Shown: piece after piece, positions 1-64,000 of the stretch
Layout of the letters: the number at the start of each line of letters is the position of its first letter
How positions within the stretch are numbered: the first letter of the stretch is position 1
NCBI RefSeq assembly: GCF_029537235.1
Contig: NZ_CP120638.1
Coordinates: forward strand, 3,784,501-3,848,500
Origin: Rhizobium sp. 32-5/1
Lineage (GTDB): Bacteria > Pseudomonadota > Alphaproteobacteria > Rhizobiales > Rhizobiaceae
DNA: 64,000 nt
Direction: 5' to 3'
Position numbers and translations under genes: made by a program
The notes under the pieces: generated by a model
What the model was told of the DNA's origin: nothing
The model's database searches: none
What the model saw: only the letters and a program-made list of their open reading frames with translations

Positions 1-374
1 CTGATCCGGGCGAGCAGGTCGCCCTCGGGATCCTCGTAGCCATCTGCGACCATGGCGCCATGCAGGCCCAGCACCACGCCGTTGACGGGTAGCGCTGCGG
101 TGAGCTGGTCGAGAATTTCGTCGCGCAGCGTCTCGTAGGTCTTGCGGTTGATCAACCCCGCCGGGTCCGCCCAGGCGGCGGTGCCTTCGATCAGATCCCA
201 GCCGCGTTCGCGCGCCACCCTGCGGCCGACGGTTAGAGGAGCCGAGCAGAGGGTCGGGGTGGCGGGATGCTGGCCGGGTGTGGCATAGAGCGAGGCCTCG
301 AAGGCCCTGATATCGATGCAGATCGGCGAGAACGTATTGGTTTCCGTTGCTAAAACGGCGGTGAAAAGGCGCAT
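1..374 (-). CDS. M81 family metallopeptidase (MlrC-like), N-terminal part
   Basis: The minus strand is open from an ATG at 374 to the window edge, giving 124 residues of an unfinished protein. It begins with a hydrophobic strand followed by ATETNTFSP and later carries GLHGAMVADGYEDPEGDLL, both typical of the M81/MlrC family (named for microcystin LR degradation, but mostly of unknown substrate in rhizobia). The family is usually about 500 residues, so roughly three quarters lies outside. It starts 2 bases after the stop of the upstream NTF2-like gene, so the two are probably co-transcribed. The family assignment rests on these motifs; the physiological substrate is unknown. Confidence 0.8.
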   Translation of the reverse strand, partial: MRLFTAVLATETNTFSPICIDIRAFEASLYATPGQHPATPTLCSAPLTVGRRVARERGWDLIEGTAAWADPAGLINRKTYETLRDEILDQLTAALPVNGVVLGLHGAMVADGYEDPEGDLLARI

Positions 375-376
375 GT

Positions 377-877
377 TCAAGGGGTGCCCATCGGATTGGG
401 TAGATAGCCGGTAAAGCCTGATATCTTCCAGGCGCCGCGGTGGTAGCGGCAGGTATAGAGCGTCTGCCACTGCATGATATCGCGTGTGCCGTCCGGCCGC
501 AGGATGCTGCCGTCGAATTTCTTGCGCACCAATGCGGTTTCACCTGCTATCTCGATCTCGCGCAGCGTTGTCGTGCGGAAGATCGCAGTGCGGGCATCCT
601 CGCCGAAGGTCTGGCTGGCAAAATCCTGAGCCTGCCGCAGCCACTCCTTGCGATAGGCGGCAAGATTGGGGAAGGCAAGCGTCCAGCGATCCGGATTGTC
701 GGCCTTGTTGCCGTGGATGCCGATGAAGCCTTCCTCGATAAAGTCATCGGCAACAAGGCTCCAGTCGGCCGCCAGGAAAGCGTCGATATCGCGCGGCACG
801 AGCATCTCCCAGATGGCGTGGCGCGCCGCATCCGGGGCCGGGAAGGGGTTTGTAAAATGGTCAGTCATTTCAATCAT
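377..877 (-). CDS. NTF2-like / SnoaL-type small protein
   Basis: A protein of about 166 residues with the pattern of the NTF2-like superfamily: an N-terminal helix region (AIWEMLVPRDIDAFLAADW), a FIEEGFIGI segment and C-terminal beta strands ending in W-K-I-S-G-F-TGYLP. Such cone-shaped folds serve as isomerases, hydrolases or ligand carriers; no catalytic set is diagnostic here. A TTG at 904 would give a longer protein, but the ATG at 877 is preceded by AGGA at 5-base spacing and is preferred. It runs directly into the MlrC-like gene and probably forms an operon with it. Specific function unknown. Confidence 0.65.
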   Translation of the reverse strand: MIEMTDHFTNPFPAPDAARHAIWEMLVPRDIDAFLAADWSLVADDFIEEGFIGIHGNKADNPDRWTLAFPNLAAYRKEWLRQAQDFASQTFGEDARTAIFRTTTLREIEIAGETALVRKKFDGSILRPDGTRDIMQWQTLYTCRYHRGAWKISGFTGYLPNPMGTP

Positions 878-1160
878 CGTCATCCTGTCTTGATCGCTGC
901 GCAAAACTCTTCGCAGTTCCGATGATTGTCAATCATGCGGAGACGTGGCCTGGGGCTGCGTGATTGAAATCTGGCTTTGACGAAAGGTCGAGTCGTTCAG
1001 CCGGACGCCTTGCCGAGGCGGGTGATGTTTCGGACGAGTGTCAGGTTTAGAGCTTGCCTTGACCGGTGGCGCTACTCGCTTTCGATGATGTGCATCGGCG
1101 TCGGCCGGGGATTGCGGTGGCACTCGAGCGCGTTTGAGATATGCTCACTTGAAAATGCAG
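878..1160. other. Intergenic region without recognisable gene
   Basis: About 280 bases upstream of the NTF2-like gene and beyond the permease terminator. Frames here lack ribosome sites and family resemblance. It should contain the promoter for the minus-strand NTF2/MlrC pair, but no clear -35/-10 boxes were recognised. Confidence 0.5.
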
Positions 1161-1190
1161 AAGGCCGGGCGCTGCAAAGCGCCCGGCCTT
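1161..1190 (-). terminator. Rho-independent terminator of the APC permease gene
   Basis: A 13-bp perfect GC-rich stem (AAGGCCGGGCGCT and its complement) with a four-base loop lies 18 bases beyond the permease stop. On the minus strand it is followed by CTGCATTTTC. Confidence 0.75.
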
Positions 1191-1208
1191 CCTTGTTTCT
1201 GCTTTTTG

Positions 1209-2995
1209 TCAAGCTGGAAGCTGGAACACCACATTGGCGATCAGCACCACTGCGAGACCGCCGGCAAGCGCAACATAGGGCAGGATGCCGGCCTTCTTGA
1301 CGCCGAGGTCCTGGCCGGTAAGGCCGAGGTCTTCCATGGCGCCGGCCGGGAACTTGCCGCCGTCACGGACATAATGGCGATAGGCAAAGACGGGCAGGAT
1401 GAGGGCGGCAAAGATGAAGCCGACCCAGAGTGCGTTGGAATAGCCCCAGACCTTGGCGCCGGCACCAAGGAACAGCGCGTTGACGAAAGCGAGAACGGTG
1501 TTGACACCGATCAGCCAGGTCGGTGCCTTCCAGGGCCGCGCGATGTGGCTGGAATCCATGCGGTGGATCCAGCCGGCATTGAGGTTGAGGAAGTTGAAGA
1601 TGATGTAGCCGACATTGGAGACGGCCAAAACGAAGAAGTAGCCGGCGACGTCGGAGGCGATGGCAAGCAGGATCAGGTTGAAGCCGAAATCCGTCCACAT
1701 GGCGCGGGTCGGTGCGCCGTGTTCGTTGGTGTGATCCAGATATTTCGGCAGCCAGCCGTCTTTCGCACCCTGATAGAGCGTGCGCGAGGAACCGGCCATC
1801 GCCGTCATGATGGCGAGGAACAGGGCCATGATCATCAGGATGACGAGGATCTGCGTGACGATGCGGCCGCCATGGATGAGGTTGGCGAGCGCTTCGGCAA
1901 CGCCCGTGCCATCGACGATGCCAGGTGCCAGCATGCCGGCATGGCCGAGCACGCCCTGGAAAGTAAAGGGGATGAGGAAGAAGAACAGGCAGCACAGAAG
2001 GCCGGAATAGAAGATCGCCCGGAACGTGTCGGCTTTCGGGTTCTTCAGTTCGCGGGTGTAGCAGACCGCCGTTTCAAAGCCGTAGGTTGACCAGGCGGCG
2101 ATGTAGAGACCGCCGAGGAACAGTGTCCATCCGCCATTGCTCCAGGTGCCGTCGACGCCGGAATAGGCGGCCGTCGGCGGCAGCAGGCCGGTGATGTTGC
2201 CGCCATCGATCTGCCCGGAAAAATCGGATAGAGGCCGATCAGCAGCAGCGGCAGGAGAACGATGATCGCCAGCCATTTCTGGACGTTCGCCGTGCCGAGA
2301 ATGCCGCGATGCTGGATGGCGAAGATGACCAGCATCAGGATCGCGCCGATGAAGAAGGTCGCGTTCAGATTGGCATTGGCAAGATAAGGAATTTCGAAGG
2401 ACGTCAGCGACCAGCTTCGGATGGCCGGCGTCACGGCAGAAATGCCGTCGGTCGAGAGAAGGGCTGCGATGGCCTCGGCCTGTGTCTTGCCGGCATTGGC
2501 GGCGATCCATTCGGCAACGCGCGGGCTTTCGGCCGTCAGCGAGGCGGCGTTGGCGCTGATCCATTCCATGACGGCAGGTGAGTCTGCACCGGGGATCGGG
2601 AAGAGCGCGTTCAGAATGTAGCCGGCGGCGATGGCGCAGCCGAGCGAGAGCACCGGCGACCAGGCGAACCAGTTGCACCAGACCGAGAGCGGCGCGATGA
2701 ACTTGGAATAGCGGACCCAGGCAGTGGCGCCGTAGATCGAGGCGCCGCCGGACTTGTTGCCGAACATGCCGGCGATTTCCGCATAGGTGAAGGACTGCAG
2801 GAAGCCCATGGTCATCGAGATCATCCAGACGACAAAGGCGAGCTTGCCCGTCGTGCCTGCAATGCCCCCGATGGAAAACAGCACGAGCGGCGGAACGCCG
2901 GCGGCAAGCCAGAAGGCGCCTTTCCAGTCCAGCGCGCGGATCAGCCCGCCGCTTTGCGCGGCAGTCGATCCTTCGGTTTCAACGATAGATGCCAT
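1209..2995 (-). CDS. APC-superfamily amino acid/amine permease (one frameshift)
   Basis: Two overlapping frames together encode a single integral membrane protein of about 595 residues with around 12 hydrophobic segments. The N-terminal part has the APC pattern LAAGVPPLVLFSIGGIAG; the C-terminal part contains YGFETAVCYTRELKNPK and MAGSSRTLYQGAKDGWLP, both typical of the amino acid-polyamine-organocation family. The frame breaks at a run of five A (2219-2223, T in the coding sense). One extra T restores YPIFSGQIDGG and continuous reading. The start has GAGGAG at 7-base spacing. The gene is divergent from tdm, so the substrate may be a methylated amine or TMAO; that is inference from position only. 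A terminator follows at 1161-1190. Confidence 0.85.
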
Positions 2996-3278
2996 AAGCA
3001 GTCTCCTCGACCAGTTTGTCGTGTCGCGCGTTGCGCGTGTTCCCGTGTTTTTTGATAATCGCTGAGGCCCTGATTTCGGTCGGCGCTGCTCTGACAGCGT
3101 CCGCCCGGTTCCCGTCGTTGATTTTGAGGCCGCAGCTTATCCTCATAGTGAATTTTTTCTTCTCAGTCAAGTCTGACTTTACTTTTGCCGCAGTCCCATA
3201 GGATAGTTTCGTTGGATTGACCGGGTGGGTTCCAGCCTTGCATAAAGGTTGAGAGGCTCGGATCAGAAGGAGGACAGC

Positions 3279-5648
3279 ATGGACAGGTCGGCAGGCTTTT
3301 CCGGCATCATGGCACCGCCACGACCGAGCACCATATTGCGGCCGGGCATTCCTGCGCTTGCGCCGGGGGTCGAGCGCTACCGGGTGCGGGGACGCGGCAC
3401 GACGGTAATCAAAGTCGCGGCTGGCGACCGGGTTTCCTTTGCCGATGTCGAGGGCGGGCAGCGTTGTGAAGTCAGCTTTGTCGATGACAGAGGCAAGTTC
3501 AATGCGGCCGGTCTAGGGGCTGCATTCTCCGGACCCGCGGAGGGTTTGAAGGATATCCTGTCGCTCGACAATGACAGCGCGCGCCGGACGCTCGGCGCCT
3601 TGAAGCGTCGGGGTGTCGACCTTTCCGAGGCAAACGCGCTGGTGTTCTTTGGCGAGCAGACGCCCGCGGGTACGACGGAGACATTGACGATTGCGCTCGA
3701 CGGGTTGCTGATCGTTGCGGCACCCGGTGCTGCCATGGACGCGGAAAAGCAGGACACGGCCACCGCAATCGAGCTTCGCGTGACACGTGCTCGGGTTCTC
3801 CGCAGTTATGAGGAGCGTCTGCCCGAACCGATGGCGGACCCGGTGCAGGACCTGCGCATTCCGGCGGCCAGGGCATCGGCCTATTTCGTCCGGGCAGGGG
3901 AATTTATCCAGATCATCGACGTTGCGGGCCGACAATGCACGGATTTTCAGGCCTTTGCCGCACGCAAGGTCGACAAGGGGCTGGATCTGGCTCTGGATGC
4001 GACGGTGACGCGCACGCTTTTGGGCCGCAGCTACCCGACGCCGGGGCTGCCGTCGAAGGCGTTTGACCGCGATTTCGAGCCTTTGGTGGAGATCGTGCAG
4101 GATACGGTCGGGCGACATGATGCTTTCGCCACCGCCTGCAACTCACGCTATTACGACGACATGGGCTATCCGGGTCATGTCAATTGCACGGACAATTTCA
4201 ACCATGCCTTGGCGCCCTACGGCATTGCGCCGCGCAAAGGCTGGGAAGCGATAAACTATTTCTACAACACCAATATCGACCATCACAACCAGCTCTATCT
4301 CGACGAGCCGTGGTCTAGACCTGGCGACTATGTGCTGATGCGGGCGATGACCGATCTCGTCTGCGTCTCATCCTCCTGTCCCGACGATATCGATGCCGCC
4401 AATGGCTGGGATCCGACCGACATCCACGTCCGCACCTATTCCGCCGCGGAAAAATTCACCCGAGCAGTGGCCACACGCATGACCCCCGACGCAGAACCGG
4501 AACTGACCCAGGAAACCGCCTTCCATCCGCGCCTTTCGGCGATGACCCGGAATTTCAGTGAGTATCGCGGTTATTGGCTGCCGAATCGTTTCAACAATGA
4601 CGGGCCGACCGAGGAATACTGGGCCTGCCGCGAAAAGGCTGTCGTCATGGATCTGTCGCCGCTGCGAAAGTTCGAGGTGACGGGGCCGGATGCGGAAGCC
4701 TTATTGCAATATTGCCTGACACGCGACATCCGCAAGCTCTCGCCGGGGCAGGTGGTCTATACGGCCATGTGCTATGAAAACGGTGGCATGATCGACGACG
4801 GCACGGTTTTCCGGCTGGCGCAGAACAATTTCCGTTGGATTGGCGGCGACGATTTTTCCGGCATCTGGCTGCGTCAGCAGGCCGAAAAGATGGGCTTCAA
4901 GGCCTGGGTGCGCTCATCGACGGACCAGATGCACAATCTGGCTGTCCAGGGCCCCGCGAGCCGCGAGATCATCAAGGAGATCATCTGGACATCTCCAGCG
5001 CAGCCGTCGATCGGCGAACTCGACTGGTTCCGCTTTGCCGTTGGCCGAATCGGCCATTTCGAAGGGGCGCCGGTGGTCGTCTCAAGGACGGGCTATACCG
5101 GCGAATTGGGATACGAAATCTTCTGTCATCCGAAGGACGGGGTGGCCGTGTTCGACGCTGTCTGGGAAGCCGGGCAGAAGCATGGAATAAAGCCGATGGG
5201 GCTCGAAGCGCTCGATATGGTGCGCATCGAAGCGGGGCTGATCTTTGCGCATTATGAATTCACCGATCAGACCGATCCCTTCGAAGCCGGCATCGGCTTC
5301 ACCGTGCCGCTGAAATCGAAAACCGAGGATTTCATCGGCCGCGAGGCGCTGATCAAGCGCAAGGAGAACCCGCGCTACAAGCTCGTCGGCCTCGATATCG
5401 ACAGCAACGACGCGGTCGGCCACGGCGATACGGTGCATGTCGGTCGCGCCCAGGTCGGCGTCGTGACCAGTTCGACACGCTCGCCCTTGCTGAAGAAGAC
5501 GATTGCTCTGGCACGCATGGACGTGCTGCATTCTGAGATTGGTACGGATGTGGAGATCGGCAAGCTCGATGGCCAGCAAAAGCGCTTTCCGGCGCGGATC
5601 GTGCCGTTTGCGCATTACGATCCGCAGAAGCTCAAGCCGCGCTCTTGA
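3279..5648 (+). CDS. tdm: Trimethylamine N-oxide demethylase (Tdm)
   Basis: A 789-residue, two-part cytoplasmic enzyme. Residues about 1-400 form a DUF1989-type domain; residues about 410-785 form a GcvT-like folate-binding domain. Tdm converts TMAO to dimethylamine and formaldehyde, with the GcvT part thought to capture formaldehyde on tetrahydrofolate. Cys287, Cys303 and Cys367 have the same spacing (16 and 64) as the zinc-binding cysteines I recall for Methylocella silvestris Tdm (263, 279, 343). The ATG at 3279 follows AGAAGGAGG at 5-base spacing; the upstream in-frame TTG at 3249 has no such site. It lies in the same locus as tmm and dmmDABC, which supports the assignment over a generic DUF1989-aminomethyltransferase. 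Confidence 0.88.
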   Translation: MDRSAGFSGIMAPPRPSTILRPGIPALAPGVERYRVRGRGTTVIKVAAGDRVSFADVEGGQRCEVSFVDDRGKFNAAGLGAAFSGPAEGLKDILSLDNDSARRTLGALKRRGVDLSEANALVFFGEQTPAGTTETLTIALDGLLIVAAPGAAMDAEKQDTATAIELRVTRARVLRSYEERLPEPMADPVQDLRIPAARASAYFVRAGEFIQIIDVAGRQCTDFQAFAARKVDKGLDLALDATVTRTLLGRSYPTPGLPSKAFDRDFEPLVEIVQDTVGRHDAFATACNSRYYDDMGYPGHVNCTDNFNHALAPYGIAPRKGWEAINYFYNTNIDHHNQLYLDEPWSRPGDYVLMRAMTDLVCVSSSCPDDIDAANGWDPTDIHVRTYSAAEKFTRAVATRMTPDAEPELTQETAFHPRLSAMTRNFSEYRGYWLPNRFNNDGPTEEYWACREKAVVMDLSPLRKFEVTGPDAEALLQYCLTRDIRKLSPGQVVYTAMCYENGGMIDDGTVFRLAQNNFRWIGGDDFSGIWLRQQAEKMGFKAWVRSSTDQMHNLAVQGPASREIIKEIIWTSPAQPSIGELDWFRFAVGRIGHFEGAPVVVSRTGYTGELGYEIFCHPKDGVAVFDAVWEAGQKHGIKPMGLEALDMVRIEAGLIFAHYEFTDQTDPFEAGIGFTVPLKSKTEDFIGREALIKRKENPRYKLVGLDIDSNDAVGHGDTVHVGRAQVGVVTSSTRSPLLKKTIALARMDVLHSEIGTDVEIGKLDGQQKRFPARIVPFAHYDPQKLKPRS

Positions 5649-5687
5649 GACGGTAACTCGATAAAAAGCGCATGCAATCACGGAAGC

Positions 5688-5717
5688 AAAGGCCGGGATG
5701 TCACCATCCCGGCCTTT
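5688..5717. terminator. Bidirectional terminator between tdm and the small membrane gene
   Basis: A 13-bp perfect inverted repeat (AAAGGCCGGGATG / CATCCCGGCCTTT) around a four-base loop separates the convergent stops of tdm (5648) and the 55-residue gene (5727). A-rich and T-rich flanks of the stem suit termination from either side. Confidence 0.8.
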
Positions 5718-5726
5718 GTCGTTAGG

Positions 5727-5894
5727 CTATTCCAGTTGGCTGCGTTCGTAGGCTTCGGTTTCGTGCTTCGATCCGTAGGCGATGGCGCCGATGGTGAAGG
5801 CGATGGCGGCGATCAGGAAGAAGGTGGTGGAAAAGCTGCCAAAGCCGGTGAAATAGGCTTCAGCGCCTTCCCAGGAAGCGATTGGAGAACCCAT
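5727..5894 (-). CDS. Small single-span membrane protein, 55 residues
   Basis: The minus strand encodes a 55-residue protein beginning MGSPIASWEGAEAYF, with one hydrophobic helix (roughly residues 21-40, rich in Phe, Ala and Ile) and a charged tail YGSKHETEAYERSQLE. AAGGA lies 5 bases before the ATG, an excellent ribosome site, and codon use is like the neighbouring genes. It lies just downstream of amt on the same strand, with a hairpin between, and ends against the tdm terminator. I do not recognise the family. Its position suggests a small partner of the ammonium transporter or another membrane protein of this locus; that is inference. Confidence 0.72.
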   Translation of the reverse strand: MGSPIASWEGAEAYFTGFGSFSTTFFLIAAIAFTIGAIAYGSKHETEAYERSQLE

Positions 5895-5957
5895 GAAAAT
5901 CCTTTCAGGTCTTGCCCCCTGCGGTCAGCGCATCGAGGCGATGAGGGATAATTTTAA

Positions 5958-5985
5958 GGGTGCCGCAGTTTCCTGTGCGGCACCC
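5958..5985 (-). terminator. Terminator downstream of amt
   Basis: A 10-bp stem (GGGTGCCGCA / TGCGGCACCC) with an 8-base loop begins 8 bases after the amt stop. On the minus strand it is followed by TTAAAATTATCC. It could give partial readthrough into the 55-residue gene. Confidence 0.7.
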
Positions 5986-5992
5986 GCTTGTC

Positions 5993-7345
5993 TTATTCGC
6001 CGGGGAAGGGGACTTCGGTAATGCCCCGCGGCGGCGTGCCGAAATGGCCTTCCGGATAGGCGCGAACCGGGACCTTGGCCTTGTCCATGCCCATTATCTC
6101 GATCTTCTCGGGAATGCGCAGTTTGCCGATGGACTTGAGCAGCATCGATACGAGGAAGCCCGGAACGAAGCCGACGAGCGCCATGGTGACGGCACCGATC
6201 AACTGTGCGAGGAAGTTGGTATCCGGCGCACCTGCGACAGTCTGCGGATAGCCGGAGGCGAAGATGCCGAAGGCCAGAATACCCCACAAGCCGCCAATGC
6301 CATGAACCGAGACGGCGCCGACGGCATCATCAATTCCCATTTTCTGCAGGAAGCGATCTGCCAGCGGCGTGATCAGGCCACCACCGACGCCGAGCAGGAA
6401 GGCGAGAGGCGGGTAGTAGACATCAAGGCCGGGGCTGCCGCAAAGATACCGGCAAGAGCGCCGGACATCATCCAGAACGGATCGCGCGTCATCAGCCATG
6501 CGCCGATGATGCCGCCTGCAAAGCCCATGAGAACGTTGAAGGATACGGCAGACAAGGTCGTCGGATTGCCGAAGATGCTCGTCCACTGGCCATCGCCGAT
6601 GTAGATCATGCAACCGCCGAGGAAGCCGAAGAAGCCGACGATGATCAGCATCAGGCCGAAGATGGCGAAGGGCAGGTTGTGGGGGCTGAGATCATTGATC
6701 TTGCCGCCGGGGCCGAATTTGCCAAGGCGCGGTCCCAGATTGATCAGAACACCGAGCGCGAAGAAGCCGGCGACCATGTGCACGCAGCCGGCAGCACCGA
6801 AATCGTGCCAGCCGAATTTCGTCAGCAGCCAGCCACCGCCGTGCCAGGACCAGGACGCCGCCAGAATCCATGCGAAGCAACCGAGGACGATGGCGAGGAT
6901 GATGAAGGCCGAGAGGCGGATACGCTCGATGACGGCGCCGGACAGGATGGACGCTGTCGTTGCCGCGAAAAGCGCAAAGGCGCCCCAGAAGATGCCCGAC
7001 GCGCTGTCCGTCAGATTGGGCCCCATGGAGGCTGACCAGGGAGACCGGCAGCGCCGGTTTCCAGATTGGGCGTGATGCCGGCGGGGAACGCCAGATAAAT
7101 CCACCAGCCGACGAAATAGAAGACAGGGATGATGAAGGCGACGGCGAGGATGTTCTTGATGCCCGAGGCGAGCACGTTCTTGGCCCTGGACGCACCCATT
7201 TCATAGGCGAGAAAGCCGGCGTGAATCGCAAACATCAGTGCGATGCACCACCAGTAGAATATCTCCATGTCGATTTTTTCATCCAGCCCGCGCTGGCTTC
7301 GAGCGTTGCCACCTTGGCGGCAAGCTCGGTTATCTGCTGTTCCAT
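5993..7345 (-). CDS. amt: Ammonium transporter (Amt/MEP family; three frameshifts)
   Basis: Four frame segments join into a 451-residue ammonium channel. Typical Amt features are the DFAG-like segment AAGCVHMVAGFFALGV, the pore-region GSWSWHGGG-type sequence (ILAASWSWHGGG) and VSVHGIGGLWGILAFGIFASGY. Breaks lie at 7287-7289 (GGG), 7036-7037 (GG) and 6431-6434 (CCCC) in coding sense; one added base at each restores reading. The ATG at 7345 follows AGGGGA. It adds about 23 residues ahead of the first membrane helix (MEIFYWW), with heptad-like spacing of hydrophobics (ITELAAKVATLEAS). Located in the methylamine locus, where it would handle ammonium uptake or retention. Confidence 0.87.
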
Positions 7346-7686
7346 ATCGTCCCCTTTCTTGAGCCGTTGTCTGCCGCTGCAAATGTCTGGCAGCAGGGAA
7401 GAAATCGGAAAAATGGACGCAACGATCCATCCCGGAACCCAGGTGATGGCATGGTTTTAAGTATCGTTTTCGTCCGCCCCGGTTTTTATTCCTTGCAGTT
7501 CAGAAAATTCGAAATTCGGGAGGCTGATGTGGAGTTTATATTCATCAGTAATAGTTTCAAGGCTTTATGTTGTTGAAATTAAACTAATTTATGACTATAT
7601 TTTTTGCATTATATTCTAAAAAATAAGCAAACTGAATATTTTTTCATCGGATTGGGATGGTCTATTCGTGCAGGCCTGAAACGCAA
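7346..7686. other. AT-rich intergenic region, amt promoter region
   Basis: About 340 bases between the amt start and the tmm terminator, with a markedly AT-rich core (about 7495-7660) unlike the surrounding coding DNA. It must carry the amt promoter on the minus strand. No sigma-54 box with correct -24/-12 spacing was found, and no gene is seen. Confidence 0.5.
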
Positions 7687-7714
7687 ACAACGCGGCGAGA
7701 AATCGCCGCGTTGT
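7687..7714 (-). terminator. Terminator of the dmm-tmm transcript
   Basis: A 12-bp perfect stem (ACAACGCGGCGA and complement) with a four-base GAAA/TTTC loop lies 56 bases past the tmm stop. On the minus strand it is followed by TTGCGTTTC. Confidence 0.75.
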
Positions 7715-7769
7715 CGAAAAGCCCGATGGTTTTGAAGTCGCCGCCGTTTCGCGGCAAGCAAGGCCAGTT

Positions 7770-9107
7770 TCAGTTCTTCAGGTAGACCTCAAGCGTGTCG
7801 TCCATCGCCTCCAGCCAGGGCGTGTGGTGCTTCGGGGCCATGTTGCCGGTCATCAGCGAACGGTAGGCGTTATCGCGGAAGCCCATGATGTTTTCGGCCT
7901 TGTGGTGTTCCCATTCCATGAATGTCTTGTTGGTGCCTTCGATGTCGAACTTCGGATAGTCGGTGTCCTCAAGGAGTTCGATGACGTAGTCGCCCTGGAA
8001 CCAGATCATCTGTTCGGCATCCTCAAGCGTTTCCTCGCGGGTGCGCCAGGTTTCGAAATGGGTCTTCATTTCCGCCTTCGATGGCAGGGTGATGCGGCCC
8101 ATGATGACGTCGCGGGCGTACCAGGCCTGCGCGTCGAACATGTTGAACGTGTAGAACTGGTCCTGCATGCCGATATACATCAGCTGCGGATTGTCCTCGT
8201 AAACGACGCCCTTGTAGAGGCTGTCGGACCACAGGCGGTTGGCGGTCTTCAGGCGCAGGTCGTCGGGCAGGAACGGGAAGTGGTGCAGATAGCCGGTGCA
8301 CAGGATCAGTGCATCGACCTCCTTGGTCGAGCCGTCGGCGAAATAGGCCGTCTTGTTGACGAGCTTCTGCAGCAGAGGCCGTTCCTCGAAGCGCTCCGGC
8401 CATTTGAAACCCATCGGCTTGGAACGGTAGCTGGTGGTGACCGACTTGGCGCCATACTTCCAGCATTGCGAGCCGATGTCCTCGGCCGAATAGCTGCGGC
8501 CGACGATCAGCACGTCCTTGTCCTTGAATTCCAGCGCATCGCGGAAATCATGGGCGTGCAACACGCGGCCGCCAAAGGTCTTGACGCCTTCGAAATAGGG
8601 GACGTGGGGCGTCGAGAAATGGCCGGAGGCGACGACGACATAGTCGAATATCTCGTCATACATGACGTCGTTGACGCGGTCGTGAGCGGTCACGGTAAAG
8701 GTTTTGGATTCCTCATCGAAGCGCACCATGCGGACGGGCGTGGAAAAGCGCACCCAGTCGCGGACATTGGCTTTTTCGACGCGGCCCTTGATGTAGTCCC
8801 AGAGAACCGCACGGGGCGGATAGGAGCCGATCGGCTTGCCGAAATGTTCCTCGAAGGAATAGTCGGCGAATTCCAGGCATTCCTTCGGGCCGTTCGACCA
8901 GAGATAGCGGTACATGCTGCCATGGACCGGCTCGCCATATTCATCGAGGCCGGTGCGCCAGGTGTAGTTCCACAGTCCACCCCAGTCGGCCTGCTTTTCG
9001 AAGCACACAACCTCGGGGATTTCCGCGCCCTTCTGGGCTGCCGATTGGAAGGCTCTCAGTTGGGCAAGGCCCGAAGGCCCCGCGCCGATCACGGCTACTC
9101 TGGTCAT
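7770..9107 (-). CDS. tmm: Trimethylamine monooxygenase (flavin-containing)
   Basis: A 445-residue class B flavin monooxygenase. The FAD Rossmann motif GAGPSG is at residues 8-13, the FMO signature [11 protein letters not shown] lies mid-protein, and the NADPH-binding loop is [20 protein letters not shown]. Long stretches ([41 protein letters not shown]) match what I know of bacterial Tmm. It oxidises trimethylamine to TMAO with NADPH and O2, and may accept other amines or sulfides. It is the last gene after dmmDABC on the minus strand, separated by a palindromic repeat, and tdm lies nearby. Intact; length equals the family's usual length. Confidence 0.93.
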
Positions 9108-9150
9108 GTTGGTTCGTTCCCTTTGTTATGTCGTTTTAAGCTTTGTAAAA

Positions 9151-9295
9151 GACCCCTCCCCAACCCTCCCCACAAGGGGAGGGGGCTACCGCTTTCCACG
9201 CATCCCATGCACTCAAACGAGAGAAGGTTTGTCGAGATCAAGAGGTAGCTCCGGGTTAACTCCCTCCCCCTTGTGGGGAGGGTTGGGGAGGGGTC
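9151..9295. repeat. Palindromic intergenic repeat, type 1 (copy A)
   Basis: About 30-base inverted ends (GACCCCTCCCCAACCCTCCC inward, continuing CACAAGGGGA) flank a unique centre. It lies between dmmC and tmm. Related copies are at 25893-26022 and 58921-59077. The ends could fold into a long stem in RNA. It resembles the short mosaic elements (RIME-like) of rhizobia. Confidence 0.85.
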
Positions 9296-9305
9296 TTAAA
9301 TCTCC

Positions 9306-10344
9306 TCAATCCGGAAAGATGCCTGCACTCGTCGGTGCCCCGTCGTCGTACTTCGACAGCCAGTCGATCATGATCGGCCGGTTGCGCGTCAGGCCCTTGT
9401 AATCGATGATCTCCGGCGGCAGGCTTTTCAGCACGCGCGGCAGGCGGCGCGCCCATTTGGGCACGGTCACCAGTTCGTCGAGGCTGATGAGATAGCAGCG
9501 GATCACGAAGAGGATGGCGTTGGAGCGTGGCAGGCGCCAGAGGCTTTGCAGTTCGACGCGCAGGTGCATCTTCTGCCCGACATTCTCCGGCGTCACGGTC
9601 AGGCGGTCCGGACCCCATTTGTGGTAGTTTTCGGGGAGGTATCGAGCCTTGGATTGACGGTCATCGTCCAGTTCAGCCGGCGGGTGGGCTTGCCCTGTTG
9701 CAGATTGAGCAGGAATTTGAGCGCCCTGTCGAACACGCCGATCTGGTGGGCAAGCGGCACCGGGCCGTGCCATTCCATGAAATTCATGCCGATGTCGAAA
9801 TCGAGCGACCAGTCCGCCTGGGTGGTGACCATGCCGGCATCCATCCAGAGATTGTTGTCGCGCTGGTCGACGATGCAGAAATCGCCCTGGGCCTGGCGGG
9901 TGATGTATTCCATCGGCGGGTATGGCAGGGTGGCGGGATCGCCGAAGGTGAAGGTGTCGTCGATGCCCATCGGCCGGTTGACCCAGCGCCAGCGGTCTCC
10001 GTTCTTTGTGAGCGTGAAATGCTCGGGATAATCCTGCGCCTGATGTTCCATCAGCAGTTCCAGCACATCCCATTGCGCCGCCATCATGTGTGGCAGCGCC
10101 TGGCAGCGCAGCGGGTCCTCTTTCAGCACCATCGCCCGGTCCTGCATCTCGGCGACATAGTGTTCGTCGACGTCGATCAGGTTCTCGAAGACGCTGTCTT
10201 TGCGCCCGCGGACATGCGGCTCCATGTTGACCGAGTACATGTATTCGTCGCGATCGAAGGGGAAGGGAAACGTCGGATATTGTAGAGGCTGTTGCGGAAG
10301 GTGAAGTCGTCGCGGAACGTTTCGCTCCTGAACGTGATGGTCAT
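9306..10344 (-). CDS. dmmC: Dimethylamine monooxygenase haem subunit (DUF3445; two frameshifts)
   Basis: Three frame segments give a 346-residue DUF3445 protein, the haem-dependent oxidative N-demethylase family. Recognisable segments are FPFPFDRDEYMYSVN, VNRPMGIDDTF, NNLWMDAGMVTTQADWSLDFDIG and FHGPV-like EWHGPVPL. Breaks are at 10263-10264 (AA; one more base restores FPFPFDRDEY) and 9633-9636 (GGGG; one more restores RLDTSPENYHKWGPDRL). Together with DmmA and DmmB it converts dimethylamine to methylamine plus formaldehyde. It follows dmmB by 33 bases, in the order D-A-B-C known from Ruegeria. Letter assignment follows that order and is less certain than the function. Confidence 0.85.
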
Positions 10345-10377
10345 CTGTCCGATCCCCCGTCTGTCTTTACAAGACTG

Positions 10378-11343
10378 CTAGAGTTGAAGAACGAGTTGCT
10401 GGCCCTTGAACCGCGAGACGCAGATCATGACCTTCTTGCCGGATGCCTTTTCCTCGTCCGACAGGTAGATGTCGTTGTGCTCGAGCACACCATCGCAGGA
10501 CGAAACCTCGGTCTCGCACTGGCCGCAGGCACCGCCGCGGCACATGTAGGGCGCATCGCAGCCATGGGCTTCGGCTGCTTCCAGTATGCTCTGGTGCTCG
10601 CCGACCGTCATCTGGATGCCCGATTTTTCGAGCAAGACCTGGAATGGCAGGCCTGCCGGTGGGGCGAGGAAGCGCTCCGAATGCAGGTTTTCCTTGGGCC
10701 AGCCGGCTTTCAGCGCCGTCATCAGCACGCCGTCGATCATGCCTGCTGGGCCGCAGACATAGAGATGGGTGCCGAGCGGCTGGTTGTCGGCGATCTCTGC
10801 GACCGGAATGAAGGTCTTTTCCTCGTCGATGTAGATTTTCACCCGGCGCGGGCCGTAGCGCTCGAGCAGTTGCTGCCAATAGGCGCCGTGGGTGCGCGAC
10901 CGGATGGCGTAGTGTAGTTCAAACGCGATGTTGTCGCGGCTGAACTGTTCCATCATGGCAATGAACGGCGTGATGCCGATGCCGCCGGCAATGAGGATGT
11001 GTTTCTTGCCGCGATGGTCGGGTGCAAACAGATTGACCGGCTGGCTGACCATCAGCTGATCGCCGGGCTTGACCTGCTCATGCAGGAAGACTGAGCCGCC
11101 ACGGGAATTGGGGACCCGGAGCACGCTGATTTCATAGGCGCTGCCGTCATCAGGGCTGGACATCAGCGAATAGGGGTTGCGGCGCAAAAGGCCATTGTCG
11201 TTCATGGAAACGACGACATGGGCGCCGCCGGAGAAGAACGGCATGGGATGGCCGTCCAGGCGCTCGAAGCGGAAGCGTTTGACAAGGTCAGTCACCTGGG
11301 TGACCCCGGTGACGCGGACTGGCATGTCGGTGTTGAGGCTCAT
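10378..11343 (-). CDS. dmmB: Dimethylamine monooxygenase reductase subunit
   Basis: A 321-residue phthalate-dioxygenase-reductase-type protein. The N-terminal flavin domain has RRNPYSLMSSP, the middle NAD(P)H domain has HILIAGGIGITPFIAMM and YVCGPAGMIDGV, and the C-terminal plant-type ferredoxin domain has CDAPYMCRGGACGQC with a final Cys in MICVSRF, giving four ligands for a [2Fe-2S] cluster. It would pass electrons from NAD(P)H to the haem subunit. The start codon overlaps the dmmA stop by 4 bases (ATGA), so the two are translationally coupled. Intact. Confidence 0.88.
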   Translation of the reverse strand: MSLNTDMPVRVTGVTQVTDLVKRFRFERLDGHPMPFFSGGAHVVVSMNDNGLLRRNPYSLMSSPDDGSAYEISVLRVPNSRGGSVFLHEQVKPGDQLMVSQPVNLFAPDHRGKKHILIAGGIGITPFIAMMEQFSRDNIAFELHYAIRSRTHGAYWQQLLERYGPRRVKIYIDEEKTFIPVAEIADNQPLGTHLYVCGPAGMIDGVLMTALKAGWPKENLHSERFLAPPAGLPFQVLLEKSGIQMTVGEHQSILEAAEAHGCDAPYMCRGGACGQCETEVSSCDGVLEHNDIYLSDEEKASGKKVMICVSRFKGQQLVLQL

Positions 11344-11945
11344 GGGAACATCTCCTCCGGCTGAGGGGCGGTGCCCGGTTCCTCGGCATCGATGTTAACG
11401 CCCTGGAAGGCGCCGAGGCGACGCGAATAATGATCGCGCACGAGCAACGGAAGGCCACAATGGCTGCAGGCAAAGGGGCTGGTGGTCACGTTATCGGTGA
11501 TGCCCTTGCAGTGTACGCATTGCACGCGCCGCGCCGTCGAGCCGCGATGCTCGGTGTGGATCGAATTGAAATCCATACCGAAATCGAGCGCCACCTGCAT
11601 GATCTGGCCGATGAAGCCTTCGGTGCCGGCGATATAGAGCCGCGTTCCCATCCGGGCCTGCTCGAGACAGGCGCGCAGACGAAACAGCATGGGCTGCAGC
11701 GTCGGCGCTTGCCAGAAGACGTCAGGTGAAAGCGCCGCCAGCGTTACGTCATAGGCTTTCGGTGCTGCGCCCGCCGGCAGATAGAGGATTTCGGATTTTG
11801 CGAGGAAATCCGTGCCCTTGCCCGTGACCTGATCGGTCAGGGCCGTTGCCCCTTCGCCCTCGAGGACGAAGAGGTGGCGTTTTGCGTGGGGATCGATGTC
11901 GAGCCCCTTATATTCCGGCCTGCTTTTGATCCCTTTGACGAGCAT
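11340..11945 (-). CDS. dmmA: Dimethylamine monooxygenase small subunit
   Basis: A 201-residue protein with a C-terminal zinc-ribbon pattern: CVHC near residue 143 and CSHC about 20 residues later. The N-terminal part is soluble and unremarkable (GTRLYIAGTEGFIGQIMQVAL). It matches the DmmA-type subunit required, with DmmB and DmmC, for dimethylamine oxidation. It lies 10 bases after dmmD and overlaps dmmB. The exact role of the subunit is not established to my knowledge; electron transfer or assembly of the complex is possible. Confidence 0.82.
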   Translation of the reverse strand: MLVKGIKSRPEYKGLDIDPHAKRHLFVLEGEGATALTDQVTGKGTDFLAKSEILYLPAGAAPKAYDVTLAALSPDVFWQAPTLQPMLFRLRACLEQARMGTRLYIAGTEGFIGQIMQVALDFGMDFNSIHTEHRGSTARRVQCVHCKGITDNVTTSPFACSHCGLPLLVRDHYSRRLGAFQGVNIDAEEPGTAPQPEEMFP

Positions 11946-11955
11946 GCTGATATCC

Positions 11956-13089
11956 TCAGCCCACCGCCGTCCGTTTGGTCTTCTTCGGATCGTCGAAGGT
12001 GATGGTATGGGCGATCGCCGGCGCGTTGACGGTCTTGCCCTTCACTTCGAGCTTGGTGCCCTGAACCGCATAGGGAACCTCGACGCGCATGATGGCCATC
12101 GAGCGGTTCGTCAGCTTCGAATAGGACGGACAGGTGATGACGCCGACCTTTTTGCCGTCGGCCCAGACCTCGTCGCCAAGATCGGTCGGGCCGTCGGCCT
12201 CGACTAGAAGGCCGAAGATCTTGAAGCGTTCCTTGCCTTTCAGACGGGCATGTTCCTCGGCACCGCGGAAGCCGGTCTTGCCGGGGCTGACGGTGAAATC
12301 GAGGCCGAGTTCCCACAGGCTATCGCCGGGCTGCTCGTTGGCAAAGGGATACATCTGAGAATTGTCATAGGGGTAGAACAAGAGGTAGCTTTCGACCCGC
12401 AACATATCGAGAACGCTGAAGCAGACGGGGATGATGCCCATCTCCTTGCCTTCGGAAACGATGCGGTCCCAGACCATACCGGCATCCTGGCCGCGCACGA
12501 AGATTTCGTAGCCGCGCTCGCCGGTATAGCCGGTGCGCGAGATCATCACGGGGGCGCCGAACAGGGTCGTCTGCATGTGATGGAAGTATTTCAGATCGCG
12601 GATTCCAGGCACATATTTTTCGAGGTAATCGACGGCCAGCGGCCCCTGCAGGGACAGGTCGTGCAGGTCGTCGTCGAAGAGCACGGCGCAATTGCGGCCC
12701 TGTGCCTGCTTGACGATTTCCTCGAAACCGGAGCCTGAGCCGTGCACCAGCATCCAGGAATTCGGGCCGGTGCGATAGACGATGCAGTCGTCGGTAAAAT
12801 GGCCGCGATCGTTGAGCATGCAGGCATAGACGGACTTGCCCGGATAAACCTTGGTCATGTCGCGTGTCGTGATATATTCCAGCACGGCAATGGCATGTGG
12901 ACCGACAAGGTGGACCTTTTTCAGGCCCGAGACATCCATGATGCCGGCCTTGGTGCGCACGGCGATGTGTTCCTCGTAAATGTCCTTGTCATAGGTCCAG
13001 GCGGTTCCCATGCCGCTCCAGTCTTCGAGGTTGGAGCCGAGGGCCCGGTGCCGGTCCGCGAGGGCCGAAAAACGCCAGCTGAGTGCCAT
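11956..13089 (-). CDS. dmmD: GcvT-family protein of the dimethylamine operon
   Basis: A 377-residue stand-alone aminomethyltransferase (GcvT) fold. Typical elements are GIMDVSGLKKVHLVGPHA, LNDRGHFTDDCIVYR, SRTGYTGERGYEIFV and a C-terminal OB-like part with GVITCPSYSKLTNRSMA. First gene of the dmmDABC-tmm transcript. In Ruegeria pomeroyi dmmD is needed for growth on methylamines though not for the monooxygenase activity itself. A plausible role is transfer of the demethylation formaldehyde to tetrahydrofolate, giving methylene-THF. Start ATG at 13089 is chosen because it opens the conserved N-terminal region. Confidence 0.85.
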   Translation of the reverse strand: MALSWRFSALADRHRALGSNLEDWSGMGTAWTYDKDIYEEHIAVRTKAGIMDVSGLKKVHLVGPHAIAVLEYITTRDMTKVYPGKSVYACMLNDRGHFTDDCIVYRTGPNSWMLVHGSGSGFEEIVKQAQGRNCAVLFDDDLHDLSLQGPLAVDYLEKYVPGIRDLKYFHHMQTTLFGAPVMISRTGYTGERGYEIFVRGQDAGMVWDRIVSEGKEMGIIPVCFSVLDMLRVESYLLFYPYDNSQMYPFANEQPGDSLWELGLDFTVSPGKTGFRGAEEHARLKGKERFKIFGLLVEADGPTDLGDEVWADGKKVGVITCPSYSKLTNRSMAIMRVEVPYAVQGTKLEVKGKTVNAPAIAHTITFDDPKKTKRTAVG

Positions 13090-13216
13090 GATCTGTTCCC
13101 TTAGTATTTCACTCTGTGGAAATAATTATTCCTGAGTATATTCGCGTTTTCCAGAACGGCAACCCCATGCCGCGGATTTTCACCTAGGCAATTCGGCTAG
13201 GAAACTTGTACACGAA

Positions 13217-13245
13217 AACGCCCGCCGGAGTATTCGGCGGGCGTT
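13217..13245 (-). terminator. Terminator of the DUF982 gene
   Basis: An 11-bp stem (AACGCCCGCCG / CGGCGGGCGTT) with a 7-base loop. On the minus strand it ends in a T-rich CGTTTTCG, about 80 bases beyond the DUF982 stop and before the dmmD promoter region. Confidence 0.7.
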
Positions 13246-13323
13246 GAGCAGGGAAAATTCGGGAAATCGAACGGCGGCTCAAGTCTGGCTACTGAGCATC
13301 GCTTCAGCGGTCGGCACACAGGT

Positions 13324-13560
13324 TCAGACGAGGATTCCGGCTTGGCGCGCAGCATCGGCAAAGGCAGCCTGGGCCTTTTTCGGGCTGGTGATGCCATCAA
13401 GGGCGTCGAGGCAATGTTGCAAGGCGCGGCGGTAGGCGCGGTCTCTTGTCGCTGGCCAGTTTTGCAGGAACTCGACGGCGTCCCATGCGGTTGCTATGAT
13501 GAATTCCTGGCTGCTGCGGATGATAACGCGGATGGGGTTTGGGAAACTTTTGTAACTCAC
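13324..13560 (-). CDS. DUF982 domain protein
   Basis: A 78-residue protein with the DUF982 pattern: an N-terminal strand region, AWDAVEFLQNWP, then RAYRRALQHCLDALDGITSPKKAQAAFADAARQAGILV. DUF982 proteins are short, found mainly in Rhizobiales and often in many copies per genome; no function is known to me. Single-gene transcript with its own terminator. Supports the rhizobial origin of the window. Confidence 0.85.
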   Translation of the reverse strand: MSYKSFPNPIRVIIRSSQEFIIATAWDAVEFLQNWPATRDRAYRRALQHCLDALDGITSPKKAQAAFADAARQAGILV

Positions 13561-13747
13561 GAAATTCTCGTCCTTGCATTGCGATCATATCTTGCGATCA
13601 GGCGAGCAAAGAACGCGGCGATACGGCTTAGGTTCCGCCGATTTTTCTAAGTTTGTATCTGATTATTAAGGGAAATATTGTTTTTCCGGTGGGCTGCCAC
13701 CTGAGGTAGCGGAGAGCAATTGGCAAGCTGGAGAGAGGGCGAACGTC

Positions 13748-13984
13748 ATGAAGCAGAACAAGCTGTTTGCGTGGTTCCTGATCGTCGTCGGCGGATTGTA
13801 TCTGGTGACGGGGATCGTCAGCAATGATATGGGCGGGCTGACATCGCTGGGGTACAACCCGGATATGCCGATGACGATACAGGATGCGCCGATCCGCTTT
13901 CTGCTTGGCGTCGGGCTCTATGCCTGTGCGGTCTATGCCGGGATCCAGATGCTGCGGACACCACCACCGAATACGCCCGGCTGA
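13748..13984 (+). CDS. Small membrane protein, 78 residues
   Basis: A short protein with two hydrophobic helices: roughly residues 7-25 (FAWFLIVVGGLYLVTGIV) and 48-68 (FLLGVGLYACAVYAGIQML), joined by a polar loop with MGGLTSLGYNPDMPMTIQDAP. The plus-strand ATG follows GAGAGGGCGAACGTC, a fair ribosome site. It ends 8 bases before the stop of the convergent GntR gene. Family not recognised; the helix pattern and codon use make it a likely real gene. Confidence 0.6.
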   Translation: MKQNKLFAWFLIVVGGLYLVTGIVSNDMGGLTSLGYNPDMPMTIQDAPIRFLLGVGLYACAVYAGIQMLRTPPPNTPG

Positions 13985-13992
13985 TCCGAAAC

Positions 13993-14702
13993 TTACAGGT
14001 TGAGGGCTTCCTTGAGGTCGGCACTCTTCTTGATACGGAGGTCGAGGTCGGCTTCGATATGATCGATATGGTGCAGCATTAGCCTACAGGCGGAGGCGAG
14101 GTCGCCGGCTTCCAGCGCATCGACGATGTCGCGATGGTCGCTGTGGCCGCAGCTGGAAACGCTGGACTGCCCGTAAAGCGCGATGACCAGCGAAGACCGG
14201 GCGACCAGTTCGTCCATGAAGCGCAGCATGATGGCATTCTTCGCCATGGCCGAAAGCGCGAGGTGAAAATCGCCCGATGCCTTGATTTCCGCGCGGCGCG
14301 CCGGTTGGCCGCGCTCGGCTGTCAGGCGTTCTTCCTGCTCCAGCAATGCGCGCAGGTCCAAAAATCCTTCGGGGTTAAATGCTTGATCGCTTCAGTAAGG
14401 ATGCCGGGCTCAATCAGGCGGCGGGTCGCAAAAATCTGGCGGGCTTCCTCGGGCGAGGGATGGGCGACGAAAGCGCCGCGGTTTTTCTCGACATTGACAA
14501 GTCCCTCGTAGGCCAGCGCCTGCAGCGCCCCGCGCACCAGGGTCCGGCTGACGTTGAACAGTTCTCCGACATCGGTTTCTGTCAGTTTGGTGCCCGGCGC
14601 CAGCCGGCGCTCGACGATGGCATCACGGATCGCAGCGCGGATGCGTTCCGCGCTGGTATCGGCACCCTCGTCCGCGATGATGGTTTTTCCGGCAGTCGTC
14701 AT
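13993..14702 (-). CDS. GntR/FadR-type (FCD) transcriptional regulator (one frameshift)
   Basis: Joined frames give 236 residues. The winged-helix domain covers about residues 15-80 (SAERIRAAIRDAIVERRLAPG, LTETDVGELFNVSRTLVRGAL), and the all-helical FCD ligand domain follows, with EPGILTEAIKHL and RLMLHHIDHIEADL. The break is at a run of five A (14360-14364; T in coding sense); one extra T gives DFLDLRALLEQE. The ATG at 14702 is used because the upstream extension lacks the family pattern. It is divergent from the ABC transporter-racemase operon and probably controls it through the palindrome at 14786-14799. Confidence 0.87.
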
Positions 14703-14785
14703 TGCACGTATTCCACTGTTTCCCGCAGTCTTAGCGCAGTTATCGAACCAAGTTAACCGGTATTTTGTCGGCATTTTTACGAGTA

Positions 14786-14799
14786 AATCGTATACAATT
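14786..14799. promoter_or_regulatory. Candidate GntR/FCD operator
   Basis: AATCGTATACAATT matches its own reverse complement at 12 of 14 positions and has the GTATAC core seen in many FCD-type GntR operators. It sits between the divergent GntR gene (start 14702) and the ABC operon (start 14974). Function is inferred. Confidence 0.55.
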
Positions 14800-14973
14800 C
14801 ATGCTCTCATTGAGAACAAAAGGCCCAAATTATGGGCACCACAAAAAATGCCCTGCAGACGAACTTATCCCGTGGCGGTAACACAAACCTATATATTTCA
14901 GTAATTTAATACATTTTTGGAAACTGGCACGGTTGATGCTTGGTCTGTTCCCAATAAGTGGGGAACACGCCTT

Positions 14974-16062
14974 ATGTCCAAAGCGTCCGAAATCGACATC
15001 GTTTCCGTTTCGAAGATCTACGGGAATACCACTGCCGTTCATGCCATCAGCCTGAAGATTCCGGCTGGCAGCTATTGCTGCCTGCTTGGGCCGTCCGGTT
15101 GCGGGAAATCCTCGACGCTGCGGATGATTGCGGGGCACGAAAGCATCTCGCGCGGCGATGTCAGGCTCGGCAATACGGTGGTTACGGATTTTCCACCGGC
15201 CAAGCGCGGTACGGCGATGATGTTCCAGTCCTACGCGCTGTTTCCGCATCTCGACCTGATCGACAATGTCGCCTTCAGCCTGAAGATGAAGGGTGTGGAG
15301 AAGGAGGAGCGCCGGGCAAAGGCGCTTGAAATGCTCAAGCTGATGCAGATGGAAGGTTATGCCAACCGCCGGCCCGCCCAGCTTTCCGGTGGCCAGCAGC
15401 AGCGCGTGGCGCTCGCCCGCGCGCTGATCACCGATCCGGAAGCGCTCTTGCTCGACGAGCCGCTGTCGGCGCTCGATCCTTTCCTCAAGATCCGCATGCG
15501 GGCGGAACTGAAGAAGCTTCAGAAGACGCTCGGCATCACCTTCGTGCACGTCACCCACAGCCAGGAAGAGGCGATGGCGCTCGCCGATCTCGTCGTCGTC
15601 ATGAATGACGGCCGGATCGAGCAGGCCGCCCCGCCGCGCGAAGTGTTCGAGCGTCCGGCCACCGCCTTCGTGGCGCGCTTCATGGGCGACCACAATGTGC
15701 TGAGCGGCCGCGCCGTTTCCAGCGAGGACGGCAAGGTCGTCATGGAAGTGCCCGAAGGCCTGAAGTTCGCCGTGCACGGCGATCCGCAGGACGTCGGCGC
15801 TCCTGTTGATATCGGCATCCGTACCGACCGCGTCCGTATCGAGCCGGCCTCCTCTGCGGGGCTGGGCTTCAACGGCGTGGTCTCCAACATCGAATATCGC
15901 GGCGCCTCGGTGAAGATCACCGTGCTTGGCGCCGGCAGCGACGATTTCACCGTAATCGTCGGCGACAGCAGTTTCTACGCTAAACCCGTCGCCGTGGGCG
16001 ATGCGGTGTCTCTGAGTTGGGCCGAGGAGGATGTCATCCTGCTCGGCCGCGTTACCGCCTGA
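14974..16062 (+). CDS. ABC transporter ATP-binding protein, polyamine (PotA) type
   Basis: A 362-residue nucleotide-binding subunit. Walker A is [10 protein letters not shown], the Q-loop is [12 protein letters not shown], the signature is LSGGQQQR and Walker B is LLLDEP followed by LSALDP. A C-terminal TOBE domain (about residues 240-360) fits the PotA/FbpC/UgpC group. The ATG at 14974 is favoured over an upstream in-frame codon at 14917 because the conserved region begins there. First gene of an operon with a binding protein, two permeases and a racemase. Substrate uncertain: the family suggests a polyamine-like solute, the racemase suggests a hydantoin- or allantoin-like compound. Confidence 0.88.
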
Positions 16063-16086
16063 TCAACACATAAAAAGGGAACGGAC

Positions 16087-17385
16087 ATGACTGAAGAAAC
16101 CAAGGCAACCAAGACGAAAGCGGGGCTTTCGCGCCGCACGCTGCTGAAGACTGGTGCCGCCGCAACCGGTGCTGTCATCGGCTCCGGCCTGATCACCGGC
16201 TTTCCGACGATCTGGGCGCAGAACCCGATCACGCTGCGCCAGTTCGGCACCGGCGTTTCGAACATCAATGCGATCGCCGAGAAGTGCAAGGCCGATCTCG
16301 GCATCACGCTCGAAATGACGGCAACTGATTCAGACGCCGCTGCCCAGCGCGCCGTGACCCAGCCGGATAGCTATGACGTTGCCGATATCGAATACTGGAT
16401 CCTCAAGAAAGTGTTCCCGGCCGGCGTCATCCAGCCGATGGATATCAAAAAGCTGAAATATTACGACAAGATCGTGCCGCTGTTCAAAACCGGCAAGCTG
16501 ACGCCGGACAGCGTGATCGCGCAGGGTACCGCGCCGCACACGGTCGGCTTCGTCGAAGCTCCCGGCGAAAAGACCTTCGCCAAGGGCGAGACCCAGTATT
16601 TCACCATGGTTCCGACCATCTACAACGCCGATACGCTCGGTATCCGCCCGGACCTCGTCGGCCGCGAGATTTCATCCTGGGCCGATATCATGGATCCGGC
16701 TTTCAAGGGCAAGACCTCGATCCTCAACATTCCGTCGATCGGCATCATGGACGCAGCGATGATCTGCGAAGCCATGGGCATTATCAAATATGCCGACAAG
16801 GGCAACATGACCACGGCAGAGATCGACACGACGATCGACTTCCTGATCAAGGCCAAGCAGGACGGCCAGTTCCGCGCCTTCTGGAAGTCGTTCGACGAAA
16901 GCGTCAACCTGATGGCTTCGGGCGAAGTAGTCATCCAGTCGATGTGGTCGCCGGCCGTCGCTGCCGTGCGCTCGAAGGGTATCGCCTGCAAATACCAGCC
17001 GCTCAAGGAAGGCTATCGCTCGTGGGGCGGCGGTCTGGGTCTTGCCTCACACCTCACCGGCGCGCAACTCGATGCCGCCTATGAGTACATCAACTGGTAC
17101 ACCTCCGGCTGGGTTGGCGGCTACCTCAACCGCCAGGGTTACTACTCCGCCGCCATGGACACCGCCAAGGAATTCATGTCCGCCGACGAATGGGGCTACT
17201 GGATCGAAGGCAAGCCGGCCGCGGGCGACATCATGTCCCCCGAAGGCAAGGTCATGGAGAAGGCCGGTGCCGTGCGCGATGGCGGCTCGTTTACGGAACG
17301 CATGGGCAAGGTTGCCTGCTGGAACTCCGTCATGGACGAGGACCGCTACATGGTCCGCCGCTGGAACGAGTTCATCGCGGCCTGA
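16087..17385 (+). CDS. ABC transporter substrate-binding protein (PotD/F type, Tat-exported)
   Basis: A 432-residue periplasmic binding protein. The N-terminus has a twin-arginine signal (SRRTLLKTGAAATGAVIGSG at about residues 16-35) with a probable cut after PTIWAQ. Mature-region features include NADTLGIRPDLVG, SILNIPSIGIMDAAM and SVNLMASGEVVIQSMWSPAVAAVRSKG, fitting extracellular solute-binding family 1 of the polyamine group. It lies 24 bases after the ATPase gene. The AGGGAACGGAC before the ATG is a good ribosome site. Followed by a palindromic repeat before the permeases. Confidence 0.88.
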   Translation: MTEETKATKTKAGLSRRTLLKTGAAATGAVIGSGLITGFPTIWAQNPITLRQFGTGVSNINAIAEKCKADLGITLEMTATDSDAAAQRAVTQPDSYDVADIEYWILKKVFPAGVIQPMDIKKLKYYDKIVPLFKTGKLTPDSVIAQGTAPHTVGFVEAPGEKTFAKGETQYFTMVPTIYNADTLGIRPDLVGREISSWADIMDPAFKGKTSILNIPSIGIMDAAMICEAMGIIKYADKGNMTTAEIDTTIDFLIKAKQDGQFRAFWKSFDESVNLMASGEVVIQSMWSPAVAAVRSKGIACKYQPLKEGYRSWGGGLGLASHLTGAQLDAAYEYINWYTSGWVGGYLNRQGYYSAAMDTAKEFMSADEWGYWIEGKPAAGDIMSPEGKVMEKAGAVRDGGSFTERMGKVACWNSVMDEDRYMVRRWNEFIAA

Positions 17386-17393
17386 TGATCTTT

Positions 17394-17510
17394 ACCCTCC
17401 CCTTGAGGGGGAGGGTCGGCACGCAGTGCCGGGGTGGGGTGATTTCCAGAGCTTACCAAAGGGTCACCCCCACCCGCAGCTTCGCTGCGACCTCCCCCTA
17501 AAGGGGAGGT
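17394..17510. repeat. Palindromic intergenic repeat inside the ABC operon (copy D)
   Basis: Complementary ends (ACCCTCCCCTTGAGGGGGAG and CTCCCCCTAAAGGGGAGGT) enclose two smaller hairpins (GGCACGCAGTGCC and GCAGCTTCGCTGC) and GGTGGGGTGA/TCACCCCCACC arms. It sits between the binding-protein and permease genes, where folded RNA could stabilise the upstream message or lower downstream expression. Confidence 0.8.
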
Positions 17511-17581
17511 GTTGTGCAGCAATTATCCTTTCCCTCTTTTCATCAATCAGGGAAAGGAATCTCACATCAGGAGGCTCATCA

Positions 17582-18487
17582 GTGTCGACAGTCCCATCCC
17601 CAGAAACGATCGAACCGCCGCGCACGGGCGGATTCCGCATGCCGGAGGCGGCGATTGCCTGGCTTCAGGCGGCACCGCTGGCGCTGATTCTCGGTTTCTT
17701 CTTCCTGTTGCCGATCCTGACCATTCTGATCGTCAGTTTCTGGGACTATGATTTCGCCGGACTCTATCCGGATTTCATGACGCTGAATTATGTCGAGACG
17801 CTCGGATCATGGGTCACCTGGAAGACCTATCTGAACACGCTGAAATATACGGCGATGGTCTGGGGGCTGACGCTCGTGATCGGCTTCTGGGTCGCCTATT
17901 TCCTCGCCTTCCATGTGCGCACGACAACCATGCAGATGGTCTTGTTTCTCGTCTGCACTGTGCCGTTCCTGACATCCAACATCATCCGGATGATTTCCTG
18001 GATCCCGGTTCTTGGGCGCAACGGTCTGGTGAATTCGACGCTCGTCGACATGGGCGTCATTCCGGCGCCGATCGAATGGCTGCTCTATTCCGATTTTGCG
18101 GTGGTGCTGGCCATGGTGCATCTCAACACGCTGTTCATGGTGACGCCGATCTTCAATACGCTGATGCGCATCGATAAATCGCTGATCGAAGCGGCCCGCG
18201 ATGCCGGTGCCACAAGCTGGCAGATCCTTTGGAACGTCATCATCCCGCTTGCCAAGCCCGGCATGGCGATCGGTTCGATCTTCGTGGTGACGCTGGTGAT
18301 GGCGGATTTCTCGACCGTGCAGGTCATGTCCGGCGGTCAGAGCGCGTCCGTTGCGCTGATGATGAAGAACCAGATGTCGCTGCTGCAATATCCGGCCGCC
18401 GCCGCCAATGCCGTGGTGCTTCTGATCATCGTGCTTCTGATGGTCGCTGCCATCCTGCGCGTCGTCGATATCCGCAAGGAGCTTTGA
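17582..18487 (+). CDS. ABC transporter permease, PotB type
   Basis: A 301-residue inner-membrane permease with about six hydrophobic helices. The coupling-helix motif EAARDAGATSWQILWNVIIPLAKPG (residues about 204-228) is the EAA loop that contacts the ATPase. I choose the GTG at 17582 because AGGAGG lies 8 bases upstream; the frame is open much further 5', but that part crosses the binding-protein gene and the repeat. It ends one base before the second permease gene. Confidence 0.87.
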   Translation: MSTVPSPETIEPPRTGGFRMPEAAIAWLQAAPLALILGFFFLLPILTILIVSFWDYDFAGLYPDFMTLNYVETLGSWVTWKTYLNTLKYTAMVWGLTLVIGFWVAYFLAFHVRTTTMQMVLFLVCTVPFLTSNIIRMISWIPVLGRNGLVNSTLVDMGVIPAPIEWLLYSDFAVVLAMVHLNTLFMVTPIFNTLMRIDKSLIEAARDAGATSWQILWNVIIPLAKPGMAIGSIFVVTLVMADFSTVQVMSGGQSASVALMMKNQMSLLQYPAAAANAVVLLIIVLLMVAAILRVVDIRKEL

Positions 18488-18488
18488 G

Positions 18489-19310
18489 ATGAACCACGAA
18501 AAGCGCACCTTCGAATTCTATGTGCTGGCGGCCTTCTTCACGATCTTCGTCCTGTTCCTCTACGGTCCGCTTTCCGCCGTCTTCATCCTGTCGTTCCAGG
18601 GACCGAATGGCGGCCTGACATTTCCGCTCAACGGCTTTTCCGTGCACTGGTTCTTCAACCTGTTCGAACAGCAGGCGGTGGGCGACTTCGGCGCCTCGTT
18701 CAAACGCTCCTTCTCGCTTGGCGTCATGGTGATGATCGTCAACGTCGTCGTCTCGCTTCTCGCGGGTCTCGCCTTCCGCCACAAGTTCCGGGGATCGACG
18801 ACGCTGTTCTATCTGACGGTCGCCAGCCTCGTCGTGCCCTCGATCATCATCTCGCTCGGCATCGGCGTTGTCTTCCAGCAGTTCGGTCTGCGGCCCGCCT
18901 GGTACTCCTCGGCCTTCGGCGCGCACTTGACCTGGACGTTGCCCTTCGGCGTGCTGATTATGTTCGCCGTCTTCAACCGGTTTTCGCCGGCCTATGAAGA
19001 AGCCGCGCGTGATTTGGGCGCGACGTCCTGGCAGACCTTTCGCCACGTGCTTCTGCCGATGATTGCGCCCAGCCTGATCGGCGTCGGCCTGTTCGGCTTC
19101 ACTCTATCCTATGACGAGTTTGCCCGCACGCTGATGACGTCGGGCACCTACAACACGCTGCCTCTCGAAATCTACGGCATGACCACCAACGTCACGACGC
19201 CGGTGCTTTACGCGCTCGGCACGGTGACGACGCTGTTTTCCTTCTCGATCATTCTGCTCGCCCTGGCCGGTATCTGGATCATGCGCCGCAGACAGGCCAA
19301 GGTGCTCTGA
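18489..19310 (+). CDS. ABC transporter permease, PotC type
   Basis: A 273-residue permease with six predicted helices. It begins MNHEKRTFEFYVLAAFF and has the EAA loop YEEAARDLGATSWQTFRHVLLP. It pairs with the preceding permease to form the transmembrane channel. The junction is tight (one base between genes), so translation is probably coupled. The downstream racemase gene starts 5 bases after the stop. Confidence 0.88.
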   Translation: MNHEKRTFEFYVLAAFFTIFVLFLYGPLSAVFILSFQGPNGGLTFPLNGFSVHWFFNLFEQQAVGDFGASFKRSFSLGVMVMIVNVVVSLLAGLAFRHKFRGSTTLFYLTVASLVVPSIIISLGIGVVFQQFGLRPAWYSSAFGAHLTWTLPFGVLIMFAVFNRFSPAYEEAARDLGATSWQTFRHVLLPMIAPSLIGVGLFGFTLSYDEFARTLMTSGTYNTLPLEIYGMTTNVTTPVLYALGTVTTLFSFSIILLALAGIWIMRRRQAKVL

Positions 19311-19315
19311 CCCTC

Positions 19316-20044
19316 ATGCGCATTCTCGTCATCAATCCGAACACCACCCGATCCATGACGGACAAGGCGGCGGAAGCCGCGCGCATTGTTGCGGGCGTGG
19401 GCACTGAGATCATCGCTGCCACGTCGCAGATTGGCCCGGCCTCGATCGAGGGGCATTATGACGGAGCGCTTGCCGTGCCGGGCTTGCTGGCCGAAATCCG
19501 GGCGGGTGAACAAGCCGGCGCACAGGCGGCGGTGATTGCCTGTTTCGATGATACGGGGCTCGATGCCGCCCGCGCGCTTGCCGGTATTCCTGTTCTGGGG
19601 CTGTGTGAATCGGCTCTCGTGACTGCCGGTTTTCTCGCCCAGCGCTTCACGGTCGTCACCACGCTGGAGCGGTCGCGCGTGCTGCTGGAAAACCTGTCGC
19701 GGCATTATGGTTTTGGCGGCCGTGTGAAGGTGAGGGCGGCCGATATTCCAGTTCTTGAACTCGAAGACGAGGCGTCCGGCGCCTTGGGCAAGCTGCGGCG
19801 GCAGATCGAACTGGCGCTCGACGAGGACGGCGCCGAGGCGATCGTGCTAGGCTGCGCCGGCATGGCCGATCTCGCCTTTGCGCTGCAGGAGGAATACGGC
19901 GTGCCGGTCATCGACGGCGTGTCTGCAGCGGTGAAGCAGGCGGAGGCGCTGATCGCGCAGAGGCTGACGACAAGCAAGCGCGGGTCGTATGCGGCGCCGC
20001 TGGCGAAGGTCTATAGCGGAGCCATGGCCGGGTTCGCGCCGTAG
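19316..20044 (+). CDS. Aspartate/glutamate/hydantoin racemase family protein
   Basis: A 242-residue cytoplasmic enzyme of the Asp/Glu/hydantoin racemase family. The N-terminus has INPNTT; the two active-site cysteines are in IACFDDTGLD (about residue 77) and LGCAGMADL (about residue 178). In this family cysteine pairs act as acid and base at the chiral carbon. HyuA-type hydantoin racemases and allantoin racemases look like this. It is the last gene of the GntR-linked ABC operon, so the transported solute is likely also its substrate. The exact substrate cannot be read from sequence. Confidence 0.85.
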   Translation: MRILVINPNTTRSMTDKAAEAARIVAGVGTEIIAATSQIGPASIEGHYDGALAVPGLLAEIRAGEQAGAQAAVIACFDDTGLDAARALAGIPVLGLCESALVTAGFLAQRFTVVTTLERSRVLLENLSRHYGFGGRVKVRAADIPVLELEDEASGALGKLRRQIELALDEDGAEAIVLGCAGMADLAFALQEEYGVPVIDGVSAAVKQAEALIAQRLTTSKRGSYAAPLAKVYSGAMAGFAP

Positions 20045-20124
20045 GTGCGGTCAATCTGCCACGCAAGGGGAGATCAACCCGGAATTGGCATCAAGTCCGA
20101 CCTGCAAACGCGGTGGCAGTTCCA

Positions 20125-20646
20125 TCAAGTCCGTGCATTTTCCATGTCGATCGCCTTTGCCACGATCCTCGCGACAAATTCGGATTTTCCACCGGTGTAA
20201 AATTTCCAGTCGCCATTTGCCTCTGCCGCCAATTTGCATTTGAGGCCCGCGTATTCTGCGGCCGCGTCCGGATGTTCGCGCAGCCAGTCACGAAATAGAA
20301 TTCGCTTCTTATGGTGGGCGTTGTCCGGGCCGCACAGGTAGAGACGCACCCCATACGACCCATGGCCCGATGTGAAGGTCCACATTCCGTCTCCGTAGGG
20401 ATCGCCATGGAACGTAAACCCGGCAAGGGTCTTCACAAGCTCGATAGCCTCGCCAATCAGCACATCGCTTTGAAGGACGGTGTCGATGTCTATTTTTGGC
20501 TTGGCGGATAGACCCGCAACCGACGTGCTTCCGATATGATGGATAGCGTTCATCCGGTCTCCGAGGAGAGTGGCTATCTGCTCTCGATGCTGTTCGAAGA
20601 GCAGGGGCCATGCGGGGTCGTAGTCAACAACTTTGATCGCGCTCAT
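20125..20646 (-). CDS. GrpB family protein (nucleotidyltransferase-like fold)
   Basis: A 173-residue protein matching GrpB/UPF0157. It starts with VVDYDPAWPLLFEQ and has IHHIGSTSVAGLSAKPKIDI, the GSTSVxGL...KPxID pattern of nucleotidyltransferase-fold proteins; HKKRILFRDWLREHPD is also typical. Some members are fused to dephospho-CoA kinase, but the free form has no assigned reaction. Single gene; codon use resembles an accessory gene. Ends near the convergent racemase stop without a clear terminator. Confidence 0.85.
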   Translation of the reverse strand: MSAIKVVDYDPAWPLLFEQHREQIATLLGDRMNAIHHIGSTSVAGLSAKPKIDIDTVLQSDVLIGEAIELVKTLAGFTFHGDPYGDGMWTFTSGHGSYGVRLYLCGPDNAHHKKRILFRDWLREHPDAAAEYAGLKCKLAAEANGDWKFYTGGKSEFVARIVAKAIDMENART

Positions 20647-20883
20647 GTGCCACCCGCGTGTCCCATCCGGAACGTCGAGCCTGCCCGATTCATCGACTTT
20701 GCGAAAGGTTCTGTAGTGCGGGCGTTATTCCCCACTGGAAGAGTCGATCCGGAGCCAGGAGTTCAGCTTTCCGGCGACGAGGAAGAGGCTTTTGTCAGCA
20801 CCATGCTATTCCAAGTATGGATGTCGACGGAACTGGGCCAGAAGACGATCGTCGAATTCGAGAAGATTAAAGCGGGATATTGA
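20647..20883 (+). CDS. Uncertain short ORF, possible gene remnant
   Basis: From a GTG at 20647 the frame encodes about 78 residues containing VVRALFPTGRVDPEPGVQLS and a helix-like end STELGQKTIVEFEKIKAGY. The composition looks protein-like, but there is no ribosome site and the frame extends backwards into grpB on the other strand. It may be the 3' end of a gene whose start was lost, or chance. Family not recognised. Confidence 0.28.
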   Translation: MPPACPIRNVEPARFIDFAKGSVVRALFPTGRVDPEPGVQLSGDEEEAFVSTMLFQVWMSTELGQKTIVEFEKIKAGY

Positions 20884-20954
20884 GCAGCACTCTTTCCAGG
20901 TCGTGATTGCTGGAGCAGGAATTGGCAGAGGCTGCGCGTCATTGTCTCCGGATA

Positions 20955-21955
20955 TCACTTCATCGAAACGACCACCTTCCCCTTCGCGCGACCCGTTTCG
21001 ACATAGTCCAGCGCCTCGTTGGTCTTCGTGAAGGGGAAGACCCGATCTATCACCGGGCGTATGACACCGGCCTCGATCAGGAAGTGACCTTTCCGAGCTG
21101 CCCGCCATTCGCCGTCATGAAGAGAAACGAATAGTCCACCCCCAGACGTTTCGATTTTCTCCTGATGCCGTAGCTCAGCAGACGCATGACCTGTTGCAGC
21201 AGCCAACCAGAGCCACTTTTCCTCGCAAAGTCAGGATCGGGCGGACCGGAAATCGAGATCAGCTTGCCTCCGGGCTTCAGCACGGCAAGAGACTTCTCCT
21301 GCGTGTCCTTGCCGAGGCTGTTCAGCACGACATCGTAGCCCTGCAGCACTTTCTCGAAGTCATCCTTCTTGTAATCGACCACGACTTCTGCGCCGAGACC
21401 TTTCACAAGAGCGACATTGGCCGTGCTCGTGGTCGTCGCCACATATGCCCCGAGATGCTTGGCAAGCTGGATCGCGATCACGCCCACGCCGCCCGATCCG
21501 GCATGGATCAGGACCTTCTGCCCCTTCTGCACGTTGGCCCGCTCGACAAGCGCCTGCCAAGCCGTCAGGGCGACAAGCGGAATGGATGCAGCCTCCTCCA
21601 TGGTCAGATTGTTCGGCTTCATTGCCACATCGGCCTCGTCCATGGCGATATATTCCGCAAAAGTCCCGATGCGATCCTGCCCCGGACGCGCATAGACCTC
21701 ATCACCCGACTTGAACTGCCGCACATTTGCCCCGACCCGGACCACGACGCCCGCCACATCATTGCCGAGCACCAGGGGAAGGCGATAAGGCAGGATCAGC
21801 TTGAACTCTCCATCCCTGATCTTGCTGTCCAGGGGGTTCACTCCCGCGGCATGGATCTCGACCATGACGTCGTTGTCCTTCAAGGCAGGCATAGGACTTT
21901 CGCCGAGCCGCAGAGCGCCGCCTTTCGCATAGCGATCGATCAGGAATGATTTCAT
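20955..21955 (-). CDS. NADP-dependent MDR-family oxidoreductase (one frameshift)
   Basis: Joined frames give 333 residues of a quinone oxidoreductase-like enzyme of the medium-chain dehydrogenase/reductase superfamily. Seen are the GroES-like N-terminus (AAGVNPLDSKIRDG, LPLVLGNDVAGVVVRVG), the nucleotide loop GSGGVGVIAIQLAKHLGAYV and the C-terminal PVIDRVFPFTKTNEALDYVETG. No structural-zinc cysteine set is present, so it is of the zinc-free type. The break is at 21080-21081 (GG); one added base gives GKVTSLIEAGVI. Divergent from an HxlR regulator, a common pairing for stress-inducible reductases. Confidence 0.87.
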
Positions 21956-22087
21956 CAGATCAACTTTCGTTTCTGTGGTGAATCAGCAGTGCCGTCAGGC
22001 AAAACCTCCGTCACCAGGGCAACGCCGCATTCTGTCTTGCTCATCGGCTTTCGCATTCATTTTGTTGTGGAACATCGATGAACGATC

Positions 22088-22116
22088 AGTTACTATCATT
22101 TTAATAGCAAGTCACT
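22088..22116. promoter_or_regulatory. Candidate HxlR operator
   Basis: Imperfect inverted halves AGTTACTATC and GCAAGTCACT (7 of 10 complementary) lie in the AT-rich gap between the divergent reductase and HxlR genes, 18 bases before the HxlR start. Weak evidence, from symmetry and position. Confidence 0.3.
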
Positions 22117-22133
22117 ACTAAAAAGATATCGAC

Positions 22134-22565
22134 GTGAAGAATCTTTCGAACCAACCATGCCTGATCGCCCGCAGCCTTGCCATTGTAGGGGACGTATGGA
22201 GCATGCTGATCATGCGCGATGCCCATGCGGGGCTGACCCGCTTCGATGAATTCCGCAAGAGCCTGGGTATCGCGCCGACGATGCTGACGACGCGGCTTTC
22301 AGGCCTGACCGAAGAGGGGTTGCTGGAGAAACACCGCTATTCCGATCGTCCGCCGCGCGACGAATATGTGCTGACGGAAGCCGGCCGCGACTTTCTGCCG
22401 GTTCTGTTTGCGATCGGCGCGTGGGGACGCAAGCATCGCGGCGGCGGCAAAGTGACCCGGTTTTTCGACGCCGAGACCGGAACGGAGATCGATCCCGTCA
22501 CCATCGACCGCGCGACCGGCGCTCCGGTTGGAATACGTCCCATTCGCATCGCCGCGGCTGAATAG
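22134..22565 (+). CDS. HxlR-family transcriptional regulator
   Basis: A 143-residue winged-helix protein starting with GTG. HxlR features are CLIARSLAIVGDVWSMLIMRDA, FDEFRKSLGIAPTMLTTRLSGLTEEGLLEKHRYSDRPPRDEYVLT and a C-terminal acidic tail. The Cys near residue 9 lies where redox-sensing HxlR/YodB proteins carry their reactive cysteine. It most likely represses the divergent MDR reductase and itself, responding to quinones, aldehydes or electrophiles (inference from the family). Confidence 0.87.
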   Translation: MKNLSNQPCLIARSLAIVGDVWSMLIMRDAHAGLTRFDEFRKSLGIAPTMLTTRLSGLTEEGLLEKHRYSDRPPRDEYVLTEAGRDFLPVLFAIGAWGRKHRGGGKVTRFFDAETGTEIDPVTIDRATGAPVGIRPIRIAAAE

Positions 22566-22774
22566 GGCGCGCCGAATGACCGCGCCTCGCTTGAATCGCA
22601 CTCGCTGTGGACCCCACGAGGTTGTCCCAGCTGAGGCCAAGGCGGCTGATGAGGGGGATGCTTCAGAAGGAGTGTGCGGCTGATTTCAGATACGATAGCG
22701 GTCCGCGGTTGTGGTTCCGGTCACTGGCGACGTTTCCGACGACTTGATCTGTGGGGCTATCAGTCCAACGCCGA

Positions 22775-23557
22775 TCAGTTCCGATCGAGGTAGAGCGGCC
22801 GCAGTTTCTCGCCGATCATGCAGTCCGTCGGCGGTGCGATCTGGATCGGTACGACGCGCGGAGCAGTTTCAAGACCGCTGATCTCCATCACCAGCTTCTG
22901 GCGGATCGCGGTCGCAAAATCAGTGGGCTGGTGCACGGGCAGAACGAAGGAGCCCTGCCCACCGATGACGCAATCCCCATAATAGCGGTCGAGCGAGCCA
23001 CGCGCACCGGACGGCCGGATGATGATTGCCAGCCCATTGACGACGATGCCTTTCGCAACGGCTGCATCGCGGGCAGGGGTGACAGGCGGACCCATATTGT
23101 TTGGCCCGTCGCCCGATACATCGATGACACGGCGCATGCCGGTGAAAGCATTGGCCTCGATCAGCTTCGCACCATAGGAAATGGCGTTTGAGATCGAGGT
23201 CCCCCGGCGCGTGAAGACGGGGCGTGCTTCCAGCTGGTCGGCAAACGCTGCCGCATCTGCGTCGGTCTCGATGATCTGCCATTCGACAAGCGATGTTTCG
23301 TTGACGCTGCCGGCCCATTCGAAATAGCTGATCGCGATGCGGCCGATCAATCCCGCGGAAACAGCGTTGGCGAAGTCGGGATGGCGGATGGCCTCGATAT
23401 AGCCAGCGCGCTGGATGCGCGCTTCCTCGATATCCATTGAGCCGGACATATCGACGGCCAGCACCAGTTCGACATCGACCTCCGACGCCGCAGTCGAGGC
23501 CGCGGCGACGGGTGATACGGCTGTCAGGCTGAGAAGCAAGGAAAGAGTTGGGAGCAT
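22775..23557 (-). CDS. Exported VWA-like protein (DUF1194)
   Basis: A protein of about 260 residues with an N-terminal signal peptide (MLPTLSLLLSLTAVSPVAAA). The von Willebrand A metal site is VDMSGSMD at about residues 37-44, followed by the GTSISNAI threonine/serine loop and VIDVSGDGPNNMG. This fits DUF1194, which is common in Rhizobiales and without assigned function. The ATG at 23557 is chosen because the signal peptide begins there and GGAT lies about 8 bases upstream. Divergent from the glucoamylase-family gene. Confidence 0.85.
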   Translation of the reverse strand: MLPTLSLLLSLTAVSPVAAASTAASEVDVELVLAVDMSGSMDIEEARIQRAGYIEAIRHPDFANAVSAGLIGRIAISYFEWAGSVNETSLVEWQIIETDADAAAFADQLEARPVFTRRGTSISNAISYGAKLIEANAFTGMRRVIDVSGDGPNNMGPPVTPARDAAVAKGIVVNGLAIIIRPSGARGSLDRYYGDCVIGGQGSFVLPVHQPTDFATAIRQKLVMEISGLETAPRVVPIQIAPPTDCMIGEKLRPLYLDRN

Positions 23558-23714
23558 CACTTCATCCAATCCCCGTATTCCGTCGTATCGAAGCAAAACT
23601 GTAACACAGGAATTTTGCCACGCGATCGTTTCGCGGCCTCAGCCGTTCAACAAACGGTGAAAGCCAAGGCGCAAATGATGCGCGCATTGCCCGCAGTATG
23701 GAGTAAGGTCTGTA

Positions 23715-25001
23715 ATGCTTCAGAAATACGAAACCGATGTTGCGCTCATCGATCGTCTTCAGCAGTCAGCGTTCAGCTACTTTCTCGATTTTACCGATCC
23801 CACCACAGGCCTTGTGGCGGATACCTCCATGCCTGACGCACCTTCAAGCATTGCGGCGACGGGCTTTGGCCTGTCCGCCTATCCTGTCGGTGTCGAGCGC
23901 GGCTGGATCGCGCGCGAGGATGCGGCGGCCAGAACGCTGACGACACTGCGTTTCCTTGCCGAAAGTCCGCAGAGCAGGGACAAGGACGCGACGGGCTACA
24001 GAGGCCTCTATTATCATTTCCTCGACATGAAGAGCGGGCGGCGGACCTGGCGGAGCGAACTGTCGCTGATCGACAGCGCTCTGCTGCTCGCTGGCGTCAT
24101 CACGGCCGAGGCCTATTTCTCGCGGGACAATGCGGTGGAAGTCGAAATCCAGTCCGTGGCGGCGATGCTCTACGCCCGTGCCAACTGGGAGTGGGCGCTC
24201 GATCGGGCCGATACGCTGTCGCTGGGCTGGAAGCCACGCAGCGGCTTTCTGCCCTTTCGCTGGGAGGGCTATAGCGAAGCGATCATTCTCTACGTGCTGG
24301 CGCTTGCCTCTCCGGCACATCCGATCCCCGAGCGCAGCTATGCGGCCTTCGCCGAAAAATTTGACTGGATGACGTTCAGGGACCAACCCTATCTCTATGC
24401 GGGGCCACTGTTCATCCATCTGTTTTCGCATGCCTGGATCGATTTTCGCGATATCAAGGACAAGGCGGTCTCAGAAAAAATAGCGATTATTTCAAGAATA
24501 CCCGCCGCGCGATTGCCGTGCAGCGCGACCATGCCGAAAAAATCCGGGTGCGTTCGTCGGATATGGACGGGATGTGTGGGGATTTACGGCCTGCGACAGC
24601 CCGCAGCGTCCGCGCGTGCTGGTCGATGGCCGAAAGCAGGCCTTTGACGGCTATGCGGCGCGCGGCGCACCCTTCGGTCCCGATGATGGCACGGTCGCGC
24701 CCTGGGCGCCGCTGGCCTGCCTGCCGTTTGAACCCCAGGCAGCGGTCGCTGGCTGCCGGCACCTGCTGGCTGCTTATCCCGATCTCCTGATCGACGGACG
24801 ATTTCCGGGAGCTTCAACCCCAGCATTCCCGGCAAAGGACCGGAAGGCTGGGTGAGCGGTCGCTGCGTCGGCCTCGATCAGGGACTGCTTGTGATGATGA
24901 TCGAAAATCACCGCAGCGGGCTGATCTGGGACCTGATGCGCGACAGCCCGGTCATTCGCCGCGGATTGAGGCGCGCAGGCTTTTCCGGGAGCTGGCTTTA
25001 G
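23715..25001 (+). CDS. Glucoamylase-family (PF10091-type) protein (three frameshifts)
   Basis: Joined segments give about 429 residues of a helical-barrel glycosidase-like protein. Recognisable pieces are ATGFGLSAYPVGVERGW, GLYYHFLDMKSGRRTWRSELSLIDSALLLAG, LGWKPRSGFLPFRWEGYSEA and, after repair, RDVWGFTACDSPQ. The frame breaks at six-A runs at 24475-24480 and 24537-24542 and at GGGA (24807-24810); one added base at each gives a continuous protein ending GFSGSWL. The family includes domains of cyclic beta-glucan enzymes, but free-standing versions have no defined substrate. No signal peptide is seen, so it is probably cytoplasmic. Three breaks in one gene also allow true decay. Confidence 0.75.
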
Positions 25002-25018
25002 GATTTATGGTGGGCGGC

Positions 25019-25867
25019 TCAGCCGGACATCAGCTGGGACATTGTCTCGATGATCCTGCGGTGCTGATGGGCATGGCGGGTGCGGATGCTGGTGGCGGCA
25101 TAGACTGTCTGGGCGATCGGCACGGCATCAACGACCAGCCGGGCTTGGCCCGCGGCGACGAGACCTGCAGCGGTTGCCGCCGTGACATAGGCGGCGCCGC
25201 CCAGGGTTTTCAGCAATTGCGTGATGGCGATGTTCTGCCCCGCCGCCAGCGGAGCGGCCGAAAGTTGCGGCAGGGCAAGGCGATGGGCCCGGTCAAACGC
25301 TGGGGAGTAGACGGCCTGGATATAGGTTTCGGGCTGGACTTCGGCGACCGTGCGGCCATTGGTGCTCACCAGCGTGTAGGTTAGCTCGCCGATCCGCTCG
25401 TAGTGCAGGTCCGGCAGGTAATGCGGCGTGTAGAGAATGGCGAGATCGAGCTGGCCGGCCGCCAGATCGCGGTTCATCTGGCTGGAATAATCTGCCTCCA
25501 TATAGATCGACGTATTCGGCAGTTCCGCGCGGACCGCCGCCAACCAGCGGCCGGCCAGCGTCTCTGCCAGATCATGCTGGATGCCGAGCCGCATGGAGCG
25601 CTCATAGGCCCCCGCATTCTCAACCGCCCGCGTCGCCTCATGCCATTGATGCTGCAGCGCCTTGGCATGATCGAGGAAGCGCAGGCCCGACGCCGTCGGC
25701 ACTGTCCCGCCCTTGTTACGGGTAAAGAGCTTGCGGTTGAACTGCGCCTCCAGCGCCTTAACGCGGTGGGAGACGGTGGATTGCGTGATGTTCAGCCGCT
25801 CCGCCGTCCGGTTGAAGCTGCGGGTTTCCATCAGGTCGAGGAAGGTTTCGATGAGGTCGATCTGCAT
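25019..25867 (-). CDS. LysR-family transcriptional regulator
   Basis: A 282-residue LysR protein. The HTH is at the N-terminus (FLDLMETRSFNRTAERLNITQSTVSHRVKALE), followed by the effector-binding domain with LDLAILYTPHYLPDL. The ATG at 25867 begins the conserved region; upstream in-frame codons run into the palindromic repeat. Divergent from the FAD-GcvT operon at 26134, which it most likely controls; the effector may be a betaine or a methylated glycine. Intact. Confidence 0.87.
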   Translation of the reverse strand: MQIDLIETFLDLMETRSFNRTAERLNITQSTVSHRVKALEAQFNRKLFTRNKGGTVPTASGLRFLDHAKALQHQWHEATRAVENAGAYERSMRLGIQHDLAETLAGRWLAAVRAELPNTSIYMEADYSSQMNRDLAAGQLDLAILYTPHYLPDLHYERIGELTYTLVSTNGRTVAEVQPETYIQAVYSPAFDRAHRLALPQLSAAPLAAGQNIAITQLLKTLGGAAYVTAATAAGLVAAGQARLVVDAVPIAQTVYAATSIRTRHAHQHRRIIETMSQLMSG

Positions 25868-25892
25868 GGGTGTGTCCGGTGTGTGTGGTGAA

Positions 25893-26022
25893 GACCCCTC
25901 CCCAACCCTCTCCACAAGGGGGAGGGGTTACCCGAGATGCCGCACGCCCTTTGTCACCAAGCGCAGGAGGCAAGGCGCGTTCGGCAGGCTCCCTCCCCTT
26001 GTGGGGAGGGTTGGGGAGGGTT
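25893..26022. repeat. Palindromic intergenic repeat, type 1 (copy B)
   Basis: Inverted ends GACCCCTCCCCAACCCTC and GGAGGGTTGGGGAGGG, each extended by CCACAAGGGG or CCCCTTGTGG. Occupies most of the gap between the LysR gene and the divergent FAD-GcvT operon, so the promoters must lie around or within it. Confidence 0.85.
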
Positions 26023-26133
26023 TTTAATCTCCGCTCAATCTAATCGAATTCTTCGATCAATAAAGCGAAATTCAACCGCTTGATGCGGACCCGCTCCGTC
26101 GTCAAAACTTGCTCCCAAAACAAGGGAACAGAC

Positions 26134-28581
26134 ATGTCGAATTTGCCGTCTCATGCGCGCGTCGTGATTATCGGAGGAGGCGTGGTCGGAGCTTCGGCGC
26201 TCTACCATCTGGCCAAGGCCGGATGGACGGACTGCGTGCTCTTGGAAAAGAACGAGCTGACGGCCGGATCGACATGGCATGCGGCCGGCAATGTGCCGAC
26301 GTTTTCCTCGTCCTGGTCGATCATGAACATGCAGCGCTATTCGGCCTCACTTTACCGCGAGCTGGGCGATCTCGTCGATTATCCGATGAACTATCACGTT
26401 ACGGGATCGGTGCGGCTCGGTCATTCGAAGGAGCGGTTGCAGGAGTTCAAGCGCGTCGTCGGCATGGGCCGCTACCAGGGTATGGATCTCGACATTCTGT
26501 CGCCCGATCAGATCCAGTCGAAATATCCGTTCCTTGAAACCCATGACCTGACCGGTGCGCTTTACGACCCCTATGACGGAGACATCGATCCGGCGCAGCT
26601 GACGCAGGCGCTGGCCAAGGGCGCGCGCGACATGGGCGCGAAGATTTTCCGCTTCTGTCCCGCCACCGGCGCGCGCCGGGAGGGCGACGAGTGGGTGATC
26701 TCGACGCCGCAGGGCGAGATACGCTGCGAAAAGGTGGTGAATGCCGCCGGCTACTATGCCCGCGAAGTCGGCAAGTGGTTCGGCCGCGACGTGCCGATGA
26801 TGGTGATGAGCCATCAGTACATGCTGTTCGAGGAAATTCCGGAGCTGGCAGCGTGGTCGAGGGAGGCCGGGCACAAGCTGCCGCTGTTGCGCGATGTCGA
26901 CAGCTCCTACTATCTTCGGCAGGAAAAGACGGGGATGAATCTCGGTCCTTACGAGAAGAACTGCAAGGCGCATTGGATCACGCCAGATGATCCGATGCCG
27001 GAGGATTTCTCTTTCCAGCTTTTCCCCGATGATCTGGAGCGGCTGGAATGGTATCTGAACGACGCCGTCGAGCGCGTGCCGATCCTTGGCACGGCTGGCC
27101 TGTCGCGGATGATCAACGGCCCTATCCCCTATGCGCCGGACGGAAACCCGCTGATCGGGCCGATGCCGGGCGTGCCCAACGCCTTCGAGGCCTGCGTCTT
27201 CACATTCGGTATCTGCCAAGCGGGCGGGGCCGGCAAGGTGCTGGCCGAGTGGGTGACGGAGGGGCAAACGGAGTGGGACATGTGGTCCTGCGATCCGCGC
27301 CGCTTCACGAGCTTCACGGATCAGGACTATTGCATCGCCAAGGGCATGGAAATCTATGGCCATGAATATGCCATGCACTTTCCCAAACATGCCTGGCCCG
27401 CCGGGCGCAACAAGAAGCTGTCGCCGATCCATGACCGGATTGCCGCTCTCGGCGCGCAGTTCAAGCCCTATAACGGCTGGGAGCGCGCCAACTGGTATGC
27501 CAAGCCGGGTGACGATCTTTCCGAGGAGTCGACGCAAACCTGGAACCGGGCAGGCCCGTGGCAAAAGCGTATCGAGGAAGAATGCCTTGCCGTGCGCGAT
27601 GCCGCCGGCATCCTCGATTTGCCGGGCTTCTCACGTTACCGCCTGAAGGGCGAGGGCGCGCGTGACTGGCTGCTTGGGCTGACCACCGGCAAGGTGCCGA
27701 AGCCTGGGCGTATCGGCCTTGCCTATTTCGCCGACGAGAAAGGCCGCATCGTCACCGAAATGTCGGTCATGGCGTTGGAGGAGGATTTCTTCTTCCTGAT
27801 CACGGCGGCAACGGCGCAATGGCATGATTTCGAATGCCTGAAAAAACATCTGCCTGATAATGCGGCGTTCACGCTGGACGACGTCACGGAAAACTTCACC
27901 TGCCAGATCCTGTGCGGTCCGAAGTCGCGCGATATTCTGGCCGAAGTCTCCGATGCCGATCTTGCCAAGGGCTGGCTGACGCATCAGTCGGTGCAGATCG
28001 CCGGGCTGTGGTGCCAGCTGGTGCGCGTGTCCTTTGCCGGTGAACTCGGCTGGGAAATTCATACCAAGATCGATGATACCGCTGCAATCTTCGATGCCGT
28101 CTGGGCTGCCGGGCAAAAGCATGGGCTCAAGCCTTTTGGCATGGAAGCGCTGGATTCGCTTCGGATCGAGAAGGGATACCGTGCCTGGAAGGGTGATCTT
28201 TCGACCGACTACACGATCCTGCAGGGAGGGCTCGAGCGTTTCGTCGATTGGGGCAAGCCCGATTTCAAGGGCAAGGCGGCGCTGGAGCGCGAGAAGCAGC
28301 ACGGCGTGACCAAGCGCTTCGTCACACTGGTAGTTGATGCCGGAGATTGCGACGCGCCCTACATGTCGACGCTCTGGCATGCTGGCCAGGTGGTCGGCGA
28401 AACGACCTCGGGCAACTGGGGTTACCGCATCGGCAAATCGGTGGCGCTCGGCATGCTGCGTGCCGATCTGGCGGAGCCCGGAACCGAAGTCGAGGTCGAA
28501 ATCTATGGCGACCGCTTCAAGGCTGTGGTCCAGGCTGATGAGCCTCTGTTTGATCCCAAGAATGAAAGACTGCGCGCATGA
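26134..28581 (+). CDS. FAD-dependent demethylating dehydrogenase with GcvT domain (first copy)
   Basis: An 815-residue protein of the dimethylglycine/sarcosine dehydrogenase type. Residues about 8-400 are a DAO-fold FAD domain (VIIGGGVVGASALYHLAKAG); GSTWHAAG carries the His that binds FAD covalently in dimethylglycine dehydrogenase. Then a short FAO-type linker and a GcvT folate domain (about 430-800) with SFAGELGWEIH. It oxidises an N-methyl group and passes the carbon to THF. The ATG at 26134 follows AGGGAACAGAC. Its stop overlaps the next gene by 4 bases. Substrate not fixed by sequence: dimethylglycine or sarcosine fits the Rieske neighbour. Confidence 0.87.
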   Translation: MSNLPSHARVVIIGGGVVGASALYHLAKAGWTDCVLLEKNELTAGSTWHAAGNVPTFSSSWSIMNMQRYSASLYRELGDLVDYPMNYHVTGSVRLGHSKERLQEFKRVVGMGRYQGMDLDILSPDQIQSKYPFLETHDLTGALYDPYDGDIDPAQLTQALAKGARDMGAKIFRFCPATGARREGDEWVISTPQGEIRCEKVVNAAGYYAREVGKWFGRDVPMMVMSHQYMLFEEIPELAAWSREAGHKLPLLRDVDSSYYLRQEKTGMNLGPYEKNCKAHWITPDDPMPEDFSFQLFPDDLERLEWYLNDAVERVPILGTAGLSRMINGPIPYAPDGNPLIGPMPGVPNAFEACVFTFGICQAGGAGKVLAEWVTEGQTEWDMWSCDPRRFTSFTDQDYCIAKGMEIYGHEYAMHFPKHAWPAGRNKKLSPIHDRIAALGAQFKPYNGWERANWYAKPGDDLSEESTQTWNRAGPWQKRIEEECLAVRDAAGILDLPGFSRYRLKGEGARDWLLGLTTGKVPKPGRIGLAYFADEKGRIVTEMSVMALEEDFFFLITAATAQWHDFECLKKHLPDNAAFTLDDVTENFTCQILCGPKSRDILAEVSDADLAKGWLTHQSVQIAGLWCQLVRVSFAGELGWEIHTKIDDTAAIFDAVWAAGQKHGLKPFGMEALDSLRIEKGYRAWKGDLSTDYTILQGGLERFVDWGKPDFKGKAALEREKQHGVTKRFVTLVVDAGDCDAPYMSTLWHAGQVVGETTSGNWGYRIGKSVALGMLRADLAEPGTEVEVEIYGDRFKAVVQADEPLFDPKNERLRA

Positions 28582-31025
28582 GCAAGCCTATCCCCAAAAA
28601 GGCCCGCGCGGTCATCATCGGCGGTGGCGTCTCCGGCTGTTCGGTCGCCTATCATCTGGCGAAGCTCGGCTGGACAGACGTCGTTCTGCTGGAGCGCAAG
28701 CAACTGACATCCGGCACGACATGGCATGCGGCCGGGCTGATCGGCCAGCTGCGTGCCAGCCAGAACATGACGCGGCTCGCCAAATACTCGGCGGATCTCT
28801 ACACCAAGCTTGAGGCCGAAACGGGTATCGGCACGGGCATGCGCCAGTGCGGTTCGATCACGGTGGCACTCACCGAGGAGCGCAGGGAAGAGATTTACCG
28901 GCAGGCCTCGCTTGCCCGCGCCTTTGATGTCGATGTGCGGGAAATCTCGCCTGATGAGGTCAAGGCGATGTATCCGCATCTGAACGTGTCGGATGTCGTG
29001 GGCGCCGTGCACCTGCCGCTCGACGGCCAGTGTGATCCGGCCAATATCGCCATGGCGCTGGCCAAGGGCGCGCGGCAGAACGGTGCGACCATTCTCGAAG
29101 GCGTCAAGGTCACGGCCGTTCACAGGAAGGACGGCCGGGTGTCTGGCGTTAGCTGTATGCAGAATGGCGAGACCTTCACGATCGAGACCGAGAATGTCGT
29201 CAATGCGGCCGGTATGTGGGGCAGAGAGCTCGGCCTCATGTCCGGCGTGACGGTGCCGCTGCATGCCTGCGAACATTTCTATATCGTCACCGAGCCGGTC
29301 GCCGGCTTGCCGCGACTGCCGGTGCTGCGCGTGCCGGACGAATGCACCTATTACAAGGAAGACGCCGGCAAGATGTTGGTCGGCGCCTTCGAGCTGAAAG
29401 CCAAGCCCTGGGGCATGGACGGCATCCGCGAGGACTTCTGTTTCGATCAGTTGCCGGAGGATTTCGACCATTTCGCACCGATCCTCGAAAAGGCGGTCGG
29501 CCGCATGCCGATGCTGGAAACGGCGGGCATCCATACCTTCTTCAACGGCCCGGAAAGTTTCACGCCGGATGATCGCTATTATCTCGGCGAAGCGCCGGAG
29601 CTGAAGGGTTACTGGGTTGCCGCCGGTTACAATTCCATCGGTATCGTCTCCTCCGGCGGGGCCGGCATGGCGCTGGCGCAGTGGATGAACGACGGCGAGC
29701 CGCCCTTCGACCTCTGGGAAGTCGATATCCGCCGGGCGCAGCCGTTCCAGAAGAACCGCAGGTACCTCAAGGAGCGCGTGACGGAAACGCTGGGGCTGCT
29801 CTATGCCGATCACTTTCCCTATCGCCAGATGGCGACCGCGCGCGGCGTGCGGCGTTCGCCCCTTCACGAGCAGCTGAAGGCGCGCGGTGCGGTGTTCGGC
29901 GAAGTGGCGGGCTGGGAGCGGGCCAACTGGTTTGCGAGGGAAGGCCAGGAACGCGAATACCAATACAGCTGGAAGCGGCAGAACTGGTTCGACAACCAGC
30001 GCGACGAACATCTGGCGGTGCGCAACGGCGTCGGCCTGTTCGACATGACGTCGTTCGGCAAGATCCGCATCGAGGGCCTTGATGCGCTGTCCTTCCTGCA
30101 AAAGCTCTGCGCCAACCAGATGGATGTCGCATCCGGCCGCATCGTCTACACGCAGATGCTGAACGCGCGCGGCGGGATCGAGAGCGACCTGACGGTGACG
30201 CGGCTTTCCGAGACGGCGTTCCTGGCTGTCGTTCCCGGCGCGACGCTGCAGCGGGATCTCGCTTGGCTGCGCAAGCATATCGCCGATGAATTCGTCGTCG
30301 TTACCGATGTGACTGCAGCGGAATCGGTGCTCTGCGTCATGGGGCCGAAGGCGCGGGAGCTGATGAACAGGGTCAGCCCGAACGATTTTTCCAATGCGGC
30401 GCATCCGTTCGGCACGGCGCGCGAGATCGAGATCGGCATGGGCCTCGCCCGCGCCCACCGCGTCACCTATGTCGGCGAACTCGGTTGGGAGCTTTATGTC
30501 TCGACCGACCAGACCGCGCATGTGTTCGAGACGCTGGAAGAAGCGGGGGCCGATGTCGGGCTGAAGCTCTGCGGTATCCATACGCTCGACAGTTGCCGCA
30601 TCGAAAAGGCCTTCCGTCATTTCGGCCATGACATTACCGATGAAGATCATGTGCTGGAAGCGGGCCTCGGTTTTGCGGTGAAACCGGGAAAAGGCCGTTT
30701 CATCGGCCGCGATGCCGTGCTGAAGAAGCAGGATGCCGGCCTGTCGCGGCGGCTGGTGCAGTTCCGGCTGACTGATCCCGAGCCGCTGCTGTTCCACAAC
30801 GAGGCGGTTGTTCGCGACGGCAAGATCGTCGGCACGATCACGTCAGGCAATTACGGCCACCATCTCGGTGGCGCGATCGGCCTCGGCTATGTGCCGTGCA
30901 AGGGTGAGAGCGAGGCGGATGTGCTGGGCTCGCGTTACGAGATCGAGATTGCGGGTGTGCGGGTGAAGGCGGAAGCGTCGCTGGCGCCGATGTATGATCC
31001 TAAGGCTGAGCGGGTGCGGACATGA
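28578..31025 (+). CDS. FAD-dependent demethylating dehydrogenase with GcvT domain (second copy)
   Basis: Also 815 residues and built like the previous gene: FAD motif VIIGGGVSGCSVAYHLAKLG, SGTTWHAAG with the covalent-flavin His, GcvT domain with YVGELGWELYVS and IGRDAVLKKQ. The two proteins are clearly related but diverged well beyond recent duplication, so different substrates (for example dimethylglycine and sarcosine in sequence) are likely. ATGA overlap shows translational coupling. A palindromic repeat separates it from the Rieske gene. Confidence 0.87.
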   Translation: MSKPIPKKARAVIIGGGVSGCSVAYHLAKLGWTDVVLLERKQLTSGTTWHAAGLIGQLRASQNMTRLAKYSADLYTKLEAETGIGTGMRQCGSITVALTEERREEIYRQASLARAFDVDVREISPDEVKAMYPHLNVSDVVGAVHLPLDGQCDPANIAMALAKGARQNGATILEGVKVTAVHRKDGRVSGVSCMQNGETFTIETENVVNAAGMWGRELGLMSGVTVPLHACEHFYIVTEPVAGLPRLPVLRVPDECTYYKEDAGKMLVGAFELKAKPWGMDGIREDFCFDQLPEDFDHFAPILEKAVGRMPMLETAGIHTFFNGPESFTPDDRYYLGEAPELKGYWVAAGYNSIGIVSSGGAGMALAQWMNDGEPPFDLWEVDIRRAQPFQKNRRYLKERVTETLGLLYADHFPYRQMATARGVRRSPLHEQLKARGAVFGEVAGWERANWFAREGQEREYQYSWKRQNWFDNQRDEHLAVRNGVGLFDMTSFGKIRIEGLDALSFLQKLCANQMDVASGRIVYTQMLNARGGIESDLTVTRLSETAFLAVVPGATLQRDLAWLRKHIADEFVVVTDVTAAESVLCVMGPKARELMNRVSPNDFSNAAHPFGTAREIEIGMGLARAHRVTYVGELGWELYVSTDQTAHVFETLEEAGADVGLKLCGIHTLDSCRIEKAFRHFGHDITDEDHVLEAGLGFAVKPGKGRFIGRDAVLKKQDAGLSRRLVQFRLTDPEPLLFHNEAVVRDGKIVGTITSGNYGHHLGGAIGLGYVPCKGESEADVLGSRYEIEIAGVRVKAEASLAPMYDPKAERVRT

Positions 31026-31054
31026 GACGGGACACGTCAGCGTTTGCCGGGATC

Positions 31055-31235
31055 ACCCCCTCTGTCACTCCGTGACATCTCCCCCACAAGGGGGAGATTG
31101 GCCGCAACCGCTGCGGCCCTTTCCACTTATCATCGCTCCACATCCGTTCAATCGGCTGTTGTTGGACAGAAAATTATCCGCGATCGCCCGATCTCCCTCC
31201 TTGTGGGGGAGATGTCACGGAGTGACAGAGGGGGT
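31055..31235. repeat. Palindromic intergenic repeat, type 2 (copy E)
   Basis: About 45-base inverted ends (ACCCCCTCTGTCACTCCGTG inward, continuing through CATCTCCCCCACAAGGGGGAGAT). The central part is unique. Between the second FAD-GcvT gene and the Rieske gene. Confidence 0.87.
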
Positions 31236-31268
31236 GCGCCACGCGCTCTTCAGCCTGGAGGAATTCCC

Positions 31269-32504
31269 ATGCTCGCACCTGACACCAAGACCACGGCGGC
31301 ACCATCGCCCGACCGCATCGACCAGCTCGTCGCCGCCCACAAGCCCGGCCACGGCCTGACGCGTCCGTTCTACATCGACCTGGACATCTACGAGCGGGAT
31401 CTCGATCGCGTCTTTCGCCGCCACTGGCATTGCGTCGCGCATGAGAGCGTGATCCCCAATCCGAACGATTTCGAAGTGTTTCGCATGGCCTCCGAGCAGG
31501 TGATCCTGACGCGGCATGCGGACGGGACTGTTCATGCGATCCTGAACGTCTGTCGCCATCGCGGCGCGGAGGTCTGCACGAAGGACAAGGGCAATGCCCG
31601 GGTGTTCGTCTGTCCGTACCACGCCTGGACCTATGGCAATGACGGCGCATTGAAGGCTGCTCGGATGATGCCGAAGGAGTTCAAGCGGGAAGATCATGGG
31701 TTGAAGAAACTGCATGTCCGCGTCGCCGAGGGGCTGGTGTTCATTTCCTTCGCCGAAAACCCGCTGGATTTCTCCGAGGTCGAAAACCTCCTGCATGCCA
31801 CCTGCGGTCAATATGGCTGGGGGCAGGCGAAGGTGGCCTACCGGCAGAGCTACCCGGTCGATGCCAACTGGAAGCTGGCCGTCGAGAACTATGTCGAGTG
31901 TTATCATTGCGGCCCGGCCCATCCGGAATATTCGCAGACCCATGCGCTCGAACAGCCGCTGCATATGATCGAGGCACTGAATGCGGCGATGGAGGAGCGG
32001 ACCTGCGCGCTCGGCATTGAGGTCGGTTCCGGCGATCACTGGCAGACCTCTGAAAACGGCAAGGAAACCATCCATGCCTTCCGTTATGCGCTCTATGACG
32101 GCGTCAAGACCGGCAGCCAGGATGGCTCTCCGCTCGCCCCATTGATGGGCCGTTTTACCGAGTTCGATGGCGGCGTCACCTCCGTGCATCTCGGCGGCAC
32201 GTCGTTTCTCGTCTGCTATCCCGATCATGGCATGATCTACCGCTTCATTCCCAAGGGACCGGAAGCCTGCGAGATGGAGTTGATCTGGCTCGTCAACGGC
32301 GAGGCGCAGGAAGGCGTCGACTACGACCTCGAAAAGCTGAAATGGCTCTGGACGGTGACGACCGACGAAGACAAGTCGATCATCGAGCACACCTCGCGGG
32401 GCGTGCGCTCGCATTATTTCGTGCCCGGCCCGATCGCGCCGATGGAGCAGAACGAGTTGCGTTACATCAACTGGTATCTGGACGAGATCAGCCGTCCAAG
32501 TTGA
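31269..32504 (+). CDS. Rieske oxygenase for a quaternary ammonium compound (GbcA-like)
   Basis: A 411-residue oxygenase alpha subunit. The Rieske [2Fe-2S] ligands are CRHRG and CPYHAW; the iron site is in NYVECYHCGPAHPE. There the bridging residue between the two metal centres is Glu rather than the usual Asp, as in carnitine, choline and glycine betaine oxygenases. With two demethylating dehydrogenases upstream, glycine betaine to dimethylglycine plus formaldehyde is the best guess; proline betaine is an alternative. The ATG at 31269 follows GGAGGA at 6-base spacing. No reductase partner gene is in the window, so it must be encoded elsewhere. Confidence 0.83.
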   Translation: MLAPDTKTTAAPSPDRIDQLVAAHKPGHGLTRPFYIDLDIYERDLDRVFRRHWHCVAHESVIPNPNDFEVFRMASEQVILTRHADGTVHAILNVCRHRGAEVCTKDKGNARVFVCPYHAWTYGNDGALKAARMMPKEFKREDHGLKKLHVRVAEGLVFISFAENPLDFSEVENLLHATCGQYGWGQAKVAYRQSYPVDANWKLAVENYVECYHCGPAHPEYSQTHALEQPLHMIEALNAAMEERTCALGIEVGSGDHWQTSENGKETIHAFRYALYDGVKTGSQDGSPLAPLMGRFTEFDGGVTSVHLGGTSFLVCYPDHGMIYRFIPKGPEACEMELIWLVNGEAQEGVDYDLEKLKWLWTVTTDEDKSIIEHTSRGVRSHYFVPGPIAPMEQNELRYINWYLDEISRPS

Positions 32505-32511
32505 TCGGGGA

Positions 32512-32534
32512 ACCGCCGCGAGGATCGCGGCGGT
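32512..32534. terminator. Bidirectional terminator between Rieske and DoxX genes
   Basis: A 9-bp GC-only stem (ACCGCCGCG / CGCGGCGGT) with a five-base loop fills the 35-base gap between two convergent genes. No strong T run follows. Confidence 0.6.
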
Positions 32535-32539
32535 GCTGC

Positions 32540-32938
32540 TCAGCGGATGAACGGCATTACGGCGCGCAGCCGCGGATCGCGGAGCCACAACCCGGCCCAG
32601 AGCAGCAGACCGAGATAGAGACCGAAGAGCAGGTGCGTGAAGATCGGGCTGCCGACGCGCAGATGGGTCGCAATCGCGCCGCCGAGATAGCCCGTGAGCA
32701 GAACCGCGCCCAGAAGCGATGTCTTCGGGACGGCATAGAGCGCCACGCAGATCAGGGTCAGTATGCCGAGGCCGCGGGCAAGAGCGTCCGAGGCCGGATA
32801 GCCGAGCTGGACCATGGTTTGCGTGACCTCGGCGATCGGCACCAGCTTGATGACGCTGTCGAGGATCAGAAACAGAATCACCAAACCGCTCAGACTGTAT
32901 CCGGCGATGGTCATGCCTTTCGGGTTTTGTATCGGCAT
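32540..32938 (-). CDS. DoxX-family small membrane protein
   Basis: A 132-residue protein with four hydrophobic helices. VPIAEVTQTMVQLGYP and TGYLGGAIATHLRVGSPIFTHLLFGLYLGLLLWAGLWLRDPRLRAV are the DoxX/DUF4345-like pattern. GGGAGG lies 8 bases before the ATG at 32938, which decides this start over an upstream codon. It follows the AHSA1-type gene by 17 bases and shares its transcript. Often found next to SRPBCC proteins in bacterial genomes; function unknown. Confidence 0.8.
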   Translation of the reverse strand: MPIQNPKGMTIAGYSLSGLVILFLILDSVIKLVPIAEVTQTMVQLGYPASDALARGLGILTLICVALYAVPKTSLLGAVLLTGYLGGAIATHLRVGSPIFTHLLFGLYLGLLLWAGLWLRDPRLRAVMPFIR

Positions 32939-32955
32939 GGGTTCATCCTCCCGTT

Positions 32956-33432
32956 TCAAAGTGTTTTCGCCAGTGCTTCGAGCTGGGTGGCGCATTGGCC
33001 CCAGCCTTCGTGGAAACCCATCTTCTCGTGGTTTTCGCAGTTTTCGACGGTCCAGTGGCGGGCAATCGCGGTGTAGCGCGTCTTTCCATCCTCGTCGGCA
33101 AAGGTGATGATGCCGGTGAAGAACGGGTTTTCCGACGGCTGCCAGTCATGGGTATAGGCGTCGGTGAAGACGATTTTCTCGTTTTCGACGACTTCGAGAT
33201 AGACGCCACGATTGGGGAATTCGTTGCCATCAGGATCGGCCATCACGATGACGCTTGAACCGCCGGTGCGGACATCGACCTCGGCGTGCGCGATGGTCCA
33301 CGGAGCGGGAACAAACCACTGCTTCAAAAGCGCTGCATCCGTCCAGCACTTGAACAGCTTATCGCGCGGTGCGTCGAGAAGGCGGGTGAGCACGAGTTCA
33401 CGGTTTCCGGTGGTCGTGGTTGCTTCGGTCAT
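32956..33432 (-). CDS. SRPBCC / AHSA1-like protein
   Basis: A 158-residue START-like fold protein. Typical are RLLDAPRDKLFKCWTDAALLKQWFVP near the N-terminus, VYLEVVENEKIVFTD in the middle and the C-terminal helix HEKMGFHEGWGQCATQLEALAKTL. The group binds hydrophobic ligands or activates Hsp90 in eukaryotes; the bacterial members are mostly uncharacterised. It lies downstream of the ECF42-type sigma gene, an association seen widely for these sigma factors. Confidence 0.85.
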   Translation of the reverse strand: MTEATTTTGNRELVLTRLLDAPRDKLFKCWTDAALLKQWFVPAPWTIAHAEVDVRTGGSSVIVMADPDGNEFPNRGVYLEVVENEKIVFTDAYTHDWQPSENPFFTGIITFADEDGKTRYTAIARHWTVENCENHEKMGFHEGWGQCATQLEALAKTL

Positions 33433-33502
33433 GGTGATGATCCTTCCTCAGTTGGGGACTGAACCAAGGACGAATGAGCATGTCGCGTCCCGACAGTTCG
33501 GT

Positions 33503-34771
33503 TCAGATTTCTTCGACAATTGTTGTTGCGCTGTCCTTCATCAGGCGATCGAGGTGGGCACGGATATGGCTGGCTTCCGCGACGGTCTTTGCAAGCGCAA
33601 TGGCGTGATTGAAGGCAATGCGCGCCTCGTCCGGTCGCTCAAGTTTGAGCAGGTAGCTGCCGCGGACGCCGTGGAAATGGAAATAACCGGACAATCGACC
33701 GGCGAGCGGCTCGATCAGATCGAGGGCTGCCGCCGGTCCCCTGGTTTTCGAAACGGCAACGGAACGATTGAGGGTCACGACCGGCGATGGCTGCAGCCGC
33801 TCGAGCGAAGTATAGAGCAGGTCGATCTGTTGCCAGTCGGTATCCTCGGCCTGTGGAGCACGGGCATGCAGGGCGGCAATCGCCGCCTGGATCTGGTAGG
33901 GGCCGGGGCTGCGATGACGCATGGCCTTGTCGATCAGCGACAGGCCCTCATCGATCATCGGGCGAAGCCAGAGACCACGATCCTGATCCTCAAGCAGGAC
34001 GATGTTGCCCTGTGCGTCGAAACGTGCCGGTGTGCGCGCGTGCTGAATCAGCATCAGCGCCGTCAGCCCCATGATATCGGGGTCTGACGGAAAGAGGCGC
34101 AAGAGCAGTCTTCCAAGGCGGATTGCTTCATCGCAAAGCGGTCGGGCCGCGCGGCCGTTGCCTTCCTCGGCGGAGTATCCCTCGTTGAAGACAAGGTAGA
34201 TCATGGCGGACACGGCCCTCAGTCGGGCGGCGCGTTCACTGGCGTCTGGTATTTCGAAAGGCACACCCGCAGAAGCGATGCGTGCCTTTGCCCGTGTAAT
34301 GCGCTGTTCCATGGCGCTTTCGCCAACCAGGAAGGCGCGGGCGATCTGCGGAACGGAGAGGCCCGAGACGATGCGCAACGCCAGCGCGATCTGCTGCGTT
34401 GCAGGCAATTGCGGATGGCAGCAGACGAAGAGGAGACGCAGGATATCGTCGCGGTAGTGCTGGCCATCAAGGCGTTCTGCCATGTCAGTTTCGGCGTCGC
34501 CGGTATCCGACAGTGTCTCTTCGGGTGGCAGCGGCACCTGCTTTGCCGCGCGCCTTATCGTGTCGAGGCCGCTGTTTCGACCGACGAAGATCAGCCAGGC
34601 AGCCGGGTCGCGGGGTGGACCATTGTCGGGCCAGGTTTTCAGGGCCCGAAGGCAGGCCTCCTGGAAAGCCTCCTCGGCGGTGTCGAGATTGCGAAAATAG
34701 CGCAGGAGCGCGCCCATCGCCTGGGGACGCGCAGCGCTCAGCGCCCTGTCGATCCAGGCGATGTCGGTCAT
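33503..34771 (-). CDS. ECF42-type RNA polymerase sigma factor with TPR-like extension
   Basis: A 422-residue sigma factor. The N-terminal part (about 1-180) has region 2 (LLRYFRNLDTAEEAFQEACLRALKTWP, WLIFVGRNSGLDTIRR) and region 4 (LALRIVSGLSVPQIARAFLVGESAMEQRITRAK). The long C-terminal extension is helical and repeat-like (LYTSLERLQPSPVVTLNRSVAVS), as in ECF42 factors. Its ATG overlaps the stop of the YCII gene by 4 bases, the standard genetic link for this sigma group. No anti-sigma gene is present, consistent with the family. Probably governs the AHSA1 and DoxX genes downstream; that is inference. Confidence 0.88.
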   Translation of the reverse strand: MTDIAWIDRALSAARPQAMGALLRYFRNLDTAEEAFQEACLRALKTWPDNGPPRDPAAWLIFVGRNSGLDTIRRAAKQVPLPPEETLSDTGDAETDMAERLDGQHYRDDILRLLFVCCHPQLPATQQIALALRIVSGLSVPQIARAFLVGESAMEQRITRAKARIASAGVPFEIPDASERAARLRAVSAMIYLVFNEGYSAEEGNGRAARPLCDEAIRLGRLLLRLFPSDPDIMGLTALMLIQHARTPARFDAQGNIVLLEDQDRGLWLRPMIDEGLSLIDKAMRHRSPGPYQIQAAIAALHARAPQAEDTDWQQIDLLYTSLERLQPSPVVTLNRSVAVSKTRGPAAALDLIEPLAGRLSGYFHFHGVRGSYLLKLERPDEARIAFNHAIALAKTVAEASHIRAHLDRLMKDSATTIVEEI

Positions 34772-35140
34772 CTCTTGGGTTCCCCGGTTTGTAGATAGCA
34801 AGCGGCCGGATTTCATAGGCGCCGCCTTCCGGATTGGCGATGGCAAGGTCGCGGGCGGCGGACAGGGCCTCTTCCAGATCGGCGCAGTCGACGATGAAGA
34901 AACCGAGCAACTGCTCCTTGGTTTCGGCAAAAGGCCCATCGACGATCAACGGCTCCTCACGACCCTTGCGCAGTGTGGTTGCCGATGTCGTGGGCAGCAG
35001 CCGCGCCACCGGTCCGAGACGTCCGGCCTCGGACAGGCGGGTCTCGACGGCGGCGAGCCGCTCCATGGTCGCGCGGTCTTTTCTTCCGACCAGGCCGAGG
35101 TGACGGTCTCGTCATTGTAGCAGAGGATGGCATACAGCAT
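34768..35140 (-). CDS. YCII/DGPF domain protein (two frameshifts)
   Basis: Joined frames give 124 residues. The family pattern is MLYAILCYNDE at the start, the DGPF motif in LIVDGPFAETKEQLLGFFIVDC, and YEIRPLAIYKPG near the end. Breaks are at 35079-35082 (TTTT; one more gives SEEKDRATMERL) and 34782-34785 (CCCC; one more gives KPGEPKR and a stop overlapping the sigma ATG). YCII partners are thought to act with ECF42 sigma factors, possibly as regulators. The repair is supported by the coupled ATGA junction it produces. Confidence 0.83.
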
Positions 35141-35223
35141 GGGACGCTCCGGTTCGTCTGACAAAGGACGAAGAAGTAGCGCCGAACCCGACAGTTCGCA
35201 TCAAATATTTCTGCGACAGGGCC

Positions 35224-35742
35224 TTAACGGGTGGTGCGGATCTTCTCGATCCGGTAGCCCCAGCGAACAGCCGTCGGCGGCGAGAGCGATGATACGCGAA
35301 AAGTCAGCGTCTTGCGGATCGTCTCGGATTGCCCGGGGCCGAGGCGCGCAAAAACCAGGGCTTCGTCCTGCCCGATCTGCATGCAGACGTCGTTCGGGCA
35401 ATCCTGCATGGTGACTACGAGGGTGAAATAATCGAGCCCCAGATTGCTGTTGTTCCGGATCGTCGCGCTCAGGTGGTGCGTGGTTGCGGGCGAGCCCTGC
35501 GCAACGACGAGATCAGTGATCGCGATGTTCTCAGGGAGAATGGCGGATATGGCGACTGTGTTCTGCGGCTCCTTGATCGGAGCCTTTCCTGCGTCATCCG
35601 TCCACCACACGATGAATGCCGATATCAGGCCGGCAGCAACGGCCACCGATACGACCGGTTCGGAAAAACGCCGGAAGCGGGAAAAACGCGCGGCGAGATA
35701 AACGACAAGCAAGCCGGCAAGCGCAGGTATGATCCAGATCAT
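35224..35742 (-). CDS. Membrane-anchored hypothetical protein
   Basis: A 172-residue protein with two hydrophobic segments near the N-terminus (about 2-20 and 28-48) and then a beta-rich domain likely outside the cytoplasm. It includes TTHHLSATIRNNSNLGLDYFTLVVTMQDCPNDVCMQIGQDEA, with two cysteines close together. The spacing of strands recalls FxLYD/DUF-type domains but I do not recognise a family. Single-gene unit on the minus strand. Confidence 0.65.
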   Translation of the reverse strand: MIWIIPALAGLLVVYLAARFSRFRRFSEPVVSVAVAAGLISAFIVWWTDDAGKAPIKEPQNTVAISAILPENIAITDLVVAQGSPATTHHLSATIRNNSNLGLDYFTLVVTMQDCPNDVCMQIGQDEALVFARLGPGQSETIRKTLTFRVSSLSPPTAVRWGYRIEKIRTTR

Positions 35743-35904
35743 TCAGTCCTCCGAAGGCACATATAGCGTGCCTTCGGTCGAGTTCAAAGTGCCGGCGCTC
35801 CTGTTGGCTTTATCGGCAGGTCAGCGGGAGCAAAGGAGGTCACGGGTCGTTCCTTGGCCAGGACGGACCTATCCTTATCGGCGAGGTTCAACCCCATAAA
35901 TTGA

Positions 35905-35936
35905 AAAAGCCCGCCGCGCATTGCGTGACAGGCTTT
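35905..35936 (-). terminator. Probable terminator of the DUF1328 gene
   Basis: On the minus strand AAAGCC...GGGCTTTTT forms an outer stem with an interrupted GC-rich inner part, 22 bases after the DUF1328 stop, ending in a T run. Confidence 0.55.
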
Positions 35937-35957
35937 CGACTGGATGTCTGACCGCTG

Positions 35958-36131
35958 TCAGAGTACGAGGCTGCCGGCCGTGAAGGCGAGGACCACGAAA
36001 ATCAGGAAGACGACAATCGCGATGGCAAAGAGGATTTTCGAAACGGTCGCCGTGGCCGCGGAGACGCCGGAAAATCCTAAAAAGCCGGTAACCAGCGAAA
36101 TTAGAAGAAAGATAATGGCCCACTTCAGCAT
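35958..36131 (-). CDS. DUF1328 (YtjA-type) small membrane protein
   Basis: A 57-residue protein of two hydrophobic helices: MLKWAIIFLLISLVTGFLGF and KILFAIAIVVFLIFVVLAF with a short SGVSAATATVS loop. This is the DUF1328/YtjA pattern, common in proteobacteria and often stress-induced; function unknown. The start is the single ATG in frame. It has its own terminator-like hairpin downstream. Confidence 0.85.
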   Translation of the reverse strand: MLKWAIIFLLISLVTGFLGFSGVSAATATVSKILFAIAIVVFLIFVVLAFTAGSLVL

Positions 36132-36218
36132 TGCACATTCCTCGACAATAACATGTCCCGATAAACGCCCCAGCAGGCTGTTTGTTCCATGAGGAATTTC
36201 TGAATAAAGCAGGCAGGC

Positions 36219-36249
36219 GGCCGCGGCGCCATATTCGGGCGCCGCGGCC
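36219..36249 (-). terminator. Terminator of the ydc-type operon
   Basis: A 12-bp GC-only stem (GGCCGCGGCGCC and its repeat inverted) with a 7-base loop, starting about 10 bases after the aldehyde dehydrogenase stop. The minus-strand sequence continues TGCCTGCTTTATTC. Confidence 0.75.
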
Positions 36250-36258
36250 TGGCAAAGG

Positions 36259-37685
36259 TCATCCGTGGTTGATCATCACATGGCGAACGGCCGTGTAATC
36301 CTCCAGCGCATAAATCGACATGTCCTTGCCGTAGCCGGACTGCTTGACCCCGCCATGCGGCATCTCGTTGGTCAGCATGAAATGCGTGTTGATCCAGGTG
36401 CAGCCATATTGCAGGCGCGAGGCAGCCTTCATCGCCTTGCCGATGTCCTTGGTCCAGACGGAGGAGGCAAGGCCGTAGTCGCTGTCATTGGCCCATTTGA
36501 CGGCCTGTTCGTTTTCGGTGAAACGCGTCACGGAGACAACGGGGCCGAACACCTCGCGACGGACGATCTCGTCTTCCTGGGTGGCGCCGGCAACCACTGT
36601 CGGCTGGAAAAGAAGCCGTCCTTGCTGCCGAGTGCACCGCCGGTGGTGATCTCGATATGCTTCTGCTCCGTGGCGCGCTCGACGAAACTGGCAACCCGGT
36701 CGCGCTGGCGCTTGGAGATCAGCGGGCCGATCTCGTTTTCGGTGTCGTCAGCCAAGTTGTACCTGATGGTCGAAACGGCTGATGTAAGGTCTGCCACGAG
36801 CTTTTCGTAAATTCCGTCCTGCGCATAGATGCGGCAGGCGGCGGTGCAGTCCTGGCCGGCATTGTAGTAGCCGAAGGTGCGGATGCCGGCGACCACGGCC
36901 TCGAGGTCGGCATCGTCATAGACGATGACCGGGGCCTTGCCGCCGAGTTCGAGATGGGTGCGCTTGACGGTCTTGGCGGCGGCCTGCAGCACTTTCTTGC
37001 CGGTGGCGATATCGCCTGTTATCGACACCATGCCGATCTTGGGATGGTTGATCAGCGTGTTGCCTACGGTCTCGCCACGGCCGAGAACGACGTTGACGAC
37101 GCCTTCCGGCAGGATGCCGGACAGCAGGCGTGCCATCTTCAGCGCCGTCAGCGGCGTCTGCTCCGAGGGCTTGAAGACGACGGTGTTGCCACCGGCAATC
37201 GCCGGGGCCAGCTTCCAGGCCATCATCATCAGCGGATAGTTCCAGGGCGCAATCGAGCCGACGATGCCGACCGGATCGCGGCGGATCATCGAGGTATGGC
37301 CCGGCAGGTATTCGCCGGAAACGGGTGCGTGCATCGAGCGGATCGCACCGGCAAAGAAGCGCCAGCAATCGACGATCGCCGGCAGTTCGTCATTGCGCAC
37401 GGCATTGATCGGCTTGCCGCAATTCAGTGCCTCGAGGGCGGCAAAACCATCCGCATCCTTCTCGATCGCATCGGCAATCTTCAGGAGGTATCCCGAGCGT
37501 TCGGCCGGCGTTGTCATCGACCAGGTGGAGAAGGCCCGTTCCGCTGCGTCCACGGCAGCATCGACCTGCGCATGGGAAGCTTCGGCGAGGTCAAGAATCT
37601 TGCCGCCGGTTTTCGGATTGAGGATCAGCTCTTCGGTTTCCGTGCCGGCCTCGAAGCGCGAGCCGATCAGCAGTTGCGTGTCCAT
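36259..37685 (-). CDS. ydcW: Gamma-aminobutyraldehyde dehydrogenase type (one frameshift)
   Basis: Joined frames give 475 residues, the length of E. coli YdcW/PatD (474). The catalytic region shows [18 protein letters not shown] (general base Glu) and [15 protein letters not shown] (nucleophilic Cys); NAD-binding is in [36 protein letters not shown]. The break is at 36608-36611 (AAAA; T in coding sense); one more base gives [12 protein letters not shown]. It oxidises aminoaldehydes from putrescine or, alternatively, betaine aldehyde-like substrates. Last gene of an operon with a polyamine ABC transporter in the ydcSTUVW order. Confidence 0.85.
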
Positions 37686-37710
37686 GTGCGTTCTCCCTTT
37701 TATAGTCGCA

Positions 37711-38525
37711 TCATTTGCCGGCGCCGGCGATCTGGTCGCCATCGCGGGTGAGGTAATAGGCTGCCAGAATGGGCAGGAAGGTGACCAGCACGACGACCAT
37801 GGCGACGACATTGGTCACCGGTCGCTGGCGCGGCCGGATCAATTCCTCCAGCATCCAGATCGGCAGCGTCGCTTGCTGGCCGCCGGTAAAGGTGGTGACG
37901 ATCACCTCGTCGAAGGACAGGGCGAAGGCGAGCATACCGCCAGCCAGAAGGGCGGTGCCGATGTTCGGCAGGATGATGTAGCGGAAGGTCTGGAAACCAT
38001 CGGCGCCGAGATCCATCGAGGCCTCGATCAGCGAGCCGGAGACCCGGCGGAAGCGGGCGACGGCATTGTTGTAGACAACGACGATGCAGAAGGTCGCGTG
38101 GCCTAGCACGATGGTCCAGAACGAGAAGGGAATATCCGCCATCGAAAAGGCGGAGCGCAGGGCAATACCGGTGATGATGCCGGGAAGGGCGATCGGCAGG
38201 ATGACCAGCAGCGAGACCGTCTCGCGGCCGAAGAACCGCGTCTGGCTGACGGCTGCCGCACAGAGCGTTCCGAGCACCAGCGCGATCAGGGTCGCGATGC
38301 TGGCAACCTTGACGGACAGCGTCAGTGCCTCCCAGACATCCGGCCGATTCCAGGTGACGGCAAACCATTGCAGGGTGAGGCCGGGCGGCGGGAACTGGTA
38401 GCTTTTTCCTCGGTCGTGAAGGCATAGAGGAAGATCAAGAGGATCGGGATATGCAGGAAGGCAAGGCCTGCAGCGGCGGCGATCTTCAGGCCAAGAGGCG
38501 CGGAGACGGAGCGGTCAGAGCGCAT
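37711..38525 (-). CDS. ydcV: ABC permease, putrescine type (YdcV-like; one frameshift)
   Basis: Joined frames give 271 residues with six predicted helices. The EAA loop is [20 protein letters not shown]. The break is in a run of five T at 38403-38407 (A in coding sense); one more gives [19 protein letters not shown]. Its start overlaps the end of the other permease gene, so they are coupled. It ends 25 bases before the aldehyde dehydrogenase start. Confidence 0.85.
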
Positions 38526-39465
38526 CGAAGGCCCCCATTCGTTTGGCGGCCCAGAGATAGACGCCCATGATGACGATCGGCACGACGGTGAAGGCGGCAG
38601 CGAGCGGGATATTGCCGGCGGTGCCCTGCTGGGCATAGACCGCCTGGCCGATGAAGAGGCGCGATGAGCCGATGATCTGCGGGATGATGTAGTCGCCGAG
38701 CGTCAGCGAAAACGTGAAGATCGAGCCGGCGACGATGCCGGGCAGGGCCAGCGGAAACAGCACGTGCCGGAAGGTCTGCGCCGGTGTTCCGCCGAGATCG
38801 GACGAGGCTTCGATGAGATTGCCGGGCACGCGTTCGAGCGCTGCCTGGATCGGCAGGATCATGAAGGGCATCCAGACATAGACGAAGACGATGAAGGTGC
38901 CGGTATAGCTGACCGAGAGCGAGTTGCCGCCGATGACAGGCAGCGCCAGCCAGGCATCGAGCAGCCAGATGAGATGCAGTTTCTCGAAAACCCAGGTGAA
39001 AATACCCTCCTTGGAGAGGATCAACTTCCAGGCATAGATCTTTACAAGATAGCTCGACCAGAGCGGCAGCATGATGCCGAGATAGAAGATCGCCTTCCAT
39101 TTCCCCTTGGCATAACGCGCCGCATAATAAGCGATCGGGAAGGCGATGATGGCCGAAAACAGGGTCACGACAGCGGCCATCGTCACGGTGCGGACGATGA
39201 TGTCGAAATTGGCATCCGACAGCAGCTGGCGATAGGTCGCGAAGGTGAATTCGTAATTGATCAGTCCGGAGAAATCATCGATCGCAAAGAAGCTCTGCAG
39301 CAGAAGCGCGAGCAGCGAGCCGACATAGATGATGCCGAGCCACAGCAGCGGCGGGCCAAGCAGGATGGCGAGCAGCACAGAGGGGTGCTTCCAGAGGAAG
39401 TCGGACAGCCGACCAAGCAAGCCGGCCCGTTTCGGAAGGATGGATGTTTCGGCGGTGAACGTCAT
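38515..39465 (-). CDS. ydcU: ABC permease, putrescine type (YdcU-like)
   Basis: A 316-residue permease with six helices and the EAA loop EASSDLGGTPAQTFRHVLFPLALPG. The segment LGDYIIPQIIG is typical of PotB/YdcU proteins. The start overlaps the ATPase stop by 4 bases. Together with YdcV it forms the channel for the substrate delivered by the binding protein at 40647. Confidence 0.88.
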   Translation of the reverse strand: MTFTAETSILPKRAGLLGRLSDFLWKHPSVLLAILLGPPLLWLGIIYVGSLLALLLQSFFAIDDFSGLINYEFTFATYRQLLSDANFDIIVRTVTMAAVVTLFSAIIAFPIAYYAARYAKGKWKAIFYLGIMLPLWSSYLVKIYAWKLILSKEGIFTWVFEKLHLIWLLDAWLALPVIGGNSLSVSYTGTFIVFVYVWMPFMILPIQAALERVPGNLIEASSDLGGTPAQTFRHVLFPLALPGIVAGSIFTFSLTLGDYIIPQIIGSSRLFIGQAVYAQQGTAGNIPLAAAFTVVPIVIMGVYLWAAKRMGAFDAL

Positions 39466-40460
39466 GCCGCCTCCATCGCATGCACATCGCCGCGCTCGAA
39501 GGACAGGGTTACGGTCGCGCCGATTTCCGGAACGGCAAGCGATGCCGGGTTAGCAACGATGATCTTTTCACCGGCGCAATCGACGCTGACCCGGTTGACG
39601 GCGCCAAGGAAACTGCGGGCGATAACGGTGCCGGACAGGCTCATCCGGTCCGCACCGGCGGCGCCGATTGTGACCGCCTCGGGGCGCAGGCTTGCTGCAC
39701 CGGCGGTAATTCCGAGCTGCGCGCAGGTAGCGCTCGACAGGACATTTGACGACCCGACGAAATCGGCGACAAAACGCGTCTGCGGCCGTTTGTAGATATC
39801 CTCCGGCGTTCCGAGCTGCTGAATCTTGCCATCGTTGAACACCGCGATGCGGTCGGCCATCGACAGGGCCTCGCCCTGGTCATGGGTGACGAAGACGAAG
39901 GTGATGCCGAGCGATTTCTGCAGGGTCTTCAGTTCTTCCTGCATCTGCTCGCGCAGCTTGAGGTCGAGCGCGCCGAGCGGCTCGTCGAGCAAAAGCACCT
40001 TGGGCTTGTTGACCAGCGCGCGGGCAAGGGCCACGCGCTGGCGCTGGCCGCCGGAAAGCTGGCCCGGCCGGCGCTGGCCGTAACCCGGCAGTTTGACCAT
40101 CGACAGCGCGTCCTCGGCTGCCTTGCGCCGCTCCTCGCGGCCGACACCCTTGACCATCAGGCCATAGGCGACATTGTCGAGGATGGAGAGATGCGGAAAC
40201 AGGGCATAGTCCTGAAACACCGTATTGACGCTGCGGCGATAGGGCGGCACGCCTTCGGCTGTCTCGCCGAAAATCTCGATATGCCCGCCGGTCGGCTGCT
40301 CGAAGCCGGCCATCAGCCGCAGGCAGGTCGTCTTGCCCGAGCCGGAGGGACCGAGCATGGCGAAGAACTCACCCTCCGTCACGGCAAGATCGACCGCATC
40401 GACGGCTTTGACCGCACCGAAATGGCGCGACACGTTTTCAAACAGGACGGCGGCGGTCAT
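39462..40460 (-). CDS. ydcT: ABC ATP-binding protein, putrescine type (YdcT-like)
   Basis: A 332-residue ATPase with Walker A GPSGSGKTT, signature LSGGQRQR, Walker B LLLDEP and a C-terminal TOBE domain. I chose the ATG at 40460 because GGAG lies 7 bases upstream and the conserved region begins there; upstream in-frame ATGs at 40484 and 40496 are possible (AAGGAGG is only two bases from the one at 40484). A palindromic repeat separates it from the binding-protein gene. Confidence 0.87.
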   Translation of the reverse strand: MTAAVLFENVSRHFGAVKAVDAVDLAVTEGEFFAMLGPSGSGKTTCLRLMAGFEQPTGGHIEIFGETAEGVPPYRRSVNTVFQDYALFPHLSILDNVAYGLMVKGVGREERRKAAEDALSMVKLPGYGQRRPGQLSGGQRQRVALARALVNKPKVLLLDEPLGALDLKLREQMQEELKTLQKSLGITFVFVTHDQGEALSMADRIAVFNDGKIQQLGTPEDIYKRPQTRFVADFVGSSNVLSSATCAQLGITAGAASLRPEAVTIGAAGADRMSLSGTVIARSFLGAVNRVSVDCAGEKIIVANPASLAVPEIGATVTLSFERGDVHAMEAA

Positions 40461-40520
40461 GGGGACTCCGTGGGCATGCGACATCGCCTCCTTCATGAGG
40501 GAGCGATCAAGGTTATTGTA

Positions 40521-40629
40521 ATCTCCCCTTGTGGGGGAGATGTCCCGGAGGGACAGAGGGGGTAATTCCGAGGTTGGGGCTAGTTACCCTCTGTCAGCAA
40601 AGCTGACATCTCCCCCACAAGGGGGAGAT
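40521..40629. repeat. Palindromic intergenic repeat, type 2 (copy F)
   Basis: Inverted ends ATCTCCCCTTGTGGGGGAGA and its counterpart finishing GGGGGAGAT, each with an inner small hairpin (GTCCCGGAGGGAC / GTCAGCAAAGCTGAC). Lies between the binding-protein and ATPase genes of the ydc-type operon. Confidence 0.87.
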
Positions 40630-40646
40630 CAGATCCGAGCTCCCGC

Positions 40647-41807
40647 TCAACGCCCGCCGATAACGCCGATATAGTCGGAGACCCAGCGGTGGTAGGGCAC
40701 GCATTCGCCCTGGCTTTCGCATTTGGAAACCGGCGTCTTCCAGAACTTGATCTTCTCGAAGTCGTTGTAGCCGCTGGCGGCGCAGCCTTCGTCGGTCAGG
40801 AGTTCATTGCCCTTGCAGGCGGCCGGAACGGAAGGAACCGTGCCGAACCAGGCCGAGACGTCGCCCTGAACCTTCGGCGAGAGCGAATGCTCCATCCACA
40901 TATAGGCGCAGTTAGGGTGCTCGCTCTCAGTGGCTAGCATGGTCGTGTCCGCCCAGCCGGTCGCGCCTTCTTCCGGGAAGACCGAGGCGATCGGTTGCTT
41001 GTCGGCCTTCAGAAGGTTGACCTGGAAGGGCCAGGAACCGGAGGCGACGACGCCTTCGTTCTTGAAGTCGTCGATCTGTATCATGGCGTCGTGCCAGTAG
41101 CGGCCGGCGAGCGTGCGCTGGACGCGCAGCACGTCGAGCGCCGCCTTGAACTGGTCTTCGTTGAGTTCGTAAGGGTCCTTGATGCCAAGTTCCGGCTTGT
41201 GGAACATCAGGTAATTGGCAGCATCCGCCACATGGATCGGCCCGTCATAGGCCTGGATGCGGCCCTTGTTGGACTTGCCGTCCGGCAACGTCATTTCCTC
41301 GAAGACGACTTTCCAGCTCTTCGGCGCCTCGCCCTTGAAGGCCTCAGTGTTGTACATCAAGACGTTCGGCCCCCAGACATAGGGTGTGCCATAATGCGTG
41401 CCGTTGACGGTATGCCATTTGGCGTTCTGCAGGCGCTCGTCGATCGTCGACCAGCTCGGGATCAGCGCCGTGTTGATCGGCTGCACGCGCTTGCCGGCGA
41501 CGAGGCGCAGCGAAGCATCGCCCGAAGCCGTCACGAGGTCGAAGCCGCCTTCGTTCATCAGCGCGACCATTTCGTCGGAGGTCGCCGCGGTCTTGACGCT
41601 GACCTTGCAGCCGGTCTTTTCTTCAAAGCCCGTGACCCAGTCGTAGTTCTTGTCCGTCTCGCCGCGCTCGATATAGCCGGCCCAGGCAACGATCGAGAGT
41701 TCGCCTTCGCCGGCACCCAGTTCCTTCAGCGGCTCCTGCGCAAAGGCATGGGTCGCAAAGGCGAGCGAAAGGGTGAGCGCCGTGCAGGATTTCAGAATCT
41801 GCTTCAT
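40647..41807 (-). CDS. ydcS: ABC substrate-binding protein, putrescine type (YdcS-like)
   Basis: A 386-residue periplasmic protein (E. coli YdcS is 381). A Sec signal peptide occupies about residues 1-23 (ILKSCTALTLSLAFATHAFA). The mature part has LSIVAWAGYIERG, FDLVTASGDASLRL and YVWGPNVLMYNTEAF, fitting the polyamine-binding group. First gene of the operon; the gene order S-T-U-V-W on one strand supports the putrescine-type assignment, though betaine or other cationic amines cannot be excluded. Confidence 0.88.
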   Translation of the reverse strand: MKQILKSCTALTLSLAFATHAFAQEPLKELGAGEGELSIVAWAGYIERGETDKNYDWVTGFEEKTGCKVSVKTAATSDEMVALMNEGGFDLVTASGDASLRLVAGKRVQPINTALIPSWSTIDERLQNAKWHTVNGTHYGTPYVWGPNVLMYNTEAFKGEAPKSWKVVFEEMTLPDGKSNKGRIQAYDGPIHVADAANYLMFHKPELGIKDPYELNEDQFKAALDVLRVQRTLAGRYWHDAMIQIDDFKNEGVVASGSWPFQVNLLKADKQPIASVFPEEGATGWADTTMLATESEHPNCAYMWMEHSLSPKVQGDVSAWFGTVPSVPAACKGNELLTDEGCAASGYNDFEKIKFWKTPVSKCESQGECVPYHRWVSDYIGVIGGR

Positions 41808-41935
41808 CGTGAAGTCTCCCGGTTTGAGGTCCGCATTTTTACGGTTTTGTTCCCGGATGAAAGGTGCCGCTATTTTGCCGCTTTCGCAAATTCATTAATC
41901 AGAATGGCGCTATCGGTTTTTCCGATATCGGATGT

Positions 41936-42843
41936 TCAGCGTGTCCGTCCGCTCCGGAGCGCTTCCGCGACGCCGATGAAATCCTTGGCCGATTGCGGAA
42001 GGCCCGAGCCCTTGCGCCAGACCATGCCGACCTGGACCACGGGCAGCGCGCCCGAGACGTCCCGGCTTTCGATGCGGTCGCCTTCAAGAGACCAGGGGCG
42101 ATAGACGAGATCCGGCAGGAGCGCGATGCCAGCGCCGGTGGCGACGAGGCTGCGGACCGCTTCCACAGATCGCGTGCGGAAAGCGACATGCGGCCTTGCA
42201 CCGAGTGCCGTCAGGAGCTTGCCGGTGTTCTCCTCGATTTCGTCCACCGTCAACATGATCAGTGGTTCCTTGGCGATATCGGCGACCGAGATGATGTCTG
42301 CGGAGACCAAGGGATGGCCGAGCGGCAGCCAGAGGCGGTAGGGGAGGTCTCGATGATTTCCGCCTGCAGCGCCATGCGGTCGCGCAGGTTGGAAATCACC
42401 ATGACCGCGACATCGAGTTCGCCGCCGACAAGCAGATGCTCGAGATAGGAGCCGTTGTCCTCGATGGCGCTGACCTCGACGCCCGGGCAGGCGCGCCGGT
42501 AGCGGGCGAGCAGGTCGGAAAGCACATAGCCCGCGACGAGCGACGTGACACCGAGATTGAGCGTGCCGCTGCGGGTCTCGCGCTCCTGCGAGAACGAGCG
42601 CCGCGCGTCCGAGACATCGGCGAGGATCTTCGTCGCGTGGCGCAGGAACTGGTGGCCGTTATGGGTGATGTGCAGTCCGCGCGGATGGCGCTCGAACAGT
42701 TCGACGCCAAGATCGCTTTCCAGCTCCTTCACCGCCTCGGTGATCGACGACTGCGAGATCGACAGGTTCTGTGCCGCGCGCGTGACGGAGCCTTGTTCGG
42801 CAACGGCGATGAAATACTGGAGCTGTCGGAGCGTGAAGGCCAT
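41936..42843 (-). CDS. LysR-family transcriptional regulator (one frameshift)
   Basis: Joined frames give 302 residues. N-terminal HTH: FTLRQLQYFIAVAEQGSVTRAAQNLSISQSSITEAVKELE. The effector domain includes LNLGVTSLVAGYVLSDLLARYRRACPG and SLVATGAGIALLPDLVYRPW. The break lies at 42341-42344 (GGGG; C in coding sense); one more gives TSPYRLWLPLGHPLVSAD. It is 128 bases upstream of ydcS on the same strand, so it may regulate that operon or itself. E. coli uses a different (MocR-type) regulator there. Confidence 0.85.
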
Positions 42844-43003
42844 GGTGGCAGTTAACATGCGGGAAGGGGGCGTGGCAAGATGTGCCGGCGCCAGCCGCGT
42901 GCTCAGTCGAGATTGATCACCGTTTCATCCTTTCTGTCGATTTCCAGACATCTTTCGGCTAGCGATCTTGCTAGCAGAGACGAAACACCACAGGCAGGCG
43001 ACG

Positions 43004-43927
43004 ATGACGCAGTATAAACCTTCCCCCATGCCCACCGAACCGGGCATCCTTGCCTTCCACAAACGCTGTGAGGATTTTTATCCTGCCGACGCTGTCGACG
43101 CCCCGATTGCCCAGCAACGCCAGTGGTATGACGCGCTCTGCGCCGAATTCGATGCGCCTTCGCCGGAAGGGTTGACGCGACAGGACGAGATGGTCGTTGG
43201 CCGCATTCCGGTCCGTCGCTACCGGCCTGCCAACATCACCACGCAGACCCGTATCTTCTATATCCATGGCGGCGGCTTCGTTGTCGGCTCTCTCGATAGC
43301 CATGATGCGATCTGTGCCGAGCTTGCGCATGCGGCCAGGGCCGAGCTGGTTTCCATTGATTACCGGCTTTCACCGGAGCATGTTTGGCCCGCCGCCTTCG
43401 ACGATTGTTTCGAGGTTTTGACGTGGTTGTTGTCGGATGGCCGCCCTCTGGTGGTGGTTGGCGATAGCGCAGGCGGCAATCTGACAGCGGGGATCGTCTT
43501 GAAAGCCCGGGAGAAGGGTGTGTCCGGGATTGTCGGGCAGGTGCTGATCTATCCGGGGCTTGGTGGTGATCTTGTCTCGGGTTCATACCGCGAAATGGCA
43601 CAGGCACCGGGCCTGTCGACAGCCGATGTCGGATATTACCGTGAGGTTCTGCGTGCGCCGGAAGACGATGCGTTCGCGTATCCGCTGAAGGCTGGTGACC
43701 TCAAGGGCTTGCCGGCCGCCTATATCACGGCGGCGCATTTCGATCCGCTGCGGGACGATGCGCGGCTTTATGCGGCGCGGCTGATCACGGCGGGTGTCGA
43801 TGTCACGTTTCGCGAAGAGCCGCAGATGATCCATGCCTGGCTGCGCGCGCGTCATATGAGCGAAGGCGCACGCCGCGGTTTCGATCATCTCTGCCGTGGT
43901 GTCTCGGGGCTTGTCGGCTCGCTTTAA
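43004..43927 (+). CDS. Alpha/beta hydrolase, hormone-sensitive-lipase type
   Basis: A 307-residue esterase. The oxyanion-hole motif is YIHGGGF, the nucleophile elbow is GDSAGG, and the later Asp and His are in AAHFDPLRDDA and MIHAWLR. This is the HSL/bacterial family IV esterase layout. The ATG at 43004 is used as the N-terminus typical for the family begins shortly after. Its 3' end overlaps the convergent msrA stop by 4 bases. Substrate unknown. Confidence 0.87.
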   Translation: MTQYKPSPMPTEPGILAFHKRCEDFYPADAVDAPIAQQRQWYDALCAEFDAPSPEGLTRQDEMVVGRIPVRRYRPANITTQTRIFYIHGGGFVVGSLDSHDAICAELAHAARAELVSIDYRLSPEHVWPAAFDDCFEVLTWLLSDGRPLVVVGDSAGGNLTAGIVLKAREKGVSGIVGQVLIYPGLGGDLVSGSYREMAQAPGLSTADVGYYREVLRAPEDDAFAYPLKAGDLKGLPAAYITAAHFDPLRDDARLYAARLITAGVDVTFREEPQMIHAWLRARHMSEGARRGFDHLCRGVSGLVGSL

Positions 43928-44655
43928 CCCTTCGCCTTCGATACCAGCACTGGCGTGCTGGCGAATGCGGCCGGAAACAGGGCCTTCAGGTTGTCGATCT
44001 TCGGCATGTCGTTATAGACGATATAGGGATGGGTCGGGTAGAGCGTCAGGAAATCCTGATGATAGTCCTCGGCCGGGTAAAACTCCGAAAGCGACGACAC
44101 CTTCGTCACCACCGGCTCGCCGAAGATCTTGGTCTTGTCGAGTTCGGCAATATAGGTCTGGGCTATCTTTGCCTGCTCTTCGTCGGTGGTAAAGATCTCC
44201 GAGCGGTACTGGGGGCCGTGATCCGGGCCCTGATAGTTCAGCTGGGTCGGATTGTGGGCGACAGAGAAGAACACTTGCAGCAATTGTCCGTAGGTGACTT
44301 CCTTCGGATTATAGGTGATTTCGACCGCTTCGGCATGGCCGCTCCGCCCGCCGCTGACGGCTTCATACGTCGCTGTTTCCTTGTCGCCGCCGGAATAGCC
44401 GGACACCGCGTTCTTCACGCCCTTCACATGCTGGAAGACGCCTTGCACGCCCCAGAAGCAGCCACCGGCAAAGACCGCTTTCTCGGTATCGGCACCAGCG
44501 GTCTCGTCGATCGACGGCGGCGGGATGACGAAGGCCGGTTCCGCGGCAACGGCGGTTTTTACGGAGCCTGAAAACAGCCCCACAGCAACCGCTGCGGCGG
44601 CAATCGCGCCAAAGACCGCACGTCTGGACGATGGCATCTCGAACATGGTCTTCAT
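43924..44655 (-). CDS. msrA: Peptide methionine sulfoxide reductase MsrA, exported
   Basis: A protein of about 243 residues. The active-site GGCFWG has its Cys at about residue 66; YSGGDKETATYEAVSGGRSGHAEAVEITYNP and the HQDFL element are typical of MsrA. The N-terminal SSRRAVFGAIAAAAVAVGLF looks like a twin-arginine or Sec signal, so the enzyme probably repairs periplasmic proteins. Start ATG at 44655 keeps that signal whole. Monocistronic by appearance. Confidence 0.9.
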   Translation of the reverse strand: MKTMFEMPSSRRAVFGAIAAAAVAVGLFSGSVKTAVAAEPAFVIPPPSIDETAGADTEKAVFAGGCFWGVQGVFQHVKGVKNAVSGYSGGDKETATYEAVSGGRSGHAEAVEITYNPKEVTYGQLLQVFFSVAHNPTQLNYQGPDHGPQYRSEIFTTDEEQAKIAQTYIAELDKTKIFGEPVVTKVSSLSEFYPAEDYHQDFLTLYPTHPYIVYNDMPKIDNLKALFPAAFASTPVLVSKAKG

Positions 44656-44877
44656 GGTCCTATCTCTCCCGGAATTTCGTTTTTTCATGATGGGTCTGAC
44701 TTTTCGCCCGCCGCCGATCTTGCGTCAGGCGATCATCGGAAATCCTTGCGCAAGTCGCTGCTTGCGGTCAATTCTCAAGTGTGTGTCTCACGCCGAAGTG
44801 ACAGCGGGCAGCCTGGCTTGCACGCAGGCGTGATGTTGCTAGGCCAGTTGAAGATACCGATATGGGCCGTGGCGATG

Positions 44878-45282
44878 ATGACAACAGGGATCACCGATCT
44901 TTCCAGGCTCCTGCGCGAGATGCGCCCAGGCCTCCATCCCGCAACATTCGTCTATTCCACCATCGCCCTTGATCACCCGGCAGCGTCGCTTGCCATGTCA
45001 GCGCAAGGTTTCTTTCGCGAGGAAGAGGGGTTGACCCTCATTCTCGAAAGGCAGGCGGCTGACACAGCCGGGCTTTCCTATGGCCCGGTCATGCGGATGA
45101 TCACGCTGAACGTGCATTCGGCGCTGGAGGCCGTCGGACTCACGGCCGCGATCGCTGCGGCTTTGACGCATGCAGGGATCAGCGCCAATGTCGTCGCAGC
45201 CTATTATCACGATCATGTCTTCGTTCCCGAGGCCGATGCAGAGCGGGCCTTGCAGGTGCTTCAGCAACTGACGCAGGCCTGA
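44878..45282 (+). CDS. ACT-domain protein (DUF2241 type)
   Basis: A protein of about 134 residues built from two small ACT-like halves. It opens GITDLSRLLREMRPGLHPATFVYSTI and contains EGLTLILERQAAD and ALTHAGISANVVAAYYHDHVFVP, the pattern of stand-alone ACT proteins. These bind small ligands, usually amino acids, and are mostly uncharacterised. ATG at 44875 or 44878 is chosen because the family starts there; the longer frame upstream lacks resemblance. Lies tail to tail with the CocE hydrolase gene. Confidence 0.8.
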   Translation: MTTGITDLSRLLREMRPGLHPATFVYSTIALDHPAASLAMSAQGFFREEEGLTLILERQAADTAGLSYGPVMRMITLNVHSALEAVGLTAAIAAALTHAGISANVVAAYYHDHVFVPEADAERALQVLQQLTQA

Positions 45283-45322
45283 GCGCCTGAAGCCCACGGC
45301 CCACGCGGCATCGAATCCCCGG

Positions 45323-47319
45323 CTACATGAAGTCCCGCGCGATCGCCTTGCCAAAGGTCTTTTCGAAGATCTGGGTTTCCCTTCGAACGCCCTAACCTGG
45401 GCCGAGATTACCCATTCGGTCTGCGTGCAGGCGATCGAAGCGACGCAGACGGTGCGCACGAACCAGCCGGGGCGGGCCATGTCGCAGGTCCAGGTGGAAA
45501 CCCCGGTCATCGACAGTGGATCATTGGTCGCGATCGACCAGATCTCGTCGCGCAGCTGGCGTGTCGAAAGCCCGGTGTCGGGATGTTCGAACAGGCCGGT
45601 GTCCTCGTAGATCCGGTAGTTTGTCTTGCCGTTGATGAGGTCGCGCTCCACGCTCCTTCGGGTTTCCGATGGGGCATGCTCGATATAGGTCGGCAGCGGA
45701 TCGGGGTTTTCCGGCTCCGGCACGATAATGGCATTATGCTCGCCCAGCATGGGCAGGTCGAGCGCAAGGCTCCCCGTGTCGATGGTGAGGCCCGGATCGG
45801 TCGGCGCCGGCAGGATCGTCGGCCAATAGGCGGTCGACAGCGAGATGCGGATGCGGTGGCCGATGCCGAAGCGGTAGCCGCAGGCGTCAAGCACCAGCCT
45901 GACGGTCGTCTTTTCGCCCTTGACCATGGCCTTCGGCTCTGCATTGCCGTCGCGGTGGGCAAGGTTGAGCACCCCGTAGGTGACGCGGGTCGCGGAGCCA
46001 TCGGGGTGAACATCGACGAGGCGAACCGCCAGGTTTGCCCAATCTGCATCGCAGGCGACATCCAGCGTCAGCACCGGTTGTCCCAGAGCATCGAAGGCTT
46101 CCGTGAGCGGTGCGGTCTGGAAGGTCAGCGAACCGGCATCGTCGACACGCTGGTCGCCGGCCATTTCCGCGTCGGGCTTCAACGTGAACCATTCGCCGGA
46201 GGCCGTGCCGGTGTCGAGCGGTGATTTCAAGTGGACGTGGCGCACCGCATTGGCCTGGCCTTTGCCGAATTCGAGCGTGCCTGTTGGGCCGATGTGCATC
46301 GGCTGCATCTGCGGTGCGGTCCAGCGCTCCTTGGCGATCCAGAAGCCCGGATCGGTGTCGCGGCGCAAGGCTGGTTTGGGTCCATCGAGAATATAGGCGC
46401 GCATCTGCGGCATGGCTTCGACGCCGGTGTCCTCGCCTTTGAGCCAGTGGTTCCACCAGGCGATTGCCTCACCGTGGAAATCGGCGCGGGGTTTTGGCCA
46501 GGCGAAGTGCGGATATTTGTGCACCCAGGGGCCGATCATCGCCTTGGCCTTGTCGCCCAGCACCTCGACCGCGAGCATCGGCGTATTGCGGTATCCGTCA
46601 GCCCAGCCGGCTATCACCATCGCGGGAACGGGGAAGCCTTCGAAGTCCTCGCAGATCGAGCCATGTTTCCAGAAATCGTCGCGGCGCTGGTGTTGCAGCC
46701 ATTCCTCCAGGAAGAACGGTTCGTTCTCCAGCCGCTCCAGCCACGTCTCGCGCCAGCGGTCGCCGACAAGCGCCGGATCGGGAGAGCGGGACTGATAGGC
46801 GAGCATGGTTGCCGCCCAGGAGAGTTGTGCGGAAAGATGCGTGCCGTTTTTGTAGTGAATGTCGTCATTGTAGCGATCGACGGTCGAGGCGATCGAGATG
46901 ACGGCCTTCAGCGCCGGCGGTTTGAGGGCTGCCACCTGCAGGCAGTTGAACCCGCCCCAGGAGATGCCCATCATGCCGACCGAGCCGTTCGACCAGGGCT
47001 GGGCGGCGATCCAGGCAATCAGTTCGCAGGCATTTGCCAGTTCGAGCGGCGTGTATTCGCCATCGATGACGCCATCGGATTCGCCCGAACCGCGAATATC
47101 GACGCGAACACCGGCGATGCCGGCTGCGGCAAACACCGGATAGGTGGATTCGTCACGCGGGCTGGTGCCATCCCGTTTTCGATAAGGCAGGAATTCGAAG
47201 ACTGCGGGAACCGGGCTGGTCTCTGCCCCCTCCGGCATCCAGATGCGCGCCGCAAGCCGCGTTCCATCCTCAAGGACGATCCATTGGTTTTCGATGACGG
47301 TGAAATTGCCTGTGGTCAT
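45323..47319 (-). CDS. CocE/NonD-family hydrolase (X-Pro dipeptidyl peptidase type; one frameshift)
   Basis: A protein of about 665 residues. The alpha/beta-hydrolase core has GMMGISWGG with nucleophile Ser120, an N-terminal DGTRLAARIWMPEG and RGSGESDG; a C-terminal jelly-roll domain follows (LTLDVACDADWANLAVRLVDVHPDG). The frame breaks at 45376-45378 (TTT; A in coding sense). One added base gives GKTQIFEKTFGKAIARDFM and a stop at 45323, the normal family end. Without repair the frame would run about 320 bases further into the ACT gene. Family members hydrolyse amides or esters; substrate unknown. Confidence 0.87.
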
Positions 47320-47394
47320 GAACGTGTCTTTTCTGCATGCTGTGTGGTCAGGAGCGGCTGATCAATGGCCGCTTCTGGCTCGGGAGGATGTGTG

Positions 47395-47733
47395 ATGATG
47401 GCAAGAACCTGTCTCGCCATAAGTCTGATATTGCTGGCTCAGCCGGTTATGGCCTTTGCCGAAACGGCAACGCCCTTGCCGTCCTGCGCGCTGTCCGGTG
47501 CCAGCAGCGTGATGATCGGCGGCTTGCCTGCCTTGCGGCTGTCGGATGTGGCCAATTGCCCGCCGGAACTCTACACGATCGTGCCGAGCATCTTCATCGA
47601 AGGCCAACCCGTCGTGCATTTCCGCTCCGGCAGTGGCGCGAAGGGTGACTGCACAGCCCGTGCCGATCCGTCCGTCACCATGGAAGGCGGCGCGGCACCC
47701 CGTCTCGGCGATGTGGCCTGTATGACGAAGTGA
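47395..47733 (+). CDS. Secreted PAAR-like small protein
   Basis: A 112-residue protein with a signal peptide (about residues 1-22, MMARTCLAISLILLAQPVMA). The mature part has PAAR-type repeats: SSVMIGGLPALRLSDVANCP and SVTMEGGAAPRLGDVACM, each with the G-x-PA-R-x-D-x-C pattern. PAAR proteins cap type VI secretion spikes, but those lack signal peptides, so this one may be a stand-alone periplasmic variant. GGGAGG precedes the ATG at 47395 by 7 bases. Convergent with the ABC gene. Confidence 0.7.
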   Translation: MMARTCLAISLILLAQPVMAFAETATPLPSCALSGASSVMIGGLPALRLSDVANCPPELYTIVPSIFIEGQPVVHFRSGSGAKGDCTARADPSVTMEGGAAPRLGDVACMTK

Positions 47734-47751
47734 GCTTGAAAGACCCACGCC

Positions 47752-49398
47752 TCAATTCCCGGCGCTCTCCATCCTCCGCGTTTTTAGCACTTTCTCCAGC
47801 CAGCCAATTTCCATCTCCGGAACCGACTTCAAGAGCAGGTCGGTATAGTCATCGAAGGGCGGTGACAGCACTTTGGACTTCGGGCCGAAGCGCACGAGCC
47901 GGCCGCGGTGCATGACGGCAACGCTGTCGGCGATGGCACGGACGATGGCGATGTCGTGGGTGATAAAGACATAGGAAACAGCAGTTTCCTCCTGCAGCTT
48001 CAGAAGCAGATTCAGGATGCCCTCGGCCACCAGCGGATCGAGCGCCGAAGTCGGCTCGTCGCAGAGGATAAGCTCCGGCTTGGCCGCCAAGGCACGCGCG
48101 ATCGCGACGCGCTGCTTCTGACCACCGGAGAGTTCGGCCGGATAGCGATCAAGGAAGCCCGCGCCCATTTCGATCTGGTCGAGCAGGTCCTTGACGCGCT
48201 CGGTCTTCTGCGCACCGTGCAGGCCGAAATAGAAGGAGATAGGCCGGCCTATGATGTCGCGCACCGTCTGGCGCGGGTTCATCGCGGTGTCCGCCATCTG
48301 GTAGATCATCTGCACCCGGCGCAACTCGTCCTTGCTGCGCGATTTCAGCGCTTTCGGCAATTCCTTGCCTTCGAAGCTGATCGTGCCTTCCGATGGTGGC
48401 AGAAGCCCGGTGATTACGCGTGCCAGTGTCGATTTTCCGGAACCTGACTCGCCGACGATCGCCAGCGTCTGGCCTTTCGGCAGATGCAGGGAGACATTGT
48501 CGAGAACCTTGAACCCGTTGCCGTAGCCGGCGCTGATATTATCGATCTTGAGCAGCGTGTTGCTCTGGTCGGCTGCTTCCTCGCGCTTGGTCTGGCGGAC
48601 GTTGACCAGGGCGCGTGTATATTCCTCGTTCGGGGCTTCGATGATCTGTCTCGTCGTGCCATATTCGATGGTCTTGCCATGGCGCAGGACCATGATGTCG
48701 TCGGAAATCTGGGCGACGACGGCAAGGTCATGGGTGATGTAGAGCGCGGCCGTGTTCGTTTCCTCGATCGCATGTTTGATCGCGGCCAAAACGTCGATCT
48801 GCGTCGTGACGTCGAGCGCCGTTGTCGGTTCGTCGAAGACGATCAGCTCCGGGTTGGGGCAGAGCGCCATCGCGGTCATGGCACGCTGCAGCTGGCCGCC
48901 GGAGACCTGGTGCGGATAACGCTCGCCGAAGGTTTGCGGGTTTGGCAGGCCGAGCACGGTGAACAGGTAGAGCGCCCGTTTCGTTGCCTCCTCGCGCGAC
49001 ATGATACCGTGGCGCAGCGATGCCTCGATGACCTGTTCGCCGAGCCTGTGGGCGGGGTTGAAGGCGGCCGCTGCCGATTGCGCGACGTAGCAGACCTTGC
49101 AGCCCCGGATCGTCCGGATGCCGTTGCGGCCAAGGGTTAGAATGTCCTTGCCGTTGAGCAGCACCTGACCGCCGGTGATCGACGCCCCGCCGCGACCATA
49201 GGCGAGCGCAGAGAGGCCAATGGTCGATTTTCCGGCGCCGGATTCGCCGATCAGCCCGAGCACCTTGCCCTTTTCGAGATCGAACGAGACATTTTCAACC
49301 AGCGTCACGGTTTTGGGCGGCTCGCCCGGGGGATAGCTGGTGGCCTCGATCTTGAGATTGCGGACGGACAGGAGATTGGTGTTTTCGGGCTCAGGCAT
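47752..49398 (-). CDS. Fused peptide-type ABC ATP-binding protein (DppD-DppF type)
   Basis: A 548-residue protein with two complete nucleotide-binding domains. The first (about 10-260) has GESGAGKST, VSGGQLQR and LIVFDEP; the second (about 290-530) has GESGSGKST, LSGGQKQR and LILCDEP. Both fit the dipeptide/oligopeptide/nickel family. Its start overlaps the permease stop (ATGA-like junction). Last gene of the transporter operon whose binding protein is at 51326-52914. Confidence 0.9.
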   Translation of the reverse strand: MPEPENTNLLSVRNLKIEATSYPPGEPPKTVTLVENVSFDLEKGKVLGLIGESGAGKSTIGLSALAYGRGGASITGGQVLLNGKDILTLGRNGIRTIRGCKVCYVAQSAAAAFNPAHRLGEQVIEASLRHGIMSREEATKRALYLFTVLGLPNPQTFGERYPHQVSGGQLQRAMTAMALCPNPELIVFDEPTTALDVTTQIDVLAAIKHAIEETNTAALYITHDLAVVAQISDDIMVLRHGKTIEYGTTRQIIEAPNEEYTRALVNVRQTKREEAADQSNTLLKIDNISAGYGNGFKVLDNVSLHLPKGQTLAIVGESGSGKSTLARVITGLLPPSEGTISFEGKELPKALKSRSKDELRRVQMIYQMADTAMNPRQTVRDIIGRPISFYFGLHGAQKTERVKDLLDQIEMGAGFLDRYPAELSGGQKQRVAIARALAAKPELILCDEPTSALDPLVAEGILNLLLKLQEETAVSYVFITHDIAIVRAIADSVAVMHRGRLVRFGPKSKVLSPPFDDYTDLLLKSVPEMEIGWLEKVLKTRRMESAGN

Positions 49399-50218
49399 CG
49401 CCGCGGCCTCCCTTCAGGCTGGAGGTGCGTTTCATCAACCAGTCGACGACGAGGTTGACGCAGATGGCAAGCGTTGCGATCGCACCACCCGGAATAAGCG
49501 CTGCGGAAATGCCGAAGATGATGCCGTCCTTGTTGTCCTTGACCATGCCGCCCCAATCTGCGGCCGGCGGCTGAATGCCGAGGCCGAGGAAGGAGAGGGT
49601 GGAGAGGAACAGGATCGAGAAGGCAAACCGCAGGCCGAACTCAGCCAAAAGCGGAGAGAGCGTATTGGGCAGGATCTCGCGGAAGATGATCCAGCCCGTG
49701 CCTTCGCCGCGTAGCCTTGCCGCCTCGACGAACTCCATGACAGCCACATCGAGCGCCACGGCGCGGCCGATGCGGAAGACGCGGGTGCTGTCGAGAACCG
49801 CCATGACAAGGATCAGGATCCAGAGTTGTTGCGGCAGGACGGCGAGCACGACGAGCGCGAAGATCAGCGTCGGGATCGCCATCATCAAGTCGTTGAAGCG
49901 CGAGAATAACTGATCGAGAAACCCGCCGGTGACGGCCGCCGTGAACGACAGCAGCATGCCGAGCGAGAAGGAGAGGAAGGTCGCCGCCAGCGCCACGAAG
50001 ATGGTGGTGCGTGCACCGAAGATCAATCGCGAGAGGAGGTCGCGACCGAGATTGTCGGTGCCGAGCAGGAAATCTCCACCCATCGGCAGCCAGATGTCGC
50101 CGACGACCTCGCGCTCGCCGAAGGGGGCGATCCAAGGCGCGAAAATGGCGCAGAACAACGCAATCAGGATACCGGCAATGCCGATCCAGGCGCTTATCGG
50201 AATGGTGCTCACTCTCAT
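49391..50218 (-). CDS. Peptide-type ABC permease (DppC type)
   Basis: A 275-residue permease with six helices, an N-terminal DppC-like segment (FGEREVVGDIWLPMGGDFLLGTDNLGRDLLSRLIFGART) and the EAA loop EAARLRGEGTGWIIFREILPN. Overlaps both neighbours by a few bases, so the operon is tightly coupled. Intact. Confidence 0.88.
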   Translation of the reverse strand: MRVSTIPISAWIGIAGILIALFCAIFAPWIAPFGEREVVGDIWLPMGGDFLLGTDNLGRDLLSRLIFGARTTIFVALAATFLSFSLGMLLSFTAAVTGGFLDQLFSRFNDLMMAIPTLIFALVVLAVLPQQLWILILVMAVLDSTRVFRIGRAVALDVAVMEFVEAARLRGEGTGWIIFREILPNTLSPLLAEFGLRFAFSILFLSTLSFLGLGIQPPAADWGGMVKDNKDGIIFGISAALIPGGAIATLAICVNLVVDWLMKRTSSLKGGRGDA

Positions 50219-51326
50219 CGCGGATGCCTCAGACGGGGATTGGCGAGAATGGCGAGAAGATCAGCCGCCATGTTGAGGAAGATGTAGAAGGCGGCGAAGA
50301 TCAGCCCGCAGGCCTGAACGACCGGCATGTCGCGCACCGTGACGGCATCGACCATGTACTGGCCCATGCCCGGATAGACGAAGACGACTTCGACGACGAC
50401 GACGCCGACGACGAGATAGGCGAGGTTGAGCGCAATGACGTTGATGACCGGGGCCATTGCGTTCGGCGCCGCATGCTTGGCGATGATGCGAAAGGCGCTC
50501 AGGCCTTTCAGTTCTGCGGTCTCGACATAGGCCGACGACATGACGTTGAGAATGGCGGCGCGCGTCATGCGCATCATGTGGGCAAGCACGACGAGGACCA
50601 GCGTTGCGACCGGAAGGGCGATGGCAGACAGCCGTTCGCCGAAGCCCATGCTGTCATAGACGGTGGAGGGAAAGGTCGCGACGCCAAGCTGGACCGCGAA
50701 GAACATGATCAGCAGATACCCTACGAAGAACTCCGGCAGCGAGATGGCCGCCAGCGAAACCACGTTGATGATCCGGTCCGGCAGCCGGTTTCGATACTGG
50801 ACGGCGAGCATGCCGAGCGCCACGGCGAGCGGAACGGAGATGATGGCGGCGAAAAAGCGAGGAACAGCGAATTGCCCAATCGCTTGCCGATCTGTTCGCT
50901 GACCGAGTTGCGACTTGCCCAGGAGGTGCCGAAATCGCCCTGGACGGCGCCACCGAGCCAGCTGAAATAACGCTCGGTCATCGGCCGGTCGAGACCGAGA
51001 TCCTTGCGGATGTTTTCGACTGCCTGCGGCGTCGCCGACTGGCCGAGATAGGTGGTTGCGAAGTCGCCGGGCAGGGCCTCGACACCGCCGAAGATCATCA
51101 GCGAGACGGCAAAGAGCAGGCCGACGCTGAGGCCGAGGCGTTGCAAAATCAACGCCGCCAGTGGGCGGCGAAGGCTGAATCGACGCCAGACAGAACCGGT
51201 CACCGGGCCGGCTGTCATGGAGGGTGGTGCTGTTCCGGAAACGGCAATGGACTGCGGGAGGCTTTCGCCACCCGCAGTCGCTGCCGTTGTCTGCGCCGGA
51301 CCGGTGTCAGGTCCCAGCGCCGTCAT
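50215..51326 (-). CDS. Peptide-type ABC permease (DppB type; one frameshift)
   Basis: Joined frames give about 370 residues, slightly long for DppB because of a Gly/Ala/Thr-rich N-terminal extension of about 55 residues. Typical DppB parts are PGDFATTYLGQSATPQAVENIRKDLGLDRP and VETAELKGLSAFRIIAKHAAPNAM. The break lies in a run of five A at 50852-50856 (T in coding sense); one more gives LFLAFFAAIISVPLAVALGM. Its start overlaps the end of the binding-protein gene. Confidence 0.85.
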
Positions 51327-52914
51327 CAGGCGTCGAGCCAGACGCGCGTCGCGACATAGCCGTTCGACATATCGTTGCCGATATCGTGCACGTAGCCCTT
51401 CACCGCCTTGGTCGAGGCATTCACGAAGTCGTTGAACATCGGCAGGATCAGGCCGCCTTCATCGCGAACCGTCATCGCCATGGTGCGGTACATTTCCTTG
51501 CGCTTGGCTTCGTCCAGTTCGGAGCGGGCCTCGAGCAGGATCTTGTCGAAGTCGGGACGCAGGAAGCGCGTGTCGTTCCAGTCGGCGCTCGACAGGTAGG
51601 CTGTCGAATACATCTGGTCCTGCGTCGGGCGACCGCCCCAGTAGGACGTTGAGAAGGGCTGGACGTTCCAGACATTCGACCAGTAGCCGTCGCCCGGTTC
51701 GCGCTTCACTTCAACCTCGATACCGGCCTTCTTGGCGCTGTCCTGGTAAAGGACGGCGGCATCGACGGCGCCCGGGAAGGCGACGTCGGAGGTGCGTAGC
51801 AGGACCGGGCCGCTATGACCGGACTTCTTGTAATGGAAGGCTGCCTTGTCCGGATCGTAGGCCCGCTGTTCGATGCCTTCCGGGAAGAGGGCATAGGTTT
51901 CGTTGATCGGGAAGTCGTTGCCGACCTTGCCATAGCCGCCGAGAATGGTCTTCACCATGTTCTCGCGATCCATCGCATACTTCAATGCCAGGCGCAGGTC
52001 GTTGTTGTCGAACGGCGCCGTGTTGCAGTGCATGATGAAGACGTAGTGGCCGCGACCGGATGTCGACAGGATTTCGACGTTCGGCGCGCGCTTCAAAGGT
52101 TGACCGTCTTCGGGTCGACGCGGTTGATGTAGTGCACCTGGCCGGAAGAAAGTGCGGCGATGCGCGCCGTGGCATCGTTCATGTTGATGATTTCGATCGA
52201 GTCGACGAAGCCGCGATCCGTGCGCCAGTCGTCAGCGTTCTTCTCCAGCGTTGCGCGCACGCCGGGCTCGAAGCTCGAAAGCTTGTAGGGGCCCGTGCCG
52301 ATGCCTGCGCCCGGATTGTCATAGCCGCCGCCCGGCTGGATGACGAGGTGGTAGTCGGTGAGCAGGAGCGGCAGGTCGGCATTGCCTTCGGTCAGGACGA
52401 GAACGAGGTCTTCGCCGTCAGCCTTGATTTCCTTGATCGACTTCATGACGCCGAGCGCGCCGGATTCGGACTTTTCGTCCGTGTGGCGCTGCAGGGTCTT
52501 GACGACGTCGTCGATCGTCAGGTCCTTGCCGTCGTGGAACTTGACGCCCTTGCGGATCTTGAAGGTCCAGGTCGCAGCGTCGGCCGACGGTGCCCAGGAC
52601 TCGGCAAGCGCCGGAACCGGCAGTCCGGTCAGGGGCTCGGATTCGACAAGCATGTCGCCCCAGCAACGACCGATGCAGAACATGACCTGCGACAGGAATT
52701 TCGCCGGATCGTTTGAATCGGTGGCGGAGCCTCCTTCGAGACCAAGCTTGAGCGCGCCGCCGCGCTTGGGCTCCTGCGCCTGCGCGCTGGTCGCAAACAG
52801 AGTGCCTGCGGTCGAAAGTGCTACGCCGGCCGCCATTGCGCGGCCCATGAATTCGCGGCGGTTCATCTTGCCGAGCATGACCTGCCTGGCGAGGTAGTTC
52901 GTGTAATCGCTCAT
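51326..52914 (-). CDS. Peptide-type ABC substrate-binding protein (family 5; one frameshift)
   Basis: Joined frames give 529 residues. A twin-arginine-like signal (NRREFMGRAMAAGVALSTAG, about 18-37) is followed by the family 5 pattern (WTFKIRKGVKFHDGKDLTIDDVVKTLQRH, GTGPYKL). The break is at 52095-52097 (AAA; T in coding sense); one more gives VDPKTVNLLKRAPNVEIL. First gene of the transporter operon and 294 bases downstream of caiD on the same strand. The substrate could be a peptide, but its place beside the carnitine genes allows a betaine or acyl-amine. Confidence 0.85.
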
Positions 52915-53208
52915 TCCCCTGTTCCCTTTGTTTCGACGGCGTCTGCCGTTCGTTGTTTATTGTCCGTTAAATCACGGCCTTTGGCTTAGAATGCCTGTCT
53001 TGCCGTTGGTATTCCAATCAATTGTGCAAACGGTGGAACCCTTGGCTTTCCCGTCTTTTCCCCGATCTTCCGTTAGGAAGAAAACCGAGGATTTTCCGTA
53101 TGCTAGTGTCGAATGCCGGTCTTGTATTCATGTAAAAAATCGACCGAGATCATAAATCTGGCTTATGCAAGTTCGCGGCTTTCCCCGGCCGCAAGACCTT
53201 CCTTCCCT

Positions 53209-54000
53209 CTATCTTCCTTTCCACACAGGATCGCGTTTTTCCGCAAATGCACGAGCGCCTTCCAGCTGGTCCTCGCTCGAATAGAGGATATCCACGGTCT
53301 TGAATTGCCGCTTGGTGATCTTGTTCATCGTCGTCTGGAAGTCTTCGCCTTCAGCAGCACGGACCACTTCCTTGATCGCCGCATAGACGAGCGGTGGGCC
53401 GCTTTCGAGCAGGCGGGCTAGTTCCCAAGCACGCTCCATCAGCTTGCCTGCCGATATGATTTCGTTGACGAAGCCCCAGCGGTTTGCCTCCGTCGCATCC
53501 AGCCAACGGCCGGTGAACAGCATGTCCATGGCGATGTGATAGGGGATGCGCTTGGGCAGCTTGATCGAGGCGGCATCGGCGACCGTGCCGGAACGGATTT
53601 CCGGCAGCGCGAAGGTTGCGTGCTCGGCGGCCAGGATCATGTCGGCGGACAGCGCGATTTCCAGTCCGCCGCCGCAGCAGATGCCGTTAATGGCGGCGAT
53701 CACAGGCTTGTTGAGGTCACGCAGTTCCTGCAGGCCGCCGAAGCCACCAATGCCGTAGTCGCCGTCGACCGCATCGCCGCCGGCCGCCGCCTTCAGGTCC
53801 CATCCCGGACAGAAGAATTTTTCGCCCGCACCGGTGATAATGGCGACACGCAATGTCTCGTCGTCGCGAAAGTCGGCAAAGATCTCGCCCATGATCCTAG
53901 ATGTCACCAGGTCGATGGCATTCGCCTTCGGTCGGTCGATGGTGACCTCGAGAATGCCACCTTCGCGGCGGGTGCGGAGTGGTCCGGTCATAGGCTTCAT
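53209..54000 (-). CDS. caiD: Carnitinyl-CoA dehydratase (CaiD-like)
   Basis: A 263-residue crotonase-fold enzyme very like E. coli CaiD: LEVTIDRPKANAID, RVAIITGAGEKFFCPGWDLKAAA and an end AFAEKRDPVWKGR. The two catalytic glutamates are Glu114 (GGGLEIALSAD) and Glu134 (FALPEIRSG), at the CaiD positions. It interconverts crotonobetainyl-CoA and L-carnitinyl-CoA. Its start overlaps the stop of the NDP-forming ligase gene, with which it is coupled. A role in gamma-butyrobetaine oxidation is inferred from neighbours. Confidence 0.87.
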   Translation of the reverse strand: MKPMTGPLRTRREGGILEVTIDRPKANAIDLVTSRIMGEIFADFRDDETLRVAIITGAGEKFFCPGWDLKAAAGGDAVDGDYGIGGFGGLQELRDLNKPVIAAINGICCGGGLEIALSADMILAAEHATFALPEIRSGTVADAASIKLPKRIPYHIAMDMLFTGRWLDATEANRWGFVNEIISAGKLMERAWELARLLESGPPLVYAAIKEVVRAAEGEDFQTTMNKITKRQFKTVDILYSSEDQLEGARAFAEKRDPVWKGR

Positions 54001-56051
54001 TTCCTCCGACGGATCAGGGCATCGACAGCCAAGGTTCCAGAACCTTGCGGCAAAACCATGATAGGATTGATATCGAGTTCGATCAGCTTTGCGGCGTCCG
54101 ATGCGACATAGGATGCGACAGCAGCGACAGCGGCCACGAGCGCTTCGACATCGCCTTTCGGGCTGCCGCGATAGCCGTCGAGCAGTTTCTTGATTTTCAA
54201 GCCGGATATGGCCTCGCGTATGGCATCTTCCGATGTCGGAAGCGTCAAAACGATGGAATCATCGAGCAATTCGACCAGAATTCCCCCGGCGCCGATGGTC
54301 AGCACAGGCCCCGCGACCGGATCGCGCAGCGCGCCGACGATGATTTCCGCGACCGCTTTTCCGATCATTTTTTCGACGAGATAACCGGAAGCAACGGCGG
54401 CCATGCCTTCTGCCGCTTCAAGAACCGCGTCCCGGCTGGCGAGATTGAGTTTTACGGCGCCTGCCTCGGTCTTGTGCGCGACGCCCAGGCCCTTGAGGAC
54501 GACCGGGAAACCAAGCGTTTCGGCAGCGTCAGCAGCGTCAGCCGCCGTAGCGGCCGTGCGCCCATCCGGCACAGAGAGGCCAAAGCCGGCCAGCATCTGC
54601 TTTGCCTCATGCTCCGAGAGCGTAACGATCTCGCCGTCGTCGGCTGCTGTTTTCAGGAGCGGTTCCGGGGCGGGTTTTGCCCAGGCCTTGCCGATGGTGG
54701 CCGAGCTTTCGGCCGCCGCCAGGGCTTCGTCGATGCCGTAAAAGGGCACAACGCCATCAATCATCAGCGAGAGTGCCGTCGCCTCCGGCATGTTTTCGCC
54801 CAGGCTGGCAACGATGCCGGCAACGGCGCCGGTCGCACGCGAGGCGGCGATCACGGCGTCGCAGGTGGTCACCCAGTCGGTGGCATCGCAGCGATCCTGC
54901 CGGGGAAAGTCGAGAATGATGAGGTTCAGCGCGTAATCGCCCTTCATCATGGCCGTGAATGCGGTCGTCTGCTTGTCGCGATTGCCCCAGACGAAGGTAT
55001 GGTAGTCAAGCGGGTTGGCGATCGTCACCATCTCGCCGAGGCTTTCGCGCAGCGGCTGGCGCTGCTCGTCCTTGAGCGCCCGGAACACGGTCTTGCGCTT
55101 GACGCCGGCATCGGCCATCAGCGACGCCTCGCCGCCGGAACAGCTCATGGAGGAGATATCGAAGGTCGCAAGCGGCGGGTGCAGATGCAGCAGTTTCAGC
55201 GTCTCGAGCAGTTCCGGCAGCGTGTTCACACGTCCGATGCCGAGCCGTTCGAGCAGCGCCGAGGAGACGGCGTCATTGCCGGCCAGCGAAGCCGTGTGCG
55301 AGACGGTCGCCAGTTGTGCTGCTTCCGACTTGCCGACCTTCAAGGTCACGACCGGCTTTTTCAGGTCGCGTGCGCGCGTCGCCAGCCGCTCCAGTGCCTC
55401 GATGCTGTCGAAACCCTCTATGTGCAGGCCGACAGCGGTCACGCGGGGGTCTTCGAGTGCGGCGATGGCGAGTTCTGAAAGGCCTGTTTGGGCCTGGTTT
55501 CCGGCCGTCATGATATAGGCGAGCGGCAGCCCGCGCATCTGCATCGAGACGTTGCAGGCGATGTTGGACGACTGGGTGAGGACCGCGACGCCGCGCTCGA
55601 CGCGCTGCATTCCATGCTGGTCCGGCCAGAGCAGGGCGCCGTCGAGCATGTTGATGAAGCCGTAGCAATTGGGACCGACGATTGCCATGTCGCCGGCCGC
55701 CGCAACCAGCGCGTCCTGCAGGTCGCTGCCATCGGAGAGTTCGCTCACAGCCTCGCGGAAACCCGATGCGTAGCAGACGGCGCCGCCTGCCTTGCGGGCC
55801 GACAGGTTACGGATGATCTCGATGGTCAGCGCCCGGTTGACACCGACAAAGGAGGCATCCGGCGAGCCGGGAAGCTCGGCGACGGAATGATAGCACTTGC
55901 GCCCGAGGATCTCGTCGTTCTTCGGATCGACCGGCCAGATCTCGCCGGTGAACCCCATTTTGTCGCACTGCTCGATGACCCGCCGCGCTTCCTTGCCGCC
56001 GAAGACGGCGATGGATCTGGGGCGGATGAGGCGGGAGAGGTCGCGGGTCAT
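53997..56051 (-). CDS. NDP-forming acyl-CoA ligase, fused subunits (acetate-CoA ligase family)
   Basis: A 684-residue protein of the ADP-forming acyl-CoA synthetase family. The N-terminal CoA-binding Rossmann part starts LSRLIRPRSIAVFGGKEARR; succinyl-CoA synthetase-like parts follow, with the phospho-His loop VSHTASLAGNDAV. A C-terminal ATP-grasp domain has GFPVVLKGLGVAHKTEAGAVKLNL. It makes acyl-CoA from acid, CoA and ATP with ADP and phosphate as products, reversibly. Between caiD and an acyl-CoA dehydrogenase, the likely substrate is gamma-butyrobetaine, crotonobetaine or carnitine (inference). E. coli uses an unrelated AMP-forming ligase, CaiC. Stop of the upstream gene lies 1 base before. 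Confidence 0.87.
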   Translation of the reverse strand: MTRDLSRLIRPRSIAVFGGKEARRVIEQCDKMGFTGEIWPVDPKNDEILGRKCYHSVAELPGSPDASFVGVNRALTIEIIRNLSARKAGGAVCYASGFREAVSELSDGSDLQDALVAAAGDMAIVGPNCYGFINMLDGALLWPDQHGMQRVERGVAVLTQSSNIACNVSMQMRGLPLAYIMTAGNQAQTGLSELAIAALEDPRVTAVGLHIEGFDSIEALERLATRARDLKKPVVTLKVGKSEAAQLATVSHTASLAGNDAVSSALLERLGIGRVNTLPELLETLKLLHLHPPLATFDISSMSCSGGEASLMADAGVKRKTVFRALKDEQRQPLRESLGEMVTIANPLDYHTFVWGNRDKQTTAFTAMMKGDYALNLIILDFPRQDRCDATDWVTTCDAVIAASRATGAVAGIVASLGENMPEATALSLMIDGVVPFYGIDEALAAAESSATIGKAWAKPAPEPLLKTAADDGEIVTLSEHEAKQMLAGFGLSVPDGRTAATAADAADAAETLGFPVVLKGLGVAHKTEAGAVKLNLASRDAVLEAAEGMAAVASGYLVEKMIGKAVAEIIVGALRDPVAGPVLTIGAGGILVELLDDSIVLTLPTSEDAIREAISGLKIKKLLDGYRGSPKGDVEALVAAVAAVASYVASDAAKLIELDINPIMVLPQGSGTLAVDALIRRRK

Positions 56052-56052
56052 T

Positions 56053-57213
56053 CTAGGCCCCCAGCGGCCGCAAGAGATCGCGGCTGATGATGTGGCGCTG
56101 GATTTCCGACGTGCCGTCCCAGATGCGCTCGACGCGGGCGTCGCGCCAGAAGCGGGCAAGCGGCAGGTCGTCCATCAGCCCCATGCCGCCATAGATCTGG
56201 ATTGCTTCGTCGGTGACGCGGGCGAGCATTTCGGATGCGTAGAGCTTGGCCGAGGCGATCTCGCGGTTGGCCGGCAGTTTCTGGTCGAGCCGCCAGGCGG
56301 CGGCCAGCGTCAGATAATCGGCGGCATCGATCTCGGTGATCATGTCGGCAAGCTTGAACGACACGCCCTGGTTGGCACCTATCGGCTTGCCGAACTGCTT
56401 GCGCTCGGCGGCATAGGGAAGCGCATAATCGAATACCCGTCGGGCGCGACCGACACAGGTGGCGGCAACGGTGATGCGAGTCGCGTAGAGCCAGTCATTG
56501 GCGATGTCGAAGCCCTTGTGCACTTCGCCGAGAATGGCCGAGGAGGGCAGGCGGCAATCGTCGAAACTGAGGATGCAGTTCTTGTAGCCACGATGGGACA
56601 CACTGTCATAGCCGTTGCGGATTTCGAAGCCCGGCGTGCCGCGATCGACGAGGAAACAGGTGATCTTCTTCTTCGGGCCGCGCGGTGTCTCTTCCTCGCT
56701 GGTGGCGATGAAGACGATGACGAAATCGGCGATGTTGGCATGCGAAATGAAATGCTTGGTGCCGTTGACGATCCAGTCGTCGCCGTCTGGCTTGGCAAAA
56801 CACTTCATGCCGCGCACGTCGGAGCCGGCATCCGGCTCGGTCATGGCGAGCGCATCGAACTTCTCGCCCTTGACGGCGGGGATCAGGTATTTCTCGCGCT
56901 GCTCGTCATTGCAGGCCATCAGGATGCCAGAAGGGCGACCGAAGAAGACGGTGAGGCCCATGGAGCCGCGGCCAAGCTCGCGTTCGACCAGCGTGAACGT
57001 CTGGTGATCAAGCCCGGCGCCGCCGACCTCTTCGGGCATGTTGCAGGCAAAGAAGCCGAGATCCTTGCACTTTCGCGTGATCTCCTGGCCGAGCTCCTTC
57101 GGCACGATGCCGGTGCGCTCGACCTCGTTTTCATGCGGATAGATTTCGGTCTCGACGAAGCCGCGCACGGTCTCGACGATCATCTGCTGTTCTTCGGTCA
57201 GTGCGAAATCCAT
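56053..57213 (-). CDS. Acyl-CoA dehydrogenase, probable gamma-butyrobetainyl-CoA dehydrogenase
   Basis: A 386-residue FAD acyl-CoA dehydrogenase (MDFALTEEQQ start, MTEPDAGSDVRG, YGGMGLMDDLPLARFWRDARVERIWDGTSEIQR). The residue at the usual catalytic Glu position (YEGT) is Asp366 in WDGT; the alternative isovaleryl-type Glu site reads ERKQFG, without Glu there. So Asp366 is the likely base, as in some other subgroups. The neighbours suggest it oxidises gamma-butyrobetainyl-CoA to crotonobetainyl-CoA. First gene of the transcript with the ligase and caiD; a palindromic repeat lies just upstream. Confidence 0.85.
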   Translation of the reverse strand: MDFALTEEQQMIVETVRGFVETEIYPHENEVERTGIVPKELGQEITRKCKDLGFFACNMPEEVGGAGLDHQTFTLVERELGRGSMGLTVFFGRPSGILMACNDEQREKYLIPAVKGEKFDALAMTEPDAGSDVRGMKCFAKPDGDDWIVNGTKHFISHANIADFVIVFIATSEEETPRGPKKKITCFLVDRGTPGFEIRNGYDSVSHRGYKNCILSFDDCRLPSSAILGEVHKGFDIANDWLYATRITVAATCVGRARRVFDYALPYAAERKQFGKPIGANQGVSFKLADMITEIDAADYLTLAAAWRLDQKLPANREIASAKLYASEMLARVTDEAIQIYGGMGLMDDLPLARFWRDARVERIWDGTSEIQRHIISRDLLRPLGA

Positions 57214-57255
57214 CTTACATTCCTCCATATCGTTCCGTGGGTGCGCCTTTGGCGT

Positions 57256-57383
57256 TACCCCTCTGTCCCTTTCGGGACATCTCCCCCTCAAGGGGGAGAT
57301 TGTTCTCTAGCTTCGTGCCCCAAAAGCTGGCGGCTGATCTCCCCCTTGAGGGGGAGATGTCGGCGTAGCCGACTGAGGGGGTA
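57256..57383. repeat. Palindromic intergenic repeat, type 2 (copy G)
   Basis: Inverted ends TACCCCTCTGTCCCTTTCGG and the counterpart finishing CTGAGGGGGTA, both containing ATCTCCCCCTTGAGGGGGAG palindromes. Between the carnitine dehydrogenase stop and the acyl-CoA dehydrogenase start. Confidence 0.87.
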
Positions 57384-57404
57384 GGCGTCCACGAACTCTG
57401 TCGA

Positions 57405-58895
57405 TTACCGCTTCTGCCCCACGCTCCGCCCTACACCCTCGGGCTTCAGCAATCCCGCATACGCCTCCGCAATCGCCGTCACCTTGGCAATCACCTCCGG
57501 CAGGGCTGGCACGGCCTTGCTCGCCTTACTGTCCACATGCAGCAGCATCTGCTCCGCCGTCGCCACCGGCTCGTTGCTTGCCGCATTGTAGATCGTCGAG
57601 AAAATGTGCAGGCGTTTTTCGTCGTAGGACAGAATCTGGCAGGTCGAGTACAGCGCGTTACCGAGCTTGGCTTCGCCCAAGTTCCGGATATGAGTCTCGA
57701 CCGTGTAGTAGCTGTGGCCCTTCTTGACGTAGTCGAGATCGACGCCGATCAGGCGCAGGAGGCCATCCGAGGTGTCGCCGAAGACCTGCAGGTAGCGGTG
57801 CTCCGTCATATGGCCGTTGTAGTCGACCCAGGCGGCGTTGACCTTGGTGTCGAGGATGCGGATCGGCTCGGCATTGCCCAGATCGGTCTGCGGCTTTTCA
57901 GCGTTTGCCCACAGGCTCTGCTCGAAATCGGCTAGCAGCTTGCCGGCACCCCAGCCCTTGCCGCCATCGCCGCTCTTCAGCGCGTGCATGATGCCGACGA
58001 GGTTTTCGTCGCGGATGCGCTCCAGATCGCGGATACCGCGCGCGCCGGACTGGGCGTCGGACTGGGCGGCGATCTTGTCGACAAGTTCGTCATCGAGATC
58101 AACCACGTCCATCAGCTTGGTCCAGGGCCAGGAGAGGCAGGGGCCGAACTGGGCGAGGAAGTGGCGCATGCCGGCTTCGCCGCCGGCGATGCGGTAGGTC
58201 TCGAACATGCCCATCTGCGCCCAGCGCATGCCGAAGGAATAACGGATCACGTCATCGAGCGTCTCGGTGTCGCAGATATCGTCCTTGATCAGCCACAGGC
58301 CTTCGCGCCAGACGGCTTCAAGGAGGCGGTCGCCGACGAAGGCCTCGATCTCCTTGTTGATGATCACGCCCTTCATGCCGATCGGCGCGAGCTTGGCCTT
58401 GGCCTCTTCCAGCGTGGATTTCGCCGTCTTTTCGCCGCCGACGAGTTCGGCGAGCGGAAGGAGGTAGACCGGATTGTAGGGATGGGCGACGAACATGCGC
58501 TCGGGATGCTTCATGTCGCGCTGCAGGTCCGTCGGCATGATGCCTGATGTGGACGAGCCGATCAGAGCCTTCGGGTCGGCTGCCGCATCGATCTGGGTGA
58601 TGACGTTGCGCTTCAGGTCGACCCGCTCGGGCACGCTTTCCTGAATCCAGTCAGCGCCTTGCACGGCCTCTTCAACGCTCTTGACGAAGGTGAGCTTGCC
58701 CTTCGGCGGCAGCGGCGCCATGGTCAGCATGGCATAGGCGCGCTCGGCATTCGCCAGCACCTCGCCGACGATGCGGGTCGCTTCGGGGTGCGGATCGAAC
58801 ATATTGACGTCGATGCCGGCCAGCAGGAAACGCGCCGCCCAGGCCCCGCCGATGACGCCGCCGCCGATGCAGGCCGCCTTGGTGATTTTGGTCAT
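57405..58895 (-). CDS. L-carnitine dehydrogenase fused to betainyl-CoA thioesterase
   Basis: A 496-residue fusion. Residues about 1-325 are a 3-hydroxyacyl-CoA dehydrogenase-like oxidoreductase: Rossmann motif GGGVIGGAWA at 11-20, FVAHPYNPVYLLPL with the catalytic His, and FGMRWAQMGMFETYRIAGGEAGM. Residues about 345-490 are a hot-dog thioesterase with DYNGHMTEHRYLQVF. The first part oxidises L-carnitine to 3-dehydrocarnitine with NAD; the second hydrolyses betainyl-CoA, the product of the BKACE, to glycine betaine. Fused forms are known from Sinorhizobium meliloti. The fusion places the first and last steps of the route in one protein. Confidence 0.9.
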   Translation of the reverse strand: MTKITKAACIGGGVIGGAWAARFLLAGIDVNMFDPHPEATRIVGEVLANAERAYAMLTMAPLPPKGKLTFVKSVEEAVQGADWIQESVPERVDLKRNVITQIDAAADPKALIGSSTSGIMPTDLQRDMKHPERMFVAHPYNPVYLLPLAELVGGEKTAKSTLEEAKAKLAPIGMKGVIINKEIEAFVGDRLLEAVWREGLWLIKDDICDTETLDDVIRYSFGMRWAQMGMFETYRIAGGEAGMRHFLAQFGPCLSWPWTKLMDVVDLDDELVDKIAAQSDAQSGARGIRDLERIRDENLVGIMHALKSGDGGKGWGAGKLLADFEQSLWANAEKPQTDLGNAEPIRILDTKVNAAWVDYNGHMTEHRYLQVFGDTSDGLLRLIGVDLDYVKKGHSYYTVETHIRNLGEAKLGNALYSTCQILSYDEKRLHIFSTIYNAASNEPVATAEQMLLHVDSKASKAVPALPEVIAKVTAIAEAYAGLLKPEGVGRSVGQKR

Positions 58896-58920
58896 GATCG
58901 TTCACCCTTAAGTTTTGTAA

Positions 58921-59077
58921 GACCCCGCCCCAAACCCCTCCCCACAAGGGGAGGGGCTTAACCTGCCGCTCCGATGTCAATCCATCTCGACATCTCAGCT
59001 TGCAGTGCGCTCGACGGGGAGCGCGGGCAGTGCTAAGCGTTAAGCCCTCCCCCTTGTGGGGAGGGTGGGGAGGGGTT
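58921..59077. repeat. Palindromic intergenic repeat, type 1 (copy C)
   Basis: Inverted ends GACCCCGCCCCAAACCCCTC (continuing CCCACAAGGGGAGGGG) and CCCTCCCCCTTGTGGGGAGG (continuing GTGGGGAGGGG). Between the BKACE and carnitine dehydrogenase genes. Confidence 0.85.
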
Positions 59078-59080
59078 TTC

Positions 59081-59983
59081 TCAGCGCTTCACCAGCTTCA
59101 GCTTCTCACGCACCGCAGCCGGTCCGATGATCCTGGCACCCATGCCCTCAATGACGCCGACTGCTTTTTCGACAAGCTGTGCATTGGTGGCGAGCTGGCC
59201 TTTGCCGACATAGAGATTGTCCTCCAGCCCGACGCGGACATTGCCGCCGGCAAGCACGGCCGCTGCCGGATAGGCGAGCGCGTTGCGGCCGATGGAGAAG
59301 GCGGAGAAGGTCCAGTTGGCCGGCACGTTGTTGACCATCGCCATGAAGGTATTGAGGTCATCAGGTGCGCCCCACGGAATGCCCATGCAGAGCTGGATGA
59401 GAACCGGATCCTCGATCAGGCCTTCCTCGACCAGTTGCTTGGCGAACCAGAGATGGCCGGTGTCGAAGGCTTCGATTTCCGGGCGAACGCCGAGTTCGGT
59501 CATCATCTTGGCCATGGCGCGCAGCATCGACGGGGTGTTGGTCATCACGTAGTCGCCGAGCGAAAAGTTCATCGTGCCGCAGTCGAGCGTGCAGATTTCC
59601 GGCAGGCATTCTGCCACATGCGAAACGCGCTCCGTGGCGCCGGCCATATCGGTGCCGTTGGGGTTGAGCGGCAGCGGGCTCTCGACGTTTCCGAAAATCA
59701 TGTCGCCGCCCATGCCGGCCGTGAGGTTGAGCACGACATCGACATCCGCCGAGCGGATGAGGTCGGTGACTTCCTTGTAGAGATCGTTGCGGCGGCTGGG
59801 GGCGCCGGTATCGGGATCGCGCACATGGCAGTGTACGATGGCCGCACCGGCCTTGGCGGCGTCGATGGCCGAGGCGGCAATCTCTTTCGGCGACCGCGGC
59901 ACGTGCGGCGATTTGCCGGCGGTGTCGCCGGAGCCGGTGACGGCACAGGTGATGAAAACGTCGCGATTCATGCTGAGCGGCAT
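59081..59983 (-). CDS. Beta-keto acid cleavage enzyme (BKACE/DUF849), dehydrocarnitine type
   Basis: A 300-residue TIM-barrel zinc enzyme. HCHVRDPDTGAPSRR carries the metal-binding histidines; NLTAGMGGDMIFGN, NFSLGDYVMTNTP and LCMGIPWGAPDDLNTFMAMV are typical of the BKACE family. The reaction is 3-dehydrocarnitine plus acetyl-CoA giving betainyl-CoA and acetoacetate. Its place next to the carnitine dehydrogenase-thioesterase fusion and an AraC regulator matches the S. meliloti and Pseudomonas carnitine loci. Divergent from the regulator gene. Confidence 0.88.
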   Translation of the reverse strand: MPLSMNRDVFITCAVTGSGDTAGKSPHVPRSPKEIAASAIDAAKAGAAIVHCHVRDPDTGAPSRRNDLYKEVTDLIRSADVDVVLNLTAGMGGDMIFGNVESPLPLNPNGTDMAGATERVSHVAECLPEICTLDCGTMNFSLGDYVMTNTPSMLRAMAKMMTELGVRPEIEAFDTGHLWFAKQLVEEGLIEDPVLIQLCMGIPWGAPDDLNTFMAMVNNVPANWTFSAFSIGRNALAYPAAAVLAGGNVRVGLEDNLYVGKGQLATNAQLVEKAVGVIEGMGARIIGPAAVREKLKLVKR

Positions 59984-60091
59984 GGATGTCTCCCTTGTTC
60001 TTGGGGTACATTACGAGCCAAGATCCGATCGGCTGCTTTGCATTTTCAGTTTTATACTATACATTTTCGGCATTCAGATGGAGAGTTTGAC

Positions 60092-61063
60092 TTGCTTGTA
60101 CCGCGCGAAGACACCCAGCATCTCGACGTGCTGCTGCTGCCGGAGACAAACCTCATCCTTGTCGCCTCCGTGGTCGAGCCGCTCAGGGCCGCAAATCGGA
60201 TCGCCGGGCGCACGCTCTACACCTGGACTTTCTTCAGCCCGGACGGCCAACCGATCGAGACGAAGAGCGGCATTCCAATCCCGGTTAGCGGCGCCTTCAA
60301 GCCGCAGAAGGAGACCGATCCGCTGTTCGTCCTGTCGAGTTATAACTGGCGGGTCCATACGAGCGCGCATTTGCGTATGCAGCTTTCGCAGACGGCGCGG
60401 CATCGGAGCCTGATGGCGGGGATAGAGGCGGGGGCGTGGATTTTGGCCGAGACCAGCCTGCTCGACAATGTTTCGGCGACGAACCATTGGGAAGATTTCG
60501 AAGATTTCGCCGCTGCCTATCCGCAGATCACCATGGTGCGCGAGCGTTTCGTCATCGACGGCAAGCGCATCACCACGGGTGGTTCCCTGCCGACGCTCGA
60601 CCTGATGCTCGAACTGATCCGCCGCCAGCACAGCTATTCGCTGGCGCTCGAAGTCTCGCGCCTGTTCATCTACGAGCAGGAGCGCACCCGCGGCGACCTC
60701 CTGCAAGTGCCCGCCATCGGCAATATGCGCATCCTCGATGCGCGGGTGGGGGCTGCCGTCAAGCTGATGGAGGAAACCGTCGAGGCTCCGCTGACGCTGG
60801 CAAAACTGGCGCGTCGCATCGGTGTCGGCGCCCGCCACCTGCAGGATCTTTTCCGCGAAACGATGGGTGTTGCTCCGCATCAACATTATCTGGCGCTGCG
60901 GCTGAACGCGGCACGGCGCAAGGTCATCGAGACGCGCGCGGATTTTGCCGAGATCGCCGCCATCACCGGCTTCAATTCGTCCTCGGCCTTTTCCCGCAGC
61001 TACCGCGCCCATTACCGCGAGAGCCCGAGCGAGACGCGCAAGAGGCTGAAGCTGAAACTCTGA
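60092..61063 (+). CDS. GlxA/AraC-family regulator (CdhR-like)
   Basis: A 323-residue regulator. The N-terminal DJ-1/PfpI-like domain (about 1-190) starts DVLLLPETNLILVASVVEPLRAANRI. The C-terminal AraC domain has LTLAKLARRIGVGARHLQDLFRETMGVAPHQHYLALRLNAARR and FAEIAAITGFNSSSAFSRSYRAHYRESPSETRK. The frame is open far upstream across BKACE, but the real start is best placed at the TTG at 60092, with GGAGAG 7 bases before and the conserved region just after. Divergent from BKACE; probably activates the carnitine genes as CdhR does in Pseudomonas. Confidence 0.85.
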   Translation: MLVPREDTQHLDVLLLPETNLILVASVVEPLRAANRIAGRTLYTWTFFSPDGQPIETKSGIPIPVSGAFKPQKETDPLFVLSSYNWRVHTSAHLRMQLSQTARHRSLMAGIEAGAWILAETSLLDNVSATNHWEDFEDFAAAYPQITMVRERFVIDGKRITTGGSLPTLDLMLELIRRQHSYSLALEVSRLFIYEQERTRGDLLQVPAIGNMRILDARVGAAVKLMEETVEAPLTLAKLARRIGVGARHLQDLFRETMGVAPHQHYLALRLNAARRKVIETRADFAEIAAITGFNSSSAFSRSYRAHYRESPSETRKRLKLKL

Positions 61064-61169
61064 TTCAAGCGCTTCAGGTGCTGATTCAACTGTCGGCGAT
61101 TTTTGATCTCGGATCAACGGCTTATGGACGGTCCCGCAGGAGGAGATTCAGGTTTTCTCAGCTCTGACC

Positions 61170-62348
61170 TCAGTTGCCGCGCGCCCGGATCATGCCCAGC
61201 ATAGCCTCGCCGACCTGGCGCGAAAGCGCGTTTTTCTGCCAGACAAGTGAGAGCGATTGCACATAGTTGGCCTCGAGCCTGACCATGGCCGGCGGGCTCT
61301 GGATGCGGGCGATCGAGCTTTCCGGCAGGACGGAGAGATAACCGTGATTCATGACCATGTTTATGATGACGGGGATCGAATCGACTTCGACCATCGTCAT
61401 GCGGTTGCGCTCCGCCTCGCTCAGCGTCCGCTCCAGAAAGCGTGCCGCCTGCTGGCGAAGGCCGCTCTTCAGGCTCGGAACCGCCATGGGGTTCGACATC
61501 AACAGGCGACGAACGTTGCCGCCGCATTCGGCAAAGATCGCATGCGAACCAGCCAGCGCCAGCGCCGTTTGCGAGATCAGCCGCCCCTCGAAATCGCCGG
61601 GGAAGTCGGCAAGGTCCAGCAGCACGGCATCGAAGCGGCGGCTCTTCAATCCGGCGATCAGTTCGTCGGCCGTGGTGCTGGACACGAACAGCGGCTGGCG
61701 CGGGCGTGTGCGGTGCCACTCCGCCGTCAATGCCGCCAGCATGTGGGCGATTTCGCTTTCCGGTCCAAGCGGCATGACGGAACCCAGCCGCCACGTCGCC
61801 GCCGCGCGGCGGAAACGGTCTCCGGAGGACTGCGACAGCCGGCTCCAGATGTCGATCAGGTCTTCGGCGATCGGAATGGCTGCAAGACCTTCGGGTGTAC
61901 AGGTGATGCCAGAGGCGGAACGCAGCAGCAGCGGGAAGCCGAGCGCACGTTCCAGATCGGCCAGCTGGCGGGTCAGTTGCGGCTGGCCGAGGCCAAGCTG
62001 TTTTGCCGTACTGCGAATACTGCCATTGCGGGCGCAGGCGACAAACCGCTGCAAGATCGTCAGGCCGATCGACGGGACCGTGGCTTTGGGAGCAGGCTGG
62101 CCGGCGACATTGGTCAGCGCCTTCGCGGCCAGGCTCACGGCTGCAAAGTCTTCAAATCGGCGGCGGGCTTCGAGCGTGGGAACGAGATTGCCGCCTTCGC
62201 TACGCACCAGCGGCACAGAAATCGCCGCCTCCAAACGCTTCAGGGCTGCGCTGACGCTGGTCACCGGGCGGCCGGTGCGTCGTGCCGCCTTGCGGATGCC
62301 GCGCTCCTCCAGCACGGCATGCACGATCGTCAGGGTCGCTATGTCCAT
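61170..62348 (-). CDS. LysR-type regulator with two N-terminal HTH domains
   Basis: A 392-residue regulator, about 90 longer than usual. A first LysR-like HTH spans about residues 3-65 (TIVHAVLEERGIRKAARRTGRPVTSVSAALKRLE). A second, canonical one spans about 95-155 (LQRFVACARNGSIRSTAKQLGLGQPQLTRQLADLE). Then comes the effector-binding domain (MVEVDSIPVIINMVMNHGYLSVLPES). The ATG at 62348 is used since the first HTH begins immediately. Divergent from the ammonia-lyase-like gene at 62485, so it probably controls that gene. Confidence 0.85.
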   Translation of the reverse strand: MDIATLTIVHAVLEERGIRKAARRTGRPVTSVSAALKRLEAAISVPLVRSEGGNLVPTLEARRRFEDFAAVSLAAKALTNVAGQPAPKATVPSIGLTILQRFVACARNGSIRSTAKQLGLGQPQLTRQLADLERALGFPLLLRSASGITCTPEGLAAIPIAEDLIDIWSRLSQSSGDRFRRAAATWRLGSVMPLGPESEIAHMLAALTAEWHRTRPRQPLFVSSTTADELIAGLKSRRFDAVLLDLADFPGDFEGRLISQTALALAGSHAIFAECGGNVRRLLMSNPMAVPSLKSGLRQQAARFLERTLSEAERNRMTMVEVDSIPVIINMVMNHGYLSVLPESSIARIQSPPAMVRLEANYVQSLSLVWQKNALSRQVGEAMLGMIRARGN

Positions 62349-62484
62349 TGGTATCTGCAGCTCATGAATAATCCAGATGGTCAGGCAAACGATGTTCGGA
62401 TTATGGCATCTTGTGTTCTGTCTTTGGGATATATCACAATCGACCGGAAAGCGAATAGCATGCCGGCAACGGGGTAACGACGGC

Positions 62485-64000
62485 ATGCTGACTTCTGCAA
62501 AAACCACTGTCCTGACGGGGCGGCCGCTCGATTTTGCGACGCTGCAAAAGATTGGCGTCGGAACCTTCGTGCCAGTGGTTGCAGACAATGCCTTTGAAAA
62601 GGTCGAGGCCGCCCATCGGGTGATCGCCGACAGGATCGCTATGGGACTGCCGGTCTACGGCGCCAATACCGGCGTCGGCTCGATGAAAGACCGGCTCTGG
62701 ACGGCGGGCGATCTCGCCGAGTTCAACAGTGCCCTGGTCAAGGCCCATCATTTCGGCACAGGCGAATTCTTCCGCCAGCCGATCGTGCGCAAGGCGATCG
62801 CGATCCGGATCAACACGGCACTTGGCGGCCATACGGGCTGCAGTGTCGACCTGGTCAAGGCCTTTCTGGCGCTGCTCGAACACGGGGTGGTGCCGGCCGT
62901 GCATCGCCATGGGTCTATCGGCTGTGCCGATATCGGCCTGATGGGGCAGGTGGCCTCCGTCCTGACCGGTGCCGGAGAGGCCTTCTTAGCAGGCGAATTG
63001 ATGTCGGCGGAGGAGGCGCTGTCGCGCGCCGGTCTTCAGCCTTTCGTCATGCAGCCGCGCGATGCGCTGGCGGCGCTGAGCGTCAATGCGATTGCCTACG
63101 CCGCCGCATCCGACGTCTTGCGCGAAGCCGCATCCGCAGTCCGCGTGCTGATGGTGACCGGATTGATGTCGTCGCTGGCGCTCGGCGCGTCGGCCGATCC
63201 CTGGCGGGTGGCGGCGACCCTCGGCACGCGCGGCGATGCGCTGGTCGGCTCGTGGCTTTATGGCCAGTCCGGTGTGGTCGACTGGCCGCTGCCGACCGCA
63301 ATCCACGATCCCTTGAGTTTGCGCATGACGGCGCAGGTCTTTGGCGCTTCGGTCGATACGCTGCTGGTCGCCGCCGAGCGCCTGGTCGATGCGACCTATT
63401 TGTCCGACGACAATCCGGTCGTGATGGGCGGGCAGGTCCATGCCTCCGGCGCCTCGCTGCCGCTGACGACGACGCTTTATATTGAGACGGCGCAGATCGG
63501 CTTTTCGCACGTGGCGCGCAACGTGCTCAACCGCTGCATCCTTCTGTCCAACGGTGTGCGGCGAAACCTGCCGATCAATCTCGTGGCACCCGGCGAGGTC
63601 GCCAGCGGACTTGGGCCGCTGCTGAAGCTGGTGGTCGAGCTTTACATGCGCGTGCAGTCGATGGCGGTGCCGCTCTCGGCGCAGTCGATCGTCGTTGCCG
63701 GCGGGCTGGAGGAGGAGGCGACTTTCCTGCCGCTGATCGTTGAGCGCATGGAAACGCAGGTCCGCGATCTGCGCCAGATGGCGGCAATCGAGGCGCTGCT
63801 CTCGGCGCAGGCGATCGATCTTCTCGGCGATGTGCCCGACGGGGTGACGCGGATTGCCTATGACGGCGTGCGGGCACTCAGTCCGATTTATCTGAAGGAC
63901 CGGCCGCTTTCCAGCGAGATCGAGGCTTTGCATCGGGCGTTTGCCTCGAATGAACTGCTGAAAGCTTTTGTCGCGGCGGCACCGATGCCAGAATTCGATG
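62485..64000 (+). CDS. HAL/PAL-family ammonia-lyase homologue lacking the MIO triad (3' end cut)
   Basis: The frame runs open to the window edge, 505 residues of a protein that should be about 510-520 long. The fold pattern of histidine/phenylalanine ammonia-lyases is clear: the catalytic-loop Tyr in YGANTGVGSMKD, LVKAHHFGTGEFF, and GLxPFVMQPRDALAALS in place of KEGLALINGT. But the Ala-Ser-Gly that forms the MIO cofactor is absent: GSVGASGDLAPL is replaced by GSIGCADIGLMG. The SERR-like arginine region reads GFSHVARN. It is thus unlikely to be a normal ammonia-lyase. Divergent from the two-HTH LysR gene. Confidence 0.8.
   Translation, partial: MLTSAKTTVLTGRPLDFATLQKIGVGTFVPVVADNAFEKVEAAHRVIADRIAMGLPVYGANTGVGSMKDRLWTAGDLAEFNSALVKAHHFGTGEFFRQPIVRKAIAIRINTALGGHTGCSVDLVKAFLALLEHGVVPAVHRHGSIGCADIGLMGQVASVLTGAGEAFLAGELMSAEEALSRAGLQPFVMQPRDALAALSVNAIAYAAASDVLREAASAVRVLMVTGLMSSLALGASADPWRVAATLGTRGDALVGSWLYGQSGVVDWPLPTAIHDPLSLRMTAQVFGASVDTLLVAAERLVDATYLSDDNPVVMGGQVHASGASLPLTTTLYIETAQIGFSHVARNVLNRCILLSNGVRRNLPINLVAPGEVASGLGPLLKLVVELYMRVQSMAVPLSAQSIVVAGGLEEEATFLPLIVERMETQVRDLRQMAAIEALLSAQAIDLLGDVPDGVTRIAYDGVRALSPIYLKDRPLSSEIEALHRAFASNELLKAFVAAAPMPEFD

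Follow-up and report, generated by a model that had tools for sequence, protein, structure and literature searches.

A probable rhizobial gene cluster for the aerobic utilization of gamma-butyrobetaine and carnitine with a one-chain NDP-forming acyl-CoA ligase in Rhizobium sp. 32-5/1

The window analyzed here, a stretch of 64,000 nucleotides from Rhizobium sp. 32-5/1, carries an NDP-forming acyl-CoA ligase gene amid genes assigned to carnitine metabolism, which raises the questions of which route these enzymes serve, how the ligase takes part in it and whether the arrangement is new. The features concerned are the following:

~60092-61063, plus strand: GbdR/GlxA-like AraC-family regulator, oriented divergently to the minus-strand genes (the TTG start at 60092 is a guess)
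59983-59081, minus strand: BKACE, 300 aa
58895-57405, minus strand: carnitine dehydrogenase-thioesterase fusion, 496 aa
57213-56053, minus strand: acyl-CoA dehydrogenase, 386 aa
56051-53997, minus strand: one-chain NDP-forming acyl-CoA ligase, 684 aa
54000-53209, minus strand: CaiD, crotonobetainyl-CoA hydratase, 263 aa

A reading of the DNA made from the sequence only had described caiD, the ligase and the acyl-CoA dehydrogenase as one coupled unit, in line with the junctions observed: a 1-nt gap between acyl-CoA dehydrogenase and ligase (TAG-A-ATG) and a 4-nt overlap between ligase and caiD (ATGA). That this unit lies directly behind the fusion and BKACE holds insofar as all named genes are there; tight spacing, however, begins only at the acyl-CoA dehydrogenase: 191 nt lie upstream of this gene, BKACE and the fusion are 185 nt apart, and the gaps contain repeats. 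These two gaps measured 30 nt or less in 17 of 42 and 27 of 71 loci of relatives, after exclusion of one rearranged locus (L109) that had inflated the short-gap counts. Since the corresponding gaps are often short in relatives, BKACE through caiD likely constitute a single operon. Likewise, the interval 53209-61063 first assigned to the route does contain the five enzyme genes, but its final part is occupied by the divergent GbdR-like regulator on the plus strand.

With regard to the individual proteins, the fusion comprises 3HCDH_N, 3HCDH and 4HBT_2 (thioesterase) domains and scored 893 bits against the NCBIfam model for carnitine 3-dehydrogenase (NF005716), above the cut-off of 592. BKACE belongs to the 3-keto-5-aminohexanoate cleavage family, of which solved relatives were matched, and it would convert dehydrocarnitine into betainyl-CoA, a product assignment that follows from the chemistry of the family. 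The regulator reached 213 bits against the NCBIfam GbdR model, under the cut-off of 480. All three family domains (N-terminal, middle and C-terminal) are present in the acyl-CoA dehydrogenase, which is 29% identical to E. coli CaiA and scored 186 bits, below the NCBIfam cut-off of 540 for the E. coli enzyme; all 104 aligned sequences, that of the window among them, have D or E at position 366, and the protein is predicted to oxidize gamma-butyrobetainyl-CoA to crotonobetainyl-CoA. CaiD shares 54% identity with its E. coli namesake and obtained 317 bits against the crotonobetainyl-CoA hydratase model (NF002936), again under the cut-off (500). It carries E114 and E134, which we take to be the positions of the catalytic glutamates in crotonases.

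The ligase has the Pfam domains CoA_binding_2, Succ_CoA_lig and ATP-grasp_5 that define the NDP-forming acyl-CoA ligase superfamily, and both its swinging-loop histidine H252 and E212 were kept in all 150 aligned sequences. Its second-best solved relative was DddX (PDB 7cm9), an ATP-dependent DMSP lyase that shares with it the one-chain NDP-type superfamily, the phosphohistidine and an aromatic pair, W355/W393 aligning with DddX W391/F435 in a sequence alignment that contains a 4-residue gap. Passages of the DddX study (PMC8163506) propose that W391 and F435 hold the sulfonium of DMSP-CoA by cation-pi interaction, contacts derived there from docking and mutants and not from a ligand-bound structure. 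W355 was found in 109 of 110 close sequences, the window included. The search patterns for relatives include NP[LF]DYHT[FY], so that counts for Y350-H351-T352 are selected; W355 and W393 lie outside the patterns. In 29 loci from other genomes found without patterns, W355 was invariably W, and position 393 was W in 24 and F in 5; two of 18 distant ligases (L139 and L151) gave no residues around the pair. In contrast to the window ligase, DddX cleaves the CoA ester afterwards, probably via E432 according to the same passages, and this catalytic glutamate aligns with A390; among 109 close relatives, this position was Glu in none and Asp in 38. A DddX-type lyase was therefore disfavored, as the cleaving glutamate is missing. 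The W355/W393 pair without that glutamate would fit a ligase for onium compounds, and its alignment with DddX is a new, albeit modest, observation.

Conservation, for which the sequence-only reading had proposed a survey, was assessed in the 80 best loci among 573 confirmed relatives, obtained with the search patterns mentioned above: the five enzyme genes were found together in 72 of the 80 loci, 71 of them in the same order, which is kept across Rhizobium, Sinorhizobium, Mesorhizobium and Roseovarius. In one locus (L078), BKACE and the dehydrogenase are separated by a 209-aa frame that had no family match. A complementary neighborhood count across 199 genomes of the order took in all 74 ligase places and 65 BKACE places (weaker BKACE ones were excluded), together with 29 places that extend over both dehydrogenase and thioesterase and the 20 best of those with the dehydrogenase only. 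Matches to both carnitine dehydrogenase and BKACE lay within 10 kb at 26 of the 34 close ligase places (E<=7e-164), and this association is therefore not due to chance; the other 8 had no carnitine genes within that distance.

Concerning novelty, Sinorhizobium meliloti Ak57 displays an order identical to that of the window (regulator-BKACE-carnitine dehydrogenase-acyl-CoA dehydrogenase-[ligase]-caiD), with an NDP-type ligase between acyl-CoA dehydrogenase and caiD. Its five non-ligase proteins are 76-90% identical to those of the window (87% for BKACE, 76% for the fusion, 90% for the acyl-CoA dehydrogenase and 82% for the adjacent regulator). The two clusters differ in nothing of substance, the Ak57 ligase region matching in two frames (pieces 84% and 71% identical) with the gene unannotated. 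Dual activity on carnitine and betainyl-CoA has been published for the S. meliloti dehydrogenase SM2011_c01638, and SMc01639 is in print as a putative acyl-CoA dehydrogenase. Published passages also describe the formation of gamma-butyrobetainyl-CoA from gamma-butyrobetaine by S. meliloti BcoAB with ATP and CoA, and BcoAB is mentioned in a section of PMC8364193. On the basis of locus and gene order, BcoAB would be encoded by the ligase gene orthologous to that of the window; the BcoAB passages give no sequence or locus tag. Bazire et al. (2019) reportedly described five enzymes that together convert gamma-butyrobetaine into glycine betaine in seven steps. Our literature search found no pairing of gamma-butyrobetaine with the term "NDP-forming", and the relevant part of PMC5979481 contains nothing further on the rhizobial CoA route. 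Taken together, the cluster very probably is the already described rhizobial gamma-butyrobetaine/carnitine gene set. The initial statement that no description of this arrangement was known is thus very probably wrong, given the same cluster in S. meliloti, the use of BcoAB and the published dual-function dehydrogenase, and a new pathway was rejected for the sameness of the S. meliloti cluster.

With high confidence, then, we regard the cluster as a rhizobial bco-type set for the aerobic use of gamma-butyrobetaine and carnitine. In this pathway, the ligase would join gamma-butyrobetaine to CoA via a phosphohistidine, the acyl-CoA dehydrogenase would yield crotonobetainyl-CoA, and CaiD would hydrate it to carnitinyl-CoA. 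Carnitine, freed by the reversed ligase or a thioesterase, would be oxidized by the fusion to dehydrocarnitine; BKACE would combine the latter with acetyl-CoA to give betainyl-CoA and acetoacetate, and the thioesterase domain of the fusion would release glycine betaine from betainyl-CoA. All substrates in Rhizobium sp. 32-5/1 and the carnitine release step are predictions. In view of the gene context, its conservation and what has been published on S. meliloti, the sequence-only proposal of a route from gamma-butyrobetaine through carnitine to glycine betaine is very probably right, and an NDP-forming ligase in place of CaiC and CaiB is well supported. Counted against this explanation are the scores of CaiD and the acyl-CoA dehydrogenase under the E. 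coli cut-offs, the ligase places devoid of carnitine genes and a hydroxylase entry for the HK strains considered below.

Other known systems resemble the window in part. The E. coli cai operon (CaiA-CaiE, CaiT) shares the CoA-level chemistry and a related CaiD; it differs in performing an anaerobic biotransformation with the AMP-forming ligase CaiC and the CoA transferase CaiB. As initially reported, these two were absent from the window (no match at E<=1e-3), and their best partial matches in the strain's own genome, which is 87% complete, were 31% (CaiB) and 30% (CaiC) identical. Gamma-butyrobetaine dioxygenase (TIGR02409) had no match in this genome, but neither had it any in 14 control genomes. 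Patents on the HK4-type process reportedly name bcoA/B, bcoC and bcoD. For the Rhizobium-like HK4 of the Lonza carnitine process and HK13, a strain derived from it, parts of a 2007 review describe aerobic growth on carnitine, and HK13 is without carnitine dehydrogenase; one table of this review lists the activity of the HK strains as gamma-butyrobetaine hydroxylase, while its text likens the route to fatty acid degradation. Those parts give no gene names for HK4, which is likened to the window by description and not by sequence. Finally, the bbu cluster of Emergencia timonensis, as described in a section of PMC8364193, similarly activates gamma-butyrobetaine to a CoA ester; in contrast, it is anaerobic, employs the CoA transferases BbuB/BbuC and releases trimethylamine.

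As for carnitine release, ATP recovery by reversible NDP-forming ligases, as suggested in the sequence-only reading, would agree with the chemistry of such enzymes in general. A single ligase might do the work of CaiC and CaiB, loading gamma-butyrobetaine with ATP and unloading carnitinyl-CoA with recovery of ATP, while a DddX-like aromatic pair would hold both onium groups and the same five-enzyme logic would have been copied for another substrate in a paralogous cluster of related genomes; we consider this proposal tentative, its probability lying around one third. A reading with nearly even chances is that the pathway is the same and the ligase works only forward, a thioesterase of the fusion or elsewhere freeing carnitine at the cost of one ATP per turn. 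A thioesterase domain does belong to the cluster, and all 10 genomes tested with an unfused dehydrogenase (10 of 30 such loci) have a thioesterase relative elsewhere. Against this, the fused thioesterase tracks the carnitine dehydrogenase and not the ligase: BKACE lies within 10 kb of each of the 29 fused places, whereas 17 of them have no ligase within that distance, 11 of these 17 in genomes without a ligase match at E<=1e-60. Such tracking suits a role on betainyl-CoA, and both roles are possible.

It appears improbable that the ligase module serves chiefly another onium acid (e.g., crotonobetaine, delta-valerobetaine or DMSP), carnitine being a secondary input. The kinship with the DMSP enzyme DddX, a crotonobetaine that would feed the same CoA pool, the ligase modules lacking nearby carnitine genes and the aspartate, another acid, at the DddX glutamate position of some close relatives speak for it; these are opposed by the use of S. 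meliloti BcoAB as a gamma-butyrobetaine:CoA ligase in published passages, the tight linkage with carnitine dehydrogenase, which fits a four-carbon betaine, and the lack of the cleaving glutamate in every close relative, alanine standing there in the window. Even an ordinary operon for short-chain fatty acids, for which the family names would be misleading, was considered, as the ligase, the dehydrogenase and the hydratase belong to broad families and several curated cut-offs were missed; it was rejected as extremely unlikely on the equivalog score of the fusion and the order conserved from Rhizobium to Roseovarius, the likeness of CaiD to its E. coli counterpart also standing against it.

The probable bco-type gene set of Rhizobium sp. 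32-5/1 is akin to the type of route by which L-carnitine is produced in industry, and it shows how a soil bacterium may obtain glycine betaine, which serves as osmoprotectant and as nutrient, by converting a betaine.

The five genes which the sequence-only reading had assigned to a route from gamma-butyrobetaine via carnitine to glycine betaine were all confirmed on the minus strand. They are listed in transcription order, followed by a divergent regulator.

59983-59081, minus strand, BKACE (3-keto-5-aminohexanoate cleavage family)
58895-57405, minus strand, carnitine dehydrogenase-thioesterase fusion
57213-56053, minus strand, acyl-CoA dehydrogenase
56051-53997, minus strand, one-chain NDP-forming acyl-CoA ligase
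54000-53209, minus strand, CaiD
about 60092-61063, divergent from the five-gene set, GbdR-like AraC regulator

The proposed coupling of the last three genes held, with the ligase starting 1 base beyond the acyl-CoA dehydrogenase stop and overlapping caiD by ATGA; their position directly behind the fusion and BKACE held less well, as spacers of 191 nt (ahead of the acyl-CoA dehydrogenase) and 185 nt (BKACE to fusion) intervene. Both spacers contain pieces recurring elsewhere in the window. These short repeats, at 58896-59080 and 57214-57404, i.e., between operon genes, have copies near 9.1-9.3, 25.9-26.0, 31.0-31.2 and 40.5-40.6 kb. Since the corresponding gaps in relatives are often 30 nt or less (17/42 and 27/71, respectively, among the best 80 loci, excluding L109, a locus with rearranged order), the repeats look like later insertions within one operon.

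A ligase match (E<=1e-60) was found in 49 of 199 genomes of the order, own genome included, and carnitine dehydrogenase and BKACE matches both lay within 10 kb at 26 of 34 ligase places (E<=7e-164). The survey of the 80 named loci, the best of 573 confirmed relatives as picked by ligase similarity, bore out conservation of the set: the five genes were together on the same strand in 72 and in the window's order in 71. Among the remainder, the upstream side ends at a contig end in L038, L044, L049 and L055; L094 is cut upstream, with CaiD not seen downstream; neither carnitine dehydrogenase nor BKACE was seen in L088 and L098; and in L101 BKACE is on the opposite strand and a close acyl-CoA dehydrogenase match is absent.

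With regard to protein identity, the fusion scored above the NCBIfam carnitine 3-dehydrogenase cut-off (893 vs 592 bits), while CaiD (317 vs 500 bits) and the acyl-CoA dehydrogenase against the crotonobetainyl-CoA dehydrogenase model (186 vs 540 bits) scored below theirs; identities to E. coli CaiD and CaiA were 54% and 29%. At position 366 of the acyl-CoA dehydrogenase, which we take from the family to be the catalytic base, 57 of 104 aligned sequences, including the window's, have Asp and 47 have Glu. As previously noted for CaiC and CaiB, E. coli CaiB, CaiC and CaiT had no match within the window at E<=1e-3; the best matches in the own genome (5.6 Mb, 87% complete) were partial (CaiC 30%, CaiB 31%). 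The own assembly holds a single ligase match at E<=0.001.

The second-best sequence match of the ligase among solved structures was DddX (7cm9), an ATP-dependent DMSP enzyme. For DddX, docking backed by mutants led to the proposal that W391 and F435 bind the sulfonium through cation-pi contacts; H292 probably forms the phosphohistidine, and the base that cleaves DMSP-CoA is most probably E432. In the sequence alignment, by hand-counted positions and with W391 aligned across a 4-residue gap, the window ligase has W355, W393, H252 and A390 where DddX has W391, F435, H292 and E432. Among 110 close ligases, window included, position 355 is W in 109, and position 393 carries W in 103, with F in 5 and R in 2; in 18 ligases of <35% identity, 355 is W in 6 and 393 never W, two having no residues there. 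H252 is conserved in 150/150 aligned sequences. The E432-equivalent position was Glu in 0/109 and Asp in 38/109 close relatives, window left out. This residue pattern agrees with an onium substrate and, less firmly, argues against cleavage of the CoA ester. At L088, L098 and L156 (genome G198), acyl-CoA dehydrogenase-ligase-CaiD modules occur in stretches that match neither carnitine dehydrogenase nor BKACE; the ligase of L156 is that of L020, and position 393 is F, not W, in L020-L024.

A paralogous set was also observed at L154 (G068:C3:15000-34000), L155 (G036:C59:46000-58082) and further places. Its ligases are 35-43% identical to the window's, with W at 355 in 18/18 and the motif NPLDYTTPIW in 12/18; a BKACE match lies within 12 kb at 13 of 19 places, with a 3-hydroxyacyl-CoA dehydrogenase as well at 10. 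L154 additionally carries a CaiD-like hydratase (50%), an acyl-CoA dehydrogenase (53%), a weakly GbdR-like regulator (29%), a CoA-transferase family III protein and a Pot-type ABC transporter. In the window, a dipeptide-type ABC transporter follows caiD (52914-50215, minus strand), likewise in S. meliloti, and among the 45 loci L031-L075 its solute-binding protein comes after the ligase in 38. The window's solute-binding protein (52914-52093, 52096-51326) and one permease (51326-50721, 50823-50215) are each split over two overlapping frames, owing to frameshifts or assembly errors.

The same order was found in S. meliloti Ak57: GlxA-family regulator, 3-keto-5-aminohexanoate cleavage protein, carnitine 3-dehydrogenase, acyl-CoA dehydrogenase, an unannotated stretch matching the window ligase in two frames (84%/462 aa and 71%/216 aa), caiD, then solute-binding protein and transporter genes. 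Neorhizobium petrolearium OS53 shares it too, its ligase annotated "acetate--CoA ligase family protein". SMc01639 is numbered next to the fusion's SM2011_c01638, presuming that SM2011_c and SMc numbers correspond. SMc01639 is entered as a putative acyl-CoA dehydrogenase in a table of PMC12542648, and a passage of PMC12482172, citing Bazire et al. 2019, assigns to SM2011_c01638 carnitine oxidation and conversion of betainyl-CoA to glycine betaine. In PMC8364193, BcoAB of S. meliloti, donated by A. Perret, is used as a gamma-butyrobetaine:CoA ligase which, with ATP and CoA, yields gamma-butyrobetainyl-CoA. From the locus, the gene order and the fact that none of the 14 annotated features of the S. 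meliloti stretch is a further ligase, we infer that BcoAB is this very ligase. According to a passage of a 2007 review, the Rhizobium-like HK4 converts gamma-butyrobetaine to carnitine in a manner analogous to the degradation of fatty acids, although the review's table gives a hydroxylase for HK strains. Gene order, conservation and the S. meliloti precedent support the gamma-butyrobetaine to glycine betaine pathway. The suggestion that the arrangement was undescribed found no support: the S. meliloti cluster, BcoAB and SM2011_c01638 precede it, and it has therefore very probably been described already.

Bazire et al. 2019 reportedly revealed by gene context that carnitine-making genes adjoin degradation genes, and are said to have characterised five enzymes that together convert gamma-butyrobetaine into glycine betaine in seven steps. 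If so, either the fusion must perform three steps or, besides this known bifunctional protein, one more enzyme must double up. By its distribution, the fused thioesterase belongs with carnitine dehydrogenase and BKACE and not with the ligase: within 10 kb of 29 fused places, BKACE was present at all 29 and the ligase at only 12. Among the best 80 loci, the dehydrogenase is unfused in 30 of the 73 having a match, and only 3 of these 30 contain a thioesterase relative, which was found elsewhere in the genome in 10/10 unfused-locus genomes tested. The thioesterase thus probably serves chiefly betainyl-CoA. Carnitine might possibly be freed by the ligase acting in reverse, perhaps with the ATP recovery suggested in the sequence-only reading; if so, the overall reaction would equal that of CaiB.
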